Assembly (NCBI RefSeq): GCF_025362505.1
Contig: NZ_JANYGG010000108.1
Span: 1-64,000, forward strand
DNA length: 64,000 nt
Reading direction: 5' to 3'
Source of the DNA: Sphingomonas sp.
GTDB lineage: Bacteria > Pseudomonadota > Alphaproteobacteria > Sphingomonadales > Sphingomonadaceae
Below are positions 1 to 64,000 of the stretch, piece by piece; the first letter of the stretch is position 1; each line of letters starts with the position of its first letter. The notes beneath the pieces were generated by a model. That model was not told the origin of the DNA and searched no databases. It was given only the letters and a program-made list of their open reading frames with translations. Made by a program: the position numbers and the translations under genes.

Positions 1-1032
1 ATTCTTGTGGCCCCACGCCGGGCCGACGATCGGGCTGCCGTCGGGGGTGTAGGCGATCGCGCCGTTATAGACGCGCTTGATCCCGACTTCACCGAACGCC
101 GGGACCCGCTCGATCGCGGTCATGATATAGGGCTCGAGCCGTTCCAGCGCGTCGGGGAAGAGTTCATACTCGCTGTTGGCCGACGGCCCGTCGACATAGC
201 AGGCCGGCGCGCCCAACTCGTATGGCCCGAGCAGCAGCCCGCCGGCTTCCTCGCGCATGTACCAGCTCGAATCCGACTCGCGCAGGACCCCCATCTCGGG
301 CAGCCCCTTGGCCCGCCGCTCCATGATCGCGGGATGCTGTTCGGTGACGATATACTGATGCTCGACCGGGATCACTGGCACGTCGAGCCCGATCATCGCG
401 CCAGTCTGGCGGGCGAAGTTACCCGTCGCCGACACGACATGCTCGCAACTAATCTCGCCCATGTCGGTGGTCACCAGCCATTCGCCGTTCGGCTTGCGGC
501 TGATCGCGGTCACCGCGGTGTTGCGATAAATCTCGGCGCCGCGCTTGCGCGCCCCCTTTGCCAGCGCCTGGCTCAGGTCGGCGGGCTGGATATAGCCGTC
601 GGCTGGATGCTGAATCGCGCCGAGGATCCCGTCGGTGTTGCACAGTGGCCAGATCTCGGCGAGCTCACCCGTGGTCAGGAAATTGACCTCGACCCCGATC
701 GTCTTCGCGACCCCGGCATAATAATGAAATTCGTCCATCCGGTCGGGGGTGCGGGCAAGGCGGATGTTCGACACGTTCGAAAAGCCGACGTTGAGCTCGG
801 TCTCGGCCTCGAGCGTGGGATAAAAGCCGACCGAATATTTATGAAGCTGGCCAACCGCATAGCTCAGGTTGAACAGCGGCAGCAGCCCCGCCGCGTGCCA
901 CGTCGACCCCGACGTCAACTCCTTGCGCTCGATCAGCACTGCATCCGACCAGCCCATCCGGGCGAGGTGGTAGAGCGTGCTGATTCCGACCACGCCGCCG
1001 CCGATCACGACCACCCGCGCCGATGATTTCAT
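1..1032 (-). CDS. FAD-dependent dimethylglycine/sarcosine dehydrogenase-like protein, N-terminal part (runs off the window)
   Basis: The reverse strand from an ATG at 1032 reads an open frame of 344 codons to the window edge. It opens with a Rossmann FAD-binding motif (VVVIGGGVVGIS) followed by LTSGSTWHAAGL, whose His is the covalent flavin attachment site in dimethylglycine and sarcosine dehydrogenases. Family members oxidise N-methyl amino acids and usually carry a C-terminal folate-binding GcvT-like domain, which would lie beyond position 1 here. The substrate cannot be assigned. Upstream (1033-1179) is a short spacer before the convergent end of the next gene on the same strand. Confidence 0.85.
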   Translation of the reverse strand, partial: MKSSARVVVIGGGVVGISTLYHLARMGWSDAVLIERKELTSGSTWHAAGLLPLFNLSYAVGQLHKYSVGFYPTLEAETELNVGFSNVSNIRLARTPDRMDEFHYYAGVAKTIGVEVNFLTTGELAEIWPLCNTDGILGAIQHPADGYIQPADLSQALAKGARKRGAEIYRNTAVTAISRKPNGEWLVTTDMGEISCEHVVSATGNFARQTGAMIGLDVPVIPVEHQYIVTEQHPAIMERRAKGLPEMGVLRESDSSWYMREEAGGLLLGPYELGAPACYVDGPSANSEYELFPDALERLEPYIMTAIERVPAFGEVGIKRVYNGAIAYTPDGSPIVGPAWGHKN

Positions 1033-1179
1033 GGTCCGCCCTTCTACCAGTCGGTCGCCGCGGAAATGCCGCAGGGCCAAACCCCGTTCCTATCGTAAGC
1101 GCAGTGGCCGAAGCCATAGAAAAATTGGATGCAATCCCACACAAATCGAGGGCATCGGACACCGAGCGTCCCAGCCTTG

Positions 1180-1941
1180 TCAGATCCCTCCGCTGACCGT
1201 CTCATACCCCACGGCGGCAAGGCCTTCCGCTAATTTCGCAGCGCAGTTCTCGGCCAGCGCCTCATCTTCCGACCGCACGACGAAATTCGCGCCGACGCGG
1301 CCATCCTTGAAGAACGGATAGCTCCCGATCGACACGCCTTCGTGCGCCTTTTCGGTCGCGCCGAGCAGGTCGGCGACCTCGCTCTCGGGCACGAACCCGC
1401 CGAGCGTCACCGATACCAGCGGCCGCCCGCCCTCGAGCGTCCCGGTCAGCGCGTCGAGCATCCCCGCCGTGATGTGCGGCACTCCTGCCAGGATGAACAG
1501 CTTGCCCAGCCGGATGCCCGGCGCGCCCGACATGCGGTTGTCGATCAGCTCCGCCCCTTGCGGCACCCGCGCCATCCGCAGCCGCGCGTCGGTAATTCCC
1601 CCGCGCGTCTCGTAATATCGCTCGAGGATCGCCCGCGCCTCGGGATGGATCACCACCGGCACCCCCATCGCCGCGGCGATCGAATCGACCGTGATGTCGT
1701 CGTGCGTCGGCCCGATCCCGCCGGTCGTGAAGACATAGTCATGCGCCGCCATCATCGCCGTCACCGCGTCGCCGATCGCGGGCGGCACGTCGGCCACCAC
1801 GCGGACCTCGCGCAGCCGGATACCCTGCACGTTGAGCCAGCTGGCGACCTGCGCGATGTTGCGGTCCTGCGTCCGGCCCGACAATATCTCGTCGCCGATG
1901 ACGACCAGCGCCGCGGTCCAGGTTCGTCCATTCACCGTCAT
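1180..1941 (-). CDS. Competence/damage-inducible CinA-like molybdopterin-binding domain protein
   Basis: This 253-residue protein has a MoCF/CinA N-terminal fold: VIGDEILSGRTQDRN near the start and FTTGGIGPTHDDIT around residue 90 are the signature loops of the MoaB/Mog/CinA family. It is the single-domain form and lacks the C-terminal CinA deamidase domain. I chose ATG at 1941 over an in-frame GTG at 1947 because GAGGTG lies just upstream of it. The gene is divergent from map, with about 40 bp between the starts, so the two probably share a promoter region. The biochemical role of this short form is not established; nucleotide pyrophosphatase activity is possible. Confidence 0.85.
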   Translation of the reverse strand: MTVNGRTWTAALVVIGDEILSGRTQDRNIAQVASWLNVQGIRLREVRVVADVPPAIGDAVTAMMAAHDYVFTTGGIGPTHDDITVDSIAAAMGVPVVIHPEARAILERYYETRGGITDARLRMARVPQGAELIDNRMSGAPGIRLGKLFILAGVPHITAGMLDALTGTLEGGRPLVSVTLGGFVPESEVADLLGATEKAHEGVSIGSYPFFKDGRVGANFVVRSEDEALAENCAAKLAEGLAAVGYETVSGGI

Positions 1942-1983
1942 GCTCACCTCGACTTTGCGCTGCCCGGACCCTATCTAGTGGTG

Positions 1984-2811
1984 ATGACCGAATATGTCAG
2001 CGTCGCCGTCGATGATCGCGCCGAATCCCGTTCGGGCGTGATCAAGCTCCACGGCCCCGAAGCGTTCGCCGCGATGCGCGCCGCCGGCCAGCTCGCCGCG
2101 ACCATCCTCGACGCGCTCATCCCCCACGTCGTCCCCGGCGTCACCACCGGCGAGATCGACGATATCGTCCACCGCATGACGGTTGCCGCTGGCGGCGTCC
2201 CCGCCACGCTCGGCTATCGCGGCTTCACCAAAAGCTGTTGCACCTCGATCAACCATGTCGTGTGCCACGGCATTCCCGGCGACAAGGCGCTCAAGAACGG
2301 CGACATCGTCAACATCGACGTGACCCCGATGCTCGACGGCTGGCACGGCGACACCAGCCGCATGTTCCTCGTCGGCGACGTGCCGCTCAAAGCACGCAAG
2401 CTGGTCGATGTGACCTACGAGTGCCTCATGCTCGGGCTCGATCAGGCGCGGCCCGGCAACCGCCTCGGCGATATCGCCAACGCCATCCAGGTCCATGCCG
2501 AAAAGCAGCGCTACGGCGTCGTCCGCGATTTCTGCGGGCATGGCGTCGGCCGGCTGTTCCACGACACGCCCGAAGTGATCCACGCCGGCCGCCCCGGCAC
2601 CGGTCCCGAACTTCGTCCCGGCATGATTTTCACCGTCGAACCGATGATCAACGCCGGCAAGTCCGACTGCAAATTGCTCGACGACGGCTGGACCGCGGTG
2701 ACCCGCGACCGATCGCTGTCGGCGCAGTTCGAACATTCGATCGGCATCACCGAAACCGGTTGCGAAATCTTCACCACCAGCCCGGTGGGCTTCGACCGAC
2801 CGCCTTACTGA
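1984..2811 (+). CDS. map: Type I methionine aminopeptidase
   Basis: This 275-residue cytosolic metalloprotease removes the initiator Met from nascent proteins. Recognition rests on the pita-bread core: the substrate-side His in INHVVCHGIP, the metal Asp pair in VNIDVTPMLDGWHGDTS, the metal His in GHGVGRLFHDTP, and the Glu residues in FTVEPMIN and near the C-terminus (QFEHSI). The start is placed at the ATG at 1984. The open frame continues upstream to 1342, but that part is antisense to the CinA-like gene and is not coding. A bacterial-length enzyme with no N-terminal zinc-finger extension. Confidence 0.95.
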   Translation: MTEYVSVAVDDRAESRSGVIKLHGPEAFAAMRAAGQLAATILDALIPHVVPGVTTGEIDDIVHRMTVAAGGVPATLGYRGFTKSCCTSINHVVCHGIPGDKALKNGDIVNIDVTPMLDGWHGDTSRMFLVGDVPLKARKLVDVTYECLMLGLDQARPGNRLGDIANAIQVHAEKQRYGVVRDFCGHGVGRLFHDTPEVIHAGRPGTGPELRPGMIFTVEPMINAGKSDCKLLDDGWTAVTRDRSLSAQFEHSIGITETGCEIFTTSPVGFDRPPY

Positions 2812-2837
2812 CGGAAAAACAACGATTTTCGCCCTAT

Positions 2838-2850
2838 TGTGCAGTGCACA
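2838..2850. promoter_or_regulatory. Perfect 13-bp palindrome upstream of glnB
   Basis: TGTGCAGTGCACA is a perfect inverted repeat about 70 bp before the glnB start, in a short AT-richer stretch. NtrC sites are GC-type dyads containing TGCAC/GTGCA half-sites with a wider spacing, so this could be a variant nitrogen-control operator. That assignment is inference from position and half-site resemblance only. A second dyad (CTTTGCG/CGCAAAG) follows at about 2860-2880. Confidence 0.4.
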
Positions 2851-2898
2851 CAAATTCTTTGCGGTTGCGCGGCGCAAAGCTACAACAGGGCCTGATAG

Positions 2899-3258
<360 letters not shown>

Positions 3259-3336
3259 CGCGCGACTCGCTCAAGGCGAGCGGGGGTGGATAAGCCACGC
3301 TGGCTAATCTCCTCCCCCGCCCCCACATACCTCGGC

Positions 3337-4344
3337 ATGTCCCGCCTCTCCGTCCTCGACCTCGCGCCGATCACCCAGGGTAGCGACGCCGGCACCGCAC
3401 TGCGCAACGCCCGCGACCTTGCGCGCCATGCGGAGCGGCTTGGCTACCACCGCTTCTGGATGGCCGAGCACCACTCGATGCCCGGCATCGCCAGCGCCGC
3501 GACCGCCGTCGCGCTCGGCTTTGTCGCCGAGGGCACCACCACCATCCGCATCGGCGCCGGCGGGATCATGCTCCCCAACCACTCCCCGCTACAGGTCGCC
3601 GAGCAGTTCGGAACGCTCGCCGCGCTCTACCCCGGCCGGATCGACCTCGGGCTTGGCCGCGCGCCCGGGACCGATCAGGCCGCCGCCTACGCCATGCGCC
3701 GCAACATCGCCGCCGACGTCAACCAGTTCCCGCGCGATGTCGTCGAGCTGATCCGCTACTTCGAGCCCCCATCCGACCCGCCCGCCCGCGTCCGCGCGAT
3801 CCCCGGCGAAGGCCTCGAAGTCCCCGTCTGGATCCTCGGCTCCAGCCTGTTCGGCGCGAGCCTCGCAGCGCATCTTGGCCTGCCCTACGCCTTCGCTTCG
3901 CACTTCGCGCCCGAGCAGCTCGACGAGGCGCTGCGCATCTACCGCCGCGATTTCCAGCCGTCGCAATGGCTTGACGCACCTTATGTGATGCTCGGCTTCA
4001 ACGTCTTCGCAGCAGACACCGACGACGAGGCCCGCCTCCTCGCCACCTCGCTCGAACAGGCGTTCGTCGCGCTGCGCACCGGCCAGCCGGGCCAGCTCAG
4101 GCCGCCCCTGCGCGGCTATGCCGAGACCCTCCCGCTCGAATGGCGCGCCTCGCTCGACGAGCGGTTGAGCTGTTCGGCGATCGGCTCTCCGGCGACCGTT
4201 CGCGCCGCCACCGAGGCCTTCATTGCCCGCACCGGCGCCGATGAATTGATGGTCACCGCGCAAATCTACGATCACACCGCGCGACTGCGTTCCTACGAGA
4301 TACTGGCGGCCAATTTACTGGCGAAAAACCACGCTACCGTCTAG
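3337..4344 (+). CDS. Luciferase-like (LLM class) flavin-dependent monooxygenase
   Basis: This 335-residue TIM-barrel flavoprotein begins [28 protein letters not shown] around residue 40 and the [28 protein letters not shown] block are hallmarks of the group-1 LLM oxidoreductases, which use reduced FMN and O2. The substrate is unknown. The ATG at 3337 is preferred over an upstream extension to 3286 because family members start a few residues before the SVLDL strand. It sits 78 bp after glnB, within the block that separates glnB from glnA. Confidence 0.9.
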
Positions 4345-4360
4345 GCATGAGCTTCGATTT

Positions 4361-4609
4361 ATGCTGCACTGCGGCATGATCGGGAGCAGTGCATTGTTGA
4401 CGGAAGAAAACCCCCTCGCCTCGATGCCCCCCGACGAGCTCAAGAACTCGATGACCAAACTCGGCTACAAGACTCAGGCCGAACTCGCCGCCGCGATCGG
4501 CGTCAGCCGCTCGGCGGTCAGCCTGTGGCTCGAGGGCAAGGTCGGCGTCCCCCGCCCGATCGCCATGCTCCTGCGCATGCTCGTCGCCGCCCAGCGCCGC
4601 GCCTATTAG
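4361..4609 (+). CDS. Small helix-turn-helix DNA-binding protein
   Basis: An 82-residue product with a Cro/XRE-like helix-turn-helix in its second half: YKTQAELAAAIGVSRSAVSLWLEGKVGVP. The rest is a short hydrophilic N-terminus. The ATG at 4361 is the longest start; shorter starts near 4394 are possible and no strong ribosome binding site decides. It is probably a local transcriptional regulator or a phage/toxin-antitoxin-style repressor, but no partner toxin is seen. It begins 16 bp after the LLM gene. Confidence 0.7.
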   Translation: MLHCGMIGSSALLTEENPLASMPPDELKNSMTKLGYKTQAELAAAIGVSRSAVSLWLEGKVGVPRPIAMLLRMLVAAQRRAY

Positions 4610-4708
4610 GCGGTAGACTCGCAATCTCCCACTCGCACCGACAAGACTGGTGACTTGAAGCTGATTGGCAAGCCGCTACACTAGCTGCCAACAGGGGGAG
4701 ACTTCACT

Positions 4709-6007
4709 TTGCGCAATCTGATCATCACCGCCGTCGCTCTGCTTGCCGCCGGGACCGCCAATGCCGAAACCTATGCGATCCAGGCCGGCCGGTTGATCGT
4801 CGACGCGGCCAAGCCCGCGCTCGGCCCCTCGACGGTGATCGTCACCGACGGTCGCATCATCGCGATCCAGCCCGGCGCGACCGCTCCCGCCGGAGCGACC
4901 GTCGTCGACCAGCGCGGCCGCACCGTCATGCCGGGAATGACCGACGTCCATGTTCACCTGACGATGAATTCCGGCGAGCCCTGGTACATCGGATTCACGC
5001 GCAAATATTCGGCACCTTATGCCACCACGATGGGCCTGACCCACGCGCTGGAAATGGCGCGGGCCGGGTTCACCACCGTTCAGGACCTTGGCGGCGACAC
5101 GTCGGCGGTGATCGCGCTGCGCGACGCGGTTGCCGAGGGGCGCTTTGCGGGGCCGCGGATCAGGGTGTCGGGCGCGGGACTGTCGATGATCGGCGGGCAT
5201 GGCGACCCGGCCACCGGCCTGCCGCCCGAACTGGCGGCGGCGATCGACACCGCTCACCTCAACCGCTCGGTCTGCACCGGTGTGCAGCAGTGCCAGGAAG
5301 TGGTTCGCAAGCTCGCTTCGGCCGGAGTCGACGTGATCAAGATCATGGCCACCGGCGGGGTGCTCGATCCCGGCGCGATGGGGCTCGAGCAGCACTTCAC
5401 CAACGACGAGATGAAGGGGATCGTCGACATGGCGCACTCGCTCCACCTCAAGGTCGCCGCCCATGCTCATGGCGCGCGCGGGATCGAGGCGGCGACCAAC
5501 GCCGGGGTCGATTCGATCGAGCATGGCACGCTGATCGACGAGGCCGGGGTCAAGGCGATGAAGGCCCATGGCACCTATTACTCGGCAACGCTGATGGCGT
5601 TCAGCGGGGTCAATGGCCTGCTCGGCACAGGCAAGCTGACCCCGGAAATGGAAAGCAAGGCGCGGATCATCCTGGCGCGGTGGGGCAATGGCTTGAACCT
5701 GGCCTATCGCGGCGGGGTCAAGATCGCGCTCGGCACGGATTCGGCGGTCGCACCGCATGCCCGCGCCGGCGAAGAACTCGGCCTGATGGTGTCGAAGGGC
5801 GGGATGACCCCGCGCGACGCGCTGATCGCCGCGACCAAAGGCGGGCCCGACCTCATGGGGCTTTCCGCCGAAACCGGCACGCTCGATCCGGGCAAATCGG
5901 CCGACCTGATCGCGGTCGACGGCGACCCGCTGAGCGACCCGGCGGCGGTCACCCACGTCGGCTATGTGATGGTCATGGGCAGGCCGATCGCGATGAACGC
6001 GAACTAG
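4709..6007 (+). CDS. Secreted metal-dependent amidohydrolase (Xaa-Pro dipeptidase/imidazolonepropionase-like)
   Basis: This 432-residue protein has a Sec signal peptide (MRNLIITAVALLAAGTANA, cleavage after AxA). It shows the amidohydrolase-superfamily ligands: HVHL after strand 1, a candidate carboxylated Lys in VIKIMATGG, HAHG, IEHGT, and the final Asp in LGTDSAV. Periplasmic relatives hydrolyse peptides such as Xaa-Pro dipeptides or cyclic amides; the substrate is not predictable. Translation appears to start at TTG 4709, since AGGGGGAG lies about 10 bp before it and no ATG precedes the signal sequence. It shares the strand with the neighbouring TPR gene, with a 157-bp gap. Confidence 0.88.
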   Translation: MRNLIITAVALLAAGTANAETYAIQAGRLIVDAAKPALGPSTVIVTDGRIIAIQPGATAPAGATVVDQRGRTVMPGMTDVHVHLTMNSGEPWYIGFTRKYSAPYATTMGLTHALEMARAGFTTVQDLGGDTSAVIALRDAVAEGRFAGPRIRVSGAGLSMIGGHGDPATGLPPELAAAIDTAHLNRSVCTGVQQCQEVVRKLASAGVDVIKIMATGGVLDPGAMGLEQHFTNDEMKGIVDMAHSLHLKVAAHAHGARGIEAATNAGVDSIEHGTLIDEAGVKAMKAHGTYYSATLMAFSGVNGLLGTGKLTPEMESKARIILARWGNGLNLAYRGGVKIALGTDSAVAPHARAGEELGLMVSKGGMTPRDALIAATKGGPDLMGLSAETGTLDPGKSADLIAVDGDPLSDPAAVTHVGYVMVMGRPIAMNAN

Positions 6008-6164
6008 GTCGTGAACCCACAAATGCCAGTTCCAACGATGATGGAAGGCGAACGTTCGCAGATGGTGACTCGCTAGAAGTACCGGCCGTCGGGCCGGCGT
6101 GGAGCCGACCTTTGACTAACTTCTCGATGAGCGTAAATTCGAGCAGGTCCGTAGGGGGTGCCAC

Positions 6165-7853
6165 ATGCGCAAAGCTGTCCTGCCATCTTTAATCTCGGTC
6201 GTTGCCTTTCTTCCGGCCGCCCCCCTTTGGGCACAGGCGCCGCACAACCACGCGCCGGCAGCGAAACCGGAGACGCTCGCGGGTTGGGCGCACGGCGCAC
6301 AATTGTTCGACGGGCTCGGCACCTATCACCGCAAGATCACGACTCGCTCTTCCCTGGCGCAGAAATACTTCGATCAGGGGATGCGCTTGTCGTGGGCGTT
6401 CAACCACGACGAGGCGACGCGGTCGTTTGCGAAGGCCGCGATGACCGACCCCACCTGCGCGAGCTGCTACTGGGGCGTCGCGCTTTCGCTCGGGGTCAAT
6501 TATAATATGCCGATGATGAGCTCGCCGCGCGGTCGCGTGGGCTGGCAGGCGGTGCGCCGGGCGCAAGCGAATGCCCGCCGCGCGACCCCGATCGAACGCG
6601 CGCTGATCGCCGCCGTCGCAACGCGCTATCGCGGCAGCGGCGAAGTCGATCCCTCCAACAGCAAGCCTTTGTTGCAAGCCTATGTGACCGCCATGCGCGC
6701 CGTCGCCGCGAAATATCCGAACGATCTCGACGTGCAGACGATGTACGCCGAGGGCCTCATGAACACGAACCCGTGGAAGCTGTGGAACGCCGACGGGACG
6801 CAGAATCCGGGTACGCAGCAGGTGCTCGACGCGCTCCAGTCCGTCCTCAAGCGCGATCCCAAACATCCGGGCGCCAATCATTATTACATCCATGCAATCG
6901 AAGCCTCGCCCCACCCCGAGCAGGCGCTCGCCTCGGCCGAAGTCCTGACCGGAATGATGCCGGCGGCGGGCCACCTCGAACATATGCCGGCGCACATCAT
7001 GCAACGCGTCGGCCGGTACGAGGAAGCCGCCGAAGCCAACCGCAAGGGCGCGGCCGCCGATCTGGCCTATCTCAAGGCCACCGCCGCGCCCGATTATTAT
7101 CCGATGTACCTCATTCACAACTTCCAGTTCCTTGGGAGCGCGGCGGCGATGGAGGGACGGCGCGCGGAGGCGATCGCGGCCCTGAGGGATGCGCGAACGC
7201 ATAGCTCCGACCAGATGCTGCTTGAAATGCCCGGCCTCGATTGGACCGCGAGCTTCATCTACGATGGCTACACCAAGTTCGGCATGTGGGGCGACATGCT
7301 GAACGAGCCGGCGCCGAACCCGAAGCTGCCCGGCGCCACGATCAGCTTCCACCAATCGCGCGCGATTGCCCTCGCGGCAACCGGCAAGCTCGACGAGGCC
7401 AGGATCGAACTGGCCAAGACCGACCAGCTGATCGCCGCCGTTTCGGCCGAGGCGTTCCAGGGCAATAACGGGGCGAAGCCGCTCTACGAAATCGGCCAGA
7501 TCAAGGCCCAGGCGCGCCTCGCGACCGCCGAAGGCAAGCGCGACGAAGCGATCCGGCTGCTGACCGACGCGGTCGCGGCCGAGGACAAGCTCGCCTATAA
7601 TGAGCCCAGCGACATGATCTTCGCAACCCGCCACCTGCTCGGTGCGGAGTTATTGGCGGCCGGTGAGCCGGCGAAAGCCGAAGCCGTCTATCGCGAAGAT
7701 TTGAAGCAGCATCCGAACAATGGCTGGGCCTATCTTGGCCTCAGCCAGGCACTCACGGCTCAGAAAAAGGATGACGATGCCGCCGCCGTGAAGAAGCAGT
7801 TCGAACAGGCCTGGCGCAGCGCCGATGTGCCGCTCATGGCCTCGGCATTCTAG
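6165..7853 (+). CDS. Exported TPR-repeat protein with His-rich motifs
   Basis: A 562-residue protein with an N-terminal signal peptide (MRKAVLPSLISVVAFLPAAPLWAQ). Tetratricopeptide-like helices run through most of its length; A-x-x-x-F-x-K-A patterns are obvious near residues 80-100 and at the C-terminus. Two conserved-looking His clusters, HYYIHAIE near residue 240 and HLEHMPAHI near residue 270, could bind a metal, which would be unusual for a pure scaffold. The start has GTAGGGGGTG just upstream. Function is unknown; a periplasmic scaffold or hydrolase-associated protein is possible. Confidence 0.8.
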   Translation: MRKAVLPSLISVVAFLPAAPLWAQAPHNHAPAAKPETLAGWAHGAQLFDGLGTYHRKITTRSSLAQKYFDQGMRLSWAFNHDEATRSFAKAAMTDPTCASCYWGVALSLGVNYNMPMMSSPRGRVGWQAVRRAQANARRATPIERALIAAVATRYRGSGEVDPSNSKPLLQAYVTAMRAVAAKYPNDLDVQTMYAEGLMNTNPWKLWNADGTQNPGTQQVLDALQSVLKRDPKHPGANHYYIHAIEASPHPEQALASAEVLTGMMPAAGHLEHMPAHIMQRVGRYEEAAEANRKGAAADLAYLKATAAPDYYPMYLIHNFQFLGSAAAMEGRRAEAIAALRDARTHSSDQMLLEMPGLDWTASFIYDGYTKFGMWGDMLNEPAPNPKLPGATISFHQSRAIALAATGKLDEARIELAKTDQLIAAVSAEAFQGNNGAKPLYEIGQIKAQARLATAEGKRDEAIRLLTDAVAAEDKLAYNEPSDMIFATRHLLGAELLAAGEPAKAEAVYREDLKQHPNNGWAYLGLSQALTAQKKDDDAAAVKKQFEQAWRSADVPLMASAF

Positions 7854-8186
7854 AAAGCCTCATTCCGCGGCAAGCGAGGGTGTCCGTCAGTGGTGGAGGG
7901 CGGAAATCTGATTTCACGCAATCTAAGCTAAGTAGGAGTTTGTCCTGTTAACTGACGCTGGAATTTCAGCTTACGCTCAGACTCGGGTGTGCAGGACAGT
8001 GTTCACTACGACTGGCAGCTTCTGGTTCTGCGACCTGGGTAATCAGTCCCCTTTTGAAATGACGCGGTGGAGCCCGTCGATCAGCCCCGACTTGCGGTCC
8101 CAAGCCTTGGCACCGCACCACATGCTCCCCGCCGCCGCACGATAAATCCAAAAAACACTTTCCTACACCAGCCACTTCATGATCCA
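7854..8186. other. 333-bp intergenic region without a recognised gene
   Basis: No convincing coding frame is seen here. It holds two short dyads (GAAATCTGATTTC near 7905 and an imperfect GCTGGAATTTCAGC near 7960) and is less GC-biased than its surroundings. An in-frame upstream extension of the next gene to 8067 is open but lacks coding character. It could contain the promoter of the downstream HTH gene or a decayed mobile element end; neither can be shown. Confidence 0.4.
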
Positions 8187-8768
8187 ATGCGGTTCATGGA
8201 AGACGAACATTTAGAACCACCGTTCGAGCCGATCGAGCTTCGCCAGCGCCACGACGGCTTCACTCCTCTGCGCCAGGTCGAATTTCTCGACGCGCTCGCC
8301 GAAAGCGGCTGCGTCGACGAAGCCTGCCGCTCGGTCGGGGTCAGCCGCAGCGCCGCCTACGCGCTGCGCAACCGCATCCATGCCGCGCGCTTCCGGCTCG
8401 CGTGGGACGCCGCGCTCGATATGGCGATCCAGCGGCTTTACGGCGCCGCCTTGTCGCGCGCCATCAACGGCGTCGCGCGGCCGATTTTCTATCAGGGCAA
8501 GCAGGTCGGCGAGCGACGCTATTATGACGAGCGGCTGACCCAGTTCCTGCTGCGCGCCCGCGATCCCGCCAATTTTGCCCGCCCCCGCGAGCTGACTGAT
8601 GACCTGCGCGAAGACGATGTCGGCGCAACGATCTACCACATCCGCCGGATCGATGCGCAGGCCGCCGAATGGGAAGACGTCGAATTTATGCTGACCAACC
8701 AGCCCAACCGCCGCCAGCGCCGCGCAACCACTGCGCGCACAACCAAGGCCCGCGCAAGGGGGAGCTAG
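8187..8768 (+). CDS. Helix-turn-helix protein of unknown function
   Basis: From ATG 8187 the product is 193 residues (an alternative ATG lies at 8196). The N-terminal half contains a clear helix-turn-helix, RQVEFLDALAESGCVDEACRSVGVSRSAAYALRNR written here only in outline: EFLDALAESG, then CRSVGVSRSAAYALR. This resembles the DNA-binding module of phage small terminases and of Hin-type HTH proteins. The C-terminus is basic (RRQRRATTARTTKARARG). It lies 192 bp upstream of glnA on the same strand. No enzymatic domain is seen; it is perhaps a DNA-binding regulator. Confidence 0.72.
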   Translation: MRFMEDEHLEPPFEPIELRQRHDGFTPLRQVEFLDALAESGCVDEACRSVGVSRSAAYALRNRIHAARFRLAWDAALDMAIQRLYGAALSRAINGVARPIFYQGKQVGERRYYDERLTQFLLRARDPANFARPRELTDDLREDDVGATIYHIRRIDAQAAEWEDVEFMLTNQPNRRQRRATTARTTKARARGS

Positions 8769-8960
8769 TGTCCATCTTGTCCATGTTGGACGCTCATCGG
8801 GCCCCACGCCCGGCGCGCAGATCGCGCTTTCCTCCCTCAAAATCAGCGGTGAAATATTCACCCCCAACCCGCTCCGCGCTGGATTCCGCAGTGCAACAAG
8901 CGGCAAGGCGTCGTGATGCCGCGCGGGGCGGCGAATCAAGTCAACATAGAGGCGTCCGAC

Positions 8961-10370
8961 ATGTCCGAAGCAGGCAAGGTACTGAAGCTCATCGAGGAAA
9001 ACGAGATCGAGTGGGTCGACCTCCGCTTCACCGACCCCAAGGGCAAGTGGCAGCACCTGTCGATGGTTGCGGGCGTGATCGACGAGGATATGCTCAACGA
9101 CGGTTTCATGTTCGACGGCTCGTCGATCGCCGGGTGGAAGGCGATCAACGAGAGCGACATGATCCTCATGCCCGATCTCGGCGCGACCTACATCGATCCG
9201 TTCAGCGCGACGCCGATGCTGATCCTCGTCTGCAACGTCGTCGAGCCCGGCACCGGCGAGCTCTATACCCGCGACCCGCGCTCGACCGCGACCCGCGCCG
9301 AGGCCTATCTCAAGCAGACCGGCATCGCCGACACCGTCTACGTCGGCCCCGAAGCCGAGTTCTTCATGTTCGACGACGTCAAGTTCGCCAACACCTACAA
9401 CGAGAGCTCGTTCAAGATCGACGACATCGAGCTGCCGACCAACACCAGCCGCGACTATGAGGGCGGCAACCTTGGTCACCGCCCGCGCGCCAAGGGCGGA
9501 TACTTCCCCGTCGCGCCGGTCGACAGCGCGGTCGACATCCGCTCCGAGATGGTCTCGACCATGCTCGAAATGGGGCTGCCGTGCGACAAGCATCACCACG
9601 AGGTCGCCGCGTCGCAGCACGAACTCGGGCTGACCTACGGCACGCTGGTCGAGACCGCCGACCGCATGCAGGTCTACAAATATGTCGTCCACATGGTCGC
9701 CCACGCCTATGGCAAGACCGCGACGTTCATGCCCAAGCCGATCGCCCAGGATAACGGTTCGGGAATGCACACCCACTTCTCGCTGTGGGAGGGCGGCAAG
9801 CCGCTGTTCGCTGGCAACGGCTATGCCGGCCTGTCGGAGACCGCGCTCTACTTCATCGGCGGCGTGATCAAGCATGCCCGCTCGCTCAACGCCTTCACCA
9901 ACCCGACGACCAACAGTTACAAGCGGCTGGTCCCTGGGTTCGAGGCGCCCGTTCTGCTGGCTTACTCGTCGCGCAACCGCTCGGCGTCGTGCCGCATTCC
10001 ATATGGCACCGGCGACAAGGCCAAGCGGGTCGAGTTCCGTTTCCCCGATGCGATGGCCAACCCCTACCTCGCCTATGCCGCGATCCTGATGGCCGGGCTC
10101 GACGGCATCCAGAGCCGCATCCATCCGGGCGAGGCGATGGACAAGAACCTCTACGACCTGCCGCCGGCCGAGCTGGTCGCGGTTCCGACCGTGTGCGGGT
10201 CCTTGCGCGAGGCGCTGACCAGCCTCGTCGCCGACCGCGATTACCTGCTCAAGGGCGACGTGTTCACCGAGGACCAGATCGACGCCTACATTGAGCTCAA
10301 GTGGGAAGAGGTCATCCGCTGGGAAACCGCCCCCAGCCCGGTCGAATTCGACATGTATTACTCGAGCTGA
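8961..10370 (+). CDS. glnA: Type I glutamine synthetase
   Basis: The 469-residue length matches GSI dodecamer subunits, which condense glutamate and ammonia with ATP. Diagnostic pieces are FDGSSIAGW near the N-terminus, GPEAEFF (metal Glu), the [10 protein letters not shown] loop and [10 protein letters not shown] (ATP site). NLYDLPP contains Tyr398, the adenylylation residue of GlnE-controlled enzymes. The start at 8961 follows AGAGG by about 8 bp; the longer frame from 8913 lacks homology. A strong hairpin follows the stop. The usual partner glnB is 5.7 kb upstream, so glnA should rely on its own promoter in the 192-bp leader. Confidence 0.97.
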
Positions 10371-10377
10371 TCGCGCT

Positions 10378-10407
10378 CCTCCTCCCCGGTGATCGCCGGG
10401 GAGGAGG
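10378..10407. terminator. Perfect 12-bp stem hairpin after glnA
   Basis: CCTCCTCCCCGG at 10378-10389 pairs exactly with CCGGGGAGGAGG at 10396-10407 around a 6-nt loop, starting 7 bp after the glnA stop. No T tract follows, so it is either a Rho-assisted or mRNA-stabilising 3' hairpin, not a canonical intrinsic terminator. Confidence 0.6.
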
Positions 10408-10500
10408 ATGGCCCTCGATCGCGCCAGATGGCGGCTTGATCACCTTTTCGTAACCCTCGCCCCCTAAAAGCTACTCATCATGGGGTGCGAGGTCGTTTCG

Positions 10501-11424
10501 ATGAACAATTTCCGCGCGGCGCTGCTGTTAGGCAAGGGCCGCGAACCCGAGCAGCCGCTGGTGACCGGCAAGAAACGCCGCAGCACGGCCGGCGACGGGC
10601 TCGACAGCATCGCGGTCACACGCGAGGTGTCGCGCTCCGCCGACCATCGCGGCGACGACCGCCACCGCCTCACCACCGAGACCGCCGTCGTCCTCTTCCG
10701 CGGCACACTCCTGCCGGTCGATCTGATCAACCTGTCGGGCGGCGGGGCGATGGTCCGCGGCGACTTTGCACCGCAGTTGTGGGAACCGGTCCAGCTCAAC
10801 CTTGGCGAACATGGCACGGTCGAATGCGCCGTCCGCTGGATCCGCGACGACCGCTTCGGCCTCGAATTCGCCCACGAAACCCAGATCCACGGCGATCCGC
10901 GCGAACGCGACGCCATGCTGCTCGACGTTATCCGCCGCTCCTTCCCCGACCTTGCTCCGACGACAATCGCGTCAACTGGCGCGGTCGAGCCGGCGGCCGT
11001 GCCATCCGACGCCGACGCCGCACGCCGCGGCTCACCGCGTCACCCGATGATCTGGTCGGGCACCGTGCTGTTCCAGCATGATTCATATCCCGTCCGACTG
11101 CGCAACGTCTCGCCCCACGGCGCTATGATCGAAAGCCCGCTCGCCTTCCCCGCCGGAGCCGAGCTGTTCCTCGACCTTGGCGAAGCGGGCAGCCTGTTCG
11201 CCACGGTCAGCTGGGCGCACGGCGACCAGGTCGGGCTCGAATTCGCCCAGACCTTCAACATCGCCGACCTCGCCAAGGCCCGCCCCGGCCTCACCCCCCA
11301 GCGCTGGTCGAGCCCGCAATACCTCCGCCAGGACAAAAGCGATGACTCCCCCTGGTCCGCCGGCTGGGGCCGCCTCACCGTCGAAGAACTGAAGAACTCG
11401 CTCGAGGGCTACCTCAAGCACTGA
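10501..11424 (+). CDS. Tandem PilZ-domain protein (predicted c-di-GMP effector)
   Basis: A 307-residue protein with two PilZ domains. The first has RGDDR (RxxxR) near residue 50 followed by NLSGGG. The second has RGSPR near residue 180 followed by NVSPHG. Both therefore keep the RxxxR and (D/N)xSxxG c-di-GMP ligands. The linker is Ala/Asp-rich. The C-terminus ends in a helix (TVEELKNSLEGYLKH). ATG 10501 is chosen because GAGG sits 8 bp before it. No catalytic domain is present, so it probably acts by protein-protein contact. A second double-PilZ protein is encoded at 39266-39967. Confidence 0.85.
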   Translation: MNNFRAALLLGKGREPEQPLVTGKKRRSTAGDGLDSIAVTREVSRSADHRGDDRHRLTTETAVVLFRGTLLPVDLINLSGGGAMVRGDFAPQLWEPVQLNLGEHGTVECAVRWIRDDRFGLEFAHETQIHGDPRERDAMLLDVIRRSFPDLAPTTIASTGAVEPAAVPSDADAARRGSPRHPMIWSGTVLFQHDSYPVRLRNVSPHGAMIESPLAFPAGAELFLDLGEAGSLFATVSWAHGDQVGLEFAQTFNIADLAKARPGLTPQRWSSPQYLRQDKSDDSPWSAGWGRLTVEELKNSLEGYLKH

Positions 11425-11501
11425 ACCGTTCACCGCGCCTTGCGTTGACCGTATGATCGGCTATCGCCGGTCACTTCGGCGACAGGGACGGATTGAACTG
11501 C

Positions 11502-12467
11502 ATGGCGCGGCTTTATGGCAGCAGCAAACGCATATTGGTGACCGGTGGCGCCGGTTTCCTGGGCTCACACCTGTGTGACCGCCTCCTCGCCGATGGCCAT
11601 GAGGTCATCTGCCTCGACAATTTCTTTACCGGCGACAAGGCCAATATCACGCATCTCCTCCCGAACCCGAAGTTCGAGCTGCTCCGCCACGACGTGACCT
11701 TCCCCTTGTTCATCGAGGTCGACGAGATATTCAATCTCGCGTGCCCTGCCTCCCCAATCCACTATCAGCACGACCCCGTACAGACGACCAAGACCTCGGT
11801 TCACGGCGCGATCAACATGCTGGGGCTCGCCAAGCGGCTCGGCATCCGCATCTTCCAGGCGTCAACCAGCGAGGTCTATGGTGACCCTGTCGTCCACCCG
11901 CAGACCGAGGAATATTGGGGCCACGTCAACCCGATCGGCCTGCGCAGCTGCTACGATGAAGGCAAGCGTTGCGCCGAGACGCTGTTCTTCGACTATCACC
12001 GCCAGTGCGGGCTCGAAATCAAGGTCGCCCGGATCTTCAACACCTACGGCCCGCGCATGCACCATGCCGACGGCCGGGTGGTCTCGAACTTTATCGTCCA
12101 GGCGCTGACCGGTGTGCCGATCACGCTTTACGGCGACGGCGAACAGTCGCGCAGCTTCTGCTTCGTCTCCGACCTGATCGAGGGGTTCGTGCGTTTGATG
12201 GATTCGTCAGGCGAGATCACTGGCCCGATCAACCTCGGCAATCCAGTCGAGTTCAGCATGCGTCAGCTCGCCGAGCAGGTGCTCGCAAAGACCGGCAGCA
12301 AATCCGAGATCAAGTTCGAACCGCTGCCATCCGACGACCCCCGCCAGCGCCAGCCCGACATCAGCAAGGCGCGCTCACTGCTTGGCTGGGAACCGACCGT
12401 CGCGCTTGCCGACGGCCTCGACCACACCATCGCCTATTTTCGCGAGCGCGGCTTCGGCGCCCCATGA
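11502..12467 (+). CDS. uxs: UDP-glucuronate decarboxylase (UDP-xylose synthase), SDR family
   Basis: A 321-residue extended SDR. The NAD-binding motif [11 protein letters not shown] is followed by the UXS/UDP-sugar hallmarks [21 protein letters not shown] and SCYDEGKR (catalytic Tyr and Lys). The C-terminal PDISKAR...LGWEP block is typical of UDP-glucuronate decarboxylases, which make UDP-xylose. The ATG at 11502 is used; a TTG at 11493 closer to an AGGGA sequence is an alternative. Its stop overlaps the start of a glycosyltransferase by 4 bp, so UDP-xylose made here is probably the donor for that locus. Confidence 0.9.
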
Positions 12468-13675
12468 CGCACGCCTCCGGACGCCGAGTGCGCGTCGGCT
12501 TTCTGTACACGCACCCCATCCAATACGCCGCGCCCCTGATGCGCCTGATTAATCGCTCGGCCGACATCGAGGCGGTGCCGATTTACCTGACCGATTTCAG
12601 CCTGCGCGGGGCAGTCGACAAGCAGTTCGGGGTCAAAGTCGTTTGGGACATCGACCTGCTCGAAGGCACTGACCCGATCTTCGTCGATGGCTATAAAACC
12701 CGCGAGGTCAGCACCGGGCTCACGGCAATGCCCGCCCCGCAAGTATGGAAGATCGTGCGCGAGGCCCGGCTCGATGCGCTCGTCGTTCAGGGCCACGTCC
12801 AGCTTGCCGTGCATATTGCAGTGCTCGCCGCCAAGAGTATCGGAATTCCGGTCTTCTACCGCTCCGAGACGCATCTTCTGCTGCCGCGTGGAAAGGCGAA
12901 GCGCATCGCTCGCCGCCTCTTGATGGGTGGCTATTACAAGTTGCTGGATGGCTTCCTCGCTATCGGCACCCGCAACCACTTATTCTATCGGGCGATGGGC
13001 GTTCCGGGCTCAAAGGTCTTCGACGTGCCTTATGCGGTCGATAATGAGCGGATGATCGCAAACTCGTCCCTTTCGTCGTCCCAGCGCTCGGCGAAGCGAC
13101 GCGAGCTTGGCGCGCGCGACGGGATCCCGCTTCTTGTCTATGCTTCGAAACTGACCCGCCGGAAGCATCCCGACGACTTGCTTGAAGCGGCGCGAAGCCT
13201 GCGCCGTGAAGGGCTCGATTTTGACCTGCTGTTTGTCGGCACCGGAGAGATGGAGGGAGAACTTCGCAACGCCGCTGCCGCCAACTTCCCCGGTCCGCCG
13301 CCGCTGTTCGCCGGTTTCCTCAACCAGACCGAGCTGCCCGCGGTGCTGGGCGCAAGCGACATCTTCATCCTGCCTGCCGAGAATGAGCCGTGGGGTTTGA
13401 TCATCAACGAAGCGATGTGCGCGGGCCTCGCCATCGTCACGTCGCGCGAAGTCGGCGCGGTACCCGACCTGGTTCACGAAGGGGTCAACGGGCGGTTGTT
13501 CGACGCGGGCAACATCGCGCAATTAACCACTGTCCTTCGTGATCTCGTCCAGCATCCCGGTCGGACGAGCGAGATGGGCGCGGAAAGCCGCAGGATCGTT
13601 GCCGGCTGGGGATATGGGGAAGACCTAGAAGGGCTTCGCGCGGCATTGGTCGCGACGAAACGACTATCGCAATGA
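12464..13675 (+). CDS. Glycosyltransferase family 4 (GT-B fold)
   Basis: A 403-residue cytosolic GT-B protein. The N-terminal acceptor domain begins [18 protein letters not shown]. The C-terminal donor domain has [15 protein letters not shown], then the EPWGLIINE motif (EX7E), which contacts the nucleotide sugar in GT4 retaining enzymes. The start ATG overlaps the stop of the UDP-xylose synthase gene (ATGA), which implies translational coupling and suggests a xylosyl- or pentosyl-transferase, although donor specificity cannot be read from sequence. A long open frame extending upstream to 11969 is out-of-frame shadow. Confidence 0.9.
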
Positions 13676-14709
13676 CGGACGGCGGGCCAGTACGCGCAAT
13701 CCTCGCCAGCGAATTCTGGCCGGGTGCCACTGCCCGGGGCATCGCGCCGGGTCTTCGCGCCGCCGGCTGGCTGGTCGACGAAATCGACGATCAACGCTTT
13801 TTCCCGAATTCGATGTCGCTCGCCCAACGACTTGAAGCCCGGCTCAGGCGGCGTCAGCGTACCGCCGACTACCAAGCAGCAATCCTAGCCGCCGCCCGAA
13901 CCCACCGTGCCGAGGTCATGATTACGGTCAAGGGCGGTAATGTGACACAAGCGACGCTTGCACAGCTCCGCGACATGGGTGTTTTCGTCGTCAACTATTA
14001 CCCCGACCGCGACGTCCCAATCAAACGCATGGCCGATTACGATCTGGTCGCGACGACCAAGTCATTTCATTTTGATCCCCTCGCCCAGCATTTACCGGAT
14101 GAGCGATTTGTCTTGATCAATCATGGTTACGACGCCGAACTCCACCGCCCGGTCGCGTTGACGCCCGATCGGGAGCCGGTCGACGTTCTCTACATCGGCA
14201 ATGCGGGAGCGTATAAGGCCCGCCTGATGATTGCGCTGGCCGAAACCTTGCCCGGCCTCAAGATCAGGGTCGTCGGCCATCGTTGGCTCGACCATGCCAA
14301 GGGCACCGCACTCGAAGCCGCCGCGTTGGGAAACGCCGTTCATGGCGATTATTATGCCGCCGAAATCGCTAATGCGAAAATCGTTCTCGCCTTCCACATG
14401 GGCGAGAATCCAAAGACCGGGTTTCAGGATCTCGTCTCGACCCGCACCTTCGAGATCCCCGCGTGCGGCGGGTTCATGCTGCATGTCGACAATCCCGAGG
14501 TCCGCTCGCTGTTCGACGTCCCGTCCGAGATCGACACCTTCGCGAACGACGCGGAGATGATCGCGAAGATCGGTTACTGGCTCGACCATCCCCAGGAACG
14601 CGAAGCGGTTGCCGCGCGCGGTCATGCACGCGCGGTGCCTGCTTACAGCTACACCGAACGCGGACGAGAGATTGCCCGGATCGTCGAAGAACGGCTCGCC
14701 CGGCGCTAG
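13672..14709 (+). CDS. CgeB-like glycosyltransferase family protein
   Basis: A 345-residue protein with a GT-B layout. The N-terminal half holds VKGGNVTQATLAQLRDMG and NYYPDRDVPIKRMADYD, typical of the CgeB/spore-protein YkvP-like family. The C-terminal half holds the conserved RTFEIPACGGFMLHVDNPEVRSLF motif, split here as RTFEIPACGGF and the following Asp-Asn. These proteins modify polysaccharides or surface proteins. It is coupled to the upstream glycosyltransferase by an ATGA overlap. Its TAG stop shares the four bases CTAG with the stop of the convergent permease gene. Confidence 0.85.
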   Translation: MTDGGPVRAILASEFWPGATARGIAPGLRAAGWLVDEIDDQRFFPNSMSLAQRLEARLRRRQRTADYQAAILAAARTHRAEVMITVKGGNVTQATLAQLRDMGVFVVNYYPDRDVPIKRMADYDLVATTKSFHFDPLAQHLPDERFVLINHGYDAELHRPVALTPDREPVDVLYIGNAGAYKARLMIALAETLPGLKIRVVGHRWLDHAKGTALEAAALGNAVHGDYYAAEIANAKIVLAFHMGENPKTGFQDLVSTRTFEIPACGGFMLHVDNPEVRSLFDVPSEIDTFANDAEMIAKIGYWLDHPQEREAVAARGHARAVPAYSYTERGREIARIVEERLARR

Positions 14710-16130
14710 GTGGCCCGCGCCCGTTCCGCCCGCGGTGCGCCGTAGACCAGGTACACCAGCAGCCCGAACAGGTTCCAGCCGAGGAAATAGGTCTGCGTCC
14801 GCACCGGCAGGCTCCAGAACAGATAGGCGCAGCCAAGGATGCCGACCGTGCCGACCAGCCACGGCAGCGGGGTGGTGAACTTGCGCGGGCGGTCGGGCTC
14901 GCGGCGGCGCATCGCCAGCATCGCCGCGCACACCGCGACGAACGCGGTCAGCGTGCCAGCATTGGCCAGCGCGGCGATCTCGTTGAGCGGGAACAGCGCG
15001 GCGATGATCGCCACCACGATCGCGGTGAAGATCGTGATCCGCACCGGGGTCCCCCGCTTCGACACCCGCGCGAGGCCTTGTGGGAGCAGGCCATCGCGCG
15101 CCATGGTGAAGAAGATCCGGCTCTGTCCGAAGAAGAAGGCGAGGATGACGGTCGGCAGCGCGACCACCGCCGACAGCCCGAGGATTCGAGCCGCCCAGCC
15201 CTGCCCGATCTCTCGCAGGATCAGCGCCAGCGGTTCGGGGCTGTTGGCAAACCGCGAATAAGCCAGCGCCCCGACCGCCGCCGCCGCGACCGCCATGTAG
15301 ATAGCGACGCAGGCGACCATCGATCCGACGATGCCGATCGCCAGGTCGCGGTCGGGGTTCTTGGTTTCCTCGGCTGCCGTGGCGATCGCGTCGAACCCGT
15401 AGAAGGCGAAGAAGATGATCGCCGCCGCAGCCATCACGCCGACCTCGACCGGCTTGCCGTCGACGCCGACCCCGATGTGGCTCGAAAACCCGTTGGGCAT
15501 GAACGGGTGAAAGTGGCTTGCGTCGAACGATTTGAGCGCGACGACGATGAACAATGCCAGGGCTAGCATCTTGATCACCACCAGCACCGCGTTGAGCGTC
15601 GCGCTCTCCCGCGTTCCGGCCGACAGCACCGCGGCGACCACGGCGATGATCAACACTGCGGGCAGGTTGAACACACCGCCAAGCTCGGGCCCGTTGGTCA
15701 GCGCCGCCGGCAGTCCCGCGCCGACGCTTGCCAGGAAGCCCGAGGCATAGCCCGACCAGCCGACCGCGACCGCGCTGACGACCAGGCTATATTCCAGGAT
15801 CAGCGACCAGCCGACGACCCACGCCAGCAACTCCCCGAACACCACATAGGAATAGGTATAGGCCGACCCCGACGCCGGGATCATCGTCGCCATTTCGGCA
15901 TAGGCCAGCGCGGCAGAGGCGCAGATCAGCCCGGCAATGGCGAACGATAGGATTACCGACGGTCCGGCCTTGGCCGCGCCGACCCCGATCAGCGTGAGGA
16001 TACCCGTCCCGACGATCGCCCCGACACCCAGCGCGACGAGGTGCGGCCACGACAGTGATCGCGCCAGCCGGTGATGCTCGGGCATGTCCTCGCGCGAGAC
16101 GACGACCTTGCGCACATTCCAGTTCTTCAA
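14706..16130 (-). CDS. APC-family amino acid permease
   Basis: A 474-residue inner-membrane transporter with about 12 hydrophobic segments. After a short basic N-terminus comes the APC helix-1 motif VGAIVGTGILTLIG, then EMATMIPASGSAYTYSY on helix 3, and FYGFDAIATAAEE on helix 6. It resembles the cationic/branched amino acid transporter (CAT/YfnA) branch; the substrate is not certain. The start ATG at 16130 precedes MKNWNVRKVVVSRED. It is convergent with the CgeB-like gene, the two stops overlapping by 4 bp. Confidence 0.9.
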   Translation of the reverse strand: MKNWNVRKVVVSREDMPEHHRLARSLSWPHLVALGVGAIVGTGILTLIGVGAAKAGPSVILSFAIAGLICASAALAYAEMATMIPASGSAYTYSYVVFGELLAWVVGWSLILEYSLVVSAVAVGWSGYASGFLASVGAGLPAALTNGPELGGVFNLPAVLIIAVVAAVLSAGTRESATLNAVLVVIKMLALALFIVVALKSFDASHFHPFMPNGFSSHIGVGVDGKPVEVGVMAAAAIIFFAFYGFDAIATAAEETKNPDRDLAIGIVGSMVACVAIYMAVAAAAVGALAYSRFANSPEPLALILREIGQGWAARILGLSAVVALPTVILAFFFGQSRIFFTMARDGLLPQGLARVSKRGTPVRITIFTAIVVAIIAALFPLNEIAALANAGTLTAFVAVCAAMLAMRRREPDRPRKFTTPLPWLVGTVGILGCAYLFWSLPVRTQTYFLGWNLFGLLVYLVYGAPRAERARAT

Positions 16131-16177
16131 CGCTCGACCTCCCCTGGTTCGGGGTGAGCCTAGCGCGCGAACCGCGA

Positions 16178-16387
16178 CTAGTGAACCGTGCCGACGACCT
16201 CGTCGCAGCTGAGCGTGGCGATGACCCGCTCGATCTGGCGCCAGTGGCAGAAGCGCTGGACATTGCCCGCGTCGCGGCTGGCGATAGCGCGCGCCGCGGC
16301 TTCGAACCCGGCATCGTCGCCGAATGCCTCGATCAGGCCGGCGGCGTCATCGAGCGCCCCGCGACCAGCAATATAAGGTGCTTCCAT
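16178..16387 (-). CDS. Small conserved-looking protein of unknown function
   Basis: A 69-residue acidic protein, beginning MEAPYIAGRGALDDAAGLIEA in outline (MEAPYIAG, then DDAAGLIEAFGDDAG), with a C-terminal FCHWRQIERVI and a final TVH. Length, base usage and a clear reading frame make it likely to be a real gene of the short sphingomonad type; one Cys and one CHW motif are notable. It lies 47 bp upstream of, and on the same strand as, the permease gene. No function can be proposed. Confidence 0.65.
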   Translation of the reverse strand: MEAPYIAGRGALDDAAGLIEAFGDDAGFEAAARAIASRDAGNVQRFCHWRQIERVIATLSCDEVVGTVH

Positions 16388-16499
16388 GGCGCTGCTTTAA
16401 CCCGCGACCTGTTTGCGGACAGCGACCAAGCATCGTTAGTGGGACATCAACCACGTTATCGACGCTGGCGCCGGCCACGCGCTTCTGCCAAGGCGCGCC

Positions 16500-16682
16500 A
16501 TGCCCAACCGCACCAGCCAGGCCGGCGGCCTGTTCCTCATGCTCGCGATCGTCCTTGGAACAATCTGGGGCGTTTACGTCGGCCAGCCGATGCTCGGCGT
16601 ACTGCGAGGCACGGGCATCGGCGTCGTGATTGCGCTGGTCGTCTGGCTGATTGACCGCCGGCGCCGCCCGCCCGCCGGCTGA
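16500..16682 (+). CDS. Small two-helix membrane protein
   Basis: A 60-residue peptide with two predicted transmembrane helices, AGGLFLMLAIVLGTIWGVYVG split as LFLMLAIVLGTIWGVYVG and then IGVVIALVVWLIDRRRR, ending in a positively charged tail. The hydrophobic pattern argues for translation. It is tail-to-tail with the racemase gene (10 bp between stops). The function is unknown; such short proteins often associate with larger membrane complexes. Confidence 0.65.
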   Translation: MPNRTSQAGGLFLMLAIVLGTIWGVYVGQPMLGVLRGTGIGVVIALVVWLIDRRRRPPAG

Positions 16683-16691
16683 GCTAGGTTT

Positions 16692-17411
16692 TCAGGCGGC
16701 CTTGCGCCGCGCCGCCGCGACGTCGTCAAGCATCCACTCGACCGCCGCGCGCGCGTGGATCGCGGTGGTGTCATAGACCGGCAGGACATTGGCGCGCGCA
16801 TCGACCGCGAGCACCAGTTCGGTGCAGCCGAGGATGATCGCCTGGACCTTCTGCTTAGCGAGTTCGGTGATCAGCGTCTTCAACTTGCGCTGGCTTTCTC
16901 GGACCACGCGGCCCGCGGCGAGTTCCTCGTAGATGATCCGGTCGACCTCGGACCGCCACTGCCCATTAAGCTCATGGAACACGATTCCGCGCTGCTCATA
17001 GGCCTCGCGCGCGAACGGCTCGGTCATCGTGAACCGCGTTCCGAGCAGGGCGACATGGCTGCGCCCGTCAGCCGCGATCCGCTCGGCGGTCGCCGCGGCG
17101 ATATCGATCACCTCCAGCCCGGTTGCTGCTTCGACCGCCGCACGCGCCTTGTGCATCGTGTTCGACGCGATCAGCAGCCCCTCGGCGCCCGATGCCTTGA
17201 GCCGCACTGCCGCCTCGACCGCGACGCGGATCGCGCCATCCCAGTCACCGGCTTGATGCATCGCCGCCAGCGGACCGAAATCGAGGCTCTCGATCGCCAG
17301 CCGCGCGCTGTGCAGCCCCCCGAGTCGCACTGCGACGCCCTTGTTGATCTGTTCGTAATAGAGCGCGGTCGAAGCCCAGCTCGTCCCGCCGATGATCCCC
17401 AGCTTGTTCAC
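16692..17411 (-). CDS. Aspartate/glutamate racemase family protein with an atypical first catalytic position
   Basis: A 239-residue two-domain racemase fold beginning MNKLGIIGGTSWASTALYYEQ in outline (GIIGGTSW is the family start). These PLP-independent enzymes use two facing acid/base residues. The second, in IILGCTEL, is a normal Cys. The first, normally C or T in the motif (C/T)NTMHK, is Ser here: LLIASNTMHK. E. coli YgeA, with Thr at this place, acts on L-Asp/L-Glu, so activity may be altered, not lost. No obvious operon partner is present; the upstream 207 bp up to the pntB stop hold no clear gene. Confidence 0.85.
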   Translation of the reverse strand: MNKLGIIGGTSWASTALYYEQINKGVAVRLGGLHSARLAIESLDFGPLAAMHQAGDWDGAIRVAVEAAVRLKASGAEGLLIASNTMHKARAAVEAATGLEVIDIAAATAERIAADGRSHVALLGTRFTMTEPFAREAYEQRGIVFHELNGQWRSEVDRIIYEELAAGRVVRESQRKLKTLITELAKQKVQAIILGCTELVLAVDARANVLPVYDTTAIHARAAVEWMLDDVAAARRKAA

Positions 17412-17618
17412 GTCCGCTCTCCCCGCAACCCGCCACGCCGGAGGTTCCGGCTGGGGGCTTGAACCCAGAAACGATATCCTTTCGGTAGCGAATCGGCGCT
17501 GTTAAACCAAGCGCTTAACGGTGTCAGAACGGGTTAATCGCGGGCACTCGAAACGGCGCTTGAATCGCTGCCATGAAGGATGATCAGGTCGCCCATCGCT
17601 CCCCACTGAGCGCGACTA

Positions 17619-19052
17619 TCACCCCAGCGCCTTGACTATCTCTTCGACCATTTTCTTCGCGTCGGCGAGAAGCATCATCGTATTGTCGCGGTAGAACAGC
17701 TCGTTATCGACCCCGGCGTAACCCGCGCCGCCCATCGATCGCTTGATGAACAGGACGGTCCGGGCCTTTTCGACGTCGAGCACCGGCATGCCATAGATTG
17801 GCGATGTCTTGTCGGTCTTCGCCGCCGGGTTGGTGACATCGTTGGCGCCGATGACGAAGGCGACGTCGGTCTGCGCGAACTCGGAATTGATGTCCTCGAG
17901 CTCGAACACCTCGTCATAGGGGACGTTAGCCTCGGCGAGCAGCACGTTCATGTGTCCTGGCATGCGGCCCGCGACGGGGTGGATGGCGTATTTAACCCGC
18001 ACCCCCTTCTTCTTGAGCTGGTCGCCCATCTCGCGCAGCACATGCTGCGCCTGCGCCACCGCCATGCCGTACCCGGGGACGATGATCACCTGATCGGCCT
18101 GGCTCAACAGGAAGGCGGCGTCTTCGGCCGATCCGCGCTTGTAGGGGCGGTCGATCGCTTCCGCTCCGCCCGCGGGCCCCGCTATCGCGCCGAATCCGCC
18201 GGCGATGACCGAGATGAAGCTGCGGTTCATTGCCCGGCACATGATGTAGCTCAGGATCGCGCCCGATGATCCGACCAGCGCGCCGGTGATGATCATCGCG
18301 CTGTTGTGAAGCGTGAAGCCCATCGCCGCCGCCGCCCAGCCCGAGTAGCTGTTGAGCATCGACACCACGACCGGCATGTCGGCGCCGCCGATCGGAATGA
18401 TCAGCAGGAAGCCGATCGCGAACGACAGGCCGAGGATCGCCCAGAACAACGCCGGGGTCGACCAGTGGAACAGCGCGATCAGAACAAGGATCGCGACCAG
18501 CGCGGACAGGTTGATGACGTGACGACCGGGCAGCAGGATCGGCTTGCCCGACATGTTGCCGTTCAGCTTGAGGAAGGCGATGACCGAGCCCGAGAAGGTA
18601 ATCGCGCCGATCGCGACGCTAAGCCCCATCTCAATCCGGCTGGTCTGGAGGATGTCGGCTCCCGCCGCGTCGAGGATGTGGAAACTGGCCGGGTTGAGGT
18701 AAGCCGCCACCCCGACCAGCACCGCCGCCATGCCGACCAGACTGTGGAACGCGGCGACAAGCTGCGGCATGGCGGTCATCTGGATCCGCCGCGCGGTGAC
18801 GAGGCCGATCCCGCCGCCGATCGCGATCGCGATCAGGATTTCGCCAATGGACGCGATGCCGTGCGTGATCAGGGTCGTGACGACCGCGATCCCCATCCCG
18901 ATCATGCCGAGGCGGTTGCCGCGCTGCGACGTCACCGGGCTCGACAGCCCGCGCAGCGCGAGGATGAAGCACGCCCCCGCGATCAGGTAAGCGAGCGCGA
19001 TCCAGCTGTCGGAGATGCTGAAGAGCAGGTCGGTGCGGACCGCCGAAGCCAT
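17619..19052 (-). CDS. pntB: NAD(P) transhydrogenase subunit beta
   Basis: A 477-residue membrane protein. The first 290 residues hold about eight to nine transmembrane helices of the proton channel (domain II). The C-terminus is the NADP-binding domain III, with VPGYGMAVAQAQH, HPVAGRMPGHMNVLLAEA and VIGANDVTNPAA. It couples hydride transfer from NADH to NADP+ with proton influx. It starts 1 bp after the stop of pntAB, so those two are co-translated. The pntAA subunit lies 3 kb away beyond two opposite-strand genes. Confidence 0.96.
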   Translation of the reverse strand: MASAVRTDLLFSISDSWIALAYLIAGACFILALRGLSSPVTSQRGNRLGMIGMGIAVVTTLITHGIASIGEILIAIAIGGGIGLVTARRIQMTAMPQLVAAFHSLVGMAAVLVGVAAYLNPASFHILDAAGADILQTSRIEMGLSVAIGAITFSGSVIAFLKLNGNMSGKPILLPGRHVINLSALVAILVLIALFHWSTPALFWAILGLSFAIGFLLIIPIGGADMPVVVSMLNSYSGWAAAAMGFTLHNSAMIITGALVGSSGAILSYIMCRAMNRSFISVIAGGFGAIAGPAGGAEAIDRPYKRGSAEDAAFLLSQADQVIIVPGYGMAVAQAQHVLREMGDQLKKKGVRVKYAIHPVAGRMPGHMNVLLAEANVPYDEVFELEDINSEFAQTDVAFVIGANDVTNPAAKTDKTSPIYGMPVLDVEKARTVLFIKRSMGGAGYAGVDNELFYRDNTMMLLADAKKMVEEIVKALG

Positions 19053-19053
19053 C

Positions 19054-19335
19054 CTAGCGCTCCTTCTTCTTGTACATCGCCAGCATCCGGGCGGTCACCG
19101 CAAACCCGCCGAAGATATTGACCGATGCCAGCGCGACCGCGCCGAGCCCGAGCCACTTGGCAACCGGGCTCCCTTCCGCCGCGCTCGCGACCAGCGCGCC
19201 GACGATGATCACCGAAGAGATGGCGTTGGTCACCGCCATCAGCGGCGTGTGCAGCGCAGGGGTCACCGACCACACGACATAATAGCCGACGAAGCAGGCC
19301 AGCACGAAAATCGACAGTATCGAGATGAAGTCCAT
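19054..19335 (-). CDS. pntAB: NAD(P) transhydrogenase subunit alpha part 2 (membrane part)
   Basis: A 93-residue protein with three to four hydrophobic helices: FISILSIFVLACFVGYYVVW split as ILSIFVLACFVGYYVVW, then TPLMAVTNAISSVIIVGAL (the conserved TP-x-M-x-x-T-N-A-I segment), then a third near FGGFAVTARML. This is the alphaproteobacterial split form of the alpha-subunit membrane domain. GGAG sits about 7 bp before the ATG. Because pntAA is not directly upstream, a promoter must lie in the 164 bp between this start and the divergent CHASE2-EAL gene, or a very long antisense readthrough must occur. Confidence 0.95.
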   Translation of the reverse strand: MDFISILSIFVLACFVGYYVVWSVTPALHTPLMAVTNAISSVIIVGALVASAAEGSPVAKWLGLGAVALASVNIFGGFAVTARMLAMYKKKER

Positions 19336-19499
19336 GGTTTCTCCACGCGATGCGAGCCGCCTTGTGGCGCGCTGCCGCCTTGCTGTCGAGGCCGGATGCG
19401 CAGTGGAGTTTCGAGTGTTTGTTAACCGCGGAAATGGAGCAAGGTTTCCGAAATAATAACCTTTTCGTTGCTAGCAGCAGATCAGCGAGAAGGAAAACC

Positions 19500-21788
19500 G
19501 TGCGCGACGGCGATGCCATGACTGTCAAGGAACGCAAGAAACCGGCGGCGCCACGGCGCGTCCTGCTGTGGACGCTGCTCGCGGGGTTGGTGTTTGGGTT
19601 GATCGGCCTTGGGCTACCCCTCGACGTTGCGATGCGTGCCGGCCGAACGGTCGTCAACCAGCACCCCGCGAGTTCCAACATCGTCATTGTCAAGATCGAC
19701 GACGAAAGTCTGCGCCGGATCGGTAACTGGCCATGGCCGCGTTCTGCCCAGGCCAAGCTCGTCGATGAACTGTCACGGCTCGGCGCTCGGCAGATAATCT
19801 ACGACGTCATGTTCACGTTTCGCGGGGACCCGGCGGGCGATGCCGCTTTTGCCGATGCCTTGCGGCGATCGGGTCGCGTGACGCTTGGCGTAAAGGTCTC
19901 ACCAACGGGTAAAACGCAGCTTCCACTTCCCGACTTCGCCGCTCATGCGAAGATCGCGGACGTGTTCCTGTCGTATGATTTCGATACGCGCGTTCACGAG
20001 ATGAACTATTCATCGACCATCGGCGCCCAGGTCGTCCCTGCCCTCGCTACCAGCATAGCAGGCTGGAAGATATTTCCGTCCGGGCATTACCCGATCGACT
20101 ATTCGGTCGATCCACGAACCTTTGCGACAGTATCGGCAGCAGACCTCATCAATCACAAGATCAGCGCTGCTCAGATTTCGGGCAAGGTCGCGTTGATCGG
20201 GACGACAACGGACAGCATCGGTGACCAGTTCATCCTGCCCCGCCACGGTCGCATGGGCGGCGTGTATATCCATGCTATTGCTGCCGAGAACCTCATGAAG
20301 GGGATACCGACCGATTTCGGGTGGATTCCCGCTTACCTCCTTGCGGCGCTCGCCAGCGCATTTGCGATGACGCGGCGCCACGCGGTCGGGCAAAATCTGG
20401 TGTTGCTTGCTTGTGCGATCGTCTTGTTCGCCATCCCGATACAGCTTGAACGGGATTTGTTGTTCTTCGACATCTCGCCAGGTTGGTTCGTTCTCGCGGT
20501 GATCGCCTGGCATCTCAACTGGAAGCGGTTGCGCCAGCGCAGCACGGTCAACGAAGTGAGCGGCCTGCCGAACCTCGTCGCCTTGCGCGCCGATGCGTCG
20601 GCACGCGATCGTCCGCTGGTCGTGGCACGGCTGCGCAACTACGCCGAGATCGTGTCCGCCCTGCCGACCGACGCCGAGCGTCACTTCGTCGAGCAGGTCA
20701 CGTCGCGGCTTTGCGTCGGCGCGTCCACCCGGAAACTGTTCCATGGTGACGAAGGCGTGTTCGCCTGGTTCGCCGAGAATGACATTCCGCTCGGTCATCA
20801 CCTCGAGGCGCTTCACGCGCTGTTTCGCAGCCCGATCAAGGTCCGCGGCAGCCAGTATGACGTGATGATCAGCTTTGGCGTCGACATCGGCAGCGGCCGG
20901 GCCGCCTCGAATCGGCTCGGCAGCGCGCTGGTCGCCGCCGATGAGGCCGAGGCCGAGGGACTCAAGTGGAAATATCACGATCCCGCACGGCTCGCCGACG
21001 CCTCCTGGAAACTGTCTCTGCTCAGCCAGCTCGACGACGCGATCGAAAAGGGCGAGGTCTGGGTCGCCTATCAACCCAAGCTCGAACTCGCGAGCGGACT
21101 GATCGTCGGTGTCGAGGCGCTCGCGCGCTGGACGCACCCGGACAAGGGACCGATCAGTCCTGCCGAATTCATCGGTGCCGCCGAACAGCATGACCGCATC
21201 GAGCGACTGACCGATTTCATCATGGACGAGGCGGTCTCTGCCGTGGCGCACGCCGCTCGTCAGGGCCGGCCGCTTGGCCTCGCGGTCAATCTTTCGGCGC
21301 GATTGCTCAACGACCAGCAGTTGCCCCGCCGGGTCAGTGATTGCCTTGCCCGTCACGGCTTTCCCGCCAACCAATTGACCTTGGAACTGACCGAAACAGC
21401 GGCCCTCGCCGGAAGCGGTCAGGACATCGAAATGCTCGGCCGGCTGCGCGATCTCGGGGTCAAGATTTCGATCGACGATTATGGTACCGGCCTGTCGACG
21501 CTCGACTATCTGAAGAAAGTTCCGGCCGCTGAAATCAAGATCGACCAGAGCTTTATCAAGTCGATGCGCGACCACCGCAGCGACCGGGTGATGGTCCAGT
21601 CGACAATCGCGCTGGCCCATTCGCTGGGCCGAATCGTGGTTGCCGAAGGTGTCGAGGATCGCGACACCCTCGACCAGCTGACCAGCATGGGTTGCGACAT
21701 CGCGCAAGGGTTCATCATTGGACGCGCGACCAGTTTACGAAGCATTATCAAGAGGATGAATGTCGACAAAGGCCTTCGCGTGGCCTAA
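19500..21788 (+). CDS. Membrane CHASE2 sensor with degenerate GGDEF and EAL phosphodiesterase domain
   Basis: From GTG 19500 (AAGGA 6 bp upstream; ATG 19518 is an alternative) the product is 762 residues. A first transmembrane helix at about 21-40 is followed by an extracytoplasmic CHASE2 domain (VIVKIDDESL, then the ISGKVALIGTT block) and two to three helices at about 290-370. Next is a GGDEF-like domain whose signature is HGDEG (415-419), so cyclase activity is unlikely. The C-terminal EAL domain has EAL 539-541, NLSA, ELTE, DDYGTG from Asp659, KID and EGVE, so c-di-GMP hydrolysis should be possible. It sits on the opposite strand, inside the pnt locus. Confidence 0.9.
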   Translation: MRDGDAMTVKERKKPAAPRRVLLWTLLAGLVFGLIGLGLPLDVAMRAGRTVVNQHPASSNIVIVKIDDESLRRIGNWPWPRSAQAKLVDELSRLGARQIIYDVMFTFRGDPAGDAAFADALRRSGRVTLGVKVSPTGKTQLPLPDFAAHAKIADVFLSYDFDTRVHEMNYSSTIGAQVVPALATSIAGWKIFPSGHYPIDYSVDPRTFATVSAADLINHKISAAQISGKVALIGTTTDSIGDQFILPRHGRMGGVYIHAIAAENLMKGIPTDFGWIPAYLLAALASAFAMTRRHAVGQNLVLLACAIVLFAIPIQLERDLLFFDISPGWFVLAVIAWHLNWKRLRQRSTVNEVSGLPNLVALRADASARDRPLVVARLRNYAEIVSALPTDAERHFVEQVTSRLCVGASTRKLFHGDEGVFAWFAENDIPLGHHLEALHALFRSPIKVRGSQYDVMISFGVDIGSGRAASNRLGSALVAADEAEAEGLKWKYHDPARLADASWKLSLLSQLDDAIEKGEVWVAYQPKLELASGLIVGVEALARWTHPDKGPISPAEFIGAAEQHDRIERLTDFIMDEAVSAVAHAARQGRPLGLAVNLSARLLNDQQLPRRVSDCLARHGFPANQLTLELTETAALAGSGQDIEMLGRLRDLGVKISIDDYGTGLSTLDYLKKVPAAEIKIDQSFIKSMRDHRSDRVMVQSTIALAHSLGRIVVAEGVEDRDTLDQLTSMGCDIAQGFIIGRATSLRSIIKRMNVDKGLRVA

Positions 21789-21800
21789 AGTCTTAAAGTA

Positions 21801-21829
21801 TTGCTAACCATCTCTATTAAGGTTAATAT
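21801..21829 (+). promoter_or_regulatory. Predicted sigma70-type promoter for the 26-aa peptide gene
   Basis: TTGCTA (21801-21806) and TAATAT (21824-21829) are separated by exactly 17 bp in an unusually AT-rich stretch directly after the CHASE2-EAL stop. The predicted transcription start is about 21836, 40 bp before the peptide ATG. Few places in this window match the vegetative consensus this well. Confidence 0.6.
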
Positions 21830-21876
21830 CTCCTTCGGCAGTGATGTGAGTCGCTGCGTAAACAAGGGGATTTGCC

Positions 21877-21957
21877 ATGAAGAAGCCCGCAACAAAATTT
21901 TCCTTCTGGGGTTGGCTGATGGGTGTCGGCGGTGGCGCCGGCGGGTCGGGCGGCTAA
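21877..21957 (+). CDS. 26-residue glycine-tailed peptide, unknown function
   Basis: A tiny gene: AAGGGGA ends 6 bp before the ATG, the frame reads MKKPATKFSFWGWLMG followed by a ten-residue tail made of Gly with one Val, Ala and Ser, then TAA. The basic N-terminus plus an aromatic, hydrophobic middle suggests membrane or interface binding; the Gly tail is flexible. A matching promoter lies upstream and a T-rich intrinsic terminator 33 bp downstream, so it looks like a deliberate, separately expressed unit. It follows the CHASE2-EAL gene on the same strand by 88 bp. I do not recognise a family. Confidence 0.65.
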   Translation: MKKPATKFSFWGWLMGVGGGAGGSGG

Positions 21958-21989
21958 ACGCTTCCGACTTTCCTGGCTGACGTCAAGGA

Positions 21990-22021
21990 AAGCCGTCCTC
22001 GTGCCGAGGCGGCTTTTTTTG
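21990..22021 (+). terminator. Intrinsic terminator after the peptide gene
   Basis: AGCCGTCCTCG pairs with CGAGGCGGCT around a 3-nt loop (one bulge/mismatch), followed at once by seven T residues. This is the clearest Rho-independent terminator in the window. It would end both the peptide transcript and any readthrough from the CHASE2-EAL gene. A weaker dyad (AGTTAG/CTAACT, 22037-22054) lies between it and the pntAA stop. Confidence 0.8.
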
Positions 22022-22088
22022 TTTCTGTCTCCCGTCAGTTAGAGCGAGCTAACTTCGCCATTGCGGAGCAGAATTAGTGTTAATGCCG

Positions 22089-23213
22089 TCAGGCGTTAAC
22101 GAGCAACCGTTCATTGACGACCTTGCCATCCTTCGTCAGTCGGATCGCCTTGACGATCTCGTCCTCGTCGGGAAGCACCGGCCGCCCGGCATCCTTGTCC
22201 CAGAAGGCGGCGAGGAAATTATAGAGGTTGCGCGCGAACAGCGCCGATGAATCCGCCGCCAACCCCTGCGCAAGGTTGCGCGCGCCGATGATCGTCACGC
22301 CGTGGCGCTCGACCGTCTCGCCAGGCACGCAACCCTCGACATTGCCCCCGGCATCCGCCGCGAGGTCGACGATCACGCTGCCCCGGCGCATCGTCGCGAC
22401 CTGTGCGTCGCTCACCAGCCGCGGCGCGGGTCGCCCCGGGATGAGCGCGGTGGTGATGACGATATCCTGCTTGGCGATGTGCGCCGAAACCAGCTCCGCC
22501 TGCGCCGCCTTATATTCGTCCGAGGTCTCGCCCGCGTAGCCGCCCGTTCCCTCGCCCTCGATCCCCGCGACATTGTCGACGAAAATCGGCTTCGCGCCGA
22601 GCGACTGGATCTGCTCCCTGGTTGCCGAACGCACATCGGTCGCGCTGACCTGTGCGCCAAGCCGCCGCCCGGTCGCGATCGCCTGCAATCCGGCCACCCC
22701 GACCCCCATCACGAACAGCCTTGTCGGGCTGATCGTCCCGGCTGCGGTCATCATCATCGGGAATGCGCGGCCATAACTCGCCGCCGCATCAACCACCGCC
22801 TTGTAGCCGGCCAGATTGGACTGTGACGACAAGATGTCCATCGACTGGGCACGGGTAATGCGCGGCATCCACTCCATCGCCAGCGCTTCGAGCCCGGCGG
22901 CGGCATAAACCTTGACCGCCTCACCGCGCCGCACCGGGTCGAGCGCGCCGATCAGCAACGCCCCCGGCTTGGTCTGCCCAAGACCATCAGGCCCCGAAAT
23001 GCATAGGATGATGTCGGCGTCGGCGACCAGTGCCGCGCGATCCTCGATCGCTGCACCCGCTTCGGCGAACGCCTCATCGCCCAGGCTCGCTCCCTCGCCC
23101 GCGCCCTTCTCGACCGCGACCGATGCGCCGAGCCCGATGAATTTCTTCACCGTCTCGGGAATCGCGGCGACGCGGCTTTCGCCAGCGGCTTCCCGAAGGA
23201 TCGCAATCTTCAA
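22089..23213 (-). CDS. pntAA: NAD(P) transhydrogenase subunit alpha part 1 (NAD-binding)
   Basis: A 374-residue soluble domain I of proton-translocating transhydrogenase, related to alanine dehydrogenase. It has MKIAILRE...E-x-R-V-A at the N-terminus, the RITRAQSMDILSSQSNLAGY region written in part (SMDILSSQSNLAGY), and the NAD Rossmann motif VMGVGVAGLQAIATGRRLGA. It begins 4 bp after the small oxidase-like gene, so those two form an operon. Downstream, where pntAB would be expected, lie the convergent peptide and CHASE2-EAL genes instead. Confidence 0.95.
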   Translation of the reverse strand: MKIAILREAAGESRVAAIPETVKKFIGLGASVAVEKGAGEGASLGDEAFAEAGAAIEDRAALVADADIILCISGPDGLGQTKPGALLIGALDPVRRGEAVKVYAAAGLEALAMEWMPRITRAQSMDILSSQSNLAGYKAVVDAAASYGRAFPMMMTAAGTISPTRLFVMGVGVAGLQAIATGRRLGAQVSATDVRSATREQIQSLGAKPIFVDNVAGIEGEGTGGYAGETSDEYKAAQAELVSAHIAKQDIVITTALIPGRPAPRLVSDAQVATMRRGSVIVDLAADAGGNVEGCVPGETVERHGVTIIGARNLAQGLAADSSALFARNLYNFLAAFWDKDAGRPVLPDEDEIVKAIRLTKDGKVVNERLLVNA

Positions 23214-23217
23214 CGGA

Positions 23218-23370
23218 TCAGCGCGCGATGATCAGGACGACGATCGCCGTGATGATCGCGACCGCCACCATCGACCACTTCAATACCTTGAGAAAGCCGT
23301 GATAATTGCGCTCATGGACCTCGACGTCGTCCGTCACGGCGTCCTGCTGCTGAATGCTGTCGGCGGCCAT
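23218..23370 (-). CDS. Short aa3-type cytochrome oxidase subunit IV-like membrane protein
   Basis: A 50-residue protein with a charged N-terminus (DDVEVHERNYHGF) and a single C-terminal transmembrane helix (WSMVAVAIITAIVVLIIA), as in the bacterial COX4_pro_2 family. GGAGG lies directly before the ATG at 23370, which decides this start over an upstream GTG/ATG extension to 23427. It is the first gene of a two-gene unit with pntAA. It may be an accessory subunit of a respiratory complex rather than a true oxidase subunit. Confidence 0.82.
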   Translation of the reverse strand: MAADSIQQQDAVTDDVEVHERNYHGFLKVLKWSMVAVAIITAIVVLIIAR

Positions 23371-23487
23371 ATGCCCTCCTTCGTGAAACTCGGTTCGGTT
23401 GTGTCCATAACAAGCTGCCCGCGCCATCCCAAGCCTTTTAAGCGGACCTTTACCTGTCGCTGCTAACGTCCGCAGATCGGAGAATCC

Positions 23488-24921
23488 ATGCGCGACGAAA
23501 CCTTCCGTTCCCTGCTACTGGTCGACGCCGACGCTGGCGAGCGTCGGCTTGTCGCGGCGATCGCCGCGCGCGCTGGCTGGAGCGTGGTCGGTGCGGCGGA
23601 CAGCGAGACCGCCGTCGGCCTCCTCCAGGGTCCGCACGGCCGCGAAGTCCAGGCCGCGCTGCTGTCCACCTGGGACGGCGAGAACGGCCCTGCCCTGATC
23701 GCCGCGCTGCGCCGCTGCCGCGAAGCATTGCCGGTGCTGGTGCTGGCCGAAAATTCCAGCCGCGCGCTGGCGATCGAAGCAATGCGCGCCGGCGCGTCCG
23801 ACTACCTCGTCAAGCCGGTTGCGCCCGAGCGCCTGCTCGAAGCGCTCACCGTCAACGCCGACCGTCGCCGCGCCGCGGGTGAAATGGCGCCACTGTCCGA
23901 AAAGCTCGGCGACGCGCTCGCGCTCGAAGAACTGGTCGGCGCCGCCCCCGATTTCCGCGCCGCGCTCGCCGTCGCCGCCAAGGCTGCGCGCAACCGCCTG
24001 CCGATCCTCGTCATCGGCGAGGCCGGCGCGGGCAAGGAAACTTTCGCCCGCGCGATCCACGCAGCCTCGCTGCGCGCGCGCTCACCCCTCATCATCCTCG
24101 ACTGCAAGGCGGTCCCCGCGAACATCGTCGACAGCGAATTATTCGGCCACGTTCCCGGCGCCTTCCCCGGCGCCTTCGCCGAGAAGGTCGGGCGGATGGT
24201 CGAGGCCGACGGCGGCACGCTGCTGCTTGACGAGATCGGCGAACTTCCCGAAGCGACGCAAGCCGCGCTCGACCGCGTGCTGGCGACCGGCGAGGTCCGC
24301 CCGGTCGGCTGCAACGGCTCGACCTCGGTCGATGTGCGGGTCATCGCCACCTCGACCCGCCCGGTGCTCGACCGCCTCCATCCCGGTCTCGCCGCGCGGA
24401 TCGGCGCGACCACTGTCACCATCCCGCCCTTGCGAGAGCGCAGCGGCGACATCCCCGCGCTCGCCCGTCATCTGCTCGTCCGCCACGCCCGCCAGCCCGG
24501 AATGCGCACCCTGTCGATCGGCAACGACGCGCTGGCGGTGCTGATGCGCTACGGCTGGCCGGGCAATGTCCGCCAGCTCGCCGGAGTCCTGTTTCGCGCC
24601 GCGCTGACCGAGGAATCGGCGCTCACCGCCGAGCATTTCCCGCATATCGCGGTCCAGTCGCGCTTCACCGGACGCCGCAGCGACTTCGCGCCCCAGCTGA
24701 GCGAATCAACCCAGGACGCCGCGCTCGCCGCCGCCGCGCCCGTCACCCTTTTCCGCCCCGACGGCCATATCCGCAGCATGGAAGAGATTGAGGCCGACCT
24801 GATCCGCCTCGCCATCGGCCATTATCGCGGGCGCATGACCGAAGTCGCGCGTCGGCTGGGGATCGGGCGGTCGACGCTCTATCGCAAGCTCGGCGAGCTC
24901 GGGATCGATACGGCGGCCTGA
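23488..24921 (+). CDS. NtrC-like AAA+ response regulator with degenerate receiver and GAFTGA motif
   Basis: A 477-residue protein with receiver (1-125), AAA+ (145-380) and Fis-type HTH (TEVARRLGIGRSTLYRKL, near 455). In the receiver the phosphoacceptor position is Ser60 (AALLSTWDG), although the early Asp pair and Lys109 remain. The AAA+ core keeps Walker A GEAGAGKE (177-184) and Walker B GGTLLLDE (242-249). The loop that contacts sigma54 reads GAFPGA (224-229), with Pro replacing the key Thr of GAFTGA. It is therefore probably not a phosphorylation-gated sigma54 activator. It is divergent from the cox-like/pntAA unit. Confidence 0.88.
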   Translation: MRDETFRSLLLVDADAGERRLVAAIAARAGWSVVGAADSETAVGLLQGPHGREVQAALLSTWDGENGPALIAALRRCREALPVLVLAENSSRALAIEAMRAGASDYLVKPVAPERLLEALTVNADRRRAAGEMAPLSEKLGDALALEELVGAAPDFRAALAVAAKAARNRLPILVIGEAGAGKETFARAIHAASLRARSPLIILDCKAVPANIVDSELFGHVPGAFPGAFAEKVGRMVEADGGTLLLDEIGELPEATQAALDRVLATGEVRPVGCNGSTSVDVRVIATSTRPVLDRLHPGLAARIGATTVTIPPLRERSGDIPALARHLLVRHARQPGMRTLSIGNDALAVLMRYGWPGNVRQLAGVLFRAALTEESALTAEHFPHIAVQSRFTGRRSDFAPQLSESTQDAALAAAAPVTLFRPDGHIRSMEEIEADLIRLAIGHYRGRMTEVARRLGIGRSTLYRKLGELGIDTAA

Positions 24922-24984
24922 CCTCCTGGCCGGAAAGTCAGTCTAAAGTCAGCCCCTGAGCGCTCGTTCAAACGTTGCACGGTC

Positions 24985-25025
24985 CCGCGAATGTTCCCAA
25001 TGTTCGCGGTGACGTCCTGTTTTTT
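24985..25025 (+). terminator. Weak hairpin with delayed T run after the NtrC-like gene
   Basis: CCGCGAA (24985-24991) pairs with TTCGCGG (25003-25009) around an 11-nt loop, and a run of six T residues follows about 10 bp later (25020-25025). The spacing is too long for a standard intrinsic terminator, so function is uncertain. Confidence 0.35.
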
Positions 25026-25111
25026 GCAATTCTCTCTGAACGCGATCGGCGGCACCGGACCGCGCCGCCGCCATGCCATAATCAACGCGCTGTAGGACAG
25101 GAAAATCGAAC

Positions 25112-25141
25112 GTCGGCTTTTGGTGGAAAGCGGACGCTCAC
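25112..25141. repeat. 30-bp interspersed repeat, copy 1
   Basis: Begins GTCGGCTTTTGGTGGAAAGC and continues with GGACGCTCA. It is one of three related copies within 660 bp; the consensus is GTCCGCTTTC, a 5-nt spacer, and GAAAGCGGAC, i.e. an imperfect inverted repeat followed by a short conserved tail. This copy lies just beyond the stop of the 25152-25412 gene. Confidence 0.6.
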
Positions 25142-25151
25142 TAATCCTGTG

Positions 25152-25412
25152 TCAGTTTCGATTGTAGCGGACCGGAAGTCCGTGCTTCTTGGACCACGCG
25201 ACAATGCATTTGATGGGCTTCTGAGCGCGAGCAGTGTTCCGACTGACTATTAAGCCGCTGTAATCCTTCGCAATCCAGATGCCGTCACCGGCGGGACCGG
25301 GACCATCCACATTAAAGGTCACTCCACAGCGTTTGTATTCCGTCTGAAAGTCCTTCCACCACCAAACCTGCGGAGGCCATGACGCTGCAAGGGCTATGAG
25401 GAGCAAGAGCAT
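25152..25412 (-). CDS. Hypothetical small exported protein
   Basis: An 86-residue product with an N-terminal hydrophobic segment (MLLLLIALAASWPPQVWWW) that could be a signal peptide or anchor, two Cys residues (KRCGV and IKCIV) that could form a disulfide after export, and a basic C-terminus. A GTG at 25433 would add seven residues. It is not recognised. Base usage is less GC-rich than that of its neighbours, and it is flanked on each side by a copy of a 30-bp repeat. It may be recently acquired. Confidence 0.5.
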   Translation of the reverse strand: MLLLLIALAASWPPQVWWWKDFQTEYKRCGVTFNVDGPGPAGDGIWIAKDYSGLIVSRNTARAQKPIKCIVAWSKKHGLPVRYNRN

Positions 25413-25439
25413 CCCTGCACTATCGCGACCCACGCCAAT

Positions 25440-25469
25440 GTCCGCAACGGGTAGAAAACGGACGCTACC
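25440..25469. repeat. 30-bp interspersed repeat, copy 2
   Basis: Begins GTCCGCAACGGGTAGAAAAC and continues with GGACGCTACC. It aligns with copies 1 and 3 and lies between the two small minus-strand genes, overlapping the last codons of the 25465-25710 gene. This is the most diverged copy in the left arm. Confidence 0.6.
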
Positions 25470-25710
25470 ACCATGTTCGACTTCGCCAGAAGATCAGCAC
25501 GAAGGTCATTACTCCAATAACAAGGGCCCAATAGGCTGCACCGAAATACGCACCCATACCGGACTGTCCGTCACCAGAAGCGTCATGGAGGGCTTCTAAC
25601 CAAAGTATATGGAAGATGAGTTGGTAGGCCGCGACAAATGCGATCCCGCTCGCAAGCAGCGAAATCCCCAGTCGCCTGATCAATGTTTGCATCCGTTGAG
25701 TATTGCGCAT
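25465..25710 (-). CDS. Hypothetical small membrane protein
   Basis: An 81-residue protein with two predicted transmembrane helices, LGISLLASGIAFVAAYQLIF and YWALVIGVMTFVLIFW, separated by a polar, Gly/Asp-rich loop, and ending in RSRTWW. The ATG at 25710 is used; ATG 25692 is also possible. The larger open frame reaching 26148 is shadow of folP. Like its neighbour it is less GC-rich than average and sits between two copies of the 30-bp repeat. No function is evident. Confidence 0.55.
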   Translation of the reverse strand: MRNTQRMQTLIRRLGISLLASGIAFVAAYQLIFHILWLEALHDASGDGQSGMGAYFGAAYWALVIGVMTFVLIFWRSRTWW

Positions 25711-25740
25711 TAGTGGGGTTTCCGCAACTCGCTTGTAGCG

Positions 25741-25770
25741 GTCCGCTTTCGGGTCGAAAGCGGTCATCTC
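25741..25770. repeat. 30-bp interspersed repeat, copy 3
   Basis: Begins GTCCGCTTTCGGGTCGAAAG and continues with CGGTCATCTC. It is nearly a perfect inverted repeat (GTCCGCTTTC/GAAAGCGGTC around GGGTC) and the best-preserved copy. It lies 18 bp beyond the folP stop and 31 bp upstream of the small membrane protein start. Confidence 0.6.
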
Positions 25771-25787
25771 GGCGAACGCCCTGCCCT

Positions 25788-26864
25788 TTATCGCCGAGGC
25801 GTTAGCGCCTGGTCGCGGAGGCCGCGCCACACCTTGAGCGCCTGGACGGTTTCGGGGACGTCGTGGACGCGTAGTAACTGCGCACCCTGGTCTGCGGCCT
25901 TGAGCGCGAAGGCGAGGCTTCCGGCGAGGCGCTGGTCGGCGGGGGCTTCGTTCGACAGCGCGCCGATGGTGCGCTTGCGGCTTGCGCCAAGGACCAGCGG
26001 GCATCCAAGGCCGTGGAACAGCGCGAGGCCGTTCATCAGCTCGAGGTTGTGCGCTACCGACTTGCCAAAGCCGAACCCCGGGTCGATCAAGATCTTGTCG
26101 CGAGCGATCCCCGCCACCTCGGCCACCGCGAACCGCTCCTCGAGCCACAGATAAACCTCGACCAGCACATCGTCGTAGCGTGGGTCGTCCTGCATCGACG
26201 CGGGGTCGCCCTGATGGTGCATCAGCACGACCGGCACGCCAGCAGCCGCGATCACGCCGGCCATTCGCTCATCGTAGGTCAATCCTGACACGTCGTTGAC
26301 CAGCCGCGCGCCCGCCGCCAGCGCCGCCTCGACCACCGCCGCCTTGCGCGTATCGATCGACACCGCCGCGCCGCCCGCCGCGAGCTGGCGTATAACCGGC
26401 ACGACTCGCTCGATCTCGTCGCCTTCCCAGACGACCTTGGCCCCTGGTCGCGTGCTTTCGCCGCCGACATCGAGGATCGCCGCTCCCTGCCCCGCCATCG
26501 TCGCGCCGGCCTCGGCGGCTTCGGCGCTGTCGTTGGCGTGGCCGTCGCCCGAAAAGCTGTCGGGGGTCGCATTGACGATCCCCATTACCTGCGGCTGGTC
26601 GAGGCGGATCGTCCGCTCGCCCATCTGGAGCGGAGTGCGCGGGGCCGCAAGCTGAGCCCAGTCCGCCGCCATTGCCTCGTCGAACCGCGCCTCGATCCCC
26701 TCGACCGGCACAAGTTCGCTCGCCACCCGCCGTCGGCCCTCGATCGTCAGCAGCTCGACGCTCGCGAACCAGTTCAGCCCGCCCGCCAGCCGCGCGACCT
26801 TGCCGTCGTGACCGAACGGCGAATCGACGAAGCCGGTCGGGCGAAGCAGGATACGGACGGACAT
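25788..26864 (-). CDS. folP: Dihydropteroate synthase
   Basis: A 358-residue cytosolic enzyme that joins 6-hydroxymethyl-dihydropterin pyrophosphate to p-aminobenzoate in folate synthesis; the target of sulfonamides. The pterin-site motif GIVNATPDSFSGDG, then GGESTRPGA, DTRKAAV, NDVSG and DPGFGFGKS are all intact, ending with the GASRKR motif. About 85 extra N-terminal residues precede the TIM barrel, making it longer than the usual 270-290 residues. The extension is predicted to be folded and reads in frame from ATG 26864. Confidence 0.95.
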   Translation of the reverse strand: MSVRILLRPTGFVDSPFGHDGKVARLAGGLNWFASVELLTIEGRRRVASELVPVEGIEARFDEAMAADWAQLAAPRTPLQMGERTIRLDQPQVMGIVNATPDSFSGDGHANDSAEAAEAGATMAGQGAAILDVGGESTRPGAKVVWEGDEIERVVPVIRQLAAGGAAVSIDTRKAAVVEAALAAGARLVNDVSGLTYDERMAGVIAAAGVPVVLMHHQGDPASMQDDPRYDDVLVEVYLWLEERFAVAEVAGIARDKILIDPGFGFGKSVAHNLELMNGLALFHGLGCPLVLGASRKRTIGALSNEAPADQRLAGSLAFALKAADQGAQLLRVHDVPETVQALKVWRGLRDQALTPRR

Positions 26865-26878
26865 TCCTTATCCGCCCG

Positions 26879-26951
26879 TCGTTGCGAGCGCAGCGAAGCA
26901 ATCCAGCTTCACGCCGCTGGGTTGCTTCGTTGCTACGCGCCTCGCAATGAC
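26879..26951. repeat. REP-like palindromic intergenic element between gap and folP
   Basis: The left arm GTTGCGAGCGCAGCGAAGCA followed by ATCCAG is mirrored on the right by CTGGGTTGCTTCGTTGC...CGCCTCGCAATGAC, so the unit can fold into a long hairpin. This core (GCGAAGCAATCCAG) is a common interspersed palindrome in sphingomonad and other alphaproteobacterial genomes. It fills almost the whole gap between the two genes. Confidence 0.75.
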
Positions 26952-26966
26952 GAAATTCATGGTGGG

Positions 26967-27974
26967 CTAGCCGAGCTTCGCCATCGCGCCGGCGGTATCG
27001 ACCATGCGGTTCGAGAAACCCCACTCGTTGTCGTACCAGCTGACGACCCGCACCAGCTTGCCCTCGAGCACCGCGGTCTCGAGGCTGTCGACGGTCGAGC
27101 TGGCCGGATTGTGATTGAGGTCAATCGAGACCAGCGGCTCGTCGGTGTAGGCGAGGATGCCCTTGAGCGGCCCCGTATCCGCCGCCGCCTTGAGCACCCG
27201 GTTGACCTCCTCGAATGTCGTATCGCGCTTGGGCGTGAAGGTCAGGTCGATCAGGCTGACGTTTGGCGTCGGCACGCGGATCGCCGATCCGTCGAGCTTG
27301 CCCTTGAGCTCGGGCAGCACCTCGCCCACCGCGCGCGCCGCACCGGTCGTCGTCGGGATGATGTTCATCGCCGCCGCCCGCGCGCGGCGCATGTCGGGAT
27401 GGATCTGGTCGAGGATCTTCTGGTCGTTGGTATAGCTGTGGATCGTCGTCATCAGCCCGCGCTCGATCCCGATCGCATCGTTGAGCACCTTGGCAACCGG
27501 CGCCAGGCAGTTGGTCGTGCACGACGCGTTCGACACGATCCTGTGCTCGGCCGTCAGCTTGTCATGATTGACCCCGAACACGACGGTCAGGTCGGCACCC
27601 TTCGCCGGGGCCGAGATCAAGACCCGCTTGGCGCCCGCATCGAGGTGCTTCTGCCCGCCTTCCTTGTCGGTGAAGAAGCCGGTGCATTCCAACGCGATGT
27701 CGATTCCGTTGGCGGCGTGGGGCAGCTTGGCCGGGTCGCGCTCGGCGGTGACGTGGATCCGCTTGCCGTTGACGATGATGTCGTTGCCGTCGGCCTCGAC
27801 CGTTCCCGGGAACGGCCCGTGGACGCTGTCGCGCTTGAACAGCATCGCGTTCGATTTGGCGTCGGCGAGGTCGTTGATCGCGACCAGTTCGAGGTCATGG
27901 TCGTCGCGCTCGAGGATGGCGCGGGCGACGAGCCGGCCGATGCGCCCGAATCCGTTGATGGCAACCTTGGTCAT
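26967..27974 (-). CDS. gap: Type I glyceraldehyde-3-phosphate dehydrogenase
   Basis: A 335-residue enzyme of central carbon metabolism. The N-terminus [19 protein letters not shown] binds NAD(P), [12 protein letters not shown] carries the catalytic Cys, and the His in TIHSYTNDQ and the C-terminal [12 protein letters not shown] match the family. ATG at 27974 overlaps the tkt stop (ATGA), so the two are translationally coupled. Phosphoglycerate kinase, which commonly follows in this order, is absent; a palindromic repeat and folP come next. Confidence 0.97.
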
Positions 27975-29959
27975 AGCATGTCCCTTTGTTGGAGCAGCGC
28001 GGTAACGCGCTCGATGATCTTGGGGGCGGTCAGGCCGAATTCCTTGTACAGATCGGGCGCCGGCGCCGACGCGCCGAAGTGGTCGATGCCGATGCGCAGG
28101 CCGTGCAGCCCGGTATAGCGTTCCCAGCCGATCGTCGTCCCGGCCTCGATCGACACGCGCAGTATCTCGCGGTTCGACACGTCGGGCAGGATGTCCTCGC
28201 GATACGCTTCGTCCTGCAGGTCGAAGCGGTCGGTCGACGGCATCGACACGAGATCGGCGCCGATCCCCCGCGCCTCGAGCGCATCGGCGACATCGCGCGC
28301 GATTTCAACTTCGGACCCGGTGGCGAGCAGGATCACCTTGCGTGGCCCCGTGGCCGAGCGAAGCCGGTACGCACCCTTGGCCGACAGATTCTCCGCCTCC
28401 GCCACGGTCCGCATCGGCGCCAGATTCTGGCGCGACAGCGCGAGCAGCGATGGCCCGTCGTCGGCCAGCGCCGCCGCCCAGCATTCCGCCGCCTCGACCG
28501 CGTCGCACGGCCGGTACACCGCCAGCCCGGGCATAACCCGAAGGCTCTGGAGATGCTCGATCGGCTGGTGAGTCGGCCCATCCTCGCCGAGCCCGATCGA
28601 ATCATGCGTCATCACGTAAATGACCCTGGCGCGCTGTAGCGCCGACAGCCGGATCGCCGGGCGGCAATAGTCCGAGAAAACCAGGAAAGTGCCGCCATAG
28701 GGCACCACCCCGCCGTGCAGCGCCATGCCGTTCATCGCCGCCGCCATGCCGAATTCGCGGATGCCGTAATAGACATATCGCCCGCCGTAATTCTTCGCGT
28801 CGAGCGGCTGTTGCGCCTTGGTCTTGGTGTTGTTCGACCCGGTCAGATCGGCCGACCCGCCGATTGTCGCGGGGATGGCGACATTGATCGCCTCGAGCGC
28901 CATCTCCGACGCCTTGCGCGTCGCGACGGTCGGCGGTTTCTCGAGCAACTGGTCGAGGTAGGGCTTCAACCACGCATCGTCGCACTTGCCCGCCAGCCGA
29001 GCCTCAAACTCGTCCTTCTTGCTGCTCGCCGCGAGTCGCTTCGACCAGGCCGAATGTTCGTCCGCGCACCGGCTGCCCGCCGTGCGCCACGCCGACAGCA
29101 CGTCGTCGGGGATGGTGAAGTCGGTCGCTACCAGCCCGAGCTCCTTGCGCGCCGCCTCGACTTCGGTCTTGCCGAGCGCGGACCCGTGGGTCGCGGAGGT
29201 GCCCTGCTTGTTCGGCGCGCCATAGCCGATGATCGTCTTGCAGCGGATCAGCGACGGCCGCTCGTCGGCGATGGCCTTCTCGATTGCCTGGGAAACCTTG
29301 CCCGCGTCGAGCCCGTCGCATTCCAGCGTGTGCCAGCCGCACGCCGCATGACGCGCCATGACGTCCTCGTTGCGGCTGAGGTCGGTCGATCCGTCGATCG
29401 TGATCCGGTTGTCGTCCCACAGCACGATCAGCCGGCCGAGCTTGAGATGCCCGGCGAGGCCGACCGCCTCATGGTTGATGCCCTCCATCAGGCAGCCGTC
29501 GCCGGCGATGACATAGGTCCGGTGGTCGACCAGCTCGTCGCCATAGATCGCGTTCAGGTGGCGCTCGGCGATCGCCATGCCGACCCCCATCGCCAGCCCC
29601 TGCCCGAGCGGCCCGGTGGTCGCCTCGACCCCCGTCAACTCGAAATTCTCCGGATGCCCGGCGCACGGGCTGTGCAGCTTCCGGAAATTGCGGATATCGT
29701 CCATCGTCGGCCGGGCATAGCCGGTGAGGTGGAGTGCGGCGTAGATCAGCATCGACCCATGCCCCGCCGACAGGATGAACCGGTCGCGGTCGGGCCAGTG
29801 GGGATCGGCCGGATCATATTTGAGGTGCCGAGTGAACAGCGCGGTCGCAGCATCGGCCATGCCCATCGGCATGCCGGGATGCCCCGAGTTGGCCGCCTCG
29901 ACCGCATCCATGGCGAGTGCCCGGATCGCATTGGCGAGTCGGCGTTGGGTCGGCTGCAT
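27971..29959 (-). CDS. tkt: Transketolase
   Basis: A 662-residue thiamine diphosphate enzyme of the pentose phosphate/Calvin-type pathway. It starts [20 protein letters not shown] with GAGGTG upstream (29959); an open extension to 30040 is ignored. [14 protein letters not shown], the GDGCLMEG thiamine/Mg site (continuing to N in INHEA), and [17 protein letters not shown] are classic transketolase motifs. It forms an operon with gap. Confidence 0.97.
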
Positions 29960-30090
29960 GGGCACCTCGTTAAGCGGCCGCTGCCCACGCCGGGTGGCCG
30001 ATGAGTCGGTGCCTATTGTCGCTCGGCCGTGGAGCGTCAACCTTCGCTCCCGCTTGCCGGTCGGATTTAACCCGCGTAGGCTTTCAATCC

Positions 30091-30267
30091 ATGGATCAAA
30101 CGACCCTCGCCGATGCCCTCAGCCGTGCCGAACGGGCGCTCGACCGGATCGAGCGCACCTCTGCCACGCTGCGCACCGGACAGGATCGCGACCAGCAGCT
30201 GCGCGCCAAGGTCCGCGGCGTGGTCGAGGAACTCGACGCGATGATCCGCGCCGCGGGAGCGCGCTAG
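30091..30267 (+). CDS. Short coiled-coil protein upstream of zapA
   Basis: A 58-residue hydrophilic protein starting MDQTTLADALSRAERALDR with heptad-like spacing of Leu/Ile/Val (ALDRIERTS, KVRGVVEELDAMI), suggesting one or two coiled-coil helices. Its stop directly abuts the GTG start of zapA (30268), so the two are co-translated. It is likely a small partner in the same division module, but no specific family is recognised. It is divergent from tkt. Confidence 0.72.
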   Translation: MDQTTLADALSRAERALDRIERTSATLRTGQDRDQQLRAKVRGVVEELDAMIRAAGAR

Positions 30268-30582
30268 GTGGCCGAGGTTGATCTCGACATCGCCGGCCGC
30301 TCCTACCGCGTCGCCTGCCGCACCGGTGAGGAGGAGACGCTGCGCCACGCCGCGCAGCTGGTCGACGGCAAGAGCCGCGAGGCGCTTGCCGGGCTCGGTG
30401 TCCTGTCCGAATCGCGCCAATTGCTGTTCGCCTCGTTGCTGCTGGCCGACCAGATCATCGATAATCGCGCCGAAGAGCCGGGCGCCGCTCCCGACCCCGC
30501 GCTGACGGGACGCGTCGTGAGACTCGCCGAGCGGCTCGAGCAACTTGCGGATTCCCTTGAGAAAGACGCTCCGAAGGAGTAG
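30268..30582 (+). CDS. zapA: Cell division protein ZapA
   Basis: A 104-residue protein. The N-terminal domain has VDLDIAGRSYRVACRTGEEE and the ZapA-type LRHAAQLVDGKSRE helix; the C-terminal half is a coiled coil (VVRLAERLEQLADSLEK). ZapA bundles FtsZ filaments at midcell. It starts with GTG at 30268. The 6S RNA gene and a 5-formyltetrahydrofolate cyclo-ligase gene follow, an order conserved widely in Proteobacteria, which supports the assignment. Confidence 0.9.
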   Translation: MAEVDLDIAGRSYRVACRTGEEETLRHAAQLVDGKSREALAGLGVLSESRQLLFASLLLADQIIDNRAEEPGAAPDPALTGRVVRLAERLEQLADSLEKDAPKE

Positions 30583-30589
30583 ATAGGGT

Positions 30590-30745
30590 CCGACGGGTAC
30601 TGCTTCGTACGAGCTTCGGACATCCCTGAGGCGATTCAATATCCTAGGGGGCTGGCCCTGGCCGGATCCTGGTCCGGTCTATCTGGTCCCCACCTGACGT
30701 TTGTGGCGTCAGAGGATTTCCTGCAAACGGCATTTGTGGTCCCGT
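30590..30745 (+). ncRNA. ssrS: 6S RNA (approximate ends)
   Basis: The region between zapA and the cyclo-ligase gene is the conserved position of 6S RNA, which binds sigma70-RNA polymerase as an open-promoter mimic. It contains CCCTGAGGCGATT, matching the CCCUGAGCCGAU signature of E. coli 6S, within a sequence rich in pairable segments such as GTCCGA/TCGGAC and CTGACG/CGTCAG (30694-30712). The ends are estimated from this core and the flanking genes. The 3' part may overlap the start of the downstream gene. Confidence 0.7.
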
Positions 30746-31323
30746 CACTTACCCCATCCGCCGCCGCCAAGGCCGATCTCCGCAAGGAATTGCGCGCGCG
30801 GCGCAATGCCTTCGTCGCAGGCTTGACGCTGGATCAGCGGACCGAACTGCAAACCAAACTCACCGACATCATCTGGCCTTGGGCCAAACACGCGAGTGTC
30901 ATCGCCGGCTATGCCGCGCGCGGTAGCGAGATCGATCCGCAAATGCTGCTGTGGCACGCCGGGAACGCCTTGATCACGACCGCCTGCCCGGCCTTCGCCA
31001 GCGCGACCTCGCCGATGGTCTTCCGCTCCGGCACTTGCGCCGAGGATTGCCCGGTCGGCGGGGTTCAGCCGCCGCATCAGGCGAAAGAGGTTAAGCCCGA
31101 CCTCATCCTCGTCCCGCTGCTCGCCGCCGACCGCCACGGCAACCGCATCGGTCAGGGCGGTGGCCATTACGACCGCGCCCTCCCCGCACTTCGCGACCAA
31201 GGCGCCAAAATCATCGGGATCGGCTGGGCGATGCAGCTATTGGACGAACCGCTCGTTCCCGATTCGTGGGACGTGCGGCTCGACGCCTTTGCCTCACCCG
31301 ATGGACTGTTGGAGTTTTCATGA
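30736..31323 (+). CDS. 5-formyltetrahydrofolate cyclo-ligase
   Basis: A protein of about 195 residues that converts 5-formyl-THF to 5,10-methenyl-THF with ATP. It has the family start K-A-D-L-R-K-E-L-R-A-R-R, the PDLILVPLLAADRHGNRIGQ block written in part (LILVPLLAAD), and GQGGGHYDRALP, the ATP/folate site. The start is uncertain: GTG 30736 is used because the longer frame from 30703 runs into the 6S RNA; no clear ribosome binding site helps. It is coupled to the next gene by an ATGA overlap. Confidence 0.88.
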   Translation: MVPSLTPSAAAKADLRKELRARRNAFVAGLTLDQRTELQTKLTDIIWPWAKHASVIAGYAARGSEIDPQMLLWHAGNALITTACPAFASATSPMVFRSGTCAEDCPVGGVQPPHQAKEVKPDLILVPLLAADRHGNRIGQGGGHYDRALPALRDQGAKIIGIGWAMQLLDEPLVPDSWDVRLDAFASPDGLLEFS

Positions 31324-31517
31324 CCCGAAGCGGCCGCACCCTGATTGGGCTGTTCACCATCCTCGCACTGATCGGGTTGCTCGCACTGATCGTCGTCGCC
31401 TTCGCCAATCGCATCGCGCCTTGGCCGATCTGGGGGCAGAGCCTGTTCTACCTCATCGCCGGCCTGGCCTGGCTGCTGCCGATGAAGCCTCTCCTTGTGT
31501 GGATGAACAAAGAGTAA
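31320..31517 (+). CDS. DUF2842 small membrane protein
   Basis: A 65-residue protein with two hydrophobic helices: TLIGLFTILALIGLLALIVV and the IWGQSLFYLIAGLAWLLPM segment split as SLFYLIAGLAWLLP. It ends KPLLVWMNKE. This matches the DUF2842 family found in alphaproteobacteria beside the folate cyclo-ligase gene. Its ATG overlaps the preceding stop (ATGA). The role is unknown. Confidence 0.8.
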   Translation: MTRSGRTLIGLFTILALIGLLALIVVAFANRIAPWPIWGQSLFYLIAGLAWLLPMKPLLVWMNKE

Positions 31518-31577
31518 AATCAATAACTTGCGCCATAACTTGAACGCGGCGTGTTACATACCTATATCAGCCGCTTC

Positions 31578-32648
31578 ATGGTTTCGCTGACATACAAGGA
31601 GCCGCTCAGGCTGGCCCGTGCCTATCCGCGCGAGGCCGCGCTTGCCCTCGGCGCGCTGGCGTTCAGCGCCGCCGCGATGGCCAGCGTTCTTAGCACAGCT
31701 ACTCACAGCACCCCGCTGACACCACCGAACGCCGCCCAAGGCGCCCCGCCACCGGCGGTACCCGACATGACGGTTCAAGCGGTCGCCCCCGAGCAGGCGG
31801 TCGAGATCAACCGCGACATCCCGGTCAGCGCCGCCGCCGGCCCCGCCGCCGCGCCCTTCTCGATCGGGCGCGCCAGCCTTGCCGCGCATAATGCCGCGCT
31901 GACCTGCCTGTCACAGGCGGTCTATTACGAAGCCGGCAACGAAAGCGATGCGGGCCAGCGCGGGGTCGCACAGGTCGTACTCAACCGCGTGCGCCACCCG
32001 GCCTTCCCGGCGAGCGTCTGCGGCGTCGTCTATCAAGGCGCGACCCGGCCGACCGGCTGCCAGTTCACCTTTACCTGCGACGGCTCGCTCGATCGCCGCC
32101 CCGACCAAGCCGGCTGGGACCGCGCCCGCCGCGTCGCCGCCGCCGCGCTGGGCGGCGCGGTCGTCGGCGAAGTCGGCAACGCCACCCATTATCACGCCAA
32201 CTATGTCCTCCCGACCTGGGCGGGCACGCTAGCCAAGACCGACGTGATCGGCGCACACCTGTTCTATCGCTGGAACGGCGGATGGGGCCAGCCGGGCGCG
32301 TTCGTCCAGCGATACAGTGGCCGCGAAGCCAGCGCCGACATGCTGCGCAGCGCTGCCCTGTCGGCCCACGCCGCCTACGTCGCCGCCGGCACACCGACCG
32401 CCAGCCACGCCTCGCCAGCCGTCGCGACGGTCCAGGCGGGCGGGCTTCCGGTCACGCAGCAGGCCAACGGCCGCGTCAGCCTCCACTTCACCCCGCAGGC
32501 CCGCGCCGCGGTCGAGGCGGCGCTGAGCAAGCCACGCCCCACATCCGCCAGTTCACCGATTAACAGCGTGCTCGATGCGGGCGCACCAGCCACCGATCAA
32601 AAGCCGTTCGGCCAGCCTTCGCTCGGCCAGACTTCGCTCGGCTCGTGA
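31578..32648 (+). CDS. SleB-type cell wall hydrolase, membrane-anchored
   Basis: From ATG 31578 the product is 356 residues. An N-terminal hydrophobic segment (EAALALGALAFSAAAMASVL) acts as a signal anchor, followed by a Pro/Ala/Thr-rich linker. The Hydrolase_2 (SleB) domain follows at about 105-240, with CLSQAVYYEAGNE (catalytic Glu), GVAQVVLNRV, CQFTFTCDG and the GNATHYHANYVLP block. Enzymes of this type cleave peptidoglycan glycan strands. The C-terminus is low-complexity and ends in near-repeats (FGQPSLGQTSLGS). Regulation is not visible. Confidence 0.88.
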   Translation: MVSLTYKEPLRLARAYPREAALALGALAFSAAAMASVLSTATHSTPLTPPNAAQGAPPPAVPDMTVQAVAPEQAVEINRDIPVSAAAGPAAAPFSIGRASLAAHNAALTCLSQAVYYEAGNESDAGQRGVAQVVLNRVRHPAFPASVCGVVYQGATRPTGCQFTFTCDGSLDRRPDQAGWDRARRVAAAALGGAVVGEVGNATHYHANYVLPTWAGTLAKTDVIGAHLFYRWNGGWGQPGAFVQRYSGREASADMLRSAALSAHAAYVAAGTPTASHASPAVATVQAGGLPVTQQANGRVSLHFTPQARAAVEAALSKPRPTSASSPINSVLDAGAPATDQKPFGQPSLGQTSLGS

Positions 32649-32680
32649 CGATCCGCCGCTAAACCGCTAACGCCGCCTGC

Positions 32681-33133
32681 ATGAGTGGTTTCTCACCAGC
32701 CGAGCGGACCGCGGTCGACGATCATTATCGCCAGCTCGTCAAAGGCCTGCACGATCTTGGCGTCGACTGGGCAAGACGATTGCGCGAGATCCTCCAGCGC
32801 GCCGAATTTCCGCCCAACGACCCGACCCTGGCGCGCGTCCTCGTCGCCTCCGAATTATTGCGCGGAATTGCCGCCGACGGCCGCAGCCCGCTGACCATTC
32901 GCGGCTACGCGCTGCCCGCCTCGCTCAGCGGCGCACTCACAGACGCCGAACGGCTCGGCCGCGACCTCGGCCCGCACGTCCACGCAGCGAGGCGCGGGCT
33001 GTTGTCGTTCCTGAGCAAACCACCGCAACGCCTGTCGCAGGAAGCGCGCGAGGCGCTGATGCGGTGCCGCATGATCGGCGTGCAGTTCGAGCGCCGCGCC
33101 GCCCAGCCCGGCCGATCGGTCAAGACGCGCTAG
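32681..33133 (+). CDS. Conserved-type hypothetical protein
   Basis: A 150-residue, largely helical soluble protein with no recognised domain. Notable stretches are WARRLREILQRAEFP, LRGIAADGRSPLTIRGYALP and QRLSQEAREALMRCRM. No signal peptide or membrane helix. It starts with ATG 32681, 32 bp after the SleB gene, and its TAG stop shares CTAG with the stop of the convergent DnaJ-like gene. Coding character is clear from the frame and codon bias. Confidence 0.72.
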   Translation: MSGFSPAERTAVDDHYRQLVKGLHDLGVDWARRLREILQRAEFPPNDPTLARVLVASELLRGIAADGRSPLTIRGYALPASLSGALTDAERLGRDLGPHVHAARRGLLSFLSKPPQRLSQEAREALMRCRMIGVQFERRAAQPGRSVKTR

Positions 33134-34038
33134 AGCGCGGTTGCGCCGTTCAGTCTGCCCGGCTGCGGCGCGGGCAAGGCATTATTGCCGAAGTCGGCCG
33201 AAACCGGCGACAGCGCAACCACCCCCCGTCCCGGCTGGAGCGCATGCAGGGTGCTTGCGCGGACGCGGTCGAGCCGTTCCTCGATCATGTCGAAATCGCC
33301 CGCCAGCAGCCGTCCCGCGGCAAGCTGGCGGGCGGTCAGCGACGCCGCGCCGAACCCGCCGCGGTCGGCCACGACCGCTCCGGCGACGAACAGCACCGCA
33401 TCGTCGATCGCGACGCAGCGGTCGAAACCGGCGAGCGAAGGCTGGCCGGCGAACCGCTGGTAACAGAGCGAACTCGCATCGCGGGCCGCGCCGATGCCGC
33501 CCCGCGCGAACGCGGCCCGGGTTTCTGTCAGCGCCGCCCGGATCGCCGTCTGGCTCACCGGAGTTCCGCTGAAACGGCCATTGCCCGCGTCGCTGCTCGC
33601 GGCCGCCGCCTCGTCCTCGCGCACGCCTCCGGTTTGCGCGGCGGGCTGGAAATAGCGCCACTGCAGCGTCCACGCGAGATCGGCGAGCGCTTCGCGGTTG
33701 GTCCAGCCGAAAAATCCCAGCAGCGCGGCGATGAGTAGCCACCACGGCCAGCGCGACCGGCGGCGGATGCGGCGGGTGGCCGCGCGCCGGCGAAGTTCGA
33801 TGCGCCGCTCGTACATCGCGGTCGCAAGGTCCGGGCCGGCCATTATTGGCGCCGCCGCCGTCACACCGGGCCGGGTGATCTCCGCATAGGCGCGGTTGAT
33901 CGCCGCCGCGCGTTCGGCATCTCCGCCGAGGTCGGGATGGTGACGCTTCATCAGCGCGCGATAGGCGCGGTCGACGGCGGCGCGGTCGGCACCGGGCGAT
34001 AATCCCAAGACGGCGAAAGAGGCAGGACTGGCGGACAT
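33130..34038 (-). CDS. J-domain (DnaJ-like) membrane protein
   Basis: From ATG 34038 the product is 302 residues. The first 55 residues are a J domain (FAVLGLSPGADRAAVDRAYR, then KRHHPDLGG with the HPD tripeptide that stimulates Hsp70 ATPase). A Tyr/Arg-rich stretch leads to a single transmembrane helix (WPWWLLIAALLGFFGW, near 100), and the remaining 180 residues are extracytoplasmic or amphipathic with no known domain. The long upstream extension to 34278 is antisense to the nitroreductase gene and is discarded. It probably recruits DnaK to a membrane client. Confidence 0.85.
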   Translation of the reverse strand: MSASPASFAVLGLSPGADRAAVDRAYRALMKRHHPDLGGDAERAAAINRAYAEITRPGVTAAAPIMAGPDLATAMYERRIELRRRAATRRIRRRSRWPWWLLIAALLGFFGWTNREALADLAWTLQWRYFQPAAQTGGVREDEAAAASSDAGNGRFSGTPVSQTAIRAALTETRAAFARGGIGAARDASSLCYQRFAGQPSLAGFDRCVAIDDAVLFVAGAVVADRGGFGAASLTARQLAAGRLLAGDFDMIEERLDRVRASTLHALQPGRGVVALSPVSADFGNNALPAPQPGRLNGATAL

Positions 34039-34150
34039 CGACAGCGCCTGTGCTACGGTCCGATCGCGTCCGTCGCAATGGATTGGTGTGACGATGGGTT
34101 GATCGCGCGGCGATGTTGCCCGGTCGTTCGGCAAACCGTAGAGGGCGGCG

Positions 34151-34738
34151 ATGCTCAACGATCGCTCCTCGACGCTCGCCCTGCTCGCCACGCGCCGCTC
34201 GGGCAAGCCGCGCGAAATGGTCGCGCCGGGGCCGAGCGAGGCCGAACTCGACCAGATCCTCGCCATCGCCGCGCGCACGCCCGATCACGGCAAGCTATTC
34301 CCGTGGCGGTTCGTGATCGTCGGTGAAGACCAGCGCGCGGCGCTAGGCGAGATGCTGGTTCGCGCGCTCGAAGTCGAGGATCCCGACGGACGGATGGCCA
34401 AGCGCGACCAGGCGATCGAATTCGCGCACCAGGCGCCGAGCCTCGTCGTGCTCGTCTCCGCCCCGATTGCCGACCACAAGATCCCGCCGTGGGAACAGGA
34501 ATTGTCGGCCGGCGCGGCGGCGATGAACCTGCTCACCGCGACGACCGCGCTCGGCTATGTCGGCGGCTGGATCACCGGTTGGCCGACCTATTCGGAATTC
34601 GTTCGCCACAATCTGTGCGCGCCGGGCGAGCGGATCGCGGGCTTCCTGTTCCTGGGCTCGCCCGGCCGCCCGCTCGAGGAACGCCCGCGCCCCGAGATGA
34701 GCCAGCTTGTCCGCCACTGGGTCGGCCCAACCAACTGA
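34151..34738 (+). CDS. Nitroreductase family protein (YdjA-like)
   Basis: A 195-residue FMN-dependent oxidoreductase. The N-terminus LLATRRSGKPREM and ARTPDHGKLFPWRFVIV carry the FMN phosphate-binding Arg and the YdjA-type loop; SAGAAAMNLLTATTALGYVGGW split as AAAMNLLTATTALGYVGGW is the second FMN contact region. GAGGG precedes the ATG. Such proteins reduce nitro compounds or quinones with NAD(P)H. It is divergent from the DnaJ-like gene. Confidence 0.9.
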   Translation: MLNDRSSTLALLATRRSGKPREMVAPGPSEAELDQILAIAARTPDHGKLFPWRFVIVGEDQRAALGEMLVRALEVEDPDGRMAKRDQAIEFAHQAPSLVVLVSAPIADHKIPPWEQELSAGAAAMNLLTATTALGYVGGWITGWPTYSEFVRHNLCAPGERIAGFLFLGSPGRPLEERPRPEMSQLVRHWVGPTN

Positions 34739-34777
34739 CTTGCTTGCGTTTCGTGCGCCGTGCTGTATTATGACAGC

Positions 34778-35134
34778 ATGACGCTCCACTCCAGTTCCGA
34801 CAAGCCGGTCTACGTCCGCCTGCGCGAGGTGATTGCCGACGCGATCCTCGCCGGACGGTTCAGCGACGGCGACCCGCTGCCCTCGGTCCGCGCACTCGCC
34901 GCCGAACAGGGCGCCAACCCGCTGACCGTCGCCAAGGCCTACCAGGGTTTCCAGGACGAGGGCCTCGTGCTGGTCAAACGCGGTATCGGCATGTTCGTCG
35001 CCAGCGGCGCCTGCGCGCGCTTGCGCAACAGTGAGCGAAACCAGTTCATCACCACCGAATGGCCCGCGATCCGCGACCGCATGAAGCGGCTTGGCATCGA
35101 GCCGGCCGATCTGGTCGAGGGCGAAAAAGCCTAA
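34778..35134 (+). CDS. GntR family regulator, YtrA-type
   Basis: A 118-residue repressor: the winged HTH (VYVRLREVIADAILAGRFSDG, given in part as LREVIADAILAGRF, then LPSVRALAAEQGANPLTVAKAYQ) is followed by only a short helical tail of about 45 residues, as in YtrA-type GntR proteins that dimerise without a ligand domain. Its start at 34778 is 40 bp after the nitroreductase stop. Its TAA stop overlaps the stop of the convergent acyl-CoA dehydrogenase by 4 bp. The target is unknown. Confidence 0.88.
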   Translation: MTLHSSSDKPVYVRLREVIADAILAGRFSDGDPLPSVRALAAEQGANPLTVAKAYQGFQDEGLVLVKRGIGMFVASGACARLRNSERNQFITTEWPAIRDRMKRLGIEPADLVEGEKA

Positions 35135-36801
35135 CCCAGCGCCTCCGCCGGGAGCGCGTAAAGCGCCGCTGCGCCACCCGCCGCCGCCGCCGCCAGGCCC
35201 GTCGCCTCGGGCACGATCGCCGCGATGAAATAATCCGCCGCGGCCCGCGTGCGTTGCTCGAACCCATCCGCGCCCGGGGTTGCTCGCGCCAGGCGCTCCA
35301 TCAGCCAGCCCGCGGCCAGCACCGCGCACATCGTCAGGAACGGGTAGCTGCCGGCGAGCCGATCCTCCGCGCCCGACTGGCGCAGCGTCGCGGCCACCGC
35401 TTCGACCGCGTCGGCCAGCGCGACCAGCCGCGGATCGGCGATCTCGGCGCGAATGTCGGCGATCAGCAGGTCGAATGCCGCGCCGTCGTCGAGCCCGAGC
35501 TTGCGCCCGACGAGGTCCGCCGCCTGGATGCCGTTCGTGCCCTCGTAAATCGGCGCGATGCGCGCGTCGCGCAAATGCTGGGCAGCGCCGGTTTCCTCGA
35601 TATAGCCCATCCCGCCGTGGACCTGCACGCCAAGGCTGGCGACCTCGCAGCCGATATCGGTGCCCCACGCCTTGGCCAGCGGGATCAGCACTTCGGCGCG
35701 ATGACCCGCCGCCGCGTCCCCCGCCGCCCTGCGGTCGAGCTGGCCGAACGCATAATAGGTCAGCGCCCGCGCGCCGTTGGTCAGCGCACGCATCCTCAGC
35801 AGCATCCGCCGCACGTCGGGATGATCGGCGATCGCGCGCCCAAGCTGGCGCCGATCGAGCGCATAGGCCACCGCCCGCTGGGTCGCCCGCTCGGCGATCC
35901 CGACCCCCTGCAGCGCGACGTTGAGCCGGGCATTGTTCATCATCGTGAACATCGCTTTCATGCCGGCCAGTTCGTCGCCGATCAGCCAGCCGATCGCCCC
36001 GCCCGCATCGCCATAGCTCATCACGCAGGTCGGCGAGGCGTGGATGCCGAGCTTGTGCTCGATGGAAGCGCAGTGGACGTCGTTGCGGCTGCCGTCGGGC
36101 ATGATTTTGGGCACCAGGAACAGCGAGATGCCCTTGGTCCCCTCGGGCGCGCCGGGCGTGCGGGCGAGGACCAGGTGGACGATGTTCGGGGCCAGGTCAT
36201 GCTCGCCATAGGTGATGTAGATTTTCGACCCCGTGATCTTCCACGATCCGTCGCCGACCGGCTCGGCGCGGGTCTTGAGCGCGCCGACGTCGCTTCCCGC
36301 CTGCGGCTCGGTCAGGTTCATCGTCGCGGGCAGCTCGCCGCTGACGATACGCGGCAGGTAATCGCGCTTCTGTTCGTCCGAGCCATGCGCCTCGAGCGCC
36401 TCGATCGCCCCGAGGCTGAGCATCGGGCACAGCGCAAAGCCGACATTGGCGGCGTTGAGGTCCTCCATCAGCGCCGCCGACAGCGCCAGCGGAAGCCCCT
36501 GCCCGCCCGCTTCGACCGGCGCGGCGAGGGTCATCCAGCCGCCCTCGACGAACGCGGCATAGGCCGCGCGAAAGCCCGGCGGCATGGTCACAACCGTGTC
36601 GCTCCAGCGCGCGCCGACGGTGTCGCCGATCCGGTCAAGCGGGGCGAATTCGCCTTCCGCGAACCGCGCCGCACCGTCGAGCACCGCGTCGATCGTGTCG
36701 GGGGTCGCGTCGGCGAACCGCTCCCCCGCCGCGAGCTCGCCGATCCGCACCAACTGGTCGAGAACAAGGCGCTGGTCGCGCACCGGGCAGGCAAAGCTCA
36801 T
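35131..36801 (-). CDS. Acyl-CoA dehydrogenase with C-terminal extension
   Basis: A 556-residue FAD enzyme of the long DmdC/FadE-like class. The mid region TEPQAGSDVGALKTRA and GSKIYITYGEHD bind FAD and substrate. IYEGTNGIQAADLVGRKL carries the catalytic base Glu of IYEGTNGIQ. About 150 C-terminal residues form the AcylCoA_DH_N/C extra helical domain. It catalyses alpha,beta-dehydrogenation of an acyl-CoA; chain specificity is unknown. The neighbouring GntR gene may control it, but the stop-overlap geometry does not show that. Confidence 0.92.
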   Translation of the reverse strand: MSFACPVRDQRLVLDQLVRIGELAAGERFADATPDTIDAVLDGAARFAEGEFAPLDRIGDTVGARWSDTVVTMPPGFRAAYAAFVEGGWMTLAAPVEAGGQGLPLALSAALMEDLNAANVGFALCPMLSLGAIEALEAHGSDEQKRDYLPRIVSGELPATMNLTEPQAGSDVGALKTRAEPVGDGSWKITGSKIYITYGEHDLAPNIVHLVLARTPGAPEGTKGISLFLVPKIMPDGSRNDVHCASIEHKLGIHASPTCVMSYGDAGGAIGWLIGDELAGMKAMFTMMNNARLNVALQGVGIAERATQRAVAYALDRRQLGRAIADHPDVRRMLLRMRALTNGARALTYYAFGQLDRRAAGDAAAGHRAEVLIPLAKAWGTDIGCEVASLGVQVHGGMGYIEETGAAQHLRDARIAPIYEGTNGIQAADLVGRKLGLDDGAAFDLLIADIRAEIADPRLVALADAVEAVAATLRQSGAEDRLAGSYPFLTMCAVLAAGWLMERLARATPGADGFEQRTRAAADYFIAAIVPEATGLAAAAAGGAAALYALPAEALG

Positions 36802-36848
36802 GCGGGTTTTCCTTGGCTTGAAACTGTCCGCACTATAGCCGCCGTCCG

Positions 36849-37766
36849 ATGGCCTCGCCAGTGACCCGCACCCTGCGCTTTAGCCCCGCCGCGATCGCCG
36901 AAGCCGCGCGCCTGATCGCGGCGGGCGAGCCGGTCGCGATGCCGACCGAGACGGTCTACGGCCTCGCCGCCGACGCGACCAACGGCGAGGCGGTTGCGCT
37001 GATCTATGCCGCGAAGGGCAGGCCGAGTTTCAATCCGCTGATCGTGCATGTCGCGGACCTGGCGGCGGCGGAAGGGATCGGGGTGTTCGACGAGACCGCG
37101 CGGGCGCTGGCCGAGGCGCATTGGCCGGGGCCGCTGACGCTGGTCGTGCCGTTGCGGGAAGATGCCGGGATCGCGCCGCTGGTCACCGCCGGCCTTGCGA
37201 CCATCGCGCTGCGCGTTCCCGCCCACCCGGCGATGCAGGCGCTGCTCGCGGCGACGGGAAAGCCGCTCGCCGCCCCCTCGGCCAATGCCAGCGGCAAGAT
37301 CAGCGCGACCCGCGCGGACCATGTGCGGGCGAGCCTCGGGGGTCGCATCGCGCTGATCATCGACGGCGGACCTTGTTCGCAGGGGATCGAGAGCACCATC
37401 GTCGCCGCGACCGGGGGAGCGCCACGGTTGCTCCGGCGAGGGCCGATCGAGATCGACGCGGCGGAGGAAACGCGCGGGATCGAAGCGCCGGGCCAGCTGG
37501 CGAGCCACTATGCGCCGTCGAAGCCGCTGCGCCTCGACGCCACGACCGCCGAACCCGACGAGTATCTGATCGGCTTCGGCCCCGTCACCGGAACCACGTC
37601 GCTGAGCCCGTCGGGCGACCCGATCGAAGCCGCCGCGCAATTGTTCGACCTGCTTCACCAAGCCGACGCCGCGCCCGAGCCGCGCATCGCGGTCGCGCCA
37701 GTAGCGGGTGACGGCCTGGCCGCCGCGATCCGCGACCGGCTCAGCAGAGCAGCTGCCCCACGCTGA
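36849..37766 (+). CDS. L-threonylcarbamoyladenylate synthase (Sua5 type)
   Basis: A 305-residue protein that makes threonylcarbamoyl-AMP for tRNA t6A37. The YrdC core (about 10-200) shows PTETVYGLAADAT, YAAKGRPSFNPLIVHV (the K-x-R motif), WPGPLTLVV and APSANASGKIS. The extra C-terminal Sua5 domain (SHYAPSKPLRL onward) distinguishes it from short TsaC. It is divergent from the acyl-CoA dehydrogenase with 47 bp between starts; ATG 36849 is the first plausible start. Confidence 0.93.
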   Translation: MASPVTRTLRFSPAAIAEAARLIAAGEPVAMPTETVYGLAADATNGEAVALIYAAKGRPSFNPLIVHVADLAAAEGIGVFDETARALAEAHWPGPLTLVVPLREDAGIAPLVTAGLATIALRVPAHPAMQALLAATGKPLAAPSANASGKISATRADHVRASLGGRIALIIDGGPCSQGIESTIVAATGGAPRLLRRGPIEIDAAEETRGIEAPGQLASHYAPSKPLRLDATTAEPDEYLIGFGPVTGTTSLSPSGDPIEAAAQLFDLLHQADAAPEPRIAVAPVAGDGLAAAIRDRLSRAAAPR

Positions 37767-37767
37767 C

Positions 37768-37870
37768 GTCGTCCCGGCGCAAGCCGGGATCCCGGTCGCA
37801 AAAAGCGCACGGCAACCGAGAGACCTTTCGCCCTCCAGCCTCCCGGGATCCCGGCTTTCGCCGGGACGAC
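37768..37870. repeat. Palindromic intergenic repeat with GTCGTCCCGGC arms
   Basis: GTCGTCCCGGCGCAAGCCGG followed by GATCCCGG at 37768-37795 is mirrored by CCGGGATCCCGGC...CGCCGGGACGAC at 37843-37870, giving a hairpin of about 28 bp stem with an inner spacer of about 47 bp. It occupies the whole gap between convergent genes (Sua5 stop 37766, msrA stop 37872) and probably terminates both transcripts. This unit is widespread between genes in sphingomonads. Confidence 0.75.
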
Positions 37871-37871
37871 G

Positions 37872-38414
37872 CTATACTTGTTCGCTCTTCAGCCTCGCCT
37901 GGCTCTTGCGCAATTTCGCCAGCTTGGGCGGGATCGTCGCGAGGCAGTAGGGATTGCGCTGGCCCTCGCCGTCCCAGTAATTCTGGTGATAGTCCTCGGC
38001 CGGATACCAGGTCGCGGCGGGCTCGATCGTGGTCACCACCCGGCCGTCATGACCCTCGTTGGCGCGTGCGATTCCGGCCCGTGCCTCGCCGTCCTGCTCG
38101 GGCGACTGGGGGAAGATCGCCGAGCGATACTGGGTGCCGACGTCGCCGCCCTGGCGATTGAGCTGGGTCGGGTCATGCGTCGCGAAATAGATGTCGAGCA
38201 GGTCGCCAAAGGACAGCTCGGCGGGGTCGAACACGATCTTGACCGCCTCGGCGTGGCCGGTATCCCCGCCGCACACCGCCTTGTAGGTCGGCTCGGCGGT
38301 CTGCCCGCCGGTGTAGCCGCTTTCGACCGACTTGACCCCGAACAGGTCGAGGAAAATCGCCTCGGTGCACCAGAAACAGCCACCGGCCAGGATCGCGGTT
38401 TCGTCGGCCATCAT
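37872..38414 (-). CDS. msrA: Peptide-methionine (S)-S-oxide reductase
   Basis: A 180-residue enzyme repairing oxidised Met. The catalytic Cys lies in AGGCFWCTEAIF, preceded by the typical ETAIL strand. Downstream are GYTGG, the VGTQYRSAIF block and AEDYHQNY, all diagnostic. A recycling Cys is present in NPYCLATI. It starts with ATG 38414 (ATG 38411 also possible). It stands alone; the next gene on the strand is 41 bp upstream. Confidence 0.95.
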   Translation of the reverse strand: MMADETAILAGGCFWCTEAIFLDLFGVKSVESGYTGGQTAEPTYKAVCGGDTGHAEAVKIVFDPAELSFGDLLDIYFATHDPTQLNRQGGDVGTQYRSAIFPQSPEQDGEARAGIARANEGHDGRVVTTIEPAATWYPAEDYHQNYWDGEGQRNPYCLATIPPKLAKLRKSQARLKSEQV

Positions 38415-38455
38415 TTTGTCCTTTCAGTCTGTTGGACAGGATGTAGGAAGCACAA

Positions 38456-39211
38456 TCAGGTGCGCAAGGCGAACGGCGTGAGGGCGGTCGCCGTATCGTA
38501 CACATCGAGCCCCTCCTTGCGCTTGAGCCAGCCGACGACGAGATAGGTCACCGGGGTCAGCAATGCTTCCCAGCCGACCTTCAGCACGAACTGCGTCGCC
38601 ATCACCTTGCCGAGCGTGTCGACCGGCCAGCCGGCCACGCCCCAGAAGGCGAGCGGGTAAAAGATCAGGCTGTCGAACCCCTGCCCCACGACGGTCGACC
38701 CGATCGTCCGCGTCCACAGCATCCGCCCCCGCGTCCACACCTTCATCCGCGCCAGCACGACGCTGTTGGCGAATTCGCCGACCCAGAAGGCGGCGATCGA
38801 GGCGAACACGATCCGCGGGACCTGGCCGAACACCGCTTCATATGCAGCCTGCCCCGTCCAGCCGGCATCGGGCGGAAGCGCGACGACGACCAGGCTCATC
38901 GCGACCATGAACAGCAGCGCGCAAAACCCGGCCCAGATGCAGCGGCGGGCGCGGGCATAGCCGTACACCTCGGTCAGCACGTCGCCGAGCACGTAGCTCA
39001 AAGGAAAGAACAGGATACCCGCGCCGAACGGCCACGGCCCGACGAACGGCAGGTCGATGACCGCGCGCTTGCCCGCGCCGATGACGTTCGACAGCAGCAG
39101 GATGACGACGAACGCGACCATGACGAAGTCGAACAATCGCATCGGCCGCCCGGCGACCTCGCTCGCCTCGACCGCGCGCACGCCCGCTGGCTCGTGATCG
39201 ATACCCCCCAT
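38456..39211 (-). CDS. Queuosine precursor transporter (VUT/YhhQ family)
   Basis: A 251-residue inner-membrane protein with about six helices. After a polar N-terminus come LFDFVMVAFVVILLLSNVIG, GILFFPLSYVLGDVLTEVYG (a hallmark of the YhhQ family), AAFWVGEFANSVVLARMK and TIGSTVVGQGFDSLIF. Relatives import preQ0/preQ1 or queuine for tRNA Q-modification. No preQ1 riboswitch is recognisable in the 54-bp leader. ATG 39211 is used; starting further in, at M of RPMRLFDF, is possible. Confidence 0.9.
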   Translation of the reverse strand: MGGIDHEPAGVRAVEASEVAGRPMRLFDFVMVAFVVILLLSNVIGAGKRAVIDLPFVGPWPFGAGILFFPLSYVLGDVLTEVYGYARARRCIWAGFCALLFMVAMSLVVVALPPDAGWTGQAAYEAVFGQVPRIVFASIAAFWVGEFANSVVLARMKVWTRGRMLWTRTIGSTVVGQGFDSLIFYPLAFWGVAGWPVDTLGKVMATQFVLKVGWEALLTPVTYLVVGWLKRKEGLDVYDTATALTPFALRT

Positions 39212-39265
39212 CGGGGAATGATTATCGGGAATATCCGATGAAGGCCAGCGCGCCGATTGAAAGCT

Positions 39266-39967
39266 CTAGTCGCGCTTGTAGCTCGCCTTGAGGCTGGCCA
39301 TTTCGAGCCGCTTGCCCATCCATTCGGCGAGCTCCTCGAATTTCAGCGGCTGGTCGAACACGATGCCCGCCTTGCGATCGGCGAACCAGCGCACCTCGCC
39401 TTTCACCGGGCGCAGGCTCTCGACGACCACCACGACTTGCTTGCCGAGGCAATATTCCTCGATCGGCTCGACCTTCAATCCGCCGAGCGAGAGATCGTGG
39501 ACGTCGACCGTGTAATAGGTCTTGTCGATCCGCAGGCTGGCCTTGCACTGGACCTCGAGCCGCGGCGGGCGGGCGCGAAAGCCGTGGCGCGGCTTGCGCC
39601 CGGCGAGCAGTTCACCCAGATCGACGCTCGAATCGAATTTGATCCCGCAAATTCCCTCGCGCTTCCACACGACCGTGGCGGGGACCCTCTGCGACCCGAT
39701 CTCGAGCGACACGATTTCGCCGACGCTCAGTTGCTGGCCATGTTCGGCCGACAGCCCGCCGGCCGACATGTTGCGCACGCGGATCAATTGTTCGCCCTCG
39801 GGCGTGATGAGCTTGGCAACACGAAGCAGCGCCGGCATCCGATCGTCCGATCGCCGCTCGGCCGGCCGCGGCACTGCCGTGGTCAGCGAAAATGTCGTGG
39901 AATCGAACGCGGCATCGTCTTGCTCGAATGACCGGGCCGGTTTGCGACGGATAAACGCGCCAAACAT
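39266..39967 (-). CDS. Tandem PilZ-domain protein
   Basis: A 233-residue protein with two PilZ domains. Domain 1 has RRSDDR (RxxxR) near residue 38 and NMSAGGL. Domain 2 has RARPPR near residue 130 and DLSLGGL. Both keep the c-di-GMP-binding residues. It lies on the opposite strand to, and divergent from, a response regulator plus EAL phosphodiesterase pair, so its ligand is locally controlled. It probably acts as an effector through protein contacts. Confidence 0.87.
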   Translation of the reverse strand: MFGAFIRRKPARSFEQDDAAFDSTTFSLTTAVPRPAERRSDDRMPALLRVAKLITPEGEQLIRVRNMSAGGLSAEHGQQLSVGEIVSLEIGSQRVPATVVWKREGICGIKFDSSVDLGELLAGRKPRHGFRARPPRLEVQCKASLRIDKTYYTVDVHDLSLGGLKVEPIEEYCLGKQVVVVVESLRPVKGEVRWFADRKAGIVFDQPLKFEELAEWMGKRLEMASLKASYKRD

Positions 39968-40093
39968 GATAGCCTCACAAAGTAATTAGCGCCAGAATGG
40001 CGACATCTAGCGCGTAGTGGGTTAAGATCCCGTTGCGTCGATTCCGCTGGCTGTTTGTGGCGAAGCGCGAGTATCCCACCGGTCGAGGAATAA

Positions 40094-40492
40094 ATGACGC
40101 AACCGGCAAAGCCAAAACTGCTGCTGATCGACGATGAGCCTGCCCTTGCCGCCTTCCTTGCCGACGCCGCGAAGCTCAGCGGGTATGATCCGGTGGTCAC
40201 GGTCGATGACAGTGAATTTCGCCGGTCGTTCCACGACGAGCGCCCACAAATGGTCGCAATCGACCTCGGGATGCCGGGAATGGACGGGGTCGAATTGCTC
40301 CGCTTCCTCGCCGCCGAGCATTATGACGCCCCGGTGCTGATCATCAGCGGGTTCGACCGCCGGGTGCTCGAAAGCGCCTTCCGCCTCGGCGAGGCGCTCG
40401 GCCTGACGATGGCCGGACCGCTCGAGAAGCCGACCCGGCTGGAGGAAATCGAGACCCTGCTGACCAACCTCAAGCCGTCGCTCGTCCCGTGA
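40094..40492 (+). CDS. Single-domain response regulator
   Basis: A 132-residue CheY-like receiver without output domain. LLLIDDEPALA supplies the acidic pair, VAIDLGMPGMDG the phosphoacceptor Asp, and LIISGFD the Ser; the conserved Lys appears as LEKPTRLEE. It is followed 13 bp later by an EAL gene on the same strand, and probably phosphorylation-controls that enzyme, or a shared partner, through interaction. No histidine kinase is encoded nearby. Confidence 0.9.
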   Translation: MTQPAKPKLLLIDDEPALAAFLADAAKLSGYDPVVTVDDSEFRRSFHDERPQMVAIDLGMPGMDGVELLRFLAAEHYDAPVLIISGFDRRVLESAFRLGEALGLTMAGPLEKPTRLEEIETLLTNLKPSLVP

Positions 40493-40505
40493 CCCGCCGG
40501 CGGCC

Positions 40506-41336
40506 ATGATCGCGCAGGCGGATATCGGGCTGCTCGACGGATTCGAGCGGGCGCTGATCAACAACCGCCTGCACCTCGTCTACCAGCCCAAGGTCAGCCT
40601 CGCCGACGGGACGCTCAAGCGGGTCGAGGCGCTCGTCCGGTGGGACGATCCGGCACTGGGGTCAGTGCCGCCTTCGCGCTTCGTCCCGCTCGCCGAACGT
40701 CACGGCATGATCGACCCGCTGACCCACTGGGGTCTGCGCACCGCGCTGCGCCAATGGCGCGATTGGCACGCGCAGGGGATCGACCTCTGCCTTGCCTTCA
40801 ACATCTCGGCGCTGAGCCTCGATCAGCTCGATTTCCCCGACCTCGTCGAACGCATGTGCCGCGCACTCGACGTGCCGACCGACCGGCTGGTGCTCGAGCT
40901 GACCGAGGGCTCGACCCAACCGCTGATCAAGCTGATGGACACACTGACCCGCTTCCGGATCAAGGGGATCGGGCTTGCCATCGACGATTTCGGCACCGGC
41001 TATTCGACCCTGATGCAGCTGCGCCAGCTGCCCTTCACCGAGTTGAAGATCGACCGCTTCTTCGTGACCGACATGATCGCCAGCGCCGACAGCCGGATGA
41101 TTGTCCGGATGATGATCGACCTCGCCCACGGGCTCGGCATGACCGCGACCGCCGAAGGGGTCGAAACCGAGGAACAGCTGCACCTGCTGCGCGACTTCGG
41201 CTGCGACGTCGCGCAGGGCTATCTCATATCGCGGCCGCTCGCGCCCGACACGCTGGCTGAGTGGCTGCGCGACTGGAACCAGCGCTGGCCGCCGCTCATC
41301 GAACCGCTCAGGCCGCCAGTTCCCGCGCCCGCCTGA
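40506..41336 (+). CDS. EAL-domain c-di-GMP phosphodiesterase
   Basis: A 276-residue stand-alone EAL protein with a short N-terminus. Catalytic and metal residues are all present: VEALVRW, FNISA, ELTEG, IDDFGTGYS, LKIDRFF and EGVETEEQ. It should hydrolyse c-di-GMP to pGpG. It is operonic with the response regulator. Its last 29 bp overlap the end of the convergent aminotransferase gene, tail to tail, an unusual amount of shared coding sequence. Confidence 0.92.
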   Translation: MIAQADIGLLDGFERALINNRLHLVYQPKVSLADGTLKRVEALVRWDDPALGSVPPSRFVPLAERHGMIDPLTHWGLRTALRQWRDWHAQGIDLCLAFNISALSLDQLDFPDLVERMCRALDVPTDRLVLELTEGSTQPLIKLMDTLTRFRIKGIGLAIDDFGTGYSTLMQLRQLPFTELKIDRFFVTDMIASADSRMIVRMMIDLAHGLGMTATAEGVETEEQLHLLRDFGCDVAQGYLISRPLAPDTLAEWLRDWNQRWPPLIEPLRPPVPAPA

Positions 41337-42462
41337 GCGCCGCGACCCCCGCGTCGATCGTCGCGTCCTGCTTGGCGAAGCACAGCCGGATCAGGTGACG
41401 CGGCGGCGCGACTTCGGCGAACGGCGACAGCGGGATGACCGCGACCCCGGCCTGATCGAGCGCAAGCGCCGCGAACGCCTCGTCGTCGAGCACGATCCCC
41501 GATGCGGCGAGGTCGACGCACAGGAAATAGGTCGAGGCGCTCGGCAGCACGGCATAGCCCGCCTCGGTCAATCCCGCCGCCAGCCGGTCGCGTGCGCGGG
41601 CAAAGCGGACGCGCATCGGGTCGAGCCAGCCATCGCCCTCGTTCAGGCCATAGGCCACCGCCGCCTGCAGATTGGGCGCCGATGCGAAGGTCAGGAACTG
41701 GTGCGCGCGCGCCGCCAGCGCGGCCAGCTCCGGCGCGGCCACCAGCCAGCCGATCTTCCACCCGGTGAGCGAAAATATCTTCCCCGCCGAGCCGCACTTG
41801 ATCGTCCGAGCCGCCATTCCCGGCAGCGTCGCGATCGGCGTGAACCGCTGGCCATCGAGCAGGACATGCTCCCACACCTCGTCGGCGATGACGATCAGGT
41901 CGTGCGCCACCGCCACCGCCGCGACCGCCGCGAGCTCATACCGGTCGAACAGCCGGCCGGTCGGATTATGCGGATTGTTGAGGATGATCGCGCGGGTGCG
42001 CGGCGTGACCGCCGCCTGGAGTGCGTCGCGGTCGATCCGCCAGCCCGGCAGCCGCAGCGTCACCTCGCGCACCGCACCGCCGGCGCGGCGCACCAGTGGC
42101 GCATAGGCATCGTAGGCCGGGGTCATGACGATCACCTCGTCGCCCGGCGACACCGTCGCGAGCAGCGCCGCCGCGATTGCCTCGGTCGCGCCGCTCGTCA
42201 CGCACAACTGGTCGGCGGTCAGCGTCTGACCGAAATGCCGGCCATAATGCGCCGCCACCGCCTCGCGCAGCACCGGCAGCCCGCGCGACGGGGCGTATTG
42301 GTTCGATCCCCCGGTCAGCGCCCGCGCCGCCTCGGCCAGCATCGCGGGCTCCCAGCCGAAATCGGGGAAACCCTGCCCAAGGTTGATCGCCCCGCGCGCC
42401 GCCGCGGCGAGCGACATGCGCTCGAACACGCTCGTCGCCATCGATTCATAGAGCGGGTTCAC
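41308..42462 (-). CDS. Pyridoxal-phosphate aminotransferase (class I/II)
   Basis: A 384-residue fold-type I enzyme. It begins MNPLYESMATSVFERMS, has INLGQGFPDFGWEP (the Gly-rich start typical of the kynurenine/methionine-oxo-acid aminotransferase branch), VTSGATEAIAAAL, LNNPHNPTGRLF, and the PLP Lys in IKCGSAGKIFSLTGWKIGW. Substrate is unknown. The start ATG overlaps the upstream CoA-transferase stop (ATGA), so it is coupled to it. Confidence 0.9.
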   Translation of the reverse strand: MNPLYESMATSVFERMSLAAAARGAINLGQGFPDFGWEPAMLAEAARALTGGSNQYAPSRGLPVLREAVAAHYGRHFGQTLTADQLCVTSGATEAIAAALLATVSPGDEVIVMTPAYDAYAPLVRRAGGAVREVTLRLPGWRIDRDALQAAVTPRTRAIILNNPHNPTGRLFDRYELAAVAAVAVAHDLIVIADEVWEHVLLDGQRFTPIATLPGMAARTIKCGSAGKIFSLTGWKIGWLVAAPELAALAARAHQFLTFASAPNLQAAVAYGLNEGDGWLDPMRVRFARARDRLAAGLTEAGYAVLPSASTYFLCVDLAASGIVLDDEAFAALALDQAGVAVIPLSPFAEVAPPRHLIRLCFAKQDATIDAGVAALRRARELAA

Positions 42463-43580
42463 GCGGTCAGCGCCCCGCTTGCGCGCAAGTCCGCGATCTC
42501 CGCGTCGCTGAAGCCGGACTCGACGAGCAGCATTGTGCCGCCGGGCCTGGCCTCCGCCCGCTCATCGGAAGCCGCCGAAAAGCGCGGCGCCGCCGCCGGC
42601 CGAACACCACCCTTGGCCGCGACAAACGTCTCCCGCGCCACATTGTGCGGATGCAGCGGCGCCTCGGCCAGCGTCAGCACCGGCGACAGGCACGCGTCCT
42701 TGCCGGCGAAGTGCGCGACCCAATCGTCCCGCCCCCGCGTCGCCAGCACCGCCGCCAGCCGCGCCTTCTGCGCCGGCCAGTCGGCAGGCTTGAACTGCGT
42801 ATCGAACAGCGGCTCGTCCGCCAGCCCGAGCCCGTCGAGCAGCACCCGCCGGAATTGCGGCTCCAGCGCCGCGACCGCGACATGGCGACCGTCGGCGCAT
42901 TCGTAGCAGCCATACAGCGCCGCCCCGCCGTCGAGCAGGTTCGCGCCGCGTTGGTCGGTCCACTGCCCGGCCGCCTTCATCGCATAGGCAATCGTCCCAA
43001 TCAGCGCGGCCCCATCGCTCATCGCCACGTCAATCACCTGCCCCGCCCCGCCGCGCGCCACGCCAAGCAGCGCCGCGACCATCCCGAACGCCAGCATCAT
43101 CCCCCCGCCGGCATAATCGCCGACGAGGTTGAGCGGCGGCACCGGTGGTTCGCCCGGGCGTCCGATCGTGTGGAGCAACCCGCTCAGCGCAAGATAATTG
43201 AGGTCGTGCCCGGCCTCCCCCGCCAGCGGACCGTCCTGCCCCCACCCGGTCACGCGCCCATAGACCAGCCGCGGATTGTCACCGAGCAGCACCTCCGGCC
43301 CCAGCCCGAGCCGCTCCATCGCGCCCGGCCGATAGCCCTCGATCAGCCCGTCCGCGGTTCCCGCGATCCGCCGCACCACCGCTTGCGCCTCGTCCCTGCG
43401 CAGGTCGAGGCAAAGCGATCGTCGCCCGCGCATCATCGGGTCGTTGGAGATCTCGAGCATGCCCGCGCGCTCGATGCGTATCACCTCGGCGCCATGATCG
43501 GCGAGCATCATCGCCGCGAACGGCCCCGGCCCGATCCCGCCAAGCTCGACGATCCTCATCCCCTCGAGCGGCGCGGCCAT
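42459..43580 (-). CDS. CaiB/BaiF family CoA-transferase (or acyl-CoA racemase)
   Basis: From ATG 43580 the product is 373 residues; the open frame beyond it is antisense. It begins APLEGMRIVELGGIGPGPFA and has MMLADHGAEVIRIER and NLVGDYAGGGMMLAF with the nucleophilic Asp of the class III CoA-transferase family. Such enzymes move CoA between acids or racemise 2-methylacyl-CoA. It lies between an HdeD-like membrane protein gene (8-bp gap) and the coupled aminotransferase. Confidence 0.9.
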   Translation of the reverse strand: MAAPLEGMRIVELGGIGPGPFAAMMLADHGAEVIRIERAGMLEISNDPMMRGRRSLCLDLRRDEAQAVVRRIAGTADGLIEGYRPGAMERLGLGPEVLLGDNPRLVYGRVTGWGQDGPLAGEAGHDLNYLALSGLLHTIGRPGEPPVPPLNLVGDYAGGGMMLAFGMVAALLGVARGGAGQVIDVAMSDGAALIGTIAYAMKAAGQWTDQRGANLLDGGAALYGCYECADGRHVAVAALEPQFRRVLLDGLGLADEPLFDTQFKPADWPAQKARLAAVLATRGRDDWVAHFAGKDACLSPVLTLAEAPLHPHNVARETFVAAKGGVRPAAAPRFSAASDERAEARPGGTMLLVESGFSDAEIADLRASGALTA

Positions 43581-43588
43581 TCCCGGGC

Positions 43589-44143
43589 TCAGACGTCCTC
43601 GCGCCGCGCGAAGCTGGCGACCTCGAGCAGCAGCGCGCCGGTCGCGATGAAGCTGATCGCCAGCACCCAGGCGAAGCTCGCCACCATCGGCGTCGTTGCG
43701 CCGAACAACGTTACCACCAGTGTCGAGATCGACAGCCCCACGCCAAGCACCAGCGCGAGCACGAAATCGGTCGCCGCCGACACTGCGCTCCACAGCCGCA
43801 CCGAGCCATGCTGGAGCAGGCTCGCCGCCGCCAGCACGAGGCTGCGCAGGAACAGCCAGCCCATGATGATCGTCACCGTCGGCAGGAATTTTGTCGCCGG
43901 ATCGGTCGCGAACAGCAGACCGGCGACGACCGTCAGCCCCCCCGCGAGCAGTGCCAGCCGCCGCGTTTCCTGGCGCCGGGTGGCGGCAATGATTTCGGCG
44001 GCCCCGGCGAGCCCCAGCAATGCCCCGATGATCGCCGCGCCGCTCGCCGGCCCGACCAGCGGCAGCACCGCCGCGCCGGCGCTGAGCAAGATGATCGACC
44101 ACCCCGCCGCGGCGATCCACCGCGCTCGGCGAGCATGATCCAT
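43589..44143 (-). CDS. HdeD-family (DUF308) membrane protein
   Basis: A 184-residue inner-membrane protein with six hydrophobic segments in paired repeats of about 25 residues, as in the HdeD/DUF308 family: IAAAGWSIILLSAGAAVLPL, GAAIIGALLGLAGAAEIIAA, LALLAGGLTVVAGLLFATDP, and further two around FLALVLG and FAWVLAISFIATGALL. The ATG at 44143 is chosen; TTG 44170 is an alternative start. HdeD proteins are linked to acid stress, but the function is not known in detail. Confidence 0.8.
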   Translation of the reverse strand: MDHARRARWIAAAGWSIILLSAGAAVLPLVGPASGAAIIGALLGLAGAAEIIAATRRQETRRLALLAGGLTVVAGLLFATDPATKFLPTVTIIMGWLFLRSLVLAAASLLQHGSVRLWSAVSAATDFVLALVLGVGLSISTLVVTLFGATTPMVASFAWVLAISFIATGALLLEVASFARREDV

Positions 44144-44338
44144 GTCGTGCGAAACACCTGTCACGGACAAAGGCTAGCACCTCCCCGGCGCCACGTCATT
44201 GACCGAATGCGGGCAATATCGCGGCCTGTGAAGTCATTGAGGTGGATCACGCGCGCCGCGGGCACCATCACCGTCTTCCGCTCGGGCGAGCGCTGCTGTA
44301 ATCCGAATATCAAGCCGCTCACTCGAGGACGATCTTCC

Positions 44339-45766
44339 ATGGCCGACGCCAACCCCCGCGACCCGTCCCTCGCCGCTGCGGCAATGCGCGCCGCGTTCGA
44401 CGTCCAGCACGCTGCGTCGCGCAACGGCGGCATCCCCAGCGCCGCCGCCCGTCGCGACCGGCTCGATCGGCTGAAACAGCTGGTCCTTGTGAACGCCGAT
44501 GCCTTTGCCGACGCCATTTCCGCCGACTTCGGCACGCGCTCCCGAACCGAGACCAAGCTGCTGGAGATTATTCCCACGCTCAGCGCGATCAAGCATGCGC
44601 GAAAGGCTGTTTCGCGATGGATGAAGCCCGAGCGCCGCCGCGTCGAGGCTACCTTCCAGCCCGCCAAGGCGTGGGTCCGCCACGAGCCGCTAGGGGTGAT
44701 CGGAATTATCTCGCCGTGGAATTACCCGCTCCAACTCGCGCTGTCGCCGCTGGTCGACGCGCTGGCGGCGGGCAATCGCGCGATGCTCAAGCCGTCCGAG
44801 CTGACCCCCGCTTTCTCGGCGCTGCTCGAAAGCACCATCGCCGCGCAGTTCGCCGCCGACGAAGTAACCGTCGTTACCGGCGGGACCGAGACCGGCAAGG
44901 CGTTTTCCTCGCTGCCGTTCGACCACCTCCTTTTCACCGGATCGACCGCGGTCGGGCGCGAAGTCTACAAGGCGGCCGCGGCCAATTTGGTGCCCGTAAC
45001 GCTCGAGCTTGGCGGCAAGTCGCCGGCGATGCTGTTCGACGATTACTCGATCGAGAAGGCCGCGCGCAGCATTGCCTTTGGCAAGTTCGTCAATGCCGGC
45101 CAGACCTGCATCGCGCCCGACTATGTGCTCGTCCCCAGGGCCAAGGCACAGGCGCTCGCCGAGGCGATCCTCGCCCAGACGCGGCACTCCTACCCCCAGG
45201 TGGCCGGCAATGCCGACTATTCCGGAGTCATCTCCGAACGCCATCGCCTGCGTCTGACGGGCGCCATCGAGGCGGCGCGTGACGCGGGGGCCACCATCCT
45301 CGCGCACGAGGATGAGGGGACAAGTGCGGCGGGCAAGATCGGCCCGACGATCGTGCTGGGCGCCCCCGCCGAAGGGCTGTTGCTCGGCGAGGAGATCTTC
45401 GGTCCGATCCTGCCAATCATCCCCTACGACAGCGAAGACGAGGCGATTGCCTTCATGCTGGCGCGCGAACGCCCGCTGGCGCTTTATGCGTTCAGCGACC
45501 GCTCGTCCGACCATTGGCGCCTGCTCGACCGGGTCATCTCGGGCGGGGTCACGCTCAACGGCACGCTGATGCACATCGCGCAGGAGAGCCTGCCCTTCGG
45601 CGGGGTCGGCGCGAGCGGGATCGGCGCCTATCATGGCGAGGAAGGGTTCAAGCGCTTCAGCCACGCCCGCGCGATCCACAAGATCGGCGCGGTCAATGTG
45701 TTCGAGCGGATGGGGCCGCCGTGGGGCAAGACCGCCGCCTTCGTTGCGAGAATGCTGACCCGTTAG
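44339..45766 (+). CDS. Coniferyl-aldehyde-type aldehyde dehydrogenase
   Basis: A 475-residue NAD(P)-dependent aldehyde dehydrogenase of the long-chain/coniferyl branch. FGTRSRTETKLLEI marks the branch, SPWNYPLQLALSPL the cofactor entry, LELGGKSPAM carries the base Glu, and NAGQTCIAPDYVL the nucleophile Cys. It has GAGGA before the ATG. Next to a convergent GMC oxidoreductase gene (11 bp between stops), it could oxidise an aldehyde made by that enzyme. The C-terminal VARMLTR is basic. Confidence 0.92.
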   Translation: MADANPRDPSLAAAAMRAAFDVQHAASRNGGIPSAAARRDRLDRLKQLVLVNADAFADAISADFGTRSRTETKLLEIIPTLSAIKHARKAVSRWMKPERRRVEATFQPAKAWVRHEPLGVIGIISPWNYPLQLALSPLVDALAAGNRAMLKPSELTPAFSALLESTIAAQFAADEVTVVTGGTETGKAFSSLPFDHLLFTGSTAVGREVYKAAAANLVPVTLELGGKSPAMLFDDYSIEKAARSIAFGKFVNAGQTCIAPDYVLVPRAKAQALAEAILAQTRHSYPQVAGNADYSGVISERHRLRLTGAIEAARDAGATILAHEDEGTSAAGKIGPTIVLGAPAEGLLLGEEIFGPILPIIPYDSEDEAIAFMLARERPLALYAFSDRSSDHWRLLDRVISGGVTLNGTLMHIAQESLPFGGVGASGIGAYHGEEGFKRFSHARAIHKIGAVNVFERMGPPWGKTAAFVARMLTR

Positions 45767-45777
45767 CGCGCTGGCCG

Positions 45778-47442
45778 CTAGGCCGCCGCCGATAGCGCCC
45801 GTTTGCCCAGGATCATGTCGGCGGCTTTCTCCGCGATCATGATCGTCGGCGCATTGGTATTGCCCGAAATCAGCCGCGGCATGATCGAGGCATCGACCAC
45901 GCGAAGCCCCTCGACCCCGTGCACGCGCAACTGCGGATCGACGACCGCGCGCGCGTCATGCCCCATCGCGCAAGTACCCACCGGGTGATAGATGGTGGTC
46001 CCCGTTTCCCGCGCGAATTCGAGCAATTGTTCGTCCGACTGTAACTCCGGCCCGGGGTTCATCTCATGATCGATATAACGGTCGAGAACCGGCTGGGCGG
46101 CGATCCGCCGACCCCACCGAAGCGCCGAGACGATCACGCGCTGATCCTCTGCGGCGCTCAGATAATTGGTCTGGATCGCCGGATGATTGGCCGGGTTGGC
46201 GCTGCGCAGGTGCACCGAGCCTCGCGATTCGGGGCGCAGCTGGCACGGCGCAATGGTCAGCCCGGGTTGCTTCTCCAGCTCCATCTTCTGCTCGTTGGCG
46301 AGCTTGTCGATGTCCATCGTCGCGGGCAGAATGTGAAACTGAATGTCGGGCCCGGCAAGCTCGGGGCGCGAGCGGCAGAACACCGCGATATGCGCCGCCG
46401 ACAGCGTCAGCAGCCCGCGCTTCTGGAACAGATATTTGGCGGCCTCGCCAAGGAACCGCACCCCGCGCGCCATTTCGTTGACCGACATCACGTTTGCCTT
46501 GAGCCGGAAGCGTTCGCCAACCACGAAATGGTCCTGAAGATTCTCGCCCACGCCTGGCAGATCGGCGATCACGTCGATCCCGAGCGCGCGCAACCGCTCG
46601 CCCTGGCCGATCCCCGACAGCTCGAGGAGTTGCGGCGAATTGATCGTGCCCCCCGCCAGGATCACCTCGCGTCGCGCCTTCACCGTACGCGTTCGGCCAC
46701 CTTGGGAGAACTCGACCCCGATCGCGCGCTTGCCCTCGAACAGGACGCGGCTCGCCAGCGCGCCCGTCTCGACCGCCAGATTGGCGCGTCCCATTGCGGG
46801 ATGCAGATAGGCCACCGCCGCCGAGTGCCGCTTGCCTTCCTTGATCGTCAGCTGGAACCAGCTCGCGCCCTCCTGCTCCGGCCCATTCGGGTCGCGCCGC
46901 GGCAGGCCCAGCGCCTCGCACGCTTCGATCACCGCCTCGGAAATCGCATGCTTGTCGCGCACGTCGGAGACATGCAGCGGACCACCGACGGCATGGTTTT
47001 CGCACGCGCCATTTTCCTGGTCCTGCGATTTGCGAAAATACGGAAAGACATCGTCCCACGCCCAGCCCTCGCAGCCGAGCTGGCGCCAGTGGTCATAGTC
47101 CGATCGCTGCCCGCGTACGTACAGCATCGCATTGATCGACGACGACCCGCCGAGGACCTTGCCGCGTGGCCAGACATGCGGGCGCCCGTGCGTCCCCGCG
47201 TCGGGCTCGGTCACATACAGCCAGTTGACCTTGGGATCCTTGAGCGTTTGCGCATAGCCGACGGGGACGTGGATCATCACGTTCGACAGGAATTGCCCCG
47301 GAGCCTTCATCGGCCGGTCGTCATTTCCCGCCTCGAGCAGCACCACGCGCGTGTCGGGATCTTCGCTGAGCCGCGCGGCGAGCACGCACCCGGCAGAGCC
47401 CGCGCCGACGATGACATAATCGGCCTCGGTGATGTCAGCCAT
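45778..47442 (-). CDS. GMC-family FAD oxidoreductase (choline/alcohol dehydrogenase type)
   Basis: A 554-residue FAD enzyme that oxidises a primary alcohol to an aldehyde. FAD motif [22 protein letters not shown] signature 1 [20 protein letters not shown] in part; signature 2 near [17 protein letters not shown]; and the catalytic His in HPVGTCAMG with Asn in [14 protein letters not shown]. The start ATG 47442 overlaps the upstream hydrolase gene by 8 bp. It is the last gene of a five-gene operon (GntR, monooxygenase, SDR, hydrolase, GMC). Confidence 0.92.
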
Positions 47443-48382
47443 TGGCGCCTGCCTCGATCGATTGGCGGATCCACTGCGCCGTCTCGCGGCCTTGGGTGAA
47501 GGGCAGCATGTGGCCGCCTTCTACCAGCGTCAGCCGCGCGCCGGGGATTTCACGTGCGGTGCGCTCGCCGTGATCGCGGTGGTCGAGGAGGGCGTCGCCG
47601 CGCGCGAACAGGATGTGCGTCGGCAGCGTGAGATCGGCATAGCCGGCAACGACATCCGACATGTCGGTCCCCGCCTCGGCCAGATCGGCCGACGCCCCGA
47701 TGAACGCCGATGGCCGCATCCCCAGCGCGCCACCGCCCGCAATCGCGAAATCCTCTGGCACCGGCTCGGGCTTGAACACCTCGGCCATCACCGCCTTGGA
47801 AGCCAGGATCGACATCGGCACCGCGATGCTGTGCGCGATCATGCCGCGCATCCGCGGCGGCACCATCAGCCCCTTAAACGCCTTGGACACCTCCGTCACC
47901 GGCTGCGATGCGGGCGCGATCAGCAACAGGCCGCCGACCTTGTCGGGATGAAGCACCGCGATCGTCAGCGCGAGTGCGCCGCCGAGCGAATGCCCGACCA
48001 GCCACGGCTTCTCCAGCCGCAATTCGTCGATCAGCCCGGCCATCAGCCTGGCCTGGGTGCGCAGGTCGGCCGGAGTCCCGGCGGCACGCGGCGAATATCC
48101 CGAGCCGGGCCGATCGACGCGGATCACGCGGTAGTCGCGAGCCAGATCGTCGATGAGGTCGCGCCCGAAATTGCGCATCTGCCCGCCCAGCCCATGGATC
48201 AGCAGCAACGGCGGACCAGCGCCTTCCTCGGCGACATGCAGTTGTTGCCCGTCGACCTCGACCATGCGCCCGTCGCGCGGCACCAGTGCCTCTACCTTGC
48301 GCGCGGTCCTTGCGGTGAAGAATAACGCGCCCGCCGCCGCCGCCGCAGTCGCCGCGCCGATTGCCAGCCTGCCCTTTTTCAT
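47435..48382 (-). CDS. Alpha/beta hydrolase, membrane-anchored (predicted esterase/lactonase)
   Basis: A 315-residue protein from ATG 48382. The N-terminus [20 protein letters not shown] is a hydrophobic anchor followed by FFTARTARK. The hydrolase core has oxyanion HGLGGQMRN, nucleophile Ser in [10 protein letters not shown], an Asp region near ARGDALLDH, and His in EGGHMLPF. It overlaps the SDR stop (4 bp) and the GMC start (8 bp). In context it could hydrolyse the ester or lactone formed by the Baeyer-Villiger-type enzyme upstream. Anchoring in the membrane is a feature not usual for the cytosolic chnC-type enzyme. Confidence 0.88.
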
Positions 48383-49200
48383 GCGCTCATGCTCCGCCCG
48401 AGGAATTTCCAATAGCTCACCGGCGCCAATCGTTCGATCAGGGCGCCGAACTTCGCGTCATTGCCGACGATGATCCGCGGGCGATCCTGTTCGACCCCGC
48501 TGACGATGATCTCGCCCGCGCGCTCGGGCGGCATCTTGAGGAATTTCGTGTCGAATTTGGCGCGCATCGCCTCGGCCTCGACCGCCTCGGCGTTGGTGAC
48601 GTGCTTTGGTGCCCGCGCATTGCGCGCGATCGAGGTGCGGATCCCGCCTGGATGTACCACGCTTATCCCGACCTTCGACCCGGCCAGCGCCAGCTCGTTG
48701 CGCAGCGATTCCGAAAAGCCGCGCACCGCGAACTTGCTTGCACAATAAGCGGTATTGTTCGGCGGGGCGATCAGTCCGAACAGGCTCGAAGTATTCACGA
48801 TCCGCGCCGCGTCGCGTGTTTTCAGATGCGGCAGGAACGCCCGCGTCAGTCGCACCACCGCAGCGAAGTTGATTCCCATCAGCCAGTCGAAATCGGCCTC
48901 GTCGACCTGCTCGAACGTCCCGCCGATCGCGACCCCGGCGTTGTTGAACAGCAGGTCCACGCGGCCATGCGCAGCGAGCACCGCGGCGGGCAGCGCCAGA
49001 CATTGCTCGCGGTCGCCGACGTCGATGCAATGAGTACTGACCTCGACGTTGCCGACCATTGCCGCGGTCTCGTCGATGCCCGCCTGATTGACGTCGGCCA
49101 GCGCGAGGTTGCAGCCACGCTTTGCCAGGGCGAGGGCAATGCCGCGACCGATCCCGCTTCCCGCGCCGGTGATTACCGCCGTCCGTCCGCCAAGTTTCAT
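48379..49200 (-). CDS. Short-chain dehydrogenase/reductase
   Basis: A 273-residue classical SDR. NAD(P) motif TGAGSGIGRGIALALA, NNAGVAIGG, catalytic Ser in VNTSSLFG and Tyr/Lys in YCASKFAVRG. The second position Asp in LALADVN suggests NAD preference. It overlaps the monooxygenase stop (ATGA) and the hydrolase start by 4 bp. Predicted role in this operon: interconvert a secondary alcohol and a ketone, feeding the monooxygenase. The substrate is not known. Confidence 0.92.
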   Translation of the reverse strand: MKLGGRTAVITGAGSGIGRGIALALAKRGCNLALADVNQAGIDETAAMVGNVEVSTHCIDVGDREQCLALPAAVLAAHGRVDLLFNNAGVAIGGTFEQVDEADFDWLMGINFAAVVRLTRAFLPHLKTRDAARIVNTSSLFGLIAPPNNTAYCASKFAVRGFSESLRNELALAGSKVGISVVHPGGIRTSIARNARAPKHVTNAEAVEAEAMRAKFDTKFLKMPPERAGEIIVSGVEQDRPRIIVGNDAKFGALIERLAPVSYWKFLGRSMSA

Positions 49201-50729
49201 GCCACCTTAACCCCCACCGGCGCTCCGCAGCGCATGAACTTCATCACTCCGTCGTCCAGCTTGCCGAGTTTCAGCGCGGCCATGTCGAGCGCGTAATTCT
49301 GGTTAAGCTTCCACGGTTTGGTTGCGCCCTGCTTGGGCAGGATCGAGGCGGCGCGCTGGACATAGCCTGACGTAAAATCGAGGAACGGCGCCTCGGCCAC
49401 GCCGGGGTCGCGATGCGCTACCGCAATGTGGCAGCCCCGGTCGCGAAGATGGTTGAGCAGCCGGCACACGAATCCCGCGGTCAGGTCGGCCTTCAGCGTC
49501 CACGACGCATTGGTGTAGCCGAAGCTGTAGCTCAGATTGGGCACGTCGCTGAACATCAGCCCCTTGTAGGTCAGCGTTTCGTTCAATCGCCGCACCGCGC
49601 CATCGACGCTGAACTCGACATCGCTCAGCAATTGCAATTTGAGCCCGGTCGCGGCGACGATCACGTCGGCCTTCAGCTCCTCCCCCGACCGCAGGCGGAT
49701 GCCGTCGGGGGTCAGCGTGTCGATCGTGTCGGTCACGACCTCGGCCTTGCCGCTGTTGATCGCCTCGAACAAATCGGCGTCGGGCACCAGGCAGACGCGC
49801 TGGTCCCACGGATTGTAGCTCGGGGTGAAATGCTTGCCGACGTCGTAATCGGGTCCGAGCGCGTCGCTTACGCCCTTCACCATCTGCTTCTTGACCATCG
49901 CCGGGCGCCGCCGCGACAGCTGGAAGAAGAACAGTTGCAGCAACACGTTGCGCCAGCGCACGATGGCATAGGCAACCTGGGCCGGAAGCTTCTGGCGCAG
50001 CCAATTGGCGACCCCGTCCTCCGCCGGGCGGCTGACGACGTAGGTTGGAGAGCGTTGCAGCATCGTCACATGCGCCGCCGCCTTGGCCATTTCGGGGACG
50101 AGCGTCACCGCCGTCGCGCCGCTGCCGATTACCACCACGCGCTTGCCCGAATAATCGAGATCCTCGGGCCAGAATTGGGGGTGGACGAAATCGCCCTTGT
50201 ACGCTTCGCGCCCGGCGAACTCGGGAAGATGCCCCTCGGCGTAATCATAATAGCCGCTGCACATGTGAATCCAGCGGCAGGTCAGGGTCACCGTTTCGCC
50301 GCTGTCCAGGCGCTCCGCCTCGACCGTCCAGCGCGCCTGCTCGCTCGACCAGCTCGCGCGCTTGACGTGATGGTGGAAGCGGATGTGGCGATCGATCGCC
50401 GCCTCGTGCGCGGTATCGCGGACATATTGCAGGATCGATGGCCCATCGGCGATCGCCTTGGCCTCGGTCCACGGTCGGAACGCATAGCCCAACGTGAACA
50501 TGTCGCTGTCAGAGCGGACCCCCGGATAGCGGAACAGGTCCCACGTCCCGCCAATTGCGCCGCGCCCCTCGAGGATCGCGAAGCTACGGTCGGGACAGAG
50601 ATGCTGGAGATACCAGGCGGCGCCAATTCCGGACAGGCCGGCGCCGACGATCAGTACGTCGACATCGACGACGCCCGGCTGGCCACCGGTCGCCGCACGG
50701 GACGCGGGTCGAGGATCAAAATCGGCCAT
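49197..50729 (-). CDS. Flavin-containing (Baeyer-Villiger-type) monooxygenase
   Basis: A 510-residue FAD/NADPH enzyme (start ATG 50729; an extension to 50783 is ignored). FAD motif GAGLSG (29-34), NADPH motif GSGATA (202-207), and between them YKGDFVHPQFWP (177-188), which fits the BVMO fingerprint (F/Y)xGxxxHxxxW(P/D) and not the plain FMO form. Type I BVMOs insert oxygen next to a carbonyl, making esters or lactones. It is second in the five-gene operon, translated right after the GntR gene (TGATG overlap). Confidence 0.9.
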   Translation of the reverse strand: MADFDPRPASRAATGGQPGVVDVDVLIVGAGLSGIGAAWYLQHLCPDRSFAILEGRGAIGGTWDLFRYPGVRSDSDMFTLGYAFRPWTEAKAIADGPSILQYVRDTAHEAAIDRHIRFHHHVKRASWSSEQARWTVEAERLDSGETVTLTCRWIHMCSGYYDYAEGHLPEFAGREAYKGDFVHPQFWPEDLDYSGKRVVVIGSGATAVTLVPEMAKAAAHVTMLQRSPTYVVSRPAEDGVANWLRQKLPAQVAYAIVRWRNVLLQLFFFQLSRRRPAMVKKQMVKGVSDALGPDYDVGKHFTPSYNPWDQRVCLVPDADLFEAINSGKAEVVTDTIDTLTPDGIRLRSGEELKADVIVAATGLKLQLLSDVEFSVDGAVRRLNETLTYKGLMFSDVPNLSYSFGYTNASWTLKADLTAGFVCRLLNHLRDRGCHIAVAHRDPGVAEAPFLDFTSGYVQRAASILPKQGATKPWKLNQNYALDMAALKLGKLDDGVMKFMRCGAPVGVKVA

Positions 50730-51586
50730 CAGCGCACCTTTGCCAGAGAGGGCGGGCGCATGGCCGACGCCGACGGTTCGCAAAGCGCGTCGAGTTTGGC
50801 TTCGATACGCGCCAGTCGGTCATCGAACTCCTGGTCTCCGATCTGCGGCGAATCCAGCCCCAGGGGCGCGCTCGCGGGCGGACGCTCGCCGCGCTGCCGC
50901 GCCAGTTCGGTCGTTACCCGGTCGGCCAGGCGCTGCTGGAACTGCCGCAATTCGAATTCGGCGCGATCAGCGTCGCCGTCGCCGATAGCCTCAAGCAGGC
51001 GCCGGGCGAAGGCCGCTTCCTCGCGCTGGCGTTCGATCGTCAAATGATCGCACGGATGTTCCCACATCGCCCGCCATACCGAGCGGTTGAACACCGCCGA
51101 CACTTCCGCCCGGATGACCGGATTGCCGCTTTCGACCACCACTGCTGCGGTAACTCCACCAAGCGCGGTGGCAAAGTCGAGCGGCGGCGAAAAGCCCCGC
51201 GCCGTCATTGCCTCGACCCGCGCGACACGCTCACCGATCCGTTGCAGGCTGCCGGCATTCCGGTGCCGCGCAACATAGCGCGCCGCCAAGGCCATCAGCA
51301 TCCCGCCGACCGCGAACACATCGGCCATGCGATCGAGCGAATAGCCCGTCACTACCGCGCCGCGCTGGGGGGTCAGCTCGACCGACCCGCGGCTCGCCAG
51401 CAATCGCAATGCCTCGCGTACCGACCCGCGGCTGGCCCCCAGACGCTCGGCGATCTGCTTCTCGACCAGCCGCTCGCCGATCACCAGCGTTTGCGCCGCA
51501 ATGTCGTAATCAATCGCATCGGCGATCCACTCGGGCACGCTGCGCCGCGCTTCGCGGTCTAATCCGATCTGTTTCGCGTCTGTCAT
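50729..51586 (-). CDS. FadR-type GntR transcriptional regulator
   Basis: A 285-residue regulator. Residues 15-85 form the winged HTH (VEKQIAERLGASRGSVREALRLLASRG in outline: QIAERLGASRGSVREALRLL). The rest is an all-helical FCD-type ligand domain of acidic and hydrophobic character, followed by a coiled tail ending in RLARIEAKLDAL. It is the first gene of the operon it presumably controls and is divergent from a TonB-dependent receptor gene; palindromic TTGT/ACAA sites lie in between. Confidence 0.9.
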   Translation of the reverse strand: MTDAKQIGLDREARRSVPEWIADAIDYDIAAQTLVIGERLVEKQIAERLGASRGSVREALRLLASRGSVELTPQRGAVVTGYSLDRMADVFAVGGMLMALAARYVARHRNAGSLQRIGERVARVEAMTARGFSPPLDFATALGGVTAAVVVESGNPVIRAEVSAVFNRSVWRAMWEHPCDHLTIERQREEAAFARRLLEAIGDGDADRAEFELRQFQQRLADRVTTELARQRGERPPASAPLGLDSPQIGDQEFDDRLARIEAKLDALCEPSASAMRPPSLAKVR

Positions 51587-51631
51587 CTACCCGCACACAA
51601 GTGCCTTGACAGGGCGCGGTCCGCAAGTGGA

Positions 51632-51642
51632 TTGTACGACAA
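51632..51642. promoter_or_regulatory. Candidate GntR operator 1
   Basis: TTGTACGACAA is an 11-bp dyad (TTGT, 3-nt spacer, ACAA) of the kind bound by FadR-family GntR regulators. It lies between the divergent GntR and TonB-receptor genes, about 20 bp downstream of a TTGACA sequence (51606-51611) that may be a -35 element for the receptor gene. Confidence 0.5.
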
Positions 51643-51650
51643 GTTCGTCA

Positions 51651-51667
51651 GACTTGTTCAACAAGTC
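51651..51667. promoter_or_regulatory. Candidate GntR operator 2 (perfect 17-bp palindrome)
   Basis: GACTTGTTCAACAAGTC is perfectly symmetric about C51659 and contains the TTGT/ACAA half-sites again. It begins 8 bp after operator 1, about one helical turn and a half between centres. Its position, 60 bp before the TonB-receptor ATG and about 65 bp before the GntR start, suits control of both directions. Confidence 0.55.
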
Positions 51668-51726
51668 GACGATAGTTCGAAAGGGAACTGAACCGCCTGC
51701 CGTGCGGCCGATCTAGGGGAAAAACG

Positions 51727-54700
51727 ATGAAGCGTCTGGCAATGTATCTCGGTGGCATTTCGCTTGGCGCCCTGGTCGCGGTCACGCCGGCAGCCTCGCA
51801 GACAATCCCCGCCCCCGGCGACCAGCCGCAGCAGAAGACCGACGTCGGCCCCGGCGCCAACCCCGGCACCTCCGCCCCGGCGCAGAGTGGCACGGCGCAG
51901 GCCGGTCAGCGCTCGGCGCAGCAGACGGGCGACCCGACCGACATCATCGTCACCGCGCAGCGCCGCGCAGAATCGCTGCAGCGCGTGCCGATCGCGGTGT
52001 CGGCCTTCAATGCTCAGGCGCTCGAGCGGCAGCAGATCAACAACGCCTCAGACCTCCAGCTCAGCCTCCCCAACGTCACGTTCACCAAGACCAATTTCAC
52101 CTCGTCGAGCTTCACCATCCGCGGCATCGGCGACCTGTGCGTCGGCTTCAGCTGCGACGGCGCGACGGGCATCCATGTCAACGACATGCCGCTCGTCTCC
52201 ACCCGCCTGTTCGAGACCGAATATTTCGACCTCGAGCGCGTCGAGGTGCTGCGCGGTCCGCAGGGCACCCTGTTCGGCCGCAACGCGACCTCGGGCGTGG
52301 TCAACTTCATCACCGCGCGCCCGGATCTATCCGCCGTCCACGCCAGTGCCTCGGCCGAAATCGGCAATTACAAAAGCCGCAAGCTCAACGCGATGATCAA
52401 CATCCCGCTGATGCGCGGCGTCGGCTTGCGCGCCGCGGGATATTATCTGAAGCGCGATGGCTTTACCAAGAACCTGTTCGACGGCGGCCGCATCGACGGG
52501 CGCGACCTCTACGCGCTGCGCGGCACTCTGCGCATCCGCCCGACGGATAGCACCACGCTCGACATCATCGGCTACACCTTCCACGAAAGCGACGACCGCT
52601 CGCGCGCGACCAAGCAGCTATGCCACCGCGACCCGACCGGGATCCTCGGCTGCCAGCCCGACTCGCTGGCGTACGAGACCACCAACGGCAAGGCTTCGAT
52701 CGCTGCGGCGCTGTCGTCGCGCCAGCTGTTCACGCTCAAGGCCGGGCCGTTCTTTACGAATTTCGGCCTCGTCGACCTCACCCCCACCGCGCCCGATCCT
52801 TTCTTCGGCGACACGCAGAACCCGCAGGATCTGCGCACGGTCAACTCTGACTATCACCCGAGCTACAAGGCCAAGGAAAGCTTCATCGAAGCGCGCCTCG
52901 AGCAGGACATCGGCACGACCTTCGGTCTGACCGTGACCGGCGGCTATCACACCGAGTCGGTCGACAGCAAAACAGACTTTAATCTGCTCACCGGAAGCAG
53001 TCTGGCCAACAATTTCGGACTGCTCAATCTTGCGGGCTTTGCCGCCCTCCCCGGCGCGGTGTTCGGCGGCAGCAATCCGTTCACCCCCGTCGCCGCCGCG
53101 CTGATCCCGCGCGGCCCCGCGGGCGGGGTCTGCACGTCGACCATCAACGCCAGCAATACCGGCATCTACGGCGGCTTTTCCGAGGCATGCTCTGCGGGAA
53201 GCGCCGACTATGACCGCTCGGTGGACCATTCCCGGCAGATTTCGATCGAGGCGCATCTCGACAGCAAGTTCAGCGGGCCATTCAATTTCCTGATCGGCGG
53301 CATTTACCTCGACAACCGCTTCACGGATTCCAACTATTACGTTGCCTCGTTCGGTCTTGATTACGGCGCCGGCATCCTCGGCGCTGCTACAACACTCGGC
53401 GCTCATGCACTTGGGGCCTCAACATATCCGAACGTGTTCCTTTCGCCGCCCTATTTCATCAACGAAGTCAGGGCGTTCGGGCTCAAGAGCTACGGCGTGT
53501 TCGGGGAGGCTTATTTCCAGGCCAGTGACAAGCTCAAGTTCACCGCCGGTGTCCGCTACAGCGACGATCGCAAGACCCAGGTAGCGCGCGCTCCGCTCCT
53601 GGCCTTCGCGGTGCCGTTCGGAATTACCGACGCCAACGCTTCACCGTTCGCGGCCGGTTATGACGCCGACCCGCTTACTCCCGGAATTCAGGATTTCGTT
53701 CGCGACAAGGTGCGTTTCGGTCGCGTCACCGGTCGCCTCGTCGCGGACTATCAGCTCAGCCGCGACAATCTCGTCTACGCGTCCTATTCGCGCGGTTATA
53801 AATCGGGCGGCATCAACCCGCCGGTTGATCCGAGCTTCAACGTCAACCGCTTCTTCCAACCCGAAAGCATCAACGCCTTCGAACTGGGCTCGAAGAACGG
53901 CTTCCTGAACAACGCTGTTCGTCTCAACCTCAGCGCCTTCTACTATGACTACAAGGGCCTGCAGCTGAGCCGGATCGTCGCGCGCACCTCAGTCAACGAC
54001 AACACCGACGCCAAGATTTACGGTCTCGAGGCCGAAGGCGTGTTCCGCCCGACCCGCGACCTGCTGTTCAACGTCTCGGCGAGCTACCTCAAGTCGAAGA
54101 TCGGCAATCTATCGTTGGTCGATCCGCGCAATGTCGCCGGCGGCCGCACCGACTCGGTGATCATCAAGGACGTCTCCAATGCCTCCAACTGCGTCGTCAC
54201 CCCGACCACCGCAGGCAATGGAGCGGGCGCCAACGCGTTCGTCGGGGCGGTCAATGGCGCGATCGGCCTTACCGCCCCGGTCCCAGTGCCGGGAACCGGG
54301 ACGACGGGCGCCTTCGGGCTGTGTTCCGTGCTCGCCGGCGCCGCCGCCAACCCGTCACCGGCACTGCGCGCTGCGTTCGGCGTGCCTATCGGGGCGCTGC
54401 CGTTCATCGTGAGCGACGGCAACGCGATCAACGTTACCGGCAATCAATTGCCCCAGGCGCCGAACGTCAAGCTGGCTGCGGGCGCGCAATATACCTTCCG
54501 CTTCGGACAGGGATTCACGCTCGTGCCGCGCGTCGATGTCGCGTTCACCGGGCGTTTCTTCTCGCGCAGCTTCAACCAGCCGATCGACCGCATCAAGGGC
54601 TTCACCGTGGTCAACGCACAAGTGCAGCTCAACGCCCCCGACGATCGTTATTTCGTTCGCGCGTTCGTCCAGAACCTGGCCAACAGCAATTCGATCACCG

Positions 54701-54795
54701 GCCAGTATCTGACCGATCAGTCGGCGGGCCTGTTCACCAACGTCTTCACGCTCGAGCCGCGCCGCTATGGCATGAGCGCGGGAGTCAAATTCTAG
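51727..54795 (+). CDS. TonB-dependent outer membrane receptor
   Basis: A 1022-residue protein. Signal peptide MKRLAMYLGGISLGALVAV...AASQ, a Gln/Pro-rich region, then a TonB-box-like DIIVTAQRR near residue 75. The plug domain (RVPIAVSAFNAQAL, VLRGPQGTLFGRNATSG) precedes the 22-strand barrel, and the protein ends YGMSAGVKF with a terminal Phe required for outer-membrane insertion. It resembles the sphingomonad receptors beside catabolic operons; the substrate is probably the compound degraded by the divergent operon. No plug/anti-sigma N-terminal extension is visible. Confidence 0.95.
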   Translation: MKRLAMYLGGISLGALVAVTPAASQTIPAPGDQPQQKTDVGPGANPGTSAPAQSGTAQAGQRSAQQTGDPTDIIVTAQRRAESLQRVPIAVSAFNAQALERQQINNASDLQLSLPNVTFTKTNFTSSSFTIRGIGDLCVGFSCDGATGIHVNDMPLVSTRLFETEYFDLERVEVLRGPQGTLFGRNATSGVVNFITARPDLSAVHASASAEIGNYKSRKLNAMINIPLMRGVGLRAAGYYLKRDGFTKNLFDGGRIDGRDLYALRGTLRIRPTDSTTLDIIGYTFHESDDRSRATKQLCHRDPTGILGCQPDSLAYETTNGKASIAAALSSRQLFTLKAGPFFTNFGLVDLTPTAPDPFFGDTQNPQDLRTVNSDYHPSYKAKESFIEARLEQDIGTTFGLTVTGGYHTESVDSKTDFNLLTGSSLANNFGLLNLAGFAALPGAVFGGSNPFTPVAAALIPRGPAGGVCTSTINASNTGIYGGFSEACSAGSADYDRSVDHSRQISIEAHLDSKFSGPFNFLIGGIYLDNRFTDSNYYVASFGLDYGAGILGAATTLGAHALGASTYPNVFLSPPYFINEVRAFGLKSYGVFGEAYFQASDKLKFTAGVRYSDDRKTQVARAPLLAFAVPFGITDANASPFAAGYDADPLTPGIQDFVRDKVRFGRVTGRLVADYQLSRDNLVYASYSRGYKSGGINPPVDPSFNVNRFFQPESINAFELGSKNGFLNNAVRLNLSAFYYDYKGLQLSRIVARTSVNDNTDAKIYGLEAEGVFRPTRDLLFNVSASYLKSKIGNLSLVDPRNVAGGRTDSVIIKDVSNASNCVVTPTTAGNGAGANAFVGAVNGAIGLTAPVPVPGTGTTGAFGLCSVLAGAAANPSPALRAAFGVPIGALPFIVSDGNAINVTGNQLPQAPNVKLAAGAQYTFRFGQGFTLVPRVDVAFTGRFFSRSFNQPIDRIKGFTVVNAQVQLNAPDDRYFVRAFVQNLANSNSITGQYLTDQSAGLFTNVFTLEPRRYGMSAGVKF

Positions 54796-54833
54796 GCCAT
54801 GCGATCGCCGATTGGGTTGCCCGTTTCAGCCGG

Positions 54834-57218
54834 TCACTCGTGGCCGCTCTCGCCAAGCGCGCAAGCCTGCCAGTTTCCTGCCCCCGTGTAGCGCGATGAC
54901 AGGGTTCCCCGCTCGTCAAGAATGAACAGGCTGAGCCAACGATTTTCGAACAGTGCACGGACCCCGTCATGTCTTTCCAGAATAGCCGAAATCGCGTCGC
55001 CGGGTGCTTCAATGCAGACCGTCAGGCGGAGCGGATCGTGGACGAAGTCATGGCCGTCGTGGACTGACTGCCAGGGCAGGCCGGCGCGGATCGGTCCACC
55101 ATTGCCTTCAAGGACGCCGACGCCGCCAACCACGTTGTGGAGAAGCTTGTTGCCGCCCCCGAACAGCGCCGGGACGACGGTCGAGCCATAATATTGCAGG
55201 CTGATCCAGCTTGCCACGACGACCGGGGCGGTGAGGATCAGTTCGAGCGTCGAGAACCCCTCGTCGTCCTGCCAATCATAGTCGTGGAGGAAGGCGCGAC
55301 CCGCGAGGTTGCGACCCGCGGTGCGCGTGCGCGGGGCGGCGATGAAGGCCTGGCAGCCGGCAAGTCCCCATTCGGGACGAACCTCGGCCCAATCCTTGCC
55401 TCGTCTGGCGACCATCGTTTCGTTTCTCGCGCGCGGCAAAGACGCAGCGCGTTCGCCGCGGGTGGCGCGTCCCGCCGCGGTCAGGCTCAATTCGATCGGG
55501 CCGATCTGCTCCGGTTTCGCTCCATCGGCAAAGATGGTCACTCGGTCGCTGGTCGTGTCATGCAAAGCGCCGACGAAGCGGGTCGCGGCGGGAACGACAA
55601 GCCCCCGTTCGGCGAGCCCAAGGCGCACGTCGGGGTCATTGAGCAGCCCCGCCAGCAGGCGCGCATTCACGTCGCCGGCATATCCGCCGCATGCGCCGCA
55701 GTGCAGGCCGCTGGCATGCGGGTTGTTTGTCACGCCCGCGCCGTGGCCGACGAGCAGGACCAGCGAGGCGAAGTCGCTCGTCAGCGACATTGCGCGCAAG
55801 ACCGCCTCGGCCGTGGCAATCCGGTCAGCGGAAGAAAGCGGCGGATCGAAGCGCGGGGCCGGTTCGACGCCGCCAGACCTGTGGCTCAATCCAAGTGCGT
55901 CGCGGACCAGCTTGGCGACGTACATCGGTCCCGCCGCTTCGACGAAGGCGAATGACGATACGGCGGCGAGTTTGAATCGCCCCCACGCGCGTGCGGCGCG
56001 CGCCCTGGTCCGATCGTCAAGCTCGCGTGCTTCTTCCCCGGGGCCACCCGATCGGGACGAAACGGTGGGCGACAACAGTACCGGAAGATGCTGCTCGACA
56101 ACGTCGGATCCGAACCGCCGATGCGCCGCACGGAGCCCGAAGAAGCCCGCGAACCCCAGTGTGCGGACGGTTGGATCGGCAACTTCCAGCGCGCGGCGAA
56201 ACCGTTCCGAACGGACATCGATGCAGAAGGCGGCTTGCCACTTCGCAGCGGCCGATGCCGGCGCGGCGGGCTCGTTGCCGAGCGTTGCGCCGAGCCGCCG
56301 CTGCCCGCCAATTTCAGCGGCATCCTGCAACAGCGCGTCCAGGCGATCGGCCTCGCTCGGCGCAATCGGCTGGTCATAGTCCATCCGCGCGGCGGCCCAA
56401 TGATCTTCAAGGGGGTCCGCGAAACGCTCGAGAAGCGCTACCTCCCACATCATGCGAACGACCAGAAGTTCGAACTGGGTGCGATCGCTGGCACCTCCAA
56501 GTTCGGCTTGCCACCGTCGCTGGCGCGCAAGCTGTGCCCACCCGCCGAGCGTGACCAGCAACCGGTGACCATAGGCCGCAAACCCTGCTTGCCCGACACC
56601 GAGCCGAGCTGCGGCCAGGTTGAACGCGGCGCCAGCCTCGTCGGGAAGATCGGCGACGAAGCGGGCAAATCCTCGCAGGCCGAGAATTTCCGGCGTGAGG
56701 TCGTGCTGCGCCTGTTCCCGCCACGAGGCATAGGCCCCGCGCGCCCGGGGAAGTGGCCACATTGCCTGGCCTTCATCGAAGAAGGCGCTTGCCCACGTTC
56801 CCATGCGATCCTCGACGATCCCGGGCCAATCGGTCTTCACGACCTGCGCGGCAAGATCGGCAACGGTGGAGAAGGCGACGGGAGGGTCTCGATCGACCGC
56901 CGTTGATTGCTTCAGCATGGCAAGATCCACATCAAGCGGACCAGATCGATCGAGCGCCGCAGACAGGTCGGCGTCGTTTATGCGGCCGTCGGCAATCCGT
57001 TGCGCATACCAGCGTCTCGGCATCGTCAAGCGGACTCCGGCAACGCGCTCCATCCGGGCCAAGGCCATTTCCAGCGGCTCACCAAGCTGGCCGAGGAACG
57101 GGTTGACCGCAACGCTCGACGCCAGCGGCCACAATGGCGGGATCGCGTCGAGCGACCGCTCGGCCTCCGCGATCATTGACAGGTCGGCGAGTTCGCCGCC
57201 GTGACGGGCGTGCAACAT
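54834..57218 (-). CDS. dabA: DabA-type inorganic carbon uptake protein (DUF2309)
   Basis: A 794-residue cytosolic/peripheral protein with a beta-carbonic-anhydrase-like zinc site. Candidate ligands are seen in CIDVRSERFRR (Cys and Asp) near the middle and in VGHGAGVTNNPHASGLHCGACGG, given in part as VGHGAGV (His) and LHCGACGG (Cys). The start ATG 57218 shares its A with the dabB stop (TGATG), so both are co-translated; the open extension to 57836 is out of frame shadow. With DabB it forms a proton-driven bicarbonate/CO2 uptake complex (DAB). Confidence 0.9.
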   Translation of the reverse strand: MLHARHGGELADLSMIAEAERSLDAIPPLWPLASSVAVNPFLGQLGEPLEMALARMERVAGVRLTMPRRWYAQRIADGRINDADLSAALDRSGPLDVDLAMLKQSTAVDRDPPVAFSTVADLAAQVVKTDWPGIVEDRMGTWASAFFDEGQAMWPLPRARGAYASWREQAQHDLTPEILGLRGFARFVADLPDEAGAAFNLAAARLGVGQAGFAAYGHRLLVTLGGWAQLARQRRWQAELGGASDRTQFELLVVRMMWEVALLERFADPLEDHWAAARMDYDQPIAPSEADRLDALLQDAAEIGGQRRLGATLGNEPAAPASAAAKWQAAFCIDVRSERFRRALEVADPTVRTLGFAGFFGLRAAHRRFGSDVVEQHLPVLLSPTVSSRSGGPGEEARELDDRTRARAARAWGRFKLAAVSSFAFVEAAGPMYVAKLVRDALGLSHRSGGVEPAPRFDPPLSSADRIATAEAVLRAMSLTSDFASLVLLVGHGAGVTNNPHASGLHCGACGGYAGDVNARLLAGLLNDPDVRLGLAERGLVVPAATRFVGALHDTTSDRVTIFADGAKPEQIGPIELSLTAAGRATRGERAASLPRARNETMVARRGKDWAEVRPEWGLAGCQAFIAAPRTRTAGRNLAGRAFLHDYDWQDDEGFSTLELILTAPVVVASWISLQYYGSTVVPALFGGGNKLLHNVVGGVGVLEGNGGPIRAGLPWQSVHDGHDFVHDPLRLTVCIEAPGDAISAILERHDGVRALFENRWLSLFILDERGTLSSRYTGAGNWQACALGESGHE

Positions 57219-58768
57219 CAATTGACCTTTCGGACTGTCCAGCCGCGGGTGGCGCGATCGAACAGGGCGTTGGCATAGAGGCCGTTGGCGAGGTGCACTC
57301 GCATTCCGGCGACGGCGGGGTGGTCGACCCACAGCGGGAACAGCGCCTGGGCGAAGGCGACCAGACCGAAACTTAGCAAGGCGACGATAATCAGCACCCA
57401 GCCGAGTGTCCCCGGCGGCGGCGTCGGCGGGAGCGTTCCCGCGGTCAGCGCAAGCGCCAATGAGTGAAGTGCAAAATAGCTGATCGATGCGGCTAGCGCA
57501 TACGCAGCCATGCGCAGTGTCAGCGCTCGCGGGGCTGCGTCGGCCAACCCTTGGGCCAGCAGATAGGCAACGCCGAATATGAGGATGGCGCCAAGCGCGA
57601 GTGCCTGCGGCGACTTGTGATCGACGTTGAGCACCAGCGCGAGTGTGGCATAGATTGCCAGCGCGGCGACAAAGGCAATGCCGACCGCACGGACATTGGG
57701 TACCGCCACCGGCCCCGGCCTGCGCGCCGCGGCGATTCGCTCGACAGCGCCGCCCGACGCAAGGAAGCTGTGCGCCTTGTAGAGCGAATGGGCGACGATA
57801 TGCAGCAGCGCCAGGGGGAACAGCGCAAATCCGCACTGCATCAGCATGAAACCCATCTGAGCTATGGTCGACCAGGCGAGCGAAGTCTTGACCGCCGGTT
57901 GGGTCAGCATCGCCAGGCCGCCGAACAGTGCGGTGAGGCCGCCGACGATGACCAGCGCGGCAAGGACGCCGGGTGCGAGCACAATGACGTCTGCGAACCG
58001 GATGAGGAGGAAGCCGCCGGCATTGATGACCCCGGCGTGAAGAAGGGCGGAGACGGGCGTGGGGGCTTCCATCACCTCGATCAGCCAGCCGTGGAGCGGG
58101 AACTGGGCGGACTTGAGCATGGCAGCCAGCGCAATCAGCCCAGCTGCTATCGAAGTCGCGGGTCCGCTGTCGCCGGCGCGCGCCGCAGCCAGCAACGTGG
58201 CGATATCACCGGTTTGGTAGTGGTGCGCGAGCAGCGCCGCCGCTCCAACCAGCGCGATATCGCCGAGCCTCGCCGTCACGAACTTCTTGGTCGCCGCGCG
58301 CCTTGCCCCGGGGCGGCCTGGGTAGAAAAGTAGCAGCCGGTGAAGCGACAGGCTCGTGGCAATCCACGCGATGACCAGCTGGACCAGCGTCCCGGCCGTG
58401 ACAAGCAACATGACGAACGCCAGCGTCAGGCACAGCCAGCGCATGAACCGCGCTTCGCCCGGCTCGCGATCAAGGTAGGTGCAGCTGTAGCGAACGACGA
58501 CCCAGCCGACGAATGCGATGAGCATCATCAATGTCGTGCTGACGATGTCGAGGCGTAGCGCCGCGACCACAGGACCGAATTTCGCCCAGGCGACGGTCAC
58601 CGGACCGCTGATCGCAACTTGGGCAAAACCAATGATTGCGGCGAGGATTGCGGCGATCGCCAAACCCTCGATCGCGACCTTTGCGGGACGAGGCAAGGCG
58701 CCGGTTGCGCTCGCCAGCAAGGCGGCTCCAAGAATGGCAATTGGCGCGACAAGGGCGAGGTTCAGCAC
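57218..58768 (-). CDS. dabB: DabB-type proton-conducting membrane subunit (NuoL-like)
   Basis: A 516-residue membrane protein with about 13 helices of the antiporter-like NuoL/MrpA fold. Typical stretches are TTLMMLIAFVGWVVVRYS, LGDIALVGAAALLAHHYQTG, HGWLIEVMEAPTPVSALLHAG in part (EAPTPVSALLHAG), and LLHIVAHSLYKAHSFL with the conserved His-Lys. It is the first gene of the dabBA pair, separated by 102 bp from a divergent LysR gene. It energises uptake with the proton gradient. Confidence 0.9.
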   Translation of the reverse strand: MLNLALVAPIAILGAALLASATGALPRPAKVAIEGLAIAAILAAIIGFAQVAISGPVTVAWAKFGPVVAALRLDIVSTTLMMLIAFVGWVVVRYSCTYLDREPGEARFMRWLCLTLAFVMLLVTAGTLVQLVIAWIATSLSLHRLLLFYPGRPGARRAATKKFVTARLGDIALVGAAALLAHHYQTGDIATLLAAARAGDSGPATSIAAGLIALAAMLKSAQFPLHGWLIEVMEAPTPVSALLHAGVINAGGFLLIRFADVIVLAPGVLAALVIVGGLTALFGGLAMLTQPAVKTSLAWSTIAQMGFMLMQCGFALFPLALLHIVAHSLYKAHSFLASGGAVERIAAARRPGPVAVPNVRAVGIAFVAALAIYATLALVLNVDHKSPQALALGAILIFGVAYLLAQGLADAAPRALTLRMAAYALAASISYFALHSLALALTAGTLPPTPPPGTLGWVLIIVALLSFGLVAFAQALFPLWVDHPAVAGMRVHLANGLYANALFDRATRGWTVRKVN

Positions 58769-58870
58769 TTTTCAGAGGCTCCGTCCGTGAACGAGAAAGC
58801 TCCTAGCGGACGATGATCAGTCGCAAAAACACATTGATCATAACGTATCGTTCTGTTTTAAGAATGACCC

Positions 58871-59755
58871 ATGCAACTCAACTATAATCACCTGCGCTAT
58901 TTCTGGGCGGTCGCCCGCGACGGGAACCTCACGCGCACCGCGGCCCGGCTCAACGTGTCGCAGTCATCGCTGTCGGTGCAGATCGCCAAGCTCGAGCAGC
59001 GGCTCGGTCATCGCCTGTTTGATCGCACCGGGCGCCAGCTGGTCCTGACCGAGGCGGGACAGATCGCGCTCGAACATGCCGACACCATCTTCGCCAGCGG
59101 CGACGATCTCGTCTCGACGCTCAGGGATAGCGGGCAGCCGCGCAAGCAGGTGCGGGTCGGCGCGATCGCCACCTTGTCGCGCAACTTCCAGCTCGATTTC
59201 ATACGCCCCTTGCTCGGTCGGCACGAGTTCGACATCGTCGTTCGATCGGGCGGCCTCGACGAACTGCTTGGGGCGTTGGTCGCGCTCGGTCTCGATGTGG
59301 TGCTGACCAACCAGCCCTTGAGCAGCGCGTTGCAAACCAGGCTGGTCTCGCATCTGATCGCTACCCAGGACGTCAGCCTTGTCGCCCCGCCCGGCCTGGT
59401 CAGCGGTGATCGGTCGCTTCCGCGGCTTTTGCGTGACTATCCATTCGCATTGCCGGCGCAGGGGACCAGCGCTCGGACGGGATTCGATGGCCTGGCCGGG
59501 CGCCTCGGGATCGTTCCGCAGATTGTCGCGGAGATCGACGACATGGCGATGATGCGACTGATAGCGCGCGAAGGCGCCGCGATCGCCCTCCTCCCGCCAA
59601 TCGTCGTCAAGGACGAGCTCGCTTCGACTAAACTCGTTGAGATCGCCAAGCTTCCTGGTGTTACCGAGGACTTCTACGCGATCACCGTTCAGCGCCGATT
59701 TCCTAATCAGGCAGTCGCTCAGCTCATTTACCCGGGCCGTGACCTTGGTTCATGA
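58871..59755 (+). CDS. LysR family transcriptional regulator
   Basis: A 294-residue regulator with a standard N-terminal winged HTH (LNYNHLRYFWAVARDGNLT, then TAARLNVSQSSLSVQIAKLEQ) and a periplasmic-binding-like effector domain. It begins 102 bp from the dabB start, divergently, and is therefore the likely local regulator of dabBA. The control region contains TGATCAGT...TTGATCA and ATAACGTATCGTTC stretches, possibly T-N11-A sites, but these are not decisive. Confidence 0.9.
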   Translation: MQLNYNHLRYFWAVARDGNLTRTAARLNVSQSSLSVQIAKLEQRLGHRLFDRTGRQLVLTEAGQIALEHADTIFASGDDLVSTLRDSGQPRKQVRVGAIATLSRNFQLDFIRPLLGRHEFDIVVRSGGLDELLGALVALGLDVVLTNQPLSSALQTRLVSHLIATQDVSLVAPPGLVSGDRSLPRLLRDYPFALPAQGTSARTGFDGLAGRLGIVPQIVAEIDDMAMMRLIAREGAAIALLPPIVVKDELASTKLVEIAKLPGVTEDFYAITVQRRFPNQAVAQLIYPGRDLGS

Positions 59756-59770
59756 AAAGCTTGACCCGTT

Positions 59771-59793
59771 CCTTCAGCTTTATCAGCTGAAGG
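59771..59793. terminator. Perfect 9-bp stem hairpin after the LysR gene
   Basis: CCTTCAGCT (59771-59779) pairs exactly with AGCTGAAGG (59785-59793) around a 5-nt TTATC loop, 15 bp after the LysR stop. There is no T tract after it, so it is a Rho-type or processing hairpin at best. Confidence 0.5.
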
Positions 59794-59964
59794 CTCGTTG
59801 AAAGCACTTTCAGCAGAACGGTGCCGCTCGGCCGGGCCGGGAGGGGCAACGGGCCATCATTGGGAGACAGCCGCAACGTCGCTTTTCGAAACTCGGAATG
59901 CCCTCATGCACGGTCGACGTGTCGAGAGTATTGAAGATATTGGGATTACACGGTTTCCAGGAAC

Positions 59965-60039
59965 TGGCTGGGGCGGCAGGATTCGAACCTGCGAATGCCG
60001 GTACCAAAAACCGGTGCCTTACCACTTGGCGACGCCCCA
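59965..60039 (-). tRNA. tRNA-Gln (TTG anticodon)
   Basis: The reverse strand from 60039 reads TGGGGCGTCGCCAAGTGGTA at the 5' end. It has a D arm, an anticodon loop TTTTGGT (anticodon TTG, reading CAA) closed by an ACCGG/CCGGT stem, the T arm GCAGGTTCGAATCCTGC, and a 3' acceptor ending GCCCCAG with CCA encoded. The acceptor ends pair. It lies 88 bp downstream of def on the same strand. Confidence 0.97.
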
Positions 60040-60127
60040 TCAGCGGGCGGGCTTTAGGCGGGCGCGGCGGGGCTGGAAAGGGGTTACGCGCGGTGGCGCG
60101 CGATCGATCGACCGCCCGCTACCGCGT

Positions 60128-60691
60128 TCAGGCGGCTTTGAGCCCGCGTTCCTTGCGCGCCTTGGCGAGCTTCCGAAGCACGATTTCCCGCTTCAGGCGG
60201 GACAGGTGGTCGATGAACAATACCCCCTCGAGATGATCCATCTCATGCTGGAGGCAAACCGCGAGCAATCCGTCGAGATCTTCCTCGTGTCGCGCGCCAT
60301 GCTCGTCGAGCCAGCGCGCACGAATGCGGTCGGGGCGCATCACCTCGGCATATTGGTCGGGCACCGACAGGCAGCCCTCGGTGTAGGCCACCTCGTCCTC
60401 ACTGTGGGCGAGGATTTCCGGGTTGATGAAGACGCGCGGTTCCTTGACCGGCTCAGCGCCTTGTGCGGCGGGTTCGTCGCCTTCCTCGACCGGCTCGTCG
60501 TGGAGGTCCATCACCAGCACGCGTTTGGGCACCCCGACCTGGACCGCGGCGAGGCCGATCCCCGGCGCGTCGTACATCGTCTCGAACATGTCGGCGATCA
60601 GCGCGCGCAGTTCGTCATCGACGGTATCGACCGGAATAGATTTCTGGCGAAGTACGGGGTCGGGGGTTTCGAGAATGCGAAGGATGGTCAT
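60128..60691 (-). CDS. def: Peptide deformylase
   Basis: A 187-residue Fe-dependent enzyme that removes the N-formyl group from nascent proteins. The three family motifs are present: [10 protein letters not shown] (G-x-G-L-A-A-x-Q), EGCLSVP (the metal Cys), and QHEMDHLEG (H-E-x-x-H). An acidic insertion ([16 protein letters not shown]) lies between the first two. It is followed on its strand by tRNA-Gln and preceded by recR, 47 bp away. Confidence 0.96.
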
Positions 60692-60738
60692 GCCTGCGAA
60701 TTAGTCTTTCGCGCCCGTGACTTCAAGCGAGCGACGCG

Positions 60739-61332
60739 TCAGGAAACCGGCCGCCGCGCGCGCAATGCCTGCGCCAGCGTCCCCTCGTCGAGATAATCGA
60801 GCTCGCCCCCGACCGGCAGGCCATGCGCCAGCTGCGTCAACCGCACCGGGAATTTCTCGAGCCGCTCGGCGAGATAATGCGCCGTGGTCTGGCCCTCGAG
60901 CGTGGCATTGGTCGCCAGCACGACCTCGTCGATCCCGCCCGCCGCGACCCGTCCGATCAGCGTGTCGATGCCGAGGTCCTCGGGGCGAATTCCCTCCAAT
61001 GCTGAAAGTCGCCCACCAAGCACATGATAACGCCCCGGAAACAGCCGCGAACGATCGAGCGCCCACAGGTCGGCCACTTCCTCGACGACGCACAGCAGTC
61101 GCGCATCGCGCCGCGGATCCTGGCACAGTTGGCACGGATCGACCGTATCGACATTGCCGCACGTGGAGCAGGTCACGAGCTTGTCGGCCACCGCTTGCAG
61201 CGCGGCGAGCAACGGCTCCATCGCCGCCTCGCGCTTCTTGACCAGGTACAGCACCGCGCGCCGCGCCGATCGCGGCCCGAGCCCGGGGAGGCGGGCGAGG
61301 GCCTGCGCCAATTGGTCGAGTTCGGATGCCAT
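60739..61332 (-). CDS. recR: Recombination protein RecR
   Basis: A 197-residue recombinational-repair protein. The HhH-like N-terminus ([18 protein letters not shown]), a zinc finger [16 protein letters not shown] in outline (C-x2-C, C-x2-C), and a Toprim domain ([14 protein letters not shown], the YHVLGG motif) are all seen. The start is ATG 61332 (ATG 61344 is possible); a larger frame further upstream is antisense to fmt. It is divergent from fmt, with about 55 bp between starts. Confidence 0.95.
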
Positions 61333-61386
61333 CGCGACTGACATAGGCGGCTTGGCGGAACCGGCAAGGGTCGCCATAGGCAGCTC

Positions 61387-62313
61387 ATGCGGATCATCTT
61401 CATGGGCTCGCCACAGTTCGCGGTACCGACGCTCGAGGCGCTCGTCGCGGTGGGGCACGATGTCGTGTGCGCCTATACCCAGCCACCGCGCGCGGCGGGG
61501 CGCGGCAAGGGCGAGCGGCGCACCGCCGTCCACGACCGCGCCGAGGCGTTCGGCATCGCGGTGCGGCACCCGGCGAGCCTGCGCGATCCGACCGAGCAAA
61601 CCGCCTTCGCCGCGCTCGACGCCGATGTCGCGGTGGTCGCCGCTTATGGCCTGATCCTGCCGCAACCAATCCTCTCGGCACCGCGCCGCGGCTGCGTCAA
61701 CGTCCACGGCTCGCTGCTCCCCCGCTGGCGCGGCGCCGCCCCCGTGCAGCGCGCGATCGAGGCCGGCGATGCGGTCACCGGCGTGACCATCATGCAGATG
61801 GAACAGGGCCTCGACACCGGCCCGATGCTGCTCAAGCGCGAGGTCGCGATCGACCGCAAGAACGCCGGTCAACTCACGCAAGAGATTGCCAAACTCGGGG
61901 CCGAGGCGACGACCGAGTGGCTCGCCGACCCGTCCCGCTTCCCGCCCCAACCGCAACCCGATGAAGGCGTCACCTACGCCGCCAAGATCGACAAGGCCGA
62001 GGCCCGCATCGAATGGGCGCGAGGCGCCGACGCGATCGAGCGCCAGGTCCGCGCGTTTAATCCCGCGCCTGGTGCCTGGTTCGAGGTAAGCGGCGAGCGT
62101 ATGAAGGTTTTGGAGGCGATCGCCATGCCGGGGATTGCCGCCAAAGACGGCACGACCTTGGCTGCGGGCACGGTGATGAGCGATCTTCTCATGATCTGGT
62201 GTGGCGATGGCGTAATCCGGCCTACGCTCATCCAGCGCGCCGGTCGGGCACCGATGACGGTGCTCGAACTGCTACGCGGTTTTGCCATCCCAGTCGGGAC
62301 AATACTCGCGTGA
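61387..62313 (+). CDS. fmt: Methionyl-tRNA formyltransferase
   Basis: A 308-residue enzyme that formylates initiator Met-tRNA from 10-formyl-THF. [20 protein letters not shown] is the N-terminal strand; [20 protein letters not shown] contains the conserved HGSLLP loop; [17 protein letters not shown] follows. The C-terminal OB-like domain is present ([10 protein letters not shown]). Its stop overlaps the truA start by 4 bp. Confidence 0.97.
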
Positions 62314-63047
62314 CTCGCTGGCGACTGACGGTCGAATATGACGGCGGCCCGTTCCTCGGTTGGCAGCGGCAGAACCAGGCCCCGACCATCCAGCTCGCGC
62401 TCGAGGACGCCATCGCCAAAATGACCGGCGAGCGCGCCACGGTCCACGGCGCCGGCCGCACCGACGCCGGGGTCCACGCGCTGGCGATGGAGGCCCATGC
62501 CGACATTGCGAAACCGCTCACCGCGACCCGCCTGCGTGAAGGCCTCAACGCGCTCGTCCGCCCCGCCCCGGTCTCCGTCCTCGCGGCCCACCCCGTCGCC
62601 GACGACTGGCACGCGCGCTTCTCGTGCACCGGCCGCCGCTACCTTTACCGCCTGCTCGACCGCCGCCCGCCCCCTGCGGTCGATCGCGGCCGGGTGTGGC
62701 ATGTCCCCGTCCCGCTCGACGTCGCCAGAATGAGCGAGGGCGCGGCGCACCTCGTCGGCCTCCACGACTTCACCACCTTCCGCTCGGCTCACTGCCAGTC
62801 CGCCAGCCCGGTCAAGACGCTGGCCGCGCTGACCGTCGAGCGCGTCGCCGCCGAAGTCCACGTCCACGCCGCCGCACGCAGCTTCCTCCACCACCAGGTG
62901 CGATCGATGGTCGGCTGCCTGATGATGGTCGGGCGCGGCCAGTGGTCACCCGATGACATCGCCCGCGCCCGCGATGCCTGCGACCGCGCCGCGCTCGGCC
63001 TCAACGCCCCGCCCGAAGGACTCTATTTCGTCGAAGCGACCTACTGA
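62310..63047 (+). CDS. truA: tRNA pseudouridine synthase A
   Basis: A 245-residue enzyme that modifies U38-40. The catalytic Asp lies in [11 protein letters not shown]. Other diagnostic stretches are [12 protein letters not shown] at the N-terminus, [11 protein letters not shown] and [12 protein letters not shown]. It begins with GTG 62310, which overlaps the fmt stop (GTGA), so translation is coupled. The upstream extension to 62199 is shadow of fmt. Confidence 0.96.
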
Positions 63048-63111
63048 CCGCGACCCTTGCGCGCCGTGCCGAAACGCCTCACTTCTCTCCCGACGCGACG
63101 AAAGGATAAGC

Positions 63112-63726
63112 ATGGGTCCGGTTGAACTGATCTCGCTCGCCGCCTCGACCAGCCTGCTCGCCGGGTGGCGGCTGTATCTCGTCACGCTGGTCACCGGGAT
63201 CGCGATGCACTTCGGCTGGATCGCGCTGCCGGAGAAGCTCCACGCACTCGCCATCCTCGCCAACCCGTGGGTGATCGGCGCCGCCGCGATCGGCACGATC
63301 GCCGAATTCTTCGCCGACAAGGTCCAGTTCGTCGACAGCGCGTGGGACACGGTCCACTCGGTCATCCGCCCGCTGGGCGGCGCGCTGCTCGCGCTGGCCA
63401 TCGTCGACAGCGGTAACCCGACCTGGCAGGTGCTGAGCTTCCTCCTCGGCGGCGGCGCCGCGCTGATCGCGCATACCGGCAAGGCCGGCGCCCGCGCGCT
63501 CGTGAACGCCAGTCCCGAGCCCTACTCGAACATCGCCGTCTCGACCGGCGAGGATGTCGTCACCACCGGGCTGATGGCGATGGCGATCGCCAGCCCGGTG
63601 CTCGCCGCGATCGTATCGGGGTTCATCGTGCTCGGCTCGGCTTGGCTGGTGTTCAAGGCGCGCCGTTTCCTCAAGCGGATGCTCGCGCCGCGCGGCCCCG
63701 AGATGAAGAATGTGACGCCCTCCTGA
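63112..63726 (+). CDS. DUF4126 membrane protein
   Basis: A 204-residue inner-membrane protein with AAAGGA 5 bp before the ATG. Hydrophobic segments include LAASTSLLAGWRLYLVTLVT, a central GGALLALAIVD, and VLAAIVSGFIVLGSAWLVFK near the C-terminus. IGTIAEFFADKVQFVDSAWD in part (EFFADKVQFVDSAWD) matches the DUF4126 signature. It follows truA by 65 bp on the same strand. The function is unknown. Confidence 0.88.
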   Translation: MGPVELISLAASTSLLAGWRLYLVTLVTGIAMHFGWIALPEKLHALAILANPWVIGAAAIGTIAEFFADKVQFVDSAWDTVHSVIRPLGGALLALAIVDSGNPTWQVLSFLLGGGAALIAHTGKAGARALVNASPEPYSNIAVSTGEDVVTTGLMAMAIASPVLAAIVSGFIVLGSAWLVFKARRFLKRMLAPRGPEMKNVTPS

Positions 63727-63754
63727 GGGGGGTTGGCCCCAACCCGCGCTGGAA

Positions 63755-64000
63755 TTACCCGTGCTTCGCGATGAACCCTTCGACCACCGGAGCGATCATG
63801 TCGCGCCACTTGCGGCCATTGAAAATCCCGTAGTGGCCCGACCCCTCGGCCATATAATATTGCTTTTGACCGGCTTTCAGCCCCTTCGCCAGCGTCAGCG
63901 CCGCGCGCGTCTGCCCAAGCCCCGAAATATCGTCCTTCTCGCCTTCGATCGCGAGCAGCGCGGTATCCTTGATCGCGCCGACGTCGACCCGCCGCCCGCG
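63755..64000 (-). CDS. Intracellular polyhydroxyalkanoate depolymerase, C-terminal part (runs off the window)
   Basis: The reverse strand gives 81 codons and a TAA at 63755-63757. The visible part has TALLAIEGEKDDISGLGQT, KQYYMAEGSGHYGIFNGRKW and a final FIAKHG. The Asp in EGEKDDI and the His in GSGHYGIFNG fit the catalytic triad of PHB depolymerase C-terminal (PHB_depo_C) proteins, which hydrolyse stored polyhydroxybutyrate. The gene continues beyond 64000. Confidence 0.85.
   Translation of the reverse strand, partial: RGRRVDVGAIKDTALLAIEGEKDDISGLGQTRAALTLAKGLKAGQKQYYMAEGSGHYGIFNGRKWRDMIAPVVEGFIAKHG

Follow-up and report, generated by a model that had tools for sequence, protein, structure and literature searches.

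Results

The peptide gene and its neighbourhood

The window, by which we mean the whole stretch of 64,000 nucleotides of Sphingomonas sp. that was analysed, carries on its forward strand a small gene of 26 codons, MKKPATKFSFWGWLMGVGGGAGGSGG (21877..21957, +), which starts with the ATG at 21877, stops with the TAA ending at 21957 and is preceded, seven bases 5' of the ATG, by the Shine-Dalgarno sequence AAGGGG (21864..21869, +). The start, the stop, the translation and the strong ribosome binding site had been read in the same way in the initial annotation. A gap of 88 nt separates the ATG from the stop codon of the preceding gene (19350..21788, +; the ORF as listed, its true start being maybe further in), which encodes a CHASE2-EAL membrane protein, a predicted c-di-GMP phosphodiesterase. 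The frame, the start, the stop and the ribosome binding site are all kept in those ORFs of relatives that were found via protein similarity, and AGGGG/GGAG-type sites precede even those found through protein similarity alone. The 26-aa ORF is a genuine gene, which standard annotation probably skips.

The pair of genes lies inside the transhydrogenase operon and runs in the opposite direction, because pntAA (22089-23213, -) is found on one side, beyond the peptide gene and convergent with it, and pntAB (19054-19335, -) and pntB (17619-19052, -) flank the pair on the other. Further out, beyond pntAA, the window encodes a sigma-54 activator with a receiver domain and a Fis-type HTH (23488-24921, +). 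Within the window's genus this placement recurs: sixteen fetched named loci had pnt genes, and 8 of them showed these genes on both sides of the pair, whereas 8 had a single side in view. The pair is beside other genes in L188, near flavin reductase/enoyl-CoA hydratase genes in Sphingorhabdus and in Blastomonas-type loci, and also outside the pnt setting in Parasphingopyxis. Altogether, the two genes have remained side by side in at least four distinct settings.

The order and number of the genes are not fixed. L098 and L115 encode the peptide and the enzyme on opposite strands, and tandem duplicates of the peptide gene occur in L026 (at 1500 and 1773) and L176 (at 2737 and 3024), with intact frames and with a promoter-like element and a Shine-Dalgarno sequence for each copy. 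In Blastomonas aquatica (L175, 5795, -), the peptide gene adjoins flavin-reductase/enoyl-CoA-hydratase and DUF3667 genes, which also border the pair in Sphingorhabdus, as the hydratase gene does in a Blastomonas-type locus; the clade-A enzyme (see below) of this species is on another contig, without the peptide there. In Blastomonas CZS25K, there was no CHASE2-EAL gene beside the peptide within the fetched 8 kb. The strand flips, the duplicates and the separation in B. aquatica together indicate that the peptide gene is independent, being neither a 3' extension nor a leader of the gene for the enzyme.

The partner ORF of 812 aa matched CHASE2 at E 2.7e-34 and EAL at E 3.3e-65. The AlphaFold2 model (mean pLDDT 80.3, pTM 0.49) had the architecture of a CHASE2 domain, a transmembrane part, a GGDEF-like domain unmatched by Pfam and an EAL domain. 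When the peptide was joined to the enzyme via the natural intergenic linker, AlphaFold2 left it disordered with a pLDDT of about 30 and lent no support to docking, in what was a weak test with 15 sequences.

Distribution of the peptide

Peptide candidates occurred in 27 of at least 96 genera sampled in Sphingomonadaceae (family by record names), a tally over our search tables in which g52 and g105 rest on by-eye candidates only. Most homologues follow closely after a CHASE2-EAL gene of one particular clade. A search of 100 relatives with the single sequence gave 34 genomes at E <= 10, and among the 30 loci fetched from it, those of the window's genus adjoin CHASE2-EAL except for L014; six of the 30 were judged to be chance. 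The profile search reached other genera of the family: 105 of 298 genomes matched at E <= 1, with chance accounting for many of the weaker matches, and CHASE2-EAL lay no more than about 1.5 kb away in 28 of the 29 new loci taken from the best matches. At the level of the order, 36 of 246 genomes matched at E <= 0.05; all of those listed were Sphingomonadaceae and some of the weakest were chance.

Outside this family, no credible member was found in the class-wide search of 289 genomes. Eleven genomes matched there at E <= 0.05. Two of these, G113 and the genome of the window, belong to the family; the loci of the other nine were without CHASE2-EAL and were judged to be chance. When the single peptide was searched against 39 genomes from the order's other families, eight matched at E <= 10, and the five fetched from these eight (L006, L021, L024, L028 and L030) were also judged to be chance. 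These five, L014, L081-L094 and L177 were excluded from later counts.

A scan with the core motif in the named genome collection found a sphingomonad-type peptide at 30 of 49 loci. CHASE2-EAL was present at 28 of these 30 and absent from all of the 19 loci without such a peptide. Among the records with the peptide are Sphingomonas sediminicola, S. rhizophila, S. edaphi, S. alba, Blastomonas, Chakrabartia godavariana, Sphingorhabdus and Parasphingopyxis marina. L183, which is among the 30, had no in-frame ATG. The contig of L195 is titled Rhodospirillales and is probably mis-binned, because its peptide is the same as one from the window's genus and lies in the pnt setting. A first scan of genome contigs with the whole enzyme as query gave no confirmed match.

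The databases had little to compare with. Six tested peptides had zero matches in Pfam and NCBIfam, four peptides tested against PHROGs gave one weak match (E 0.063), and the solved structures contained no credible relative, with one chance match at E 0.44. In the openly licensed literature, we found no paper on the peptide, on its five core motifs or on CHASE2-EAL with a small protein or with Sphingomonas, and searches on c-di-GMP phosphodiesterase topics likewise gave none on the peptide. The main text of a c-di-GMP survey of alphaproteobacteria (PMC9756655) does not contain CHASE2.

Features of the peptide family

We collected 91 ORFs (89 different peptides) by a pattern rule plus five by-eye additions. 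The peptides are 11-41 aa long with a median of 26, and vary widely in length and outside a shared core like F-W-x-W-L-x-G-G-G-W, which is preceded by a usually basic start. The W-x-[WYF] motif is present in 86 of the 91; the shares of ORFs with the Shine-Dalgarno sequence, the aromatic core and Gly are partly built in, because the rule demanded them. The basic start was not imposed by the rule, and 76 of the 91 have Lys or Arg within residues 2-5, with a mean net charge of +2.7 across the whole set. In addition to Trp, the Gly, Leu and start residues are conserved.

The initial annotation had stressed a Gly-rich tail. Such a tail is found in the window's genus and some others, but Gly is the C-terminal residue in only 55 of the 91, and several genera have little or no tail (MWDWLFGGGYWA, MRRTIWDWLFGGRHG and MAKRTKQPVRGFWDWLLGGGWSN are examples), so that it is not diagnostic. 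For the same reason, we take the Trp core rather than the Gly tail to be the hallmark and the defining part of the family. The shortest members have 11-12 codons (MWDWLFGGGYWA, MWAWIFGGGYWR and MWAWLMGGGTWR, and by eye MKKWPWAGWNW, MYSWNWGSYGR and MWAWFRDVWGGR), and members of 11-16 residues make up 10 of the 91.

Membrane activity had also been proposed, and is plausible from the basic N-terminus, the Trp-rich core and the favourable interface energy. On the interface-energy scale, the best 10-residue stretch had a median of -5.9 kcal/mol, compared to -3.4 kcal/mol in shuffled peptides. The mean charge is +3.1 ahead of the first Trp and -0.4 from the first Trp onward. No membrane-spanning hydrophobic stretch, as in single-pass proteins like MgtS or AcrZ, was found, the longest run without charged or polar residues having a median of 8. 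It appears from this composition that the peptide favours the membrane interface.

Comparison of the two enzyme clades

With the enzyme as query, 222 of 397 genomes in a family-wide search had a match at E <= 1e-50. We fetched 80 CHASE2-EAL genes with their downstream DNA, picked by hand so as to span genera; for nine of the first twenty, the profile search had given a weak peptide match nearby, and loci with an already known peptide were mostly omitted. A tree built from the enzymes only, without any input from the peptide, and rooted at the midpoint (its two sides having support of 0.975 and 1.0), separated clade A, with 44 of these genes and the window's protein, from clade B, with 36. One rule, which was formulated after examples had been seen and was applied equally to both clades, called for a Shine-Dalgarno sequence, an ATG ORF of 10-45 codons and a hydrophobic-Trp core, with both strands searched over 420 nt.

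A peptide ORF satisfying the rule was found at 36 of the 44 clade-A genes (L128 being a weak match) and at 0 of the 36 clade-B genes, and base-shuffled DNA gave means of 0.5 of 44 and 0.25 of 36, respectively, over 20 rounds. Among the clade-A genes that were missed, by-eye candidates exist at L101, L131, L134, L146 and L169, a candidate lies about 1.07 kb downstream in L132, and the genome of L106 has the peptide elsewhere; at L099, the clade-A enzyme is present and no peptide was found. The tie of the small gene to CHASE2-EAL, which the initial annotation had pointed to, is borne out. A genetic partnership of the peptide and CHASE2-EAL is strongly supported.

Ten EAL catalytic residues (E, L, N, E, E, D, D, K, E and Q) were invariant in 44 of 44 clade-A sequences and were kept in 36 of 36 clade-B sequences, so the clade-A enzymes are predicted phosphodiesterases with intact catalytic residues. 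Residues separating clade A from clade B are few, six at the chosen cut-off. The clearest one is R522 (numbered in the window ORF), which lies between CHASE2 and EAL and is present in 45 of 45 clade-A sequences including the window's, versus 6% of those in clade B. It is a candidate clade-specific site.

Conservation of the frame, as against that of the DNA, was one of the points on which the initial annotation had let the gene stand or fall, and it held. For 19 hand-picked pairs, pooled pN was 0.12 and pS 0.36 (pN/pS 0.34), and the differences at codon positions 1, 2 and 3 numbered 67, 48 and 130; L051/L052 was left out of the pool for a mismatch at the peptide end, and pN exceeded pS in two pairs, L055/L059 and L119/L115. 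As judged from these substitutions, the peptide frame is under purifying selection. In several pairs, the upstream DNA was about as conserved as the ORF, which is expected if it contains a promoter.

Signals for transcription

Between the two genes, a box TTAA-N7-CTAACC (21793..21809, +) differs by one mismatch from TTAA-N7-TTAA, which we take to be the CtrA consensus, and overlaps a promoter/operator-like element of 26 bp, TTGCTAACCATCTCTATTAAGGTTAA (21801..21826, +), with the inverted repeats TAACC/GGTTA; the arrangement in the window is TTAA-N7-CTAACC followed by an inverted GGTTAA. By eye, the element contains the hexamers TTGCTA and TTAATA, 16 nt apart, and the promoter scan left it unreported, under its threshold. 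GAGTC, a GANTC (CcrM-type) site, lies between the promoter and the start (21848..21852, +), and an intrinsic terminator with a GC hairpin and a T run is found 3' of the peptide gene (21989..22020, +). GANTC and CtrA are dealt with in PMC8116508.

The same signals recur in the family. TTAA-N7-TTAA with at most one mismatch was found upstream of 55 of the 91 ORFs, compared to 2 of 36 clade-B regions and a shuffle mean of 6.8, and TTAACC/GGTTAA upstream of 71 of the 91, compared to 2 of 36 clade-B regions. GANTC occurred upstream in 48 of the 91 (shuffle mean 27.4, maximum 39; clade B, 8 of 36). These 91 regions are non-independent, 41 being from the window's genus and 50 from others: the box was found in 17 and TTAACC/GGTTAA in 39 of the former, and in 38 and 32 of the latter, respectively. 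The 26-bp core pattern (at most three mismatches) occurred once per genome in four genomes of the window's genus, each time at the peptide gene. Exact TTAA-N7-TTAAC had 5 sites in the window's genome (control 1), none of them at the peptide gene. Upstream of the enzyme gene, CtrA-like boxes were found in 6 of 23 clade-A and 7 of 25 clade-B cases, so they are no commoner in clade A. The upstream element of the peptide gene resembles a CtrA site, and CtrA is its candidate regulator.

Terminator-like signals were found 3' of 77 of the 91 ORFs, compared to 8 of 91 when shuffled. The RNA of the window folds better than its shuffles (z -2.88), and Rfam gave sub-threshold matches only, the best-placed being RcsR1 with 17.7 bits versus a threshold of 60. 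With these signals on both sides, the peptide gene looks like its own transcription unit.

In PMC6472365, CtrA is cited as activating flagella in alphaproteobacteria including S. melonis. A flagellar role for the peptide found no support: flagellin was lacking in 20 of 60 peptide/clade-A genomes, the window's included, and in 7 of the 20 genomes that had no CHASE2-EAL match.

Discussion

A micropeptide linked to one c-di-GMP enzyme

Because the peptide gene is real, is conserved and travels with one c-di-GMP enzyme, it probably encodes a new regulatory micropeptide. We consider it to represent a new micropeptide family of Sphingomonadaceae, judging from a frame conserved across genera and a Trp core beside the clade-A gene. 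Most likely, the peptide belongs to the same pathway as the phosphodiesterase and acts in trans at the inner membrane surface. We suggest that a CtrA-like promoter of its own would drive transcription of the gene as a single-gene unit, and that the basic N-terminus and the Trp-rich core (W-x-W-L-x-G-G-G-W) would place the product at the cytoplasmic surface of the inner membrane. In that position, the peptide may act in trans on the adjacent CHASE2-EAL phosphodiesterase of the membrane or jointly with it, and might tune the activity, clustering or location of the enzyme. With a CtrA-type promoter, such control would depend on the cell cycle or on life-style. For this model as a whole, we see about an even chance. 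The peptide perhaps contacts the enzyme directly, and both the contact and its effect are inferred by us. The wide variation in length and outside the core counts against the model, being odd in a tight binding partner. So do the peptides without an adjacent CHASE2-EAL gene in B. aquatica and CZS25K, the enzyme without a peptide at L099, the small number of residues that separate the two clades, the two pairs with pN above pS, the disordered peptide in the AlphaFold2 model, the equal frequency of CtrA-like boxes upstream of the enzyme gene in both clades and the departure of the window's own box from the canonical form.

The strongest form of the proposal is that of a lineage-wide partner peptide: the product of a gene of as few as 11-12 codons (as in MWDWLFGGGYWA), made from a cell-cycle-type promoter, would directly set the activity or the position of one membrane CHASE2-EAL enzyme, which we put forward tentatively and a little short of an even chance. 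If true, the gene would rank with the shortest conserved genes for proteins known in bacteria, and second-messenger signalling would have a peptide as an input. Annotation passes over genes of 11-30 codons, and comparative evidence of the kinds assembled here is available for few of them, with 27 genera, a paralogue control, codon constraint and promoter-like and terminator signals of their own. If the peptide acts on the phosphodiesterase, it would be an input into c-di-GMP control, and possibly a point where the alphaproteobacterial cell-cycle regulation by CtrA and c-di-GMP meet.

Other explanations

The peptide may be membrane-active with another target, such as the membrane itself, the divisome, a pilus or the envelope machinery, and share with the enzyme a regulon or a life-style module without acting on it. 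Its own promoter-like and terminator signals, its retention in B. aquatica without the enzyme alongside, the undocked AlphaFold2 model and the variability outside the core would all suit this explanation. However, the position of the peptide at one CHASE2-EAL clade and at 0 of 36 paralogues, and the persistence of the pair across different neighbourhoods, speak against it. We regard this explanation as possible and rather unlikely.

CHASE2 is an extracytoplasmic sensor domain. This raises the idea, in line with the initial annotation, that the peptide is exported as a signalling or membrane-active peptide, comparable to short hydrophobic pheromones and phenol-soluble modulins, and is sensed outside by the CHASE2 domain of the partner. 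Tiny Trp-rich peptides do recall known pheromones, and tandem copies occur. However, a signal sequence is not visible in the peptide, the members of 11-16 residues leave scant space for a leader, and no exporter was a common neighbour in the flank scans at a few loci, L226 alone having an upstream MatE-type transporter. An exported signal is therefore unlikely.

The Trp-rich ORF lies directly 5' of an intrinsic terminator and its RNA folds better than shuffles, which could point to a regulatory RNA or nascent-peptide device, i.e. a leader of the TrpL or TnaC type or a dual-function sRNA, in which the translation of the Trp codons, and not the finished peptide, would matter. However, pntA, which comes next in the window and at the pnt-linked loci, is convergent and leaves no target in cis downstream; no same-direction structural gene was found downstream in these loci, other genera having been partly examined. 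The reversed orientation in L098 and L115, the conservation of Gly, Leu and the start residues besides Trp, the pN/pS ratio and the absence of an Rfam match near threshold argue in the same direction, and we hold such a device to be quite improbable.

Finally, a chance ORF within a conserved promoter-terminator region, as might be supposed from those pairs with upstream DNA about as conserved as the ORF, is ruled out for practical purposes by the comparison of the two clades with each other and with shuffled DNA, by the codon-level constraint and by the core common to several genera.

Comparison with known small proteins

MgtS, AcrZ and KdpF are small regulatory membrane proteins which act on a larger membrane partner. 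The peptide that we propose to act on or with the CHASE2-EAL enzyme is similar in being a tiny conserved ORF with a membrane-tending composition, a larger membrane protein nearby and a presumed action in trans. However, it is too short, down to 11 residues, and too rich in Gly and Trp for a transmembrane helix, and its partner is a predicted c-di-GMP phosphodiesterase. SpoVM is an amphipathic micropeptide of the membrane surface, and resembles our peptide in having about 26 residues that are basic and aromatic and in being expected at the membrane surface. The two differ, by description, in lineage and in the core Trp-x-Trp-Leu-x-Gly-Gly-Gly-Trp.

The peTrpL of rhizobia, a Trp-rich leader peptide that also acts in trans, is likewise very short and Trp-rich with a terminator after it. 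In contrast, our peptide has nothing downstream to attenuate in the window, and it has a CtrA-like element of its own, the linkage to CHASE2-EAL and conserved Gly and Leu. The short hydrophobic peptide pheromones SHP and ComS/XIP share with it the situation of a tiny, unleadered and Trp-rich peptide next to a signalling gene, but here the host is Gram-negative, the scanned flanks contain no Rgg-type regulator and export is conjectural.
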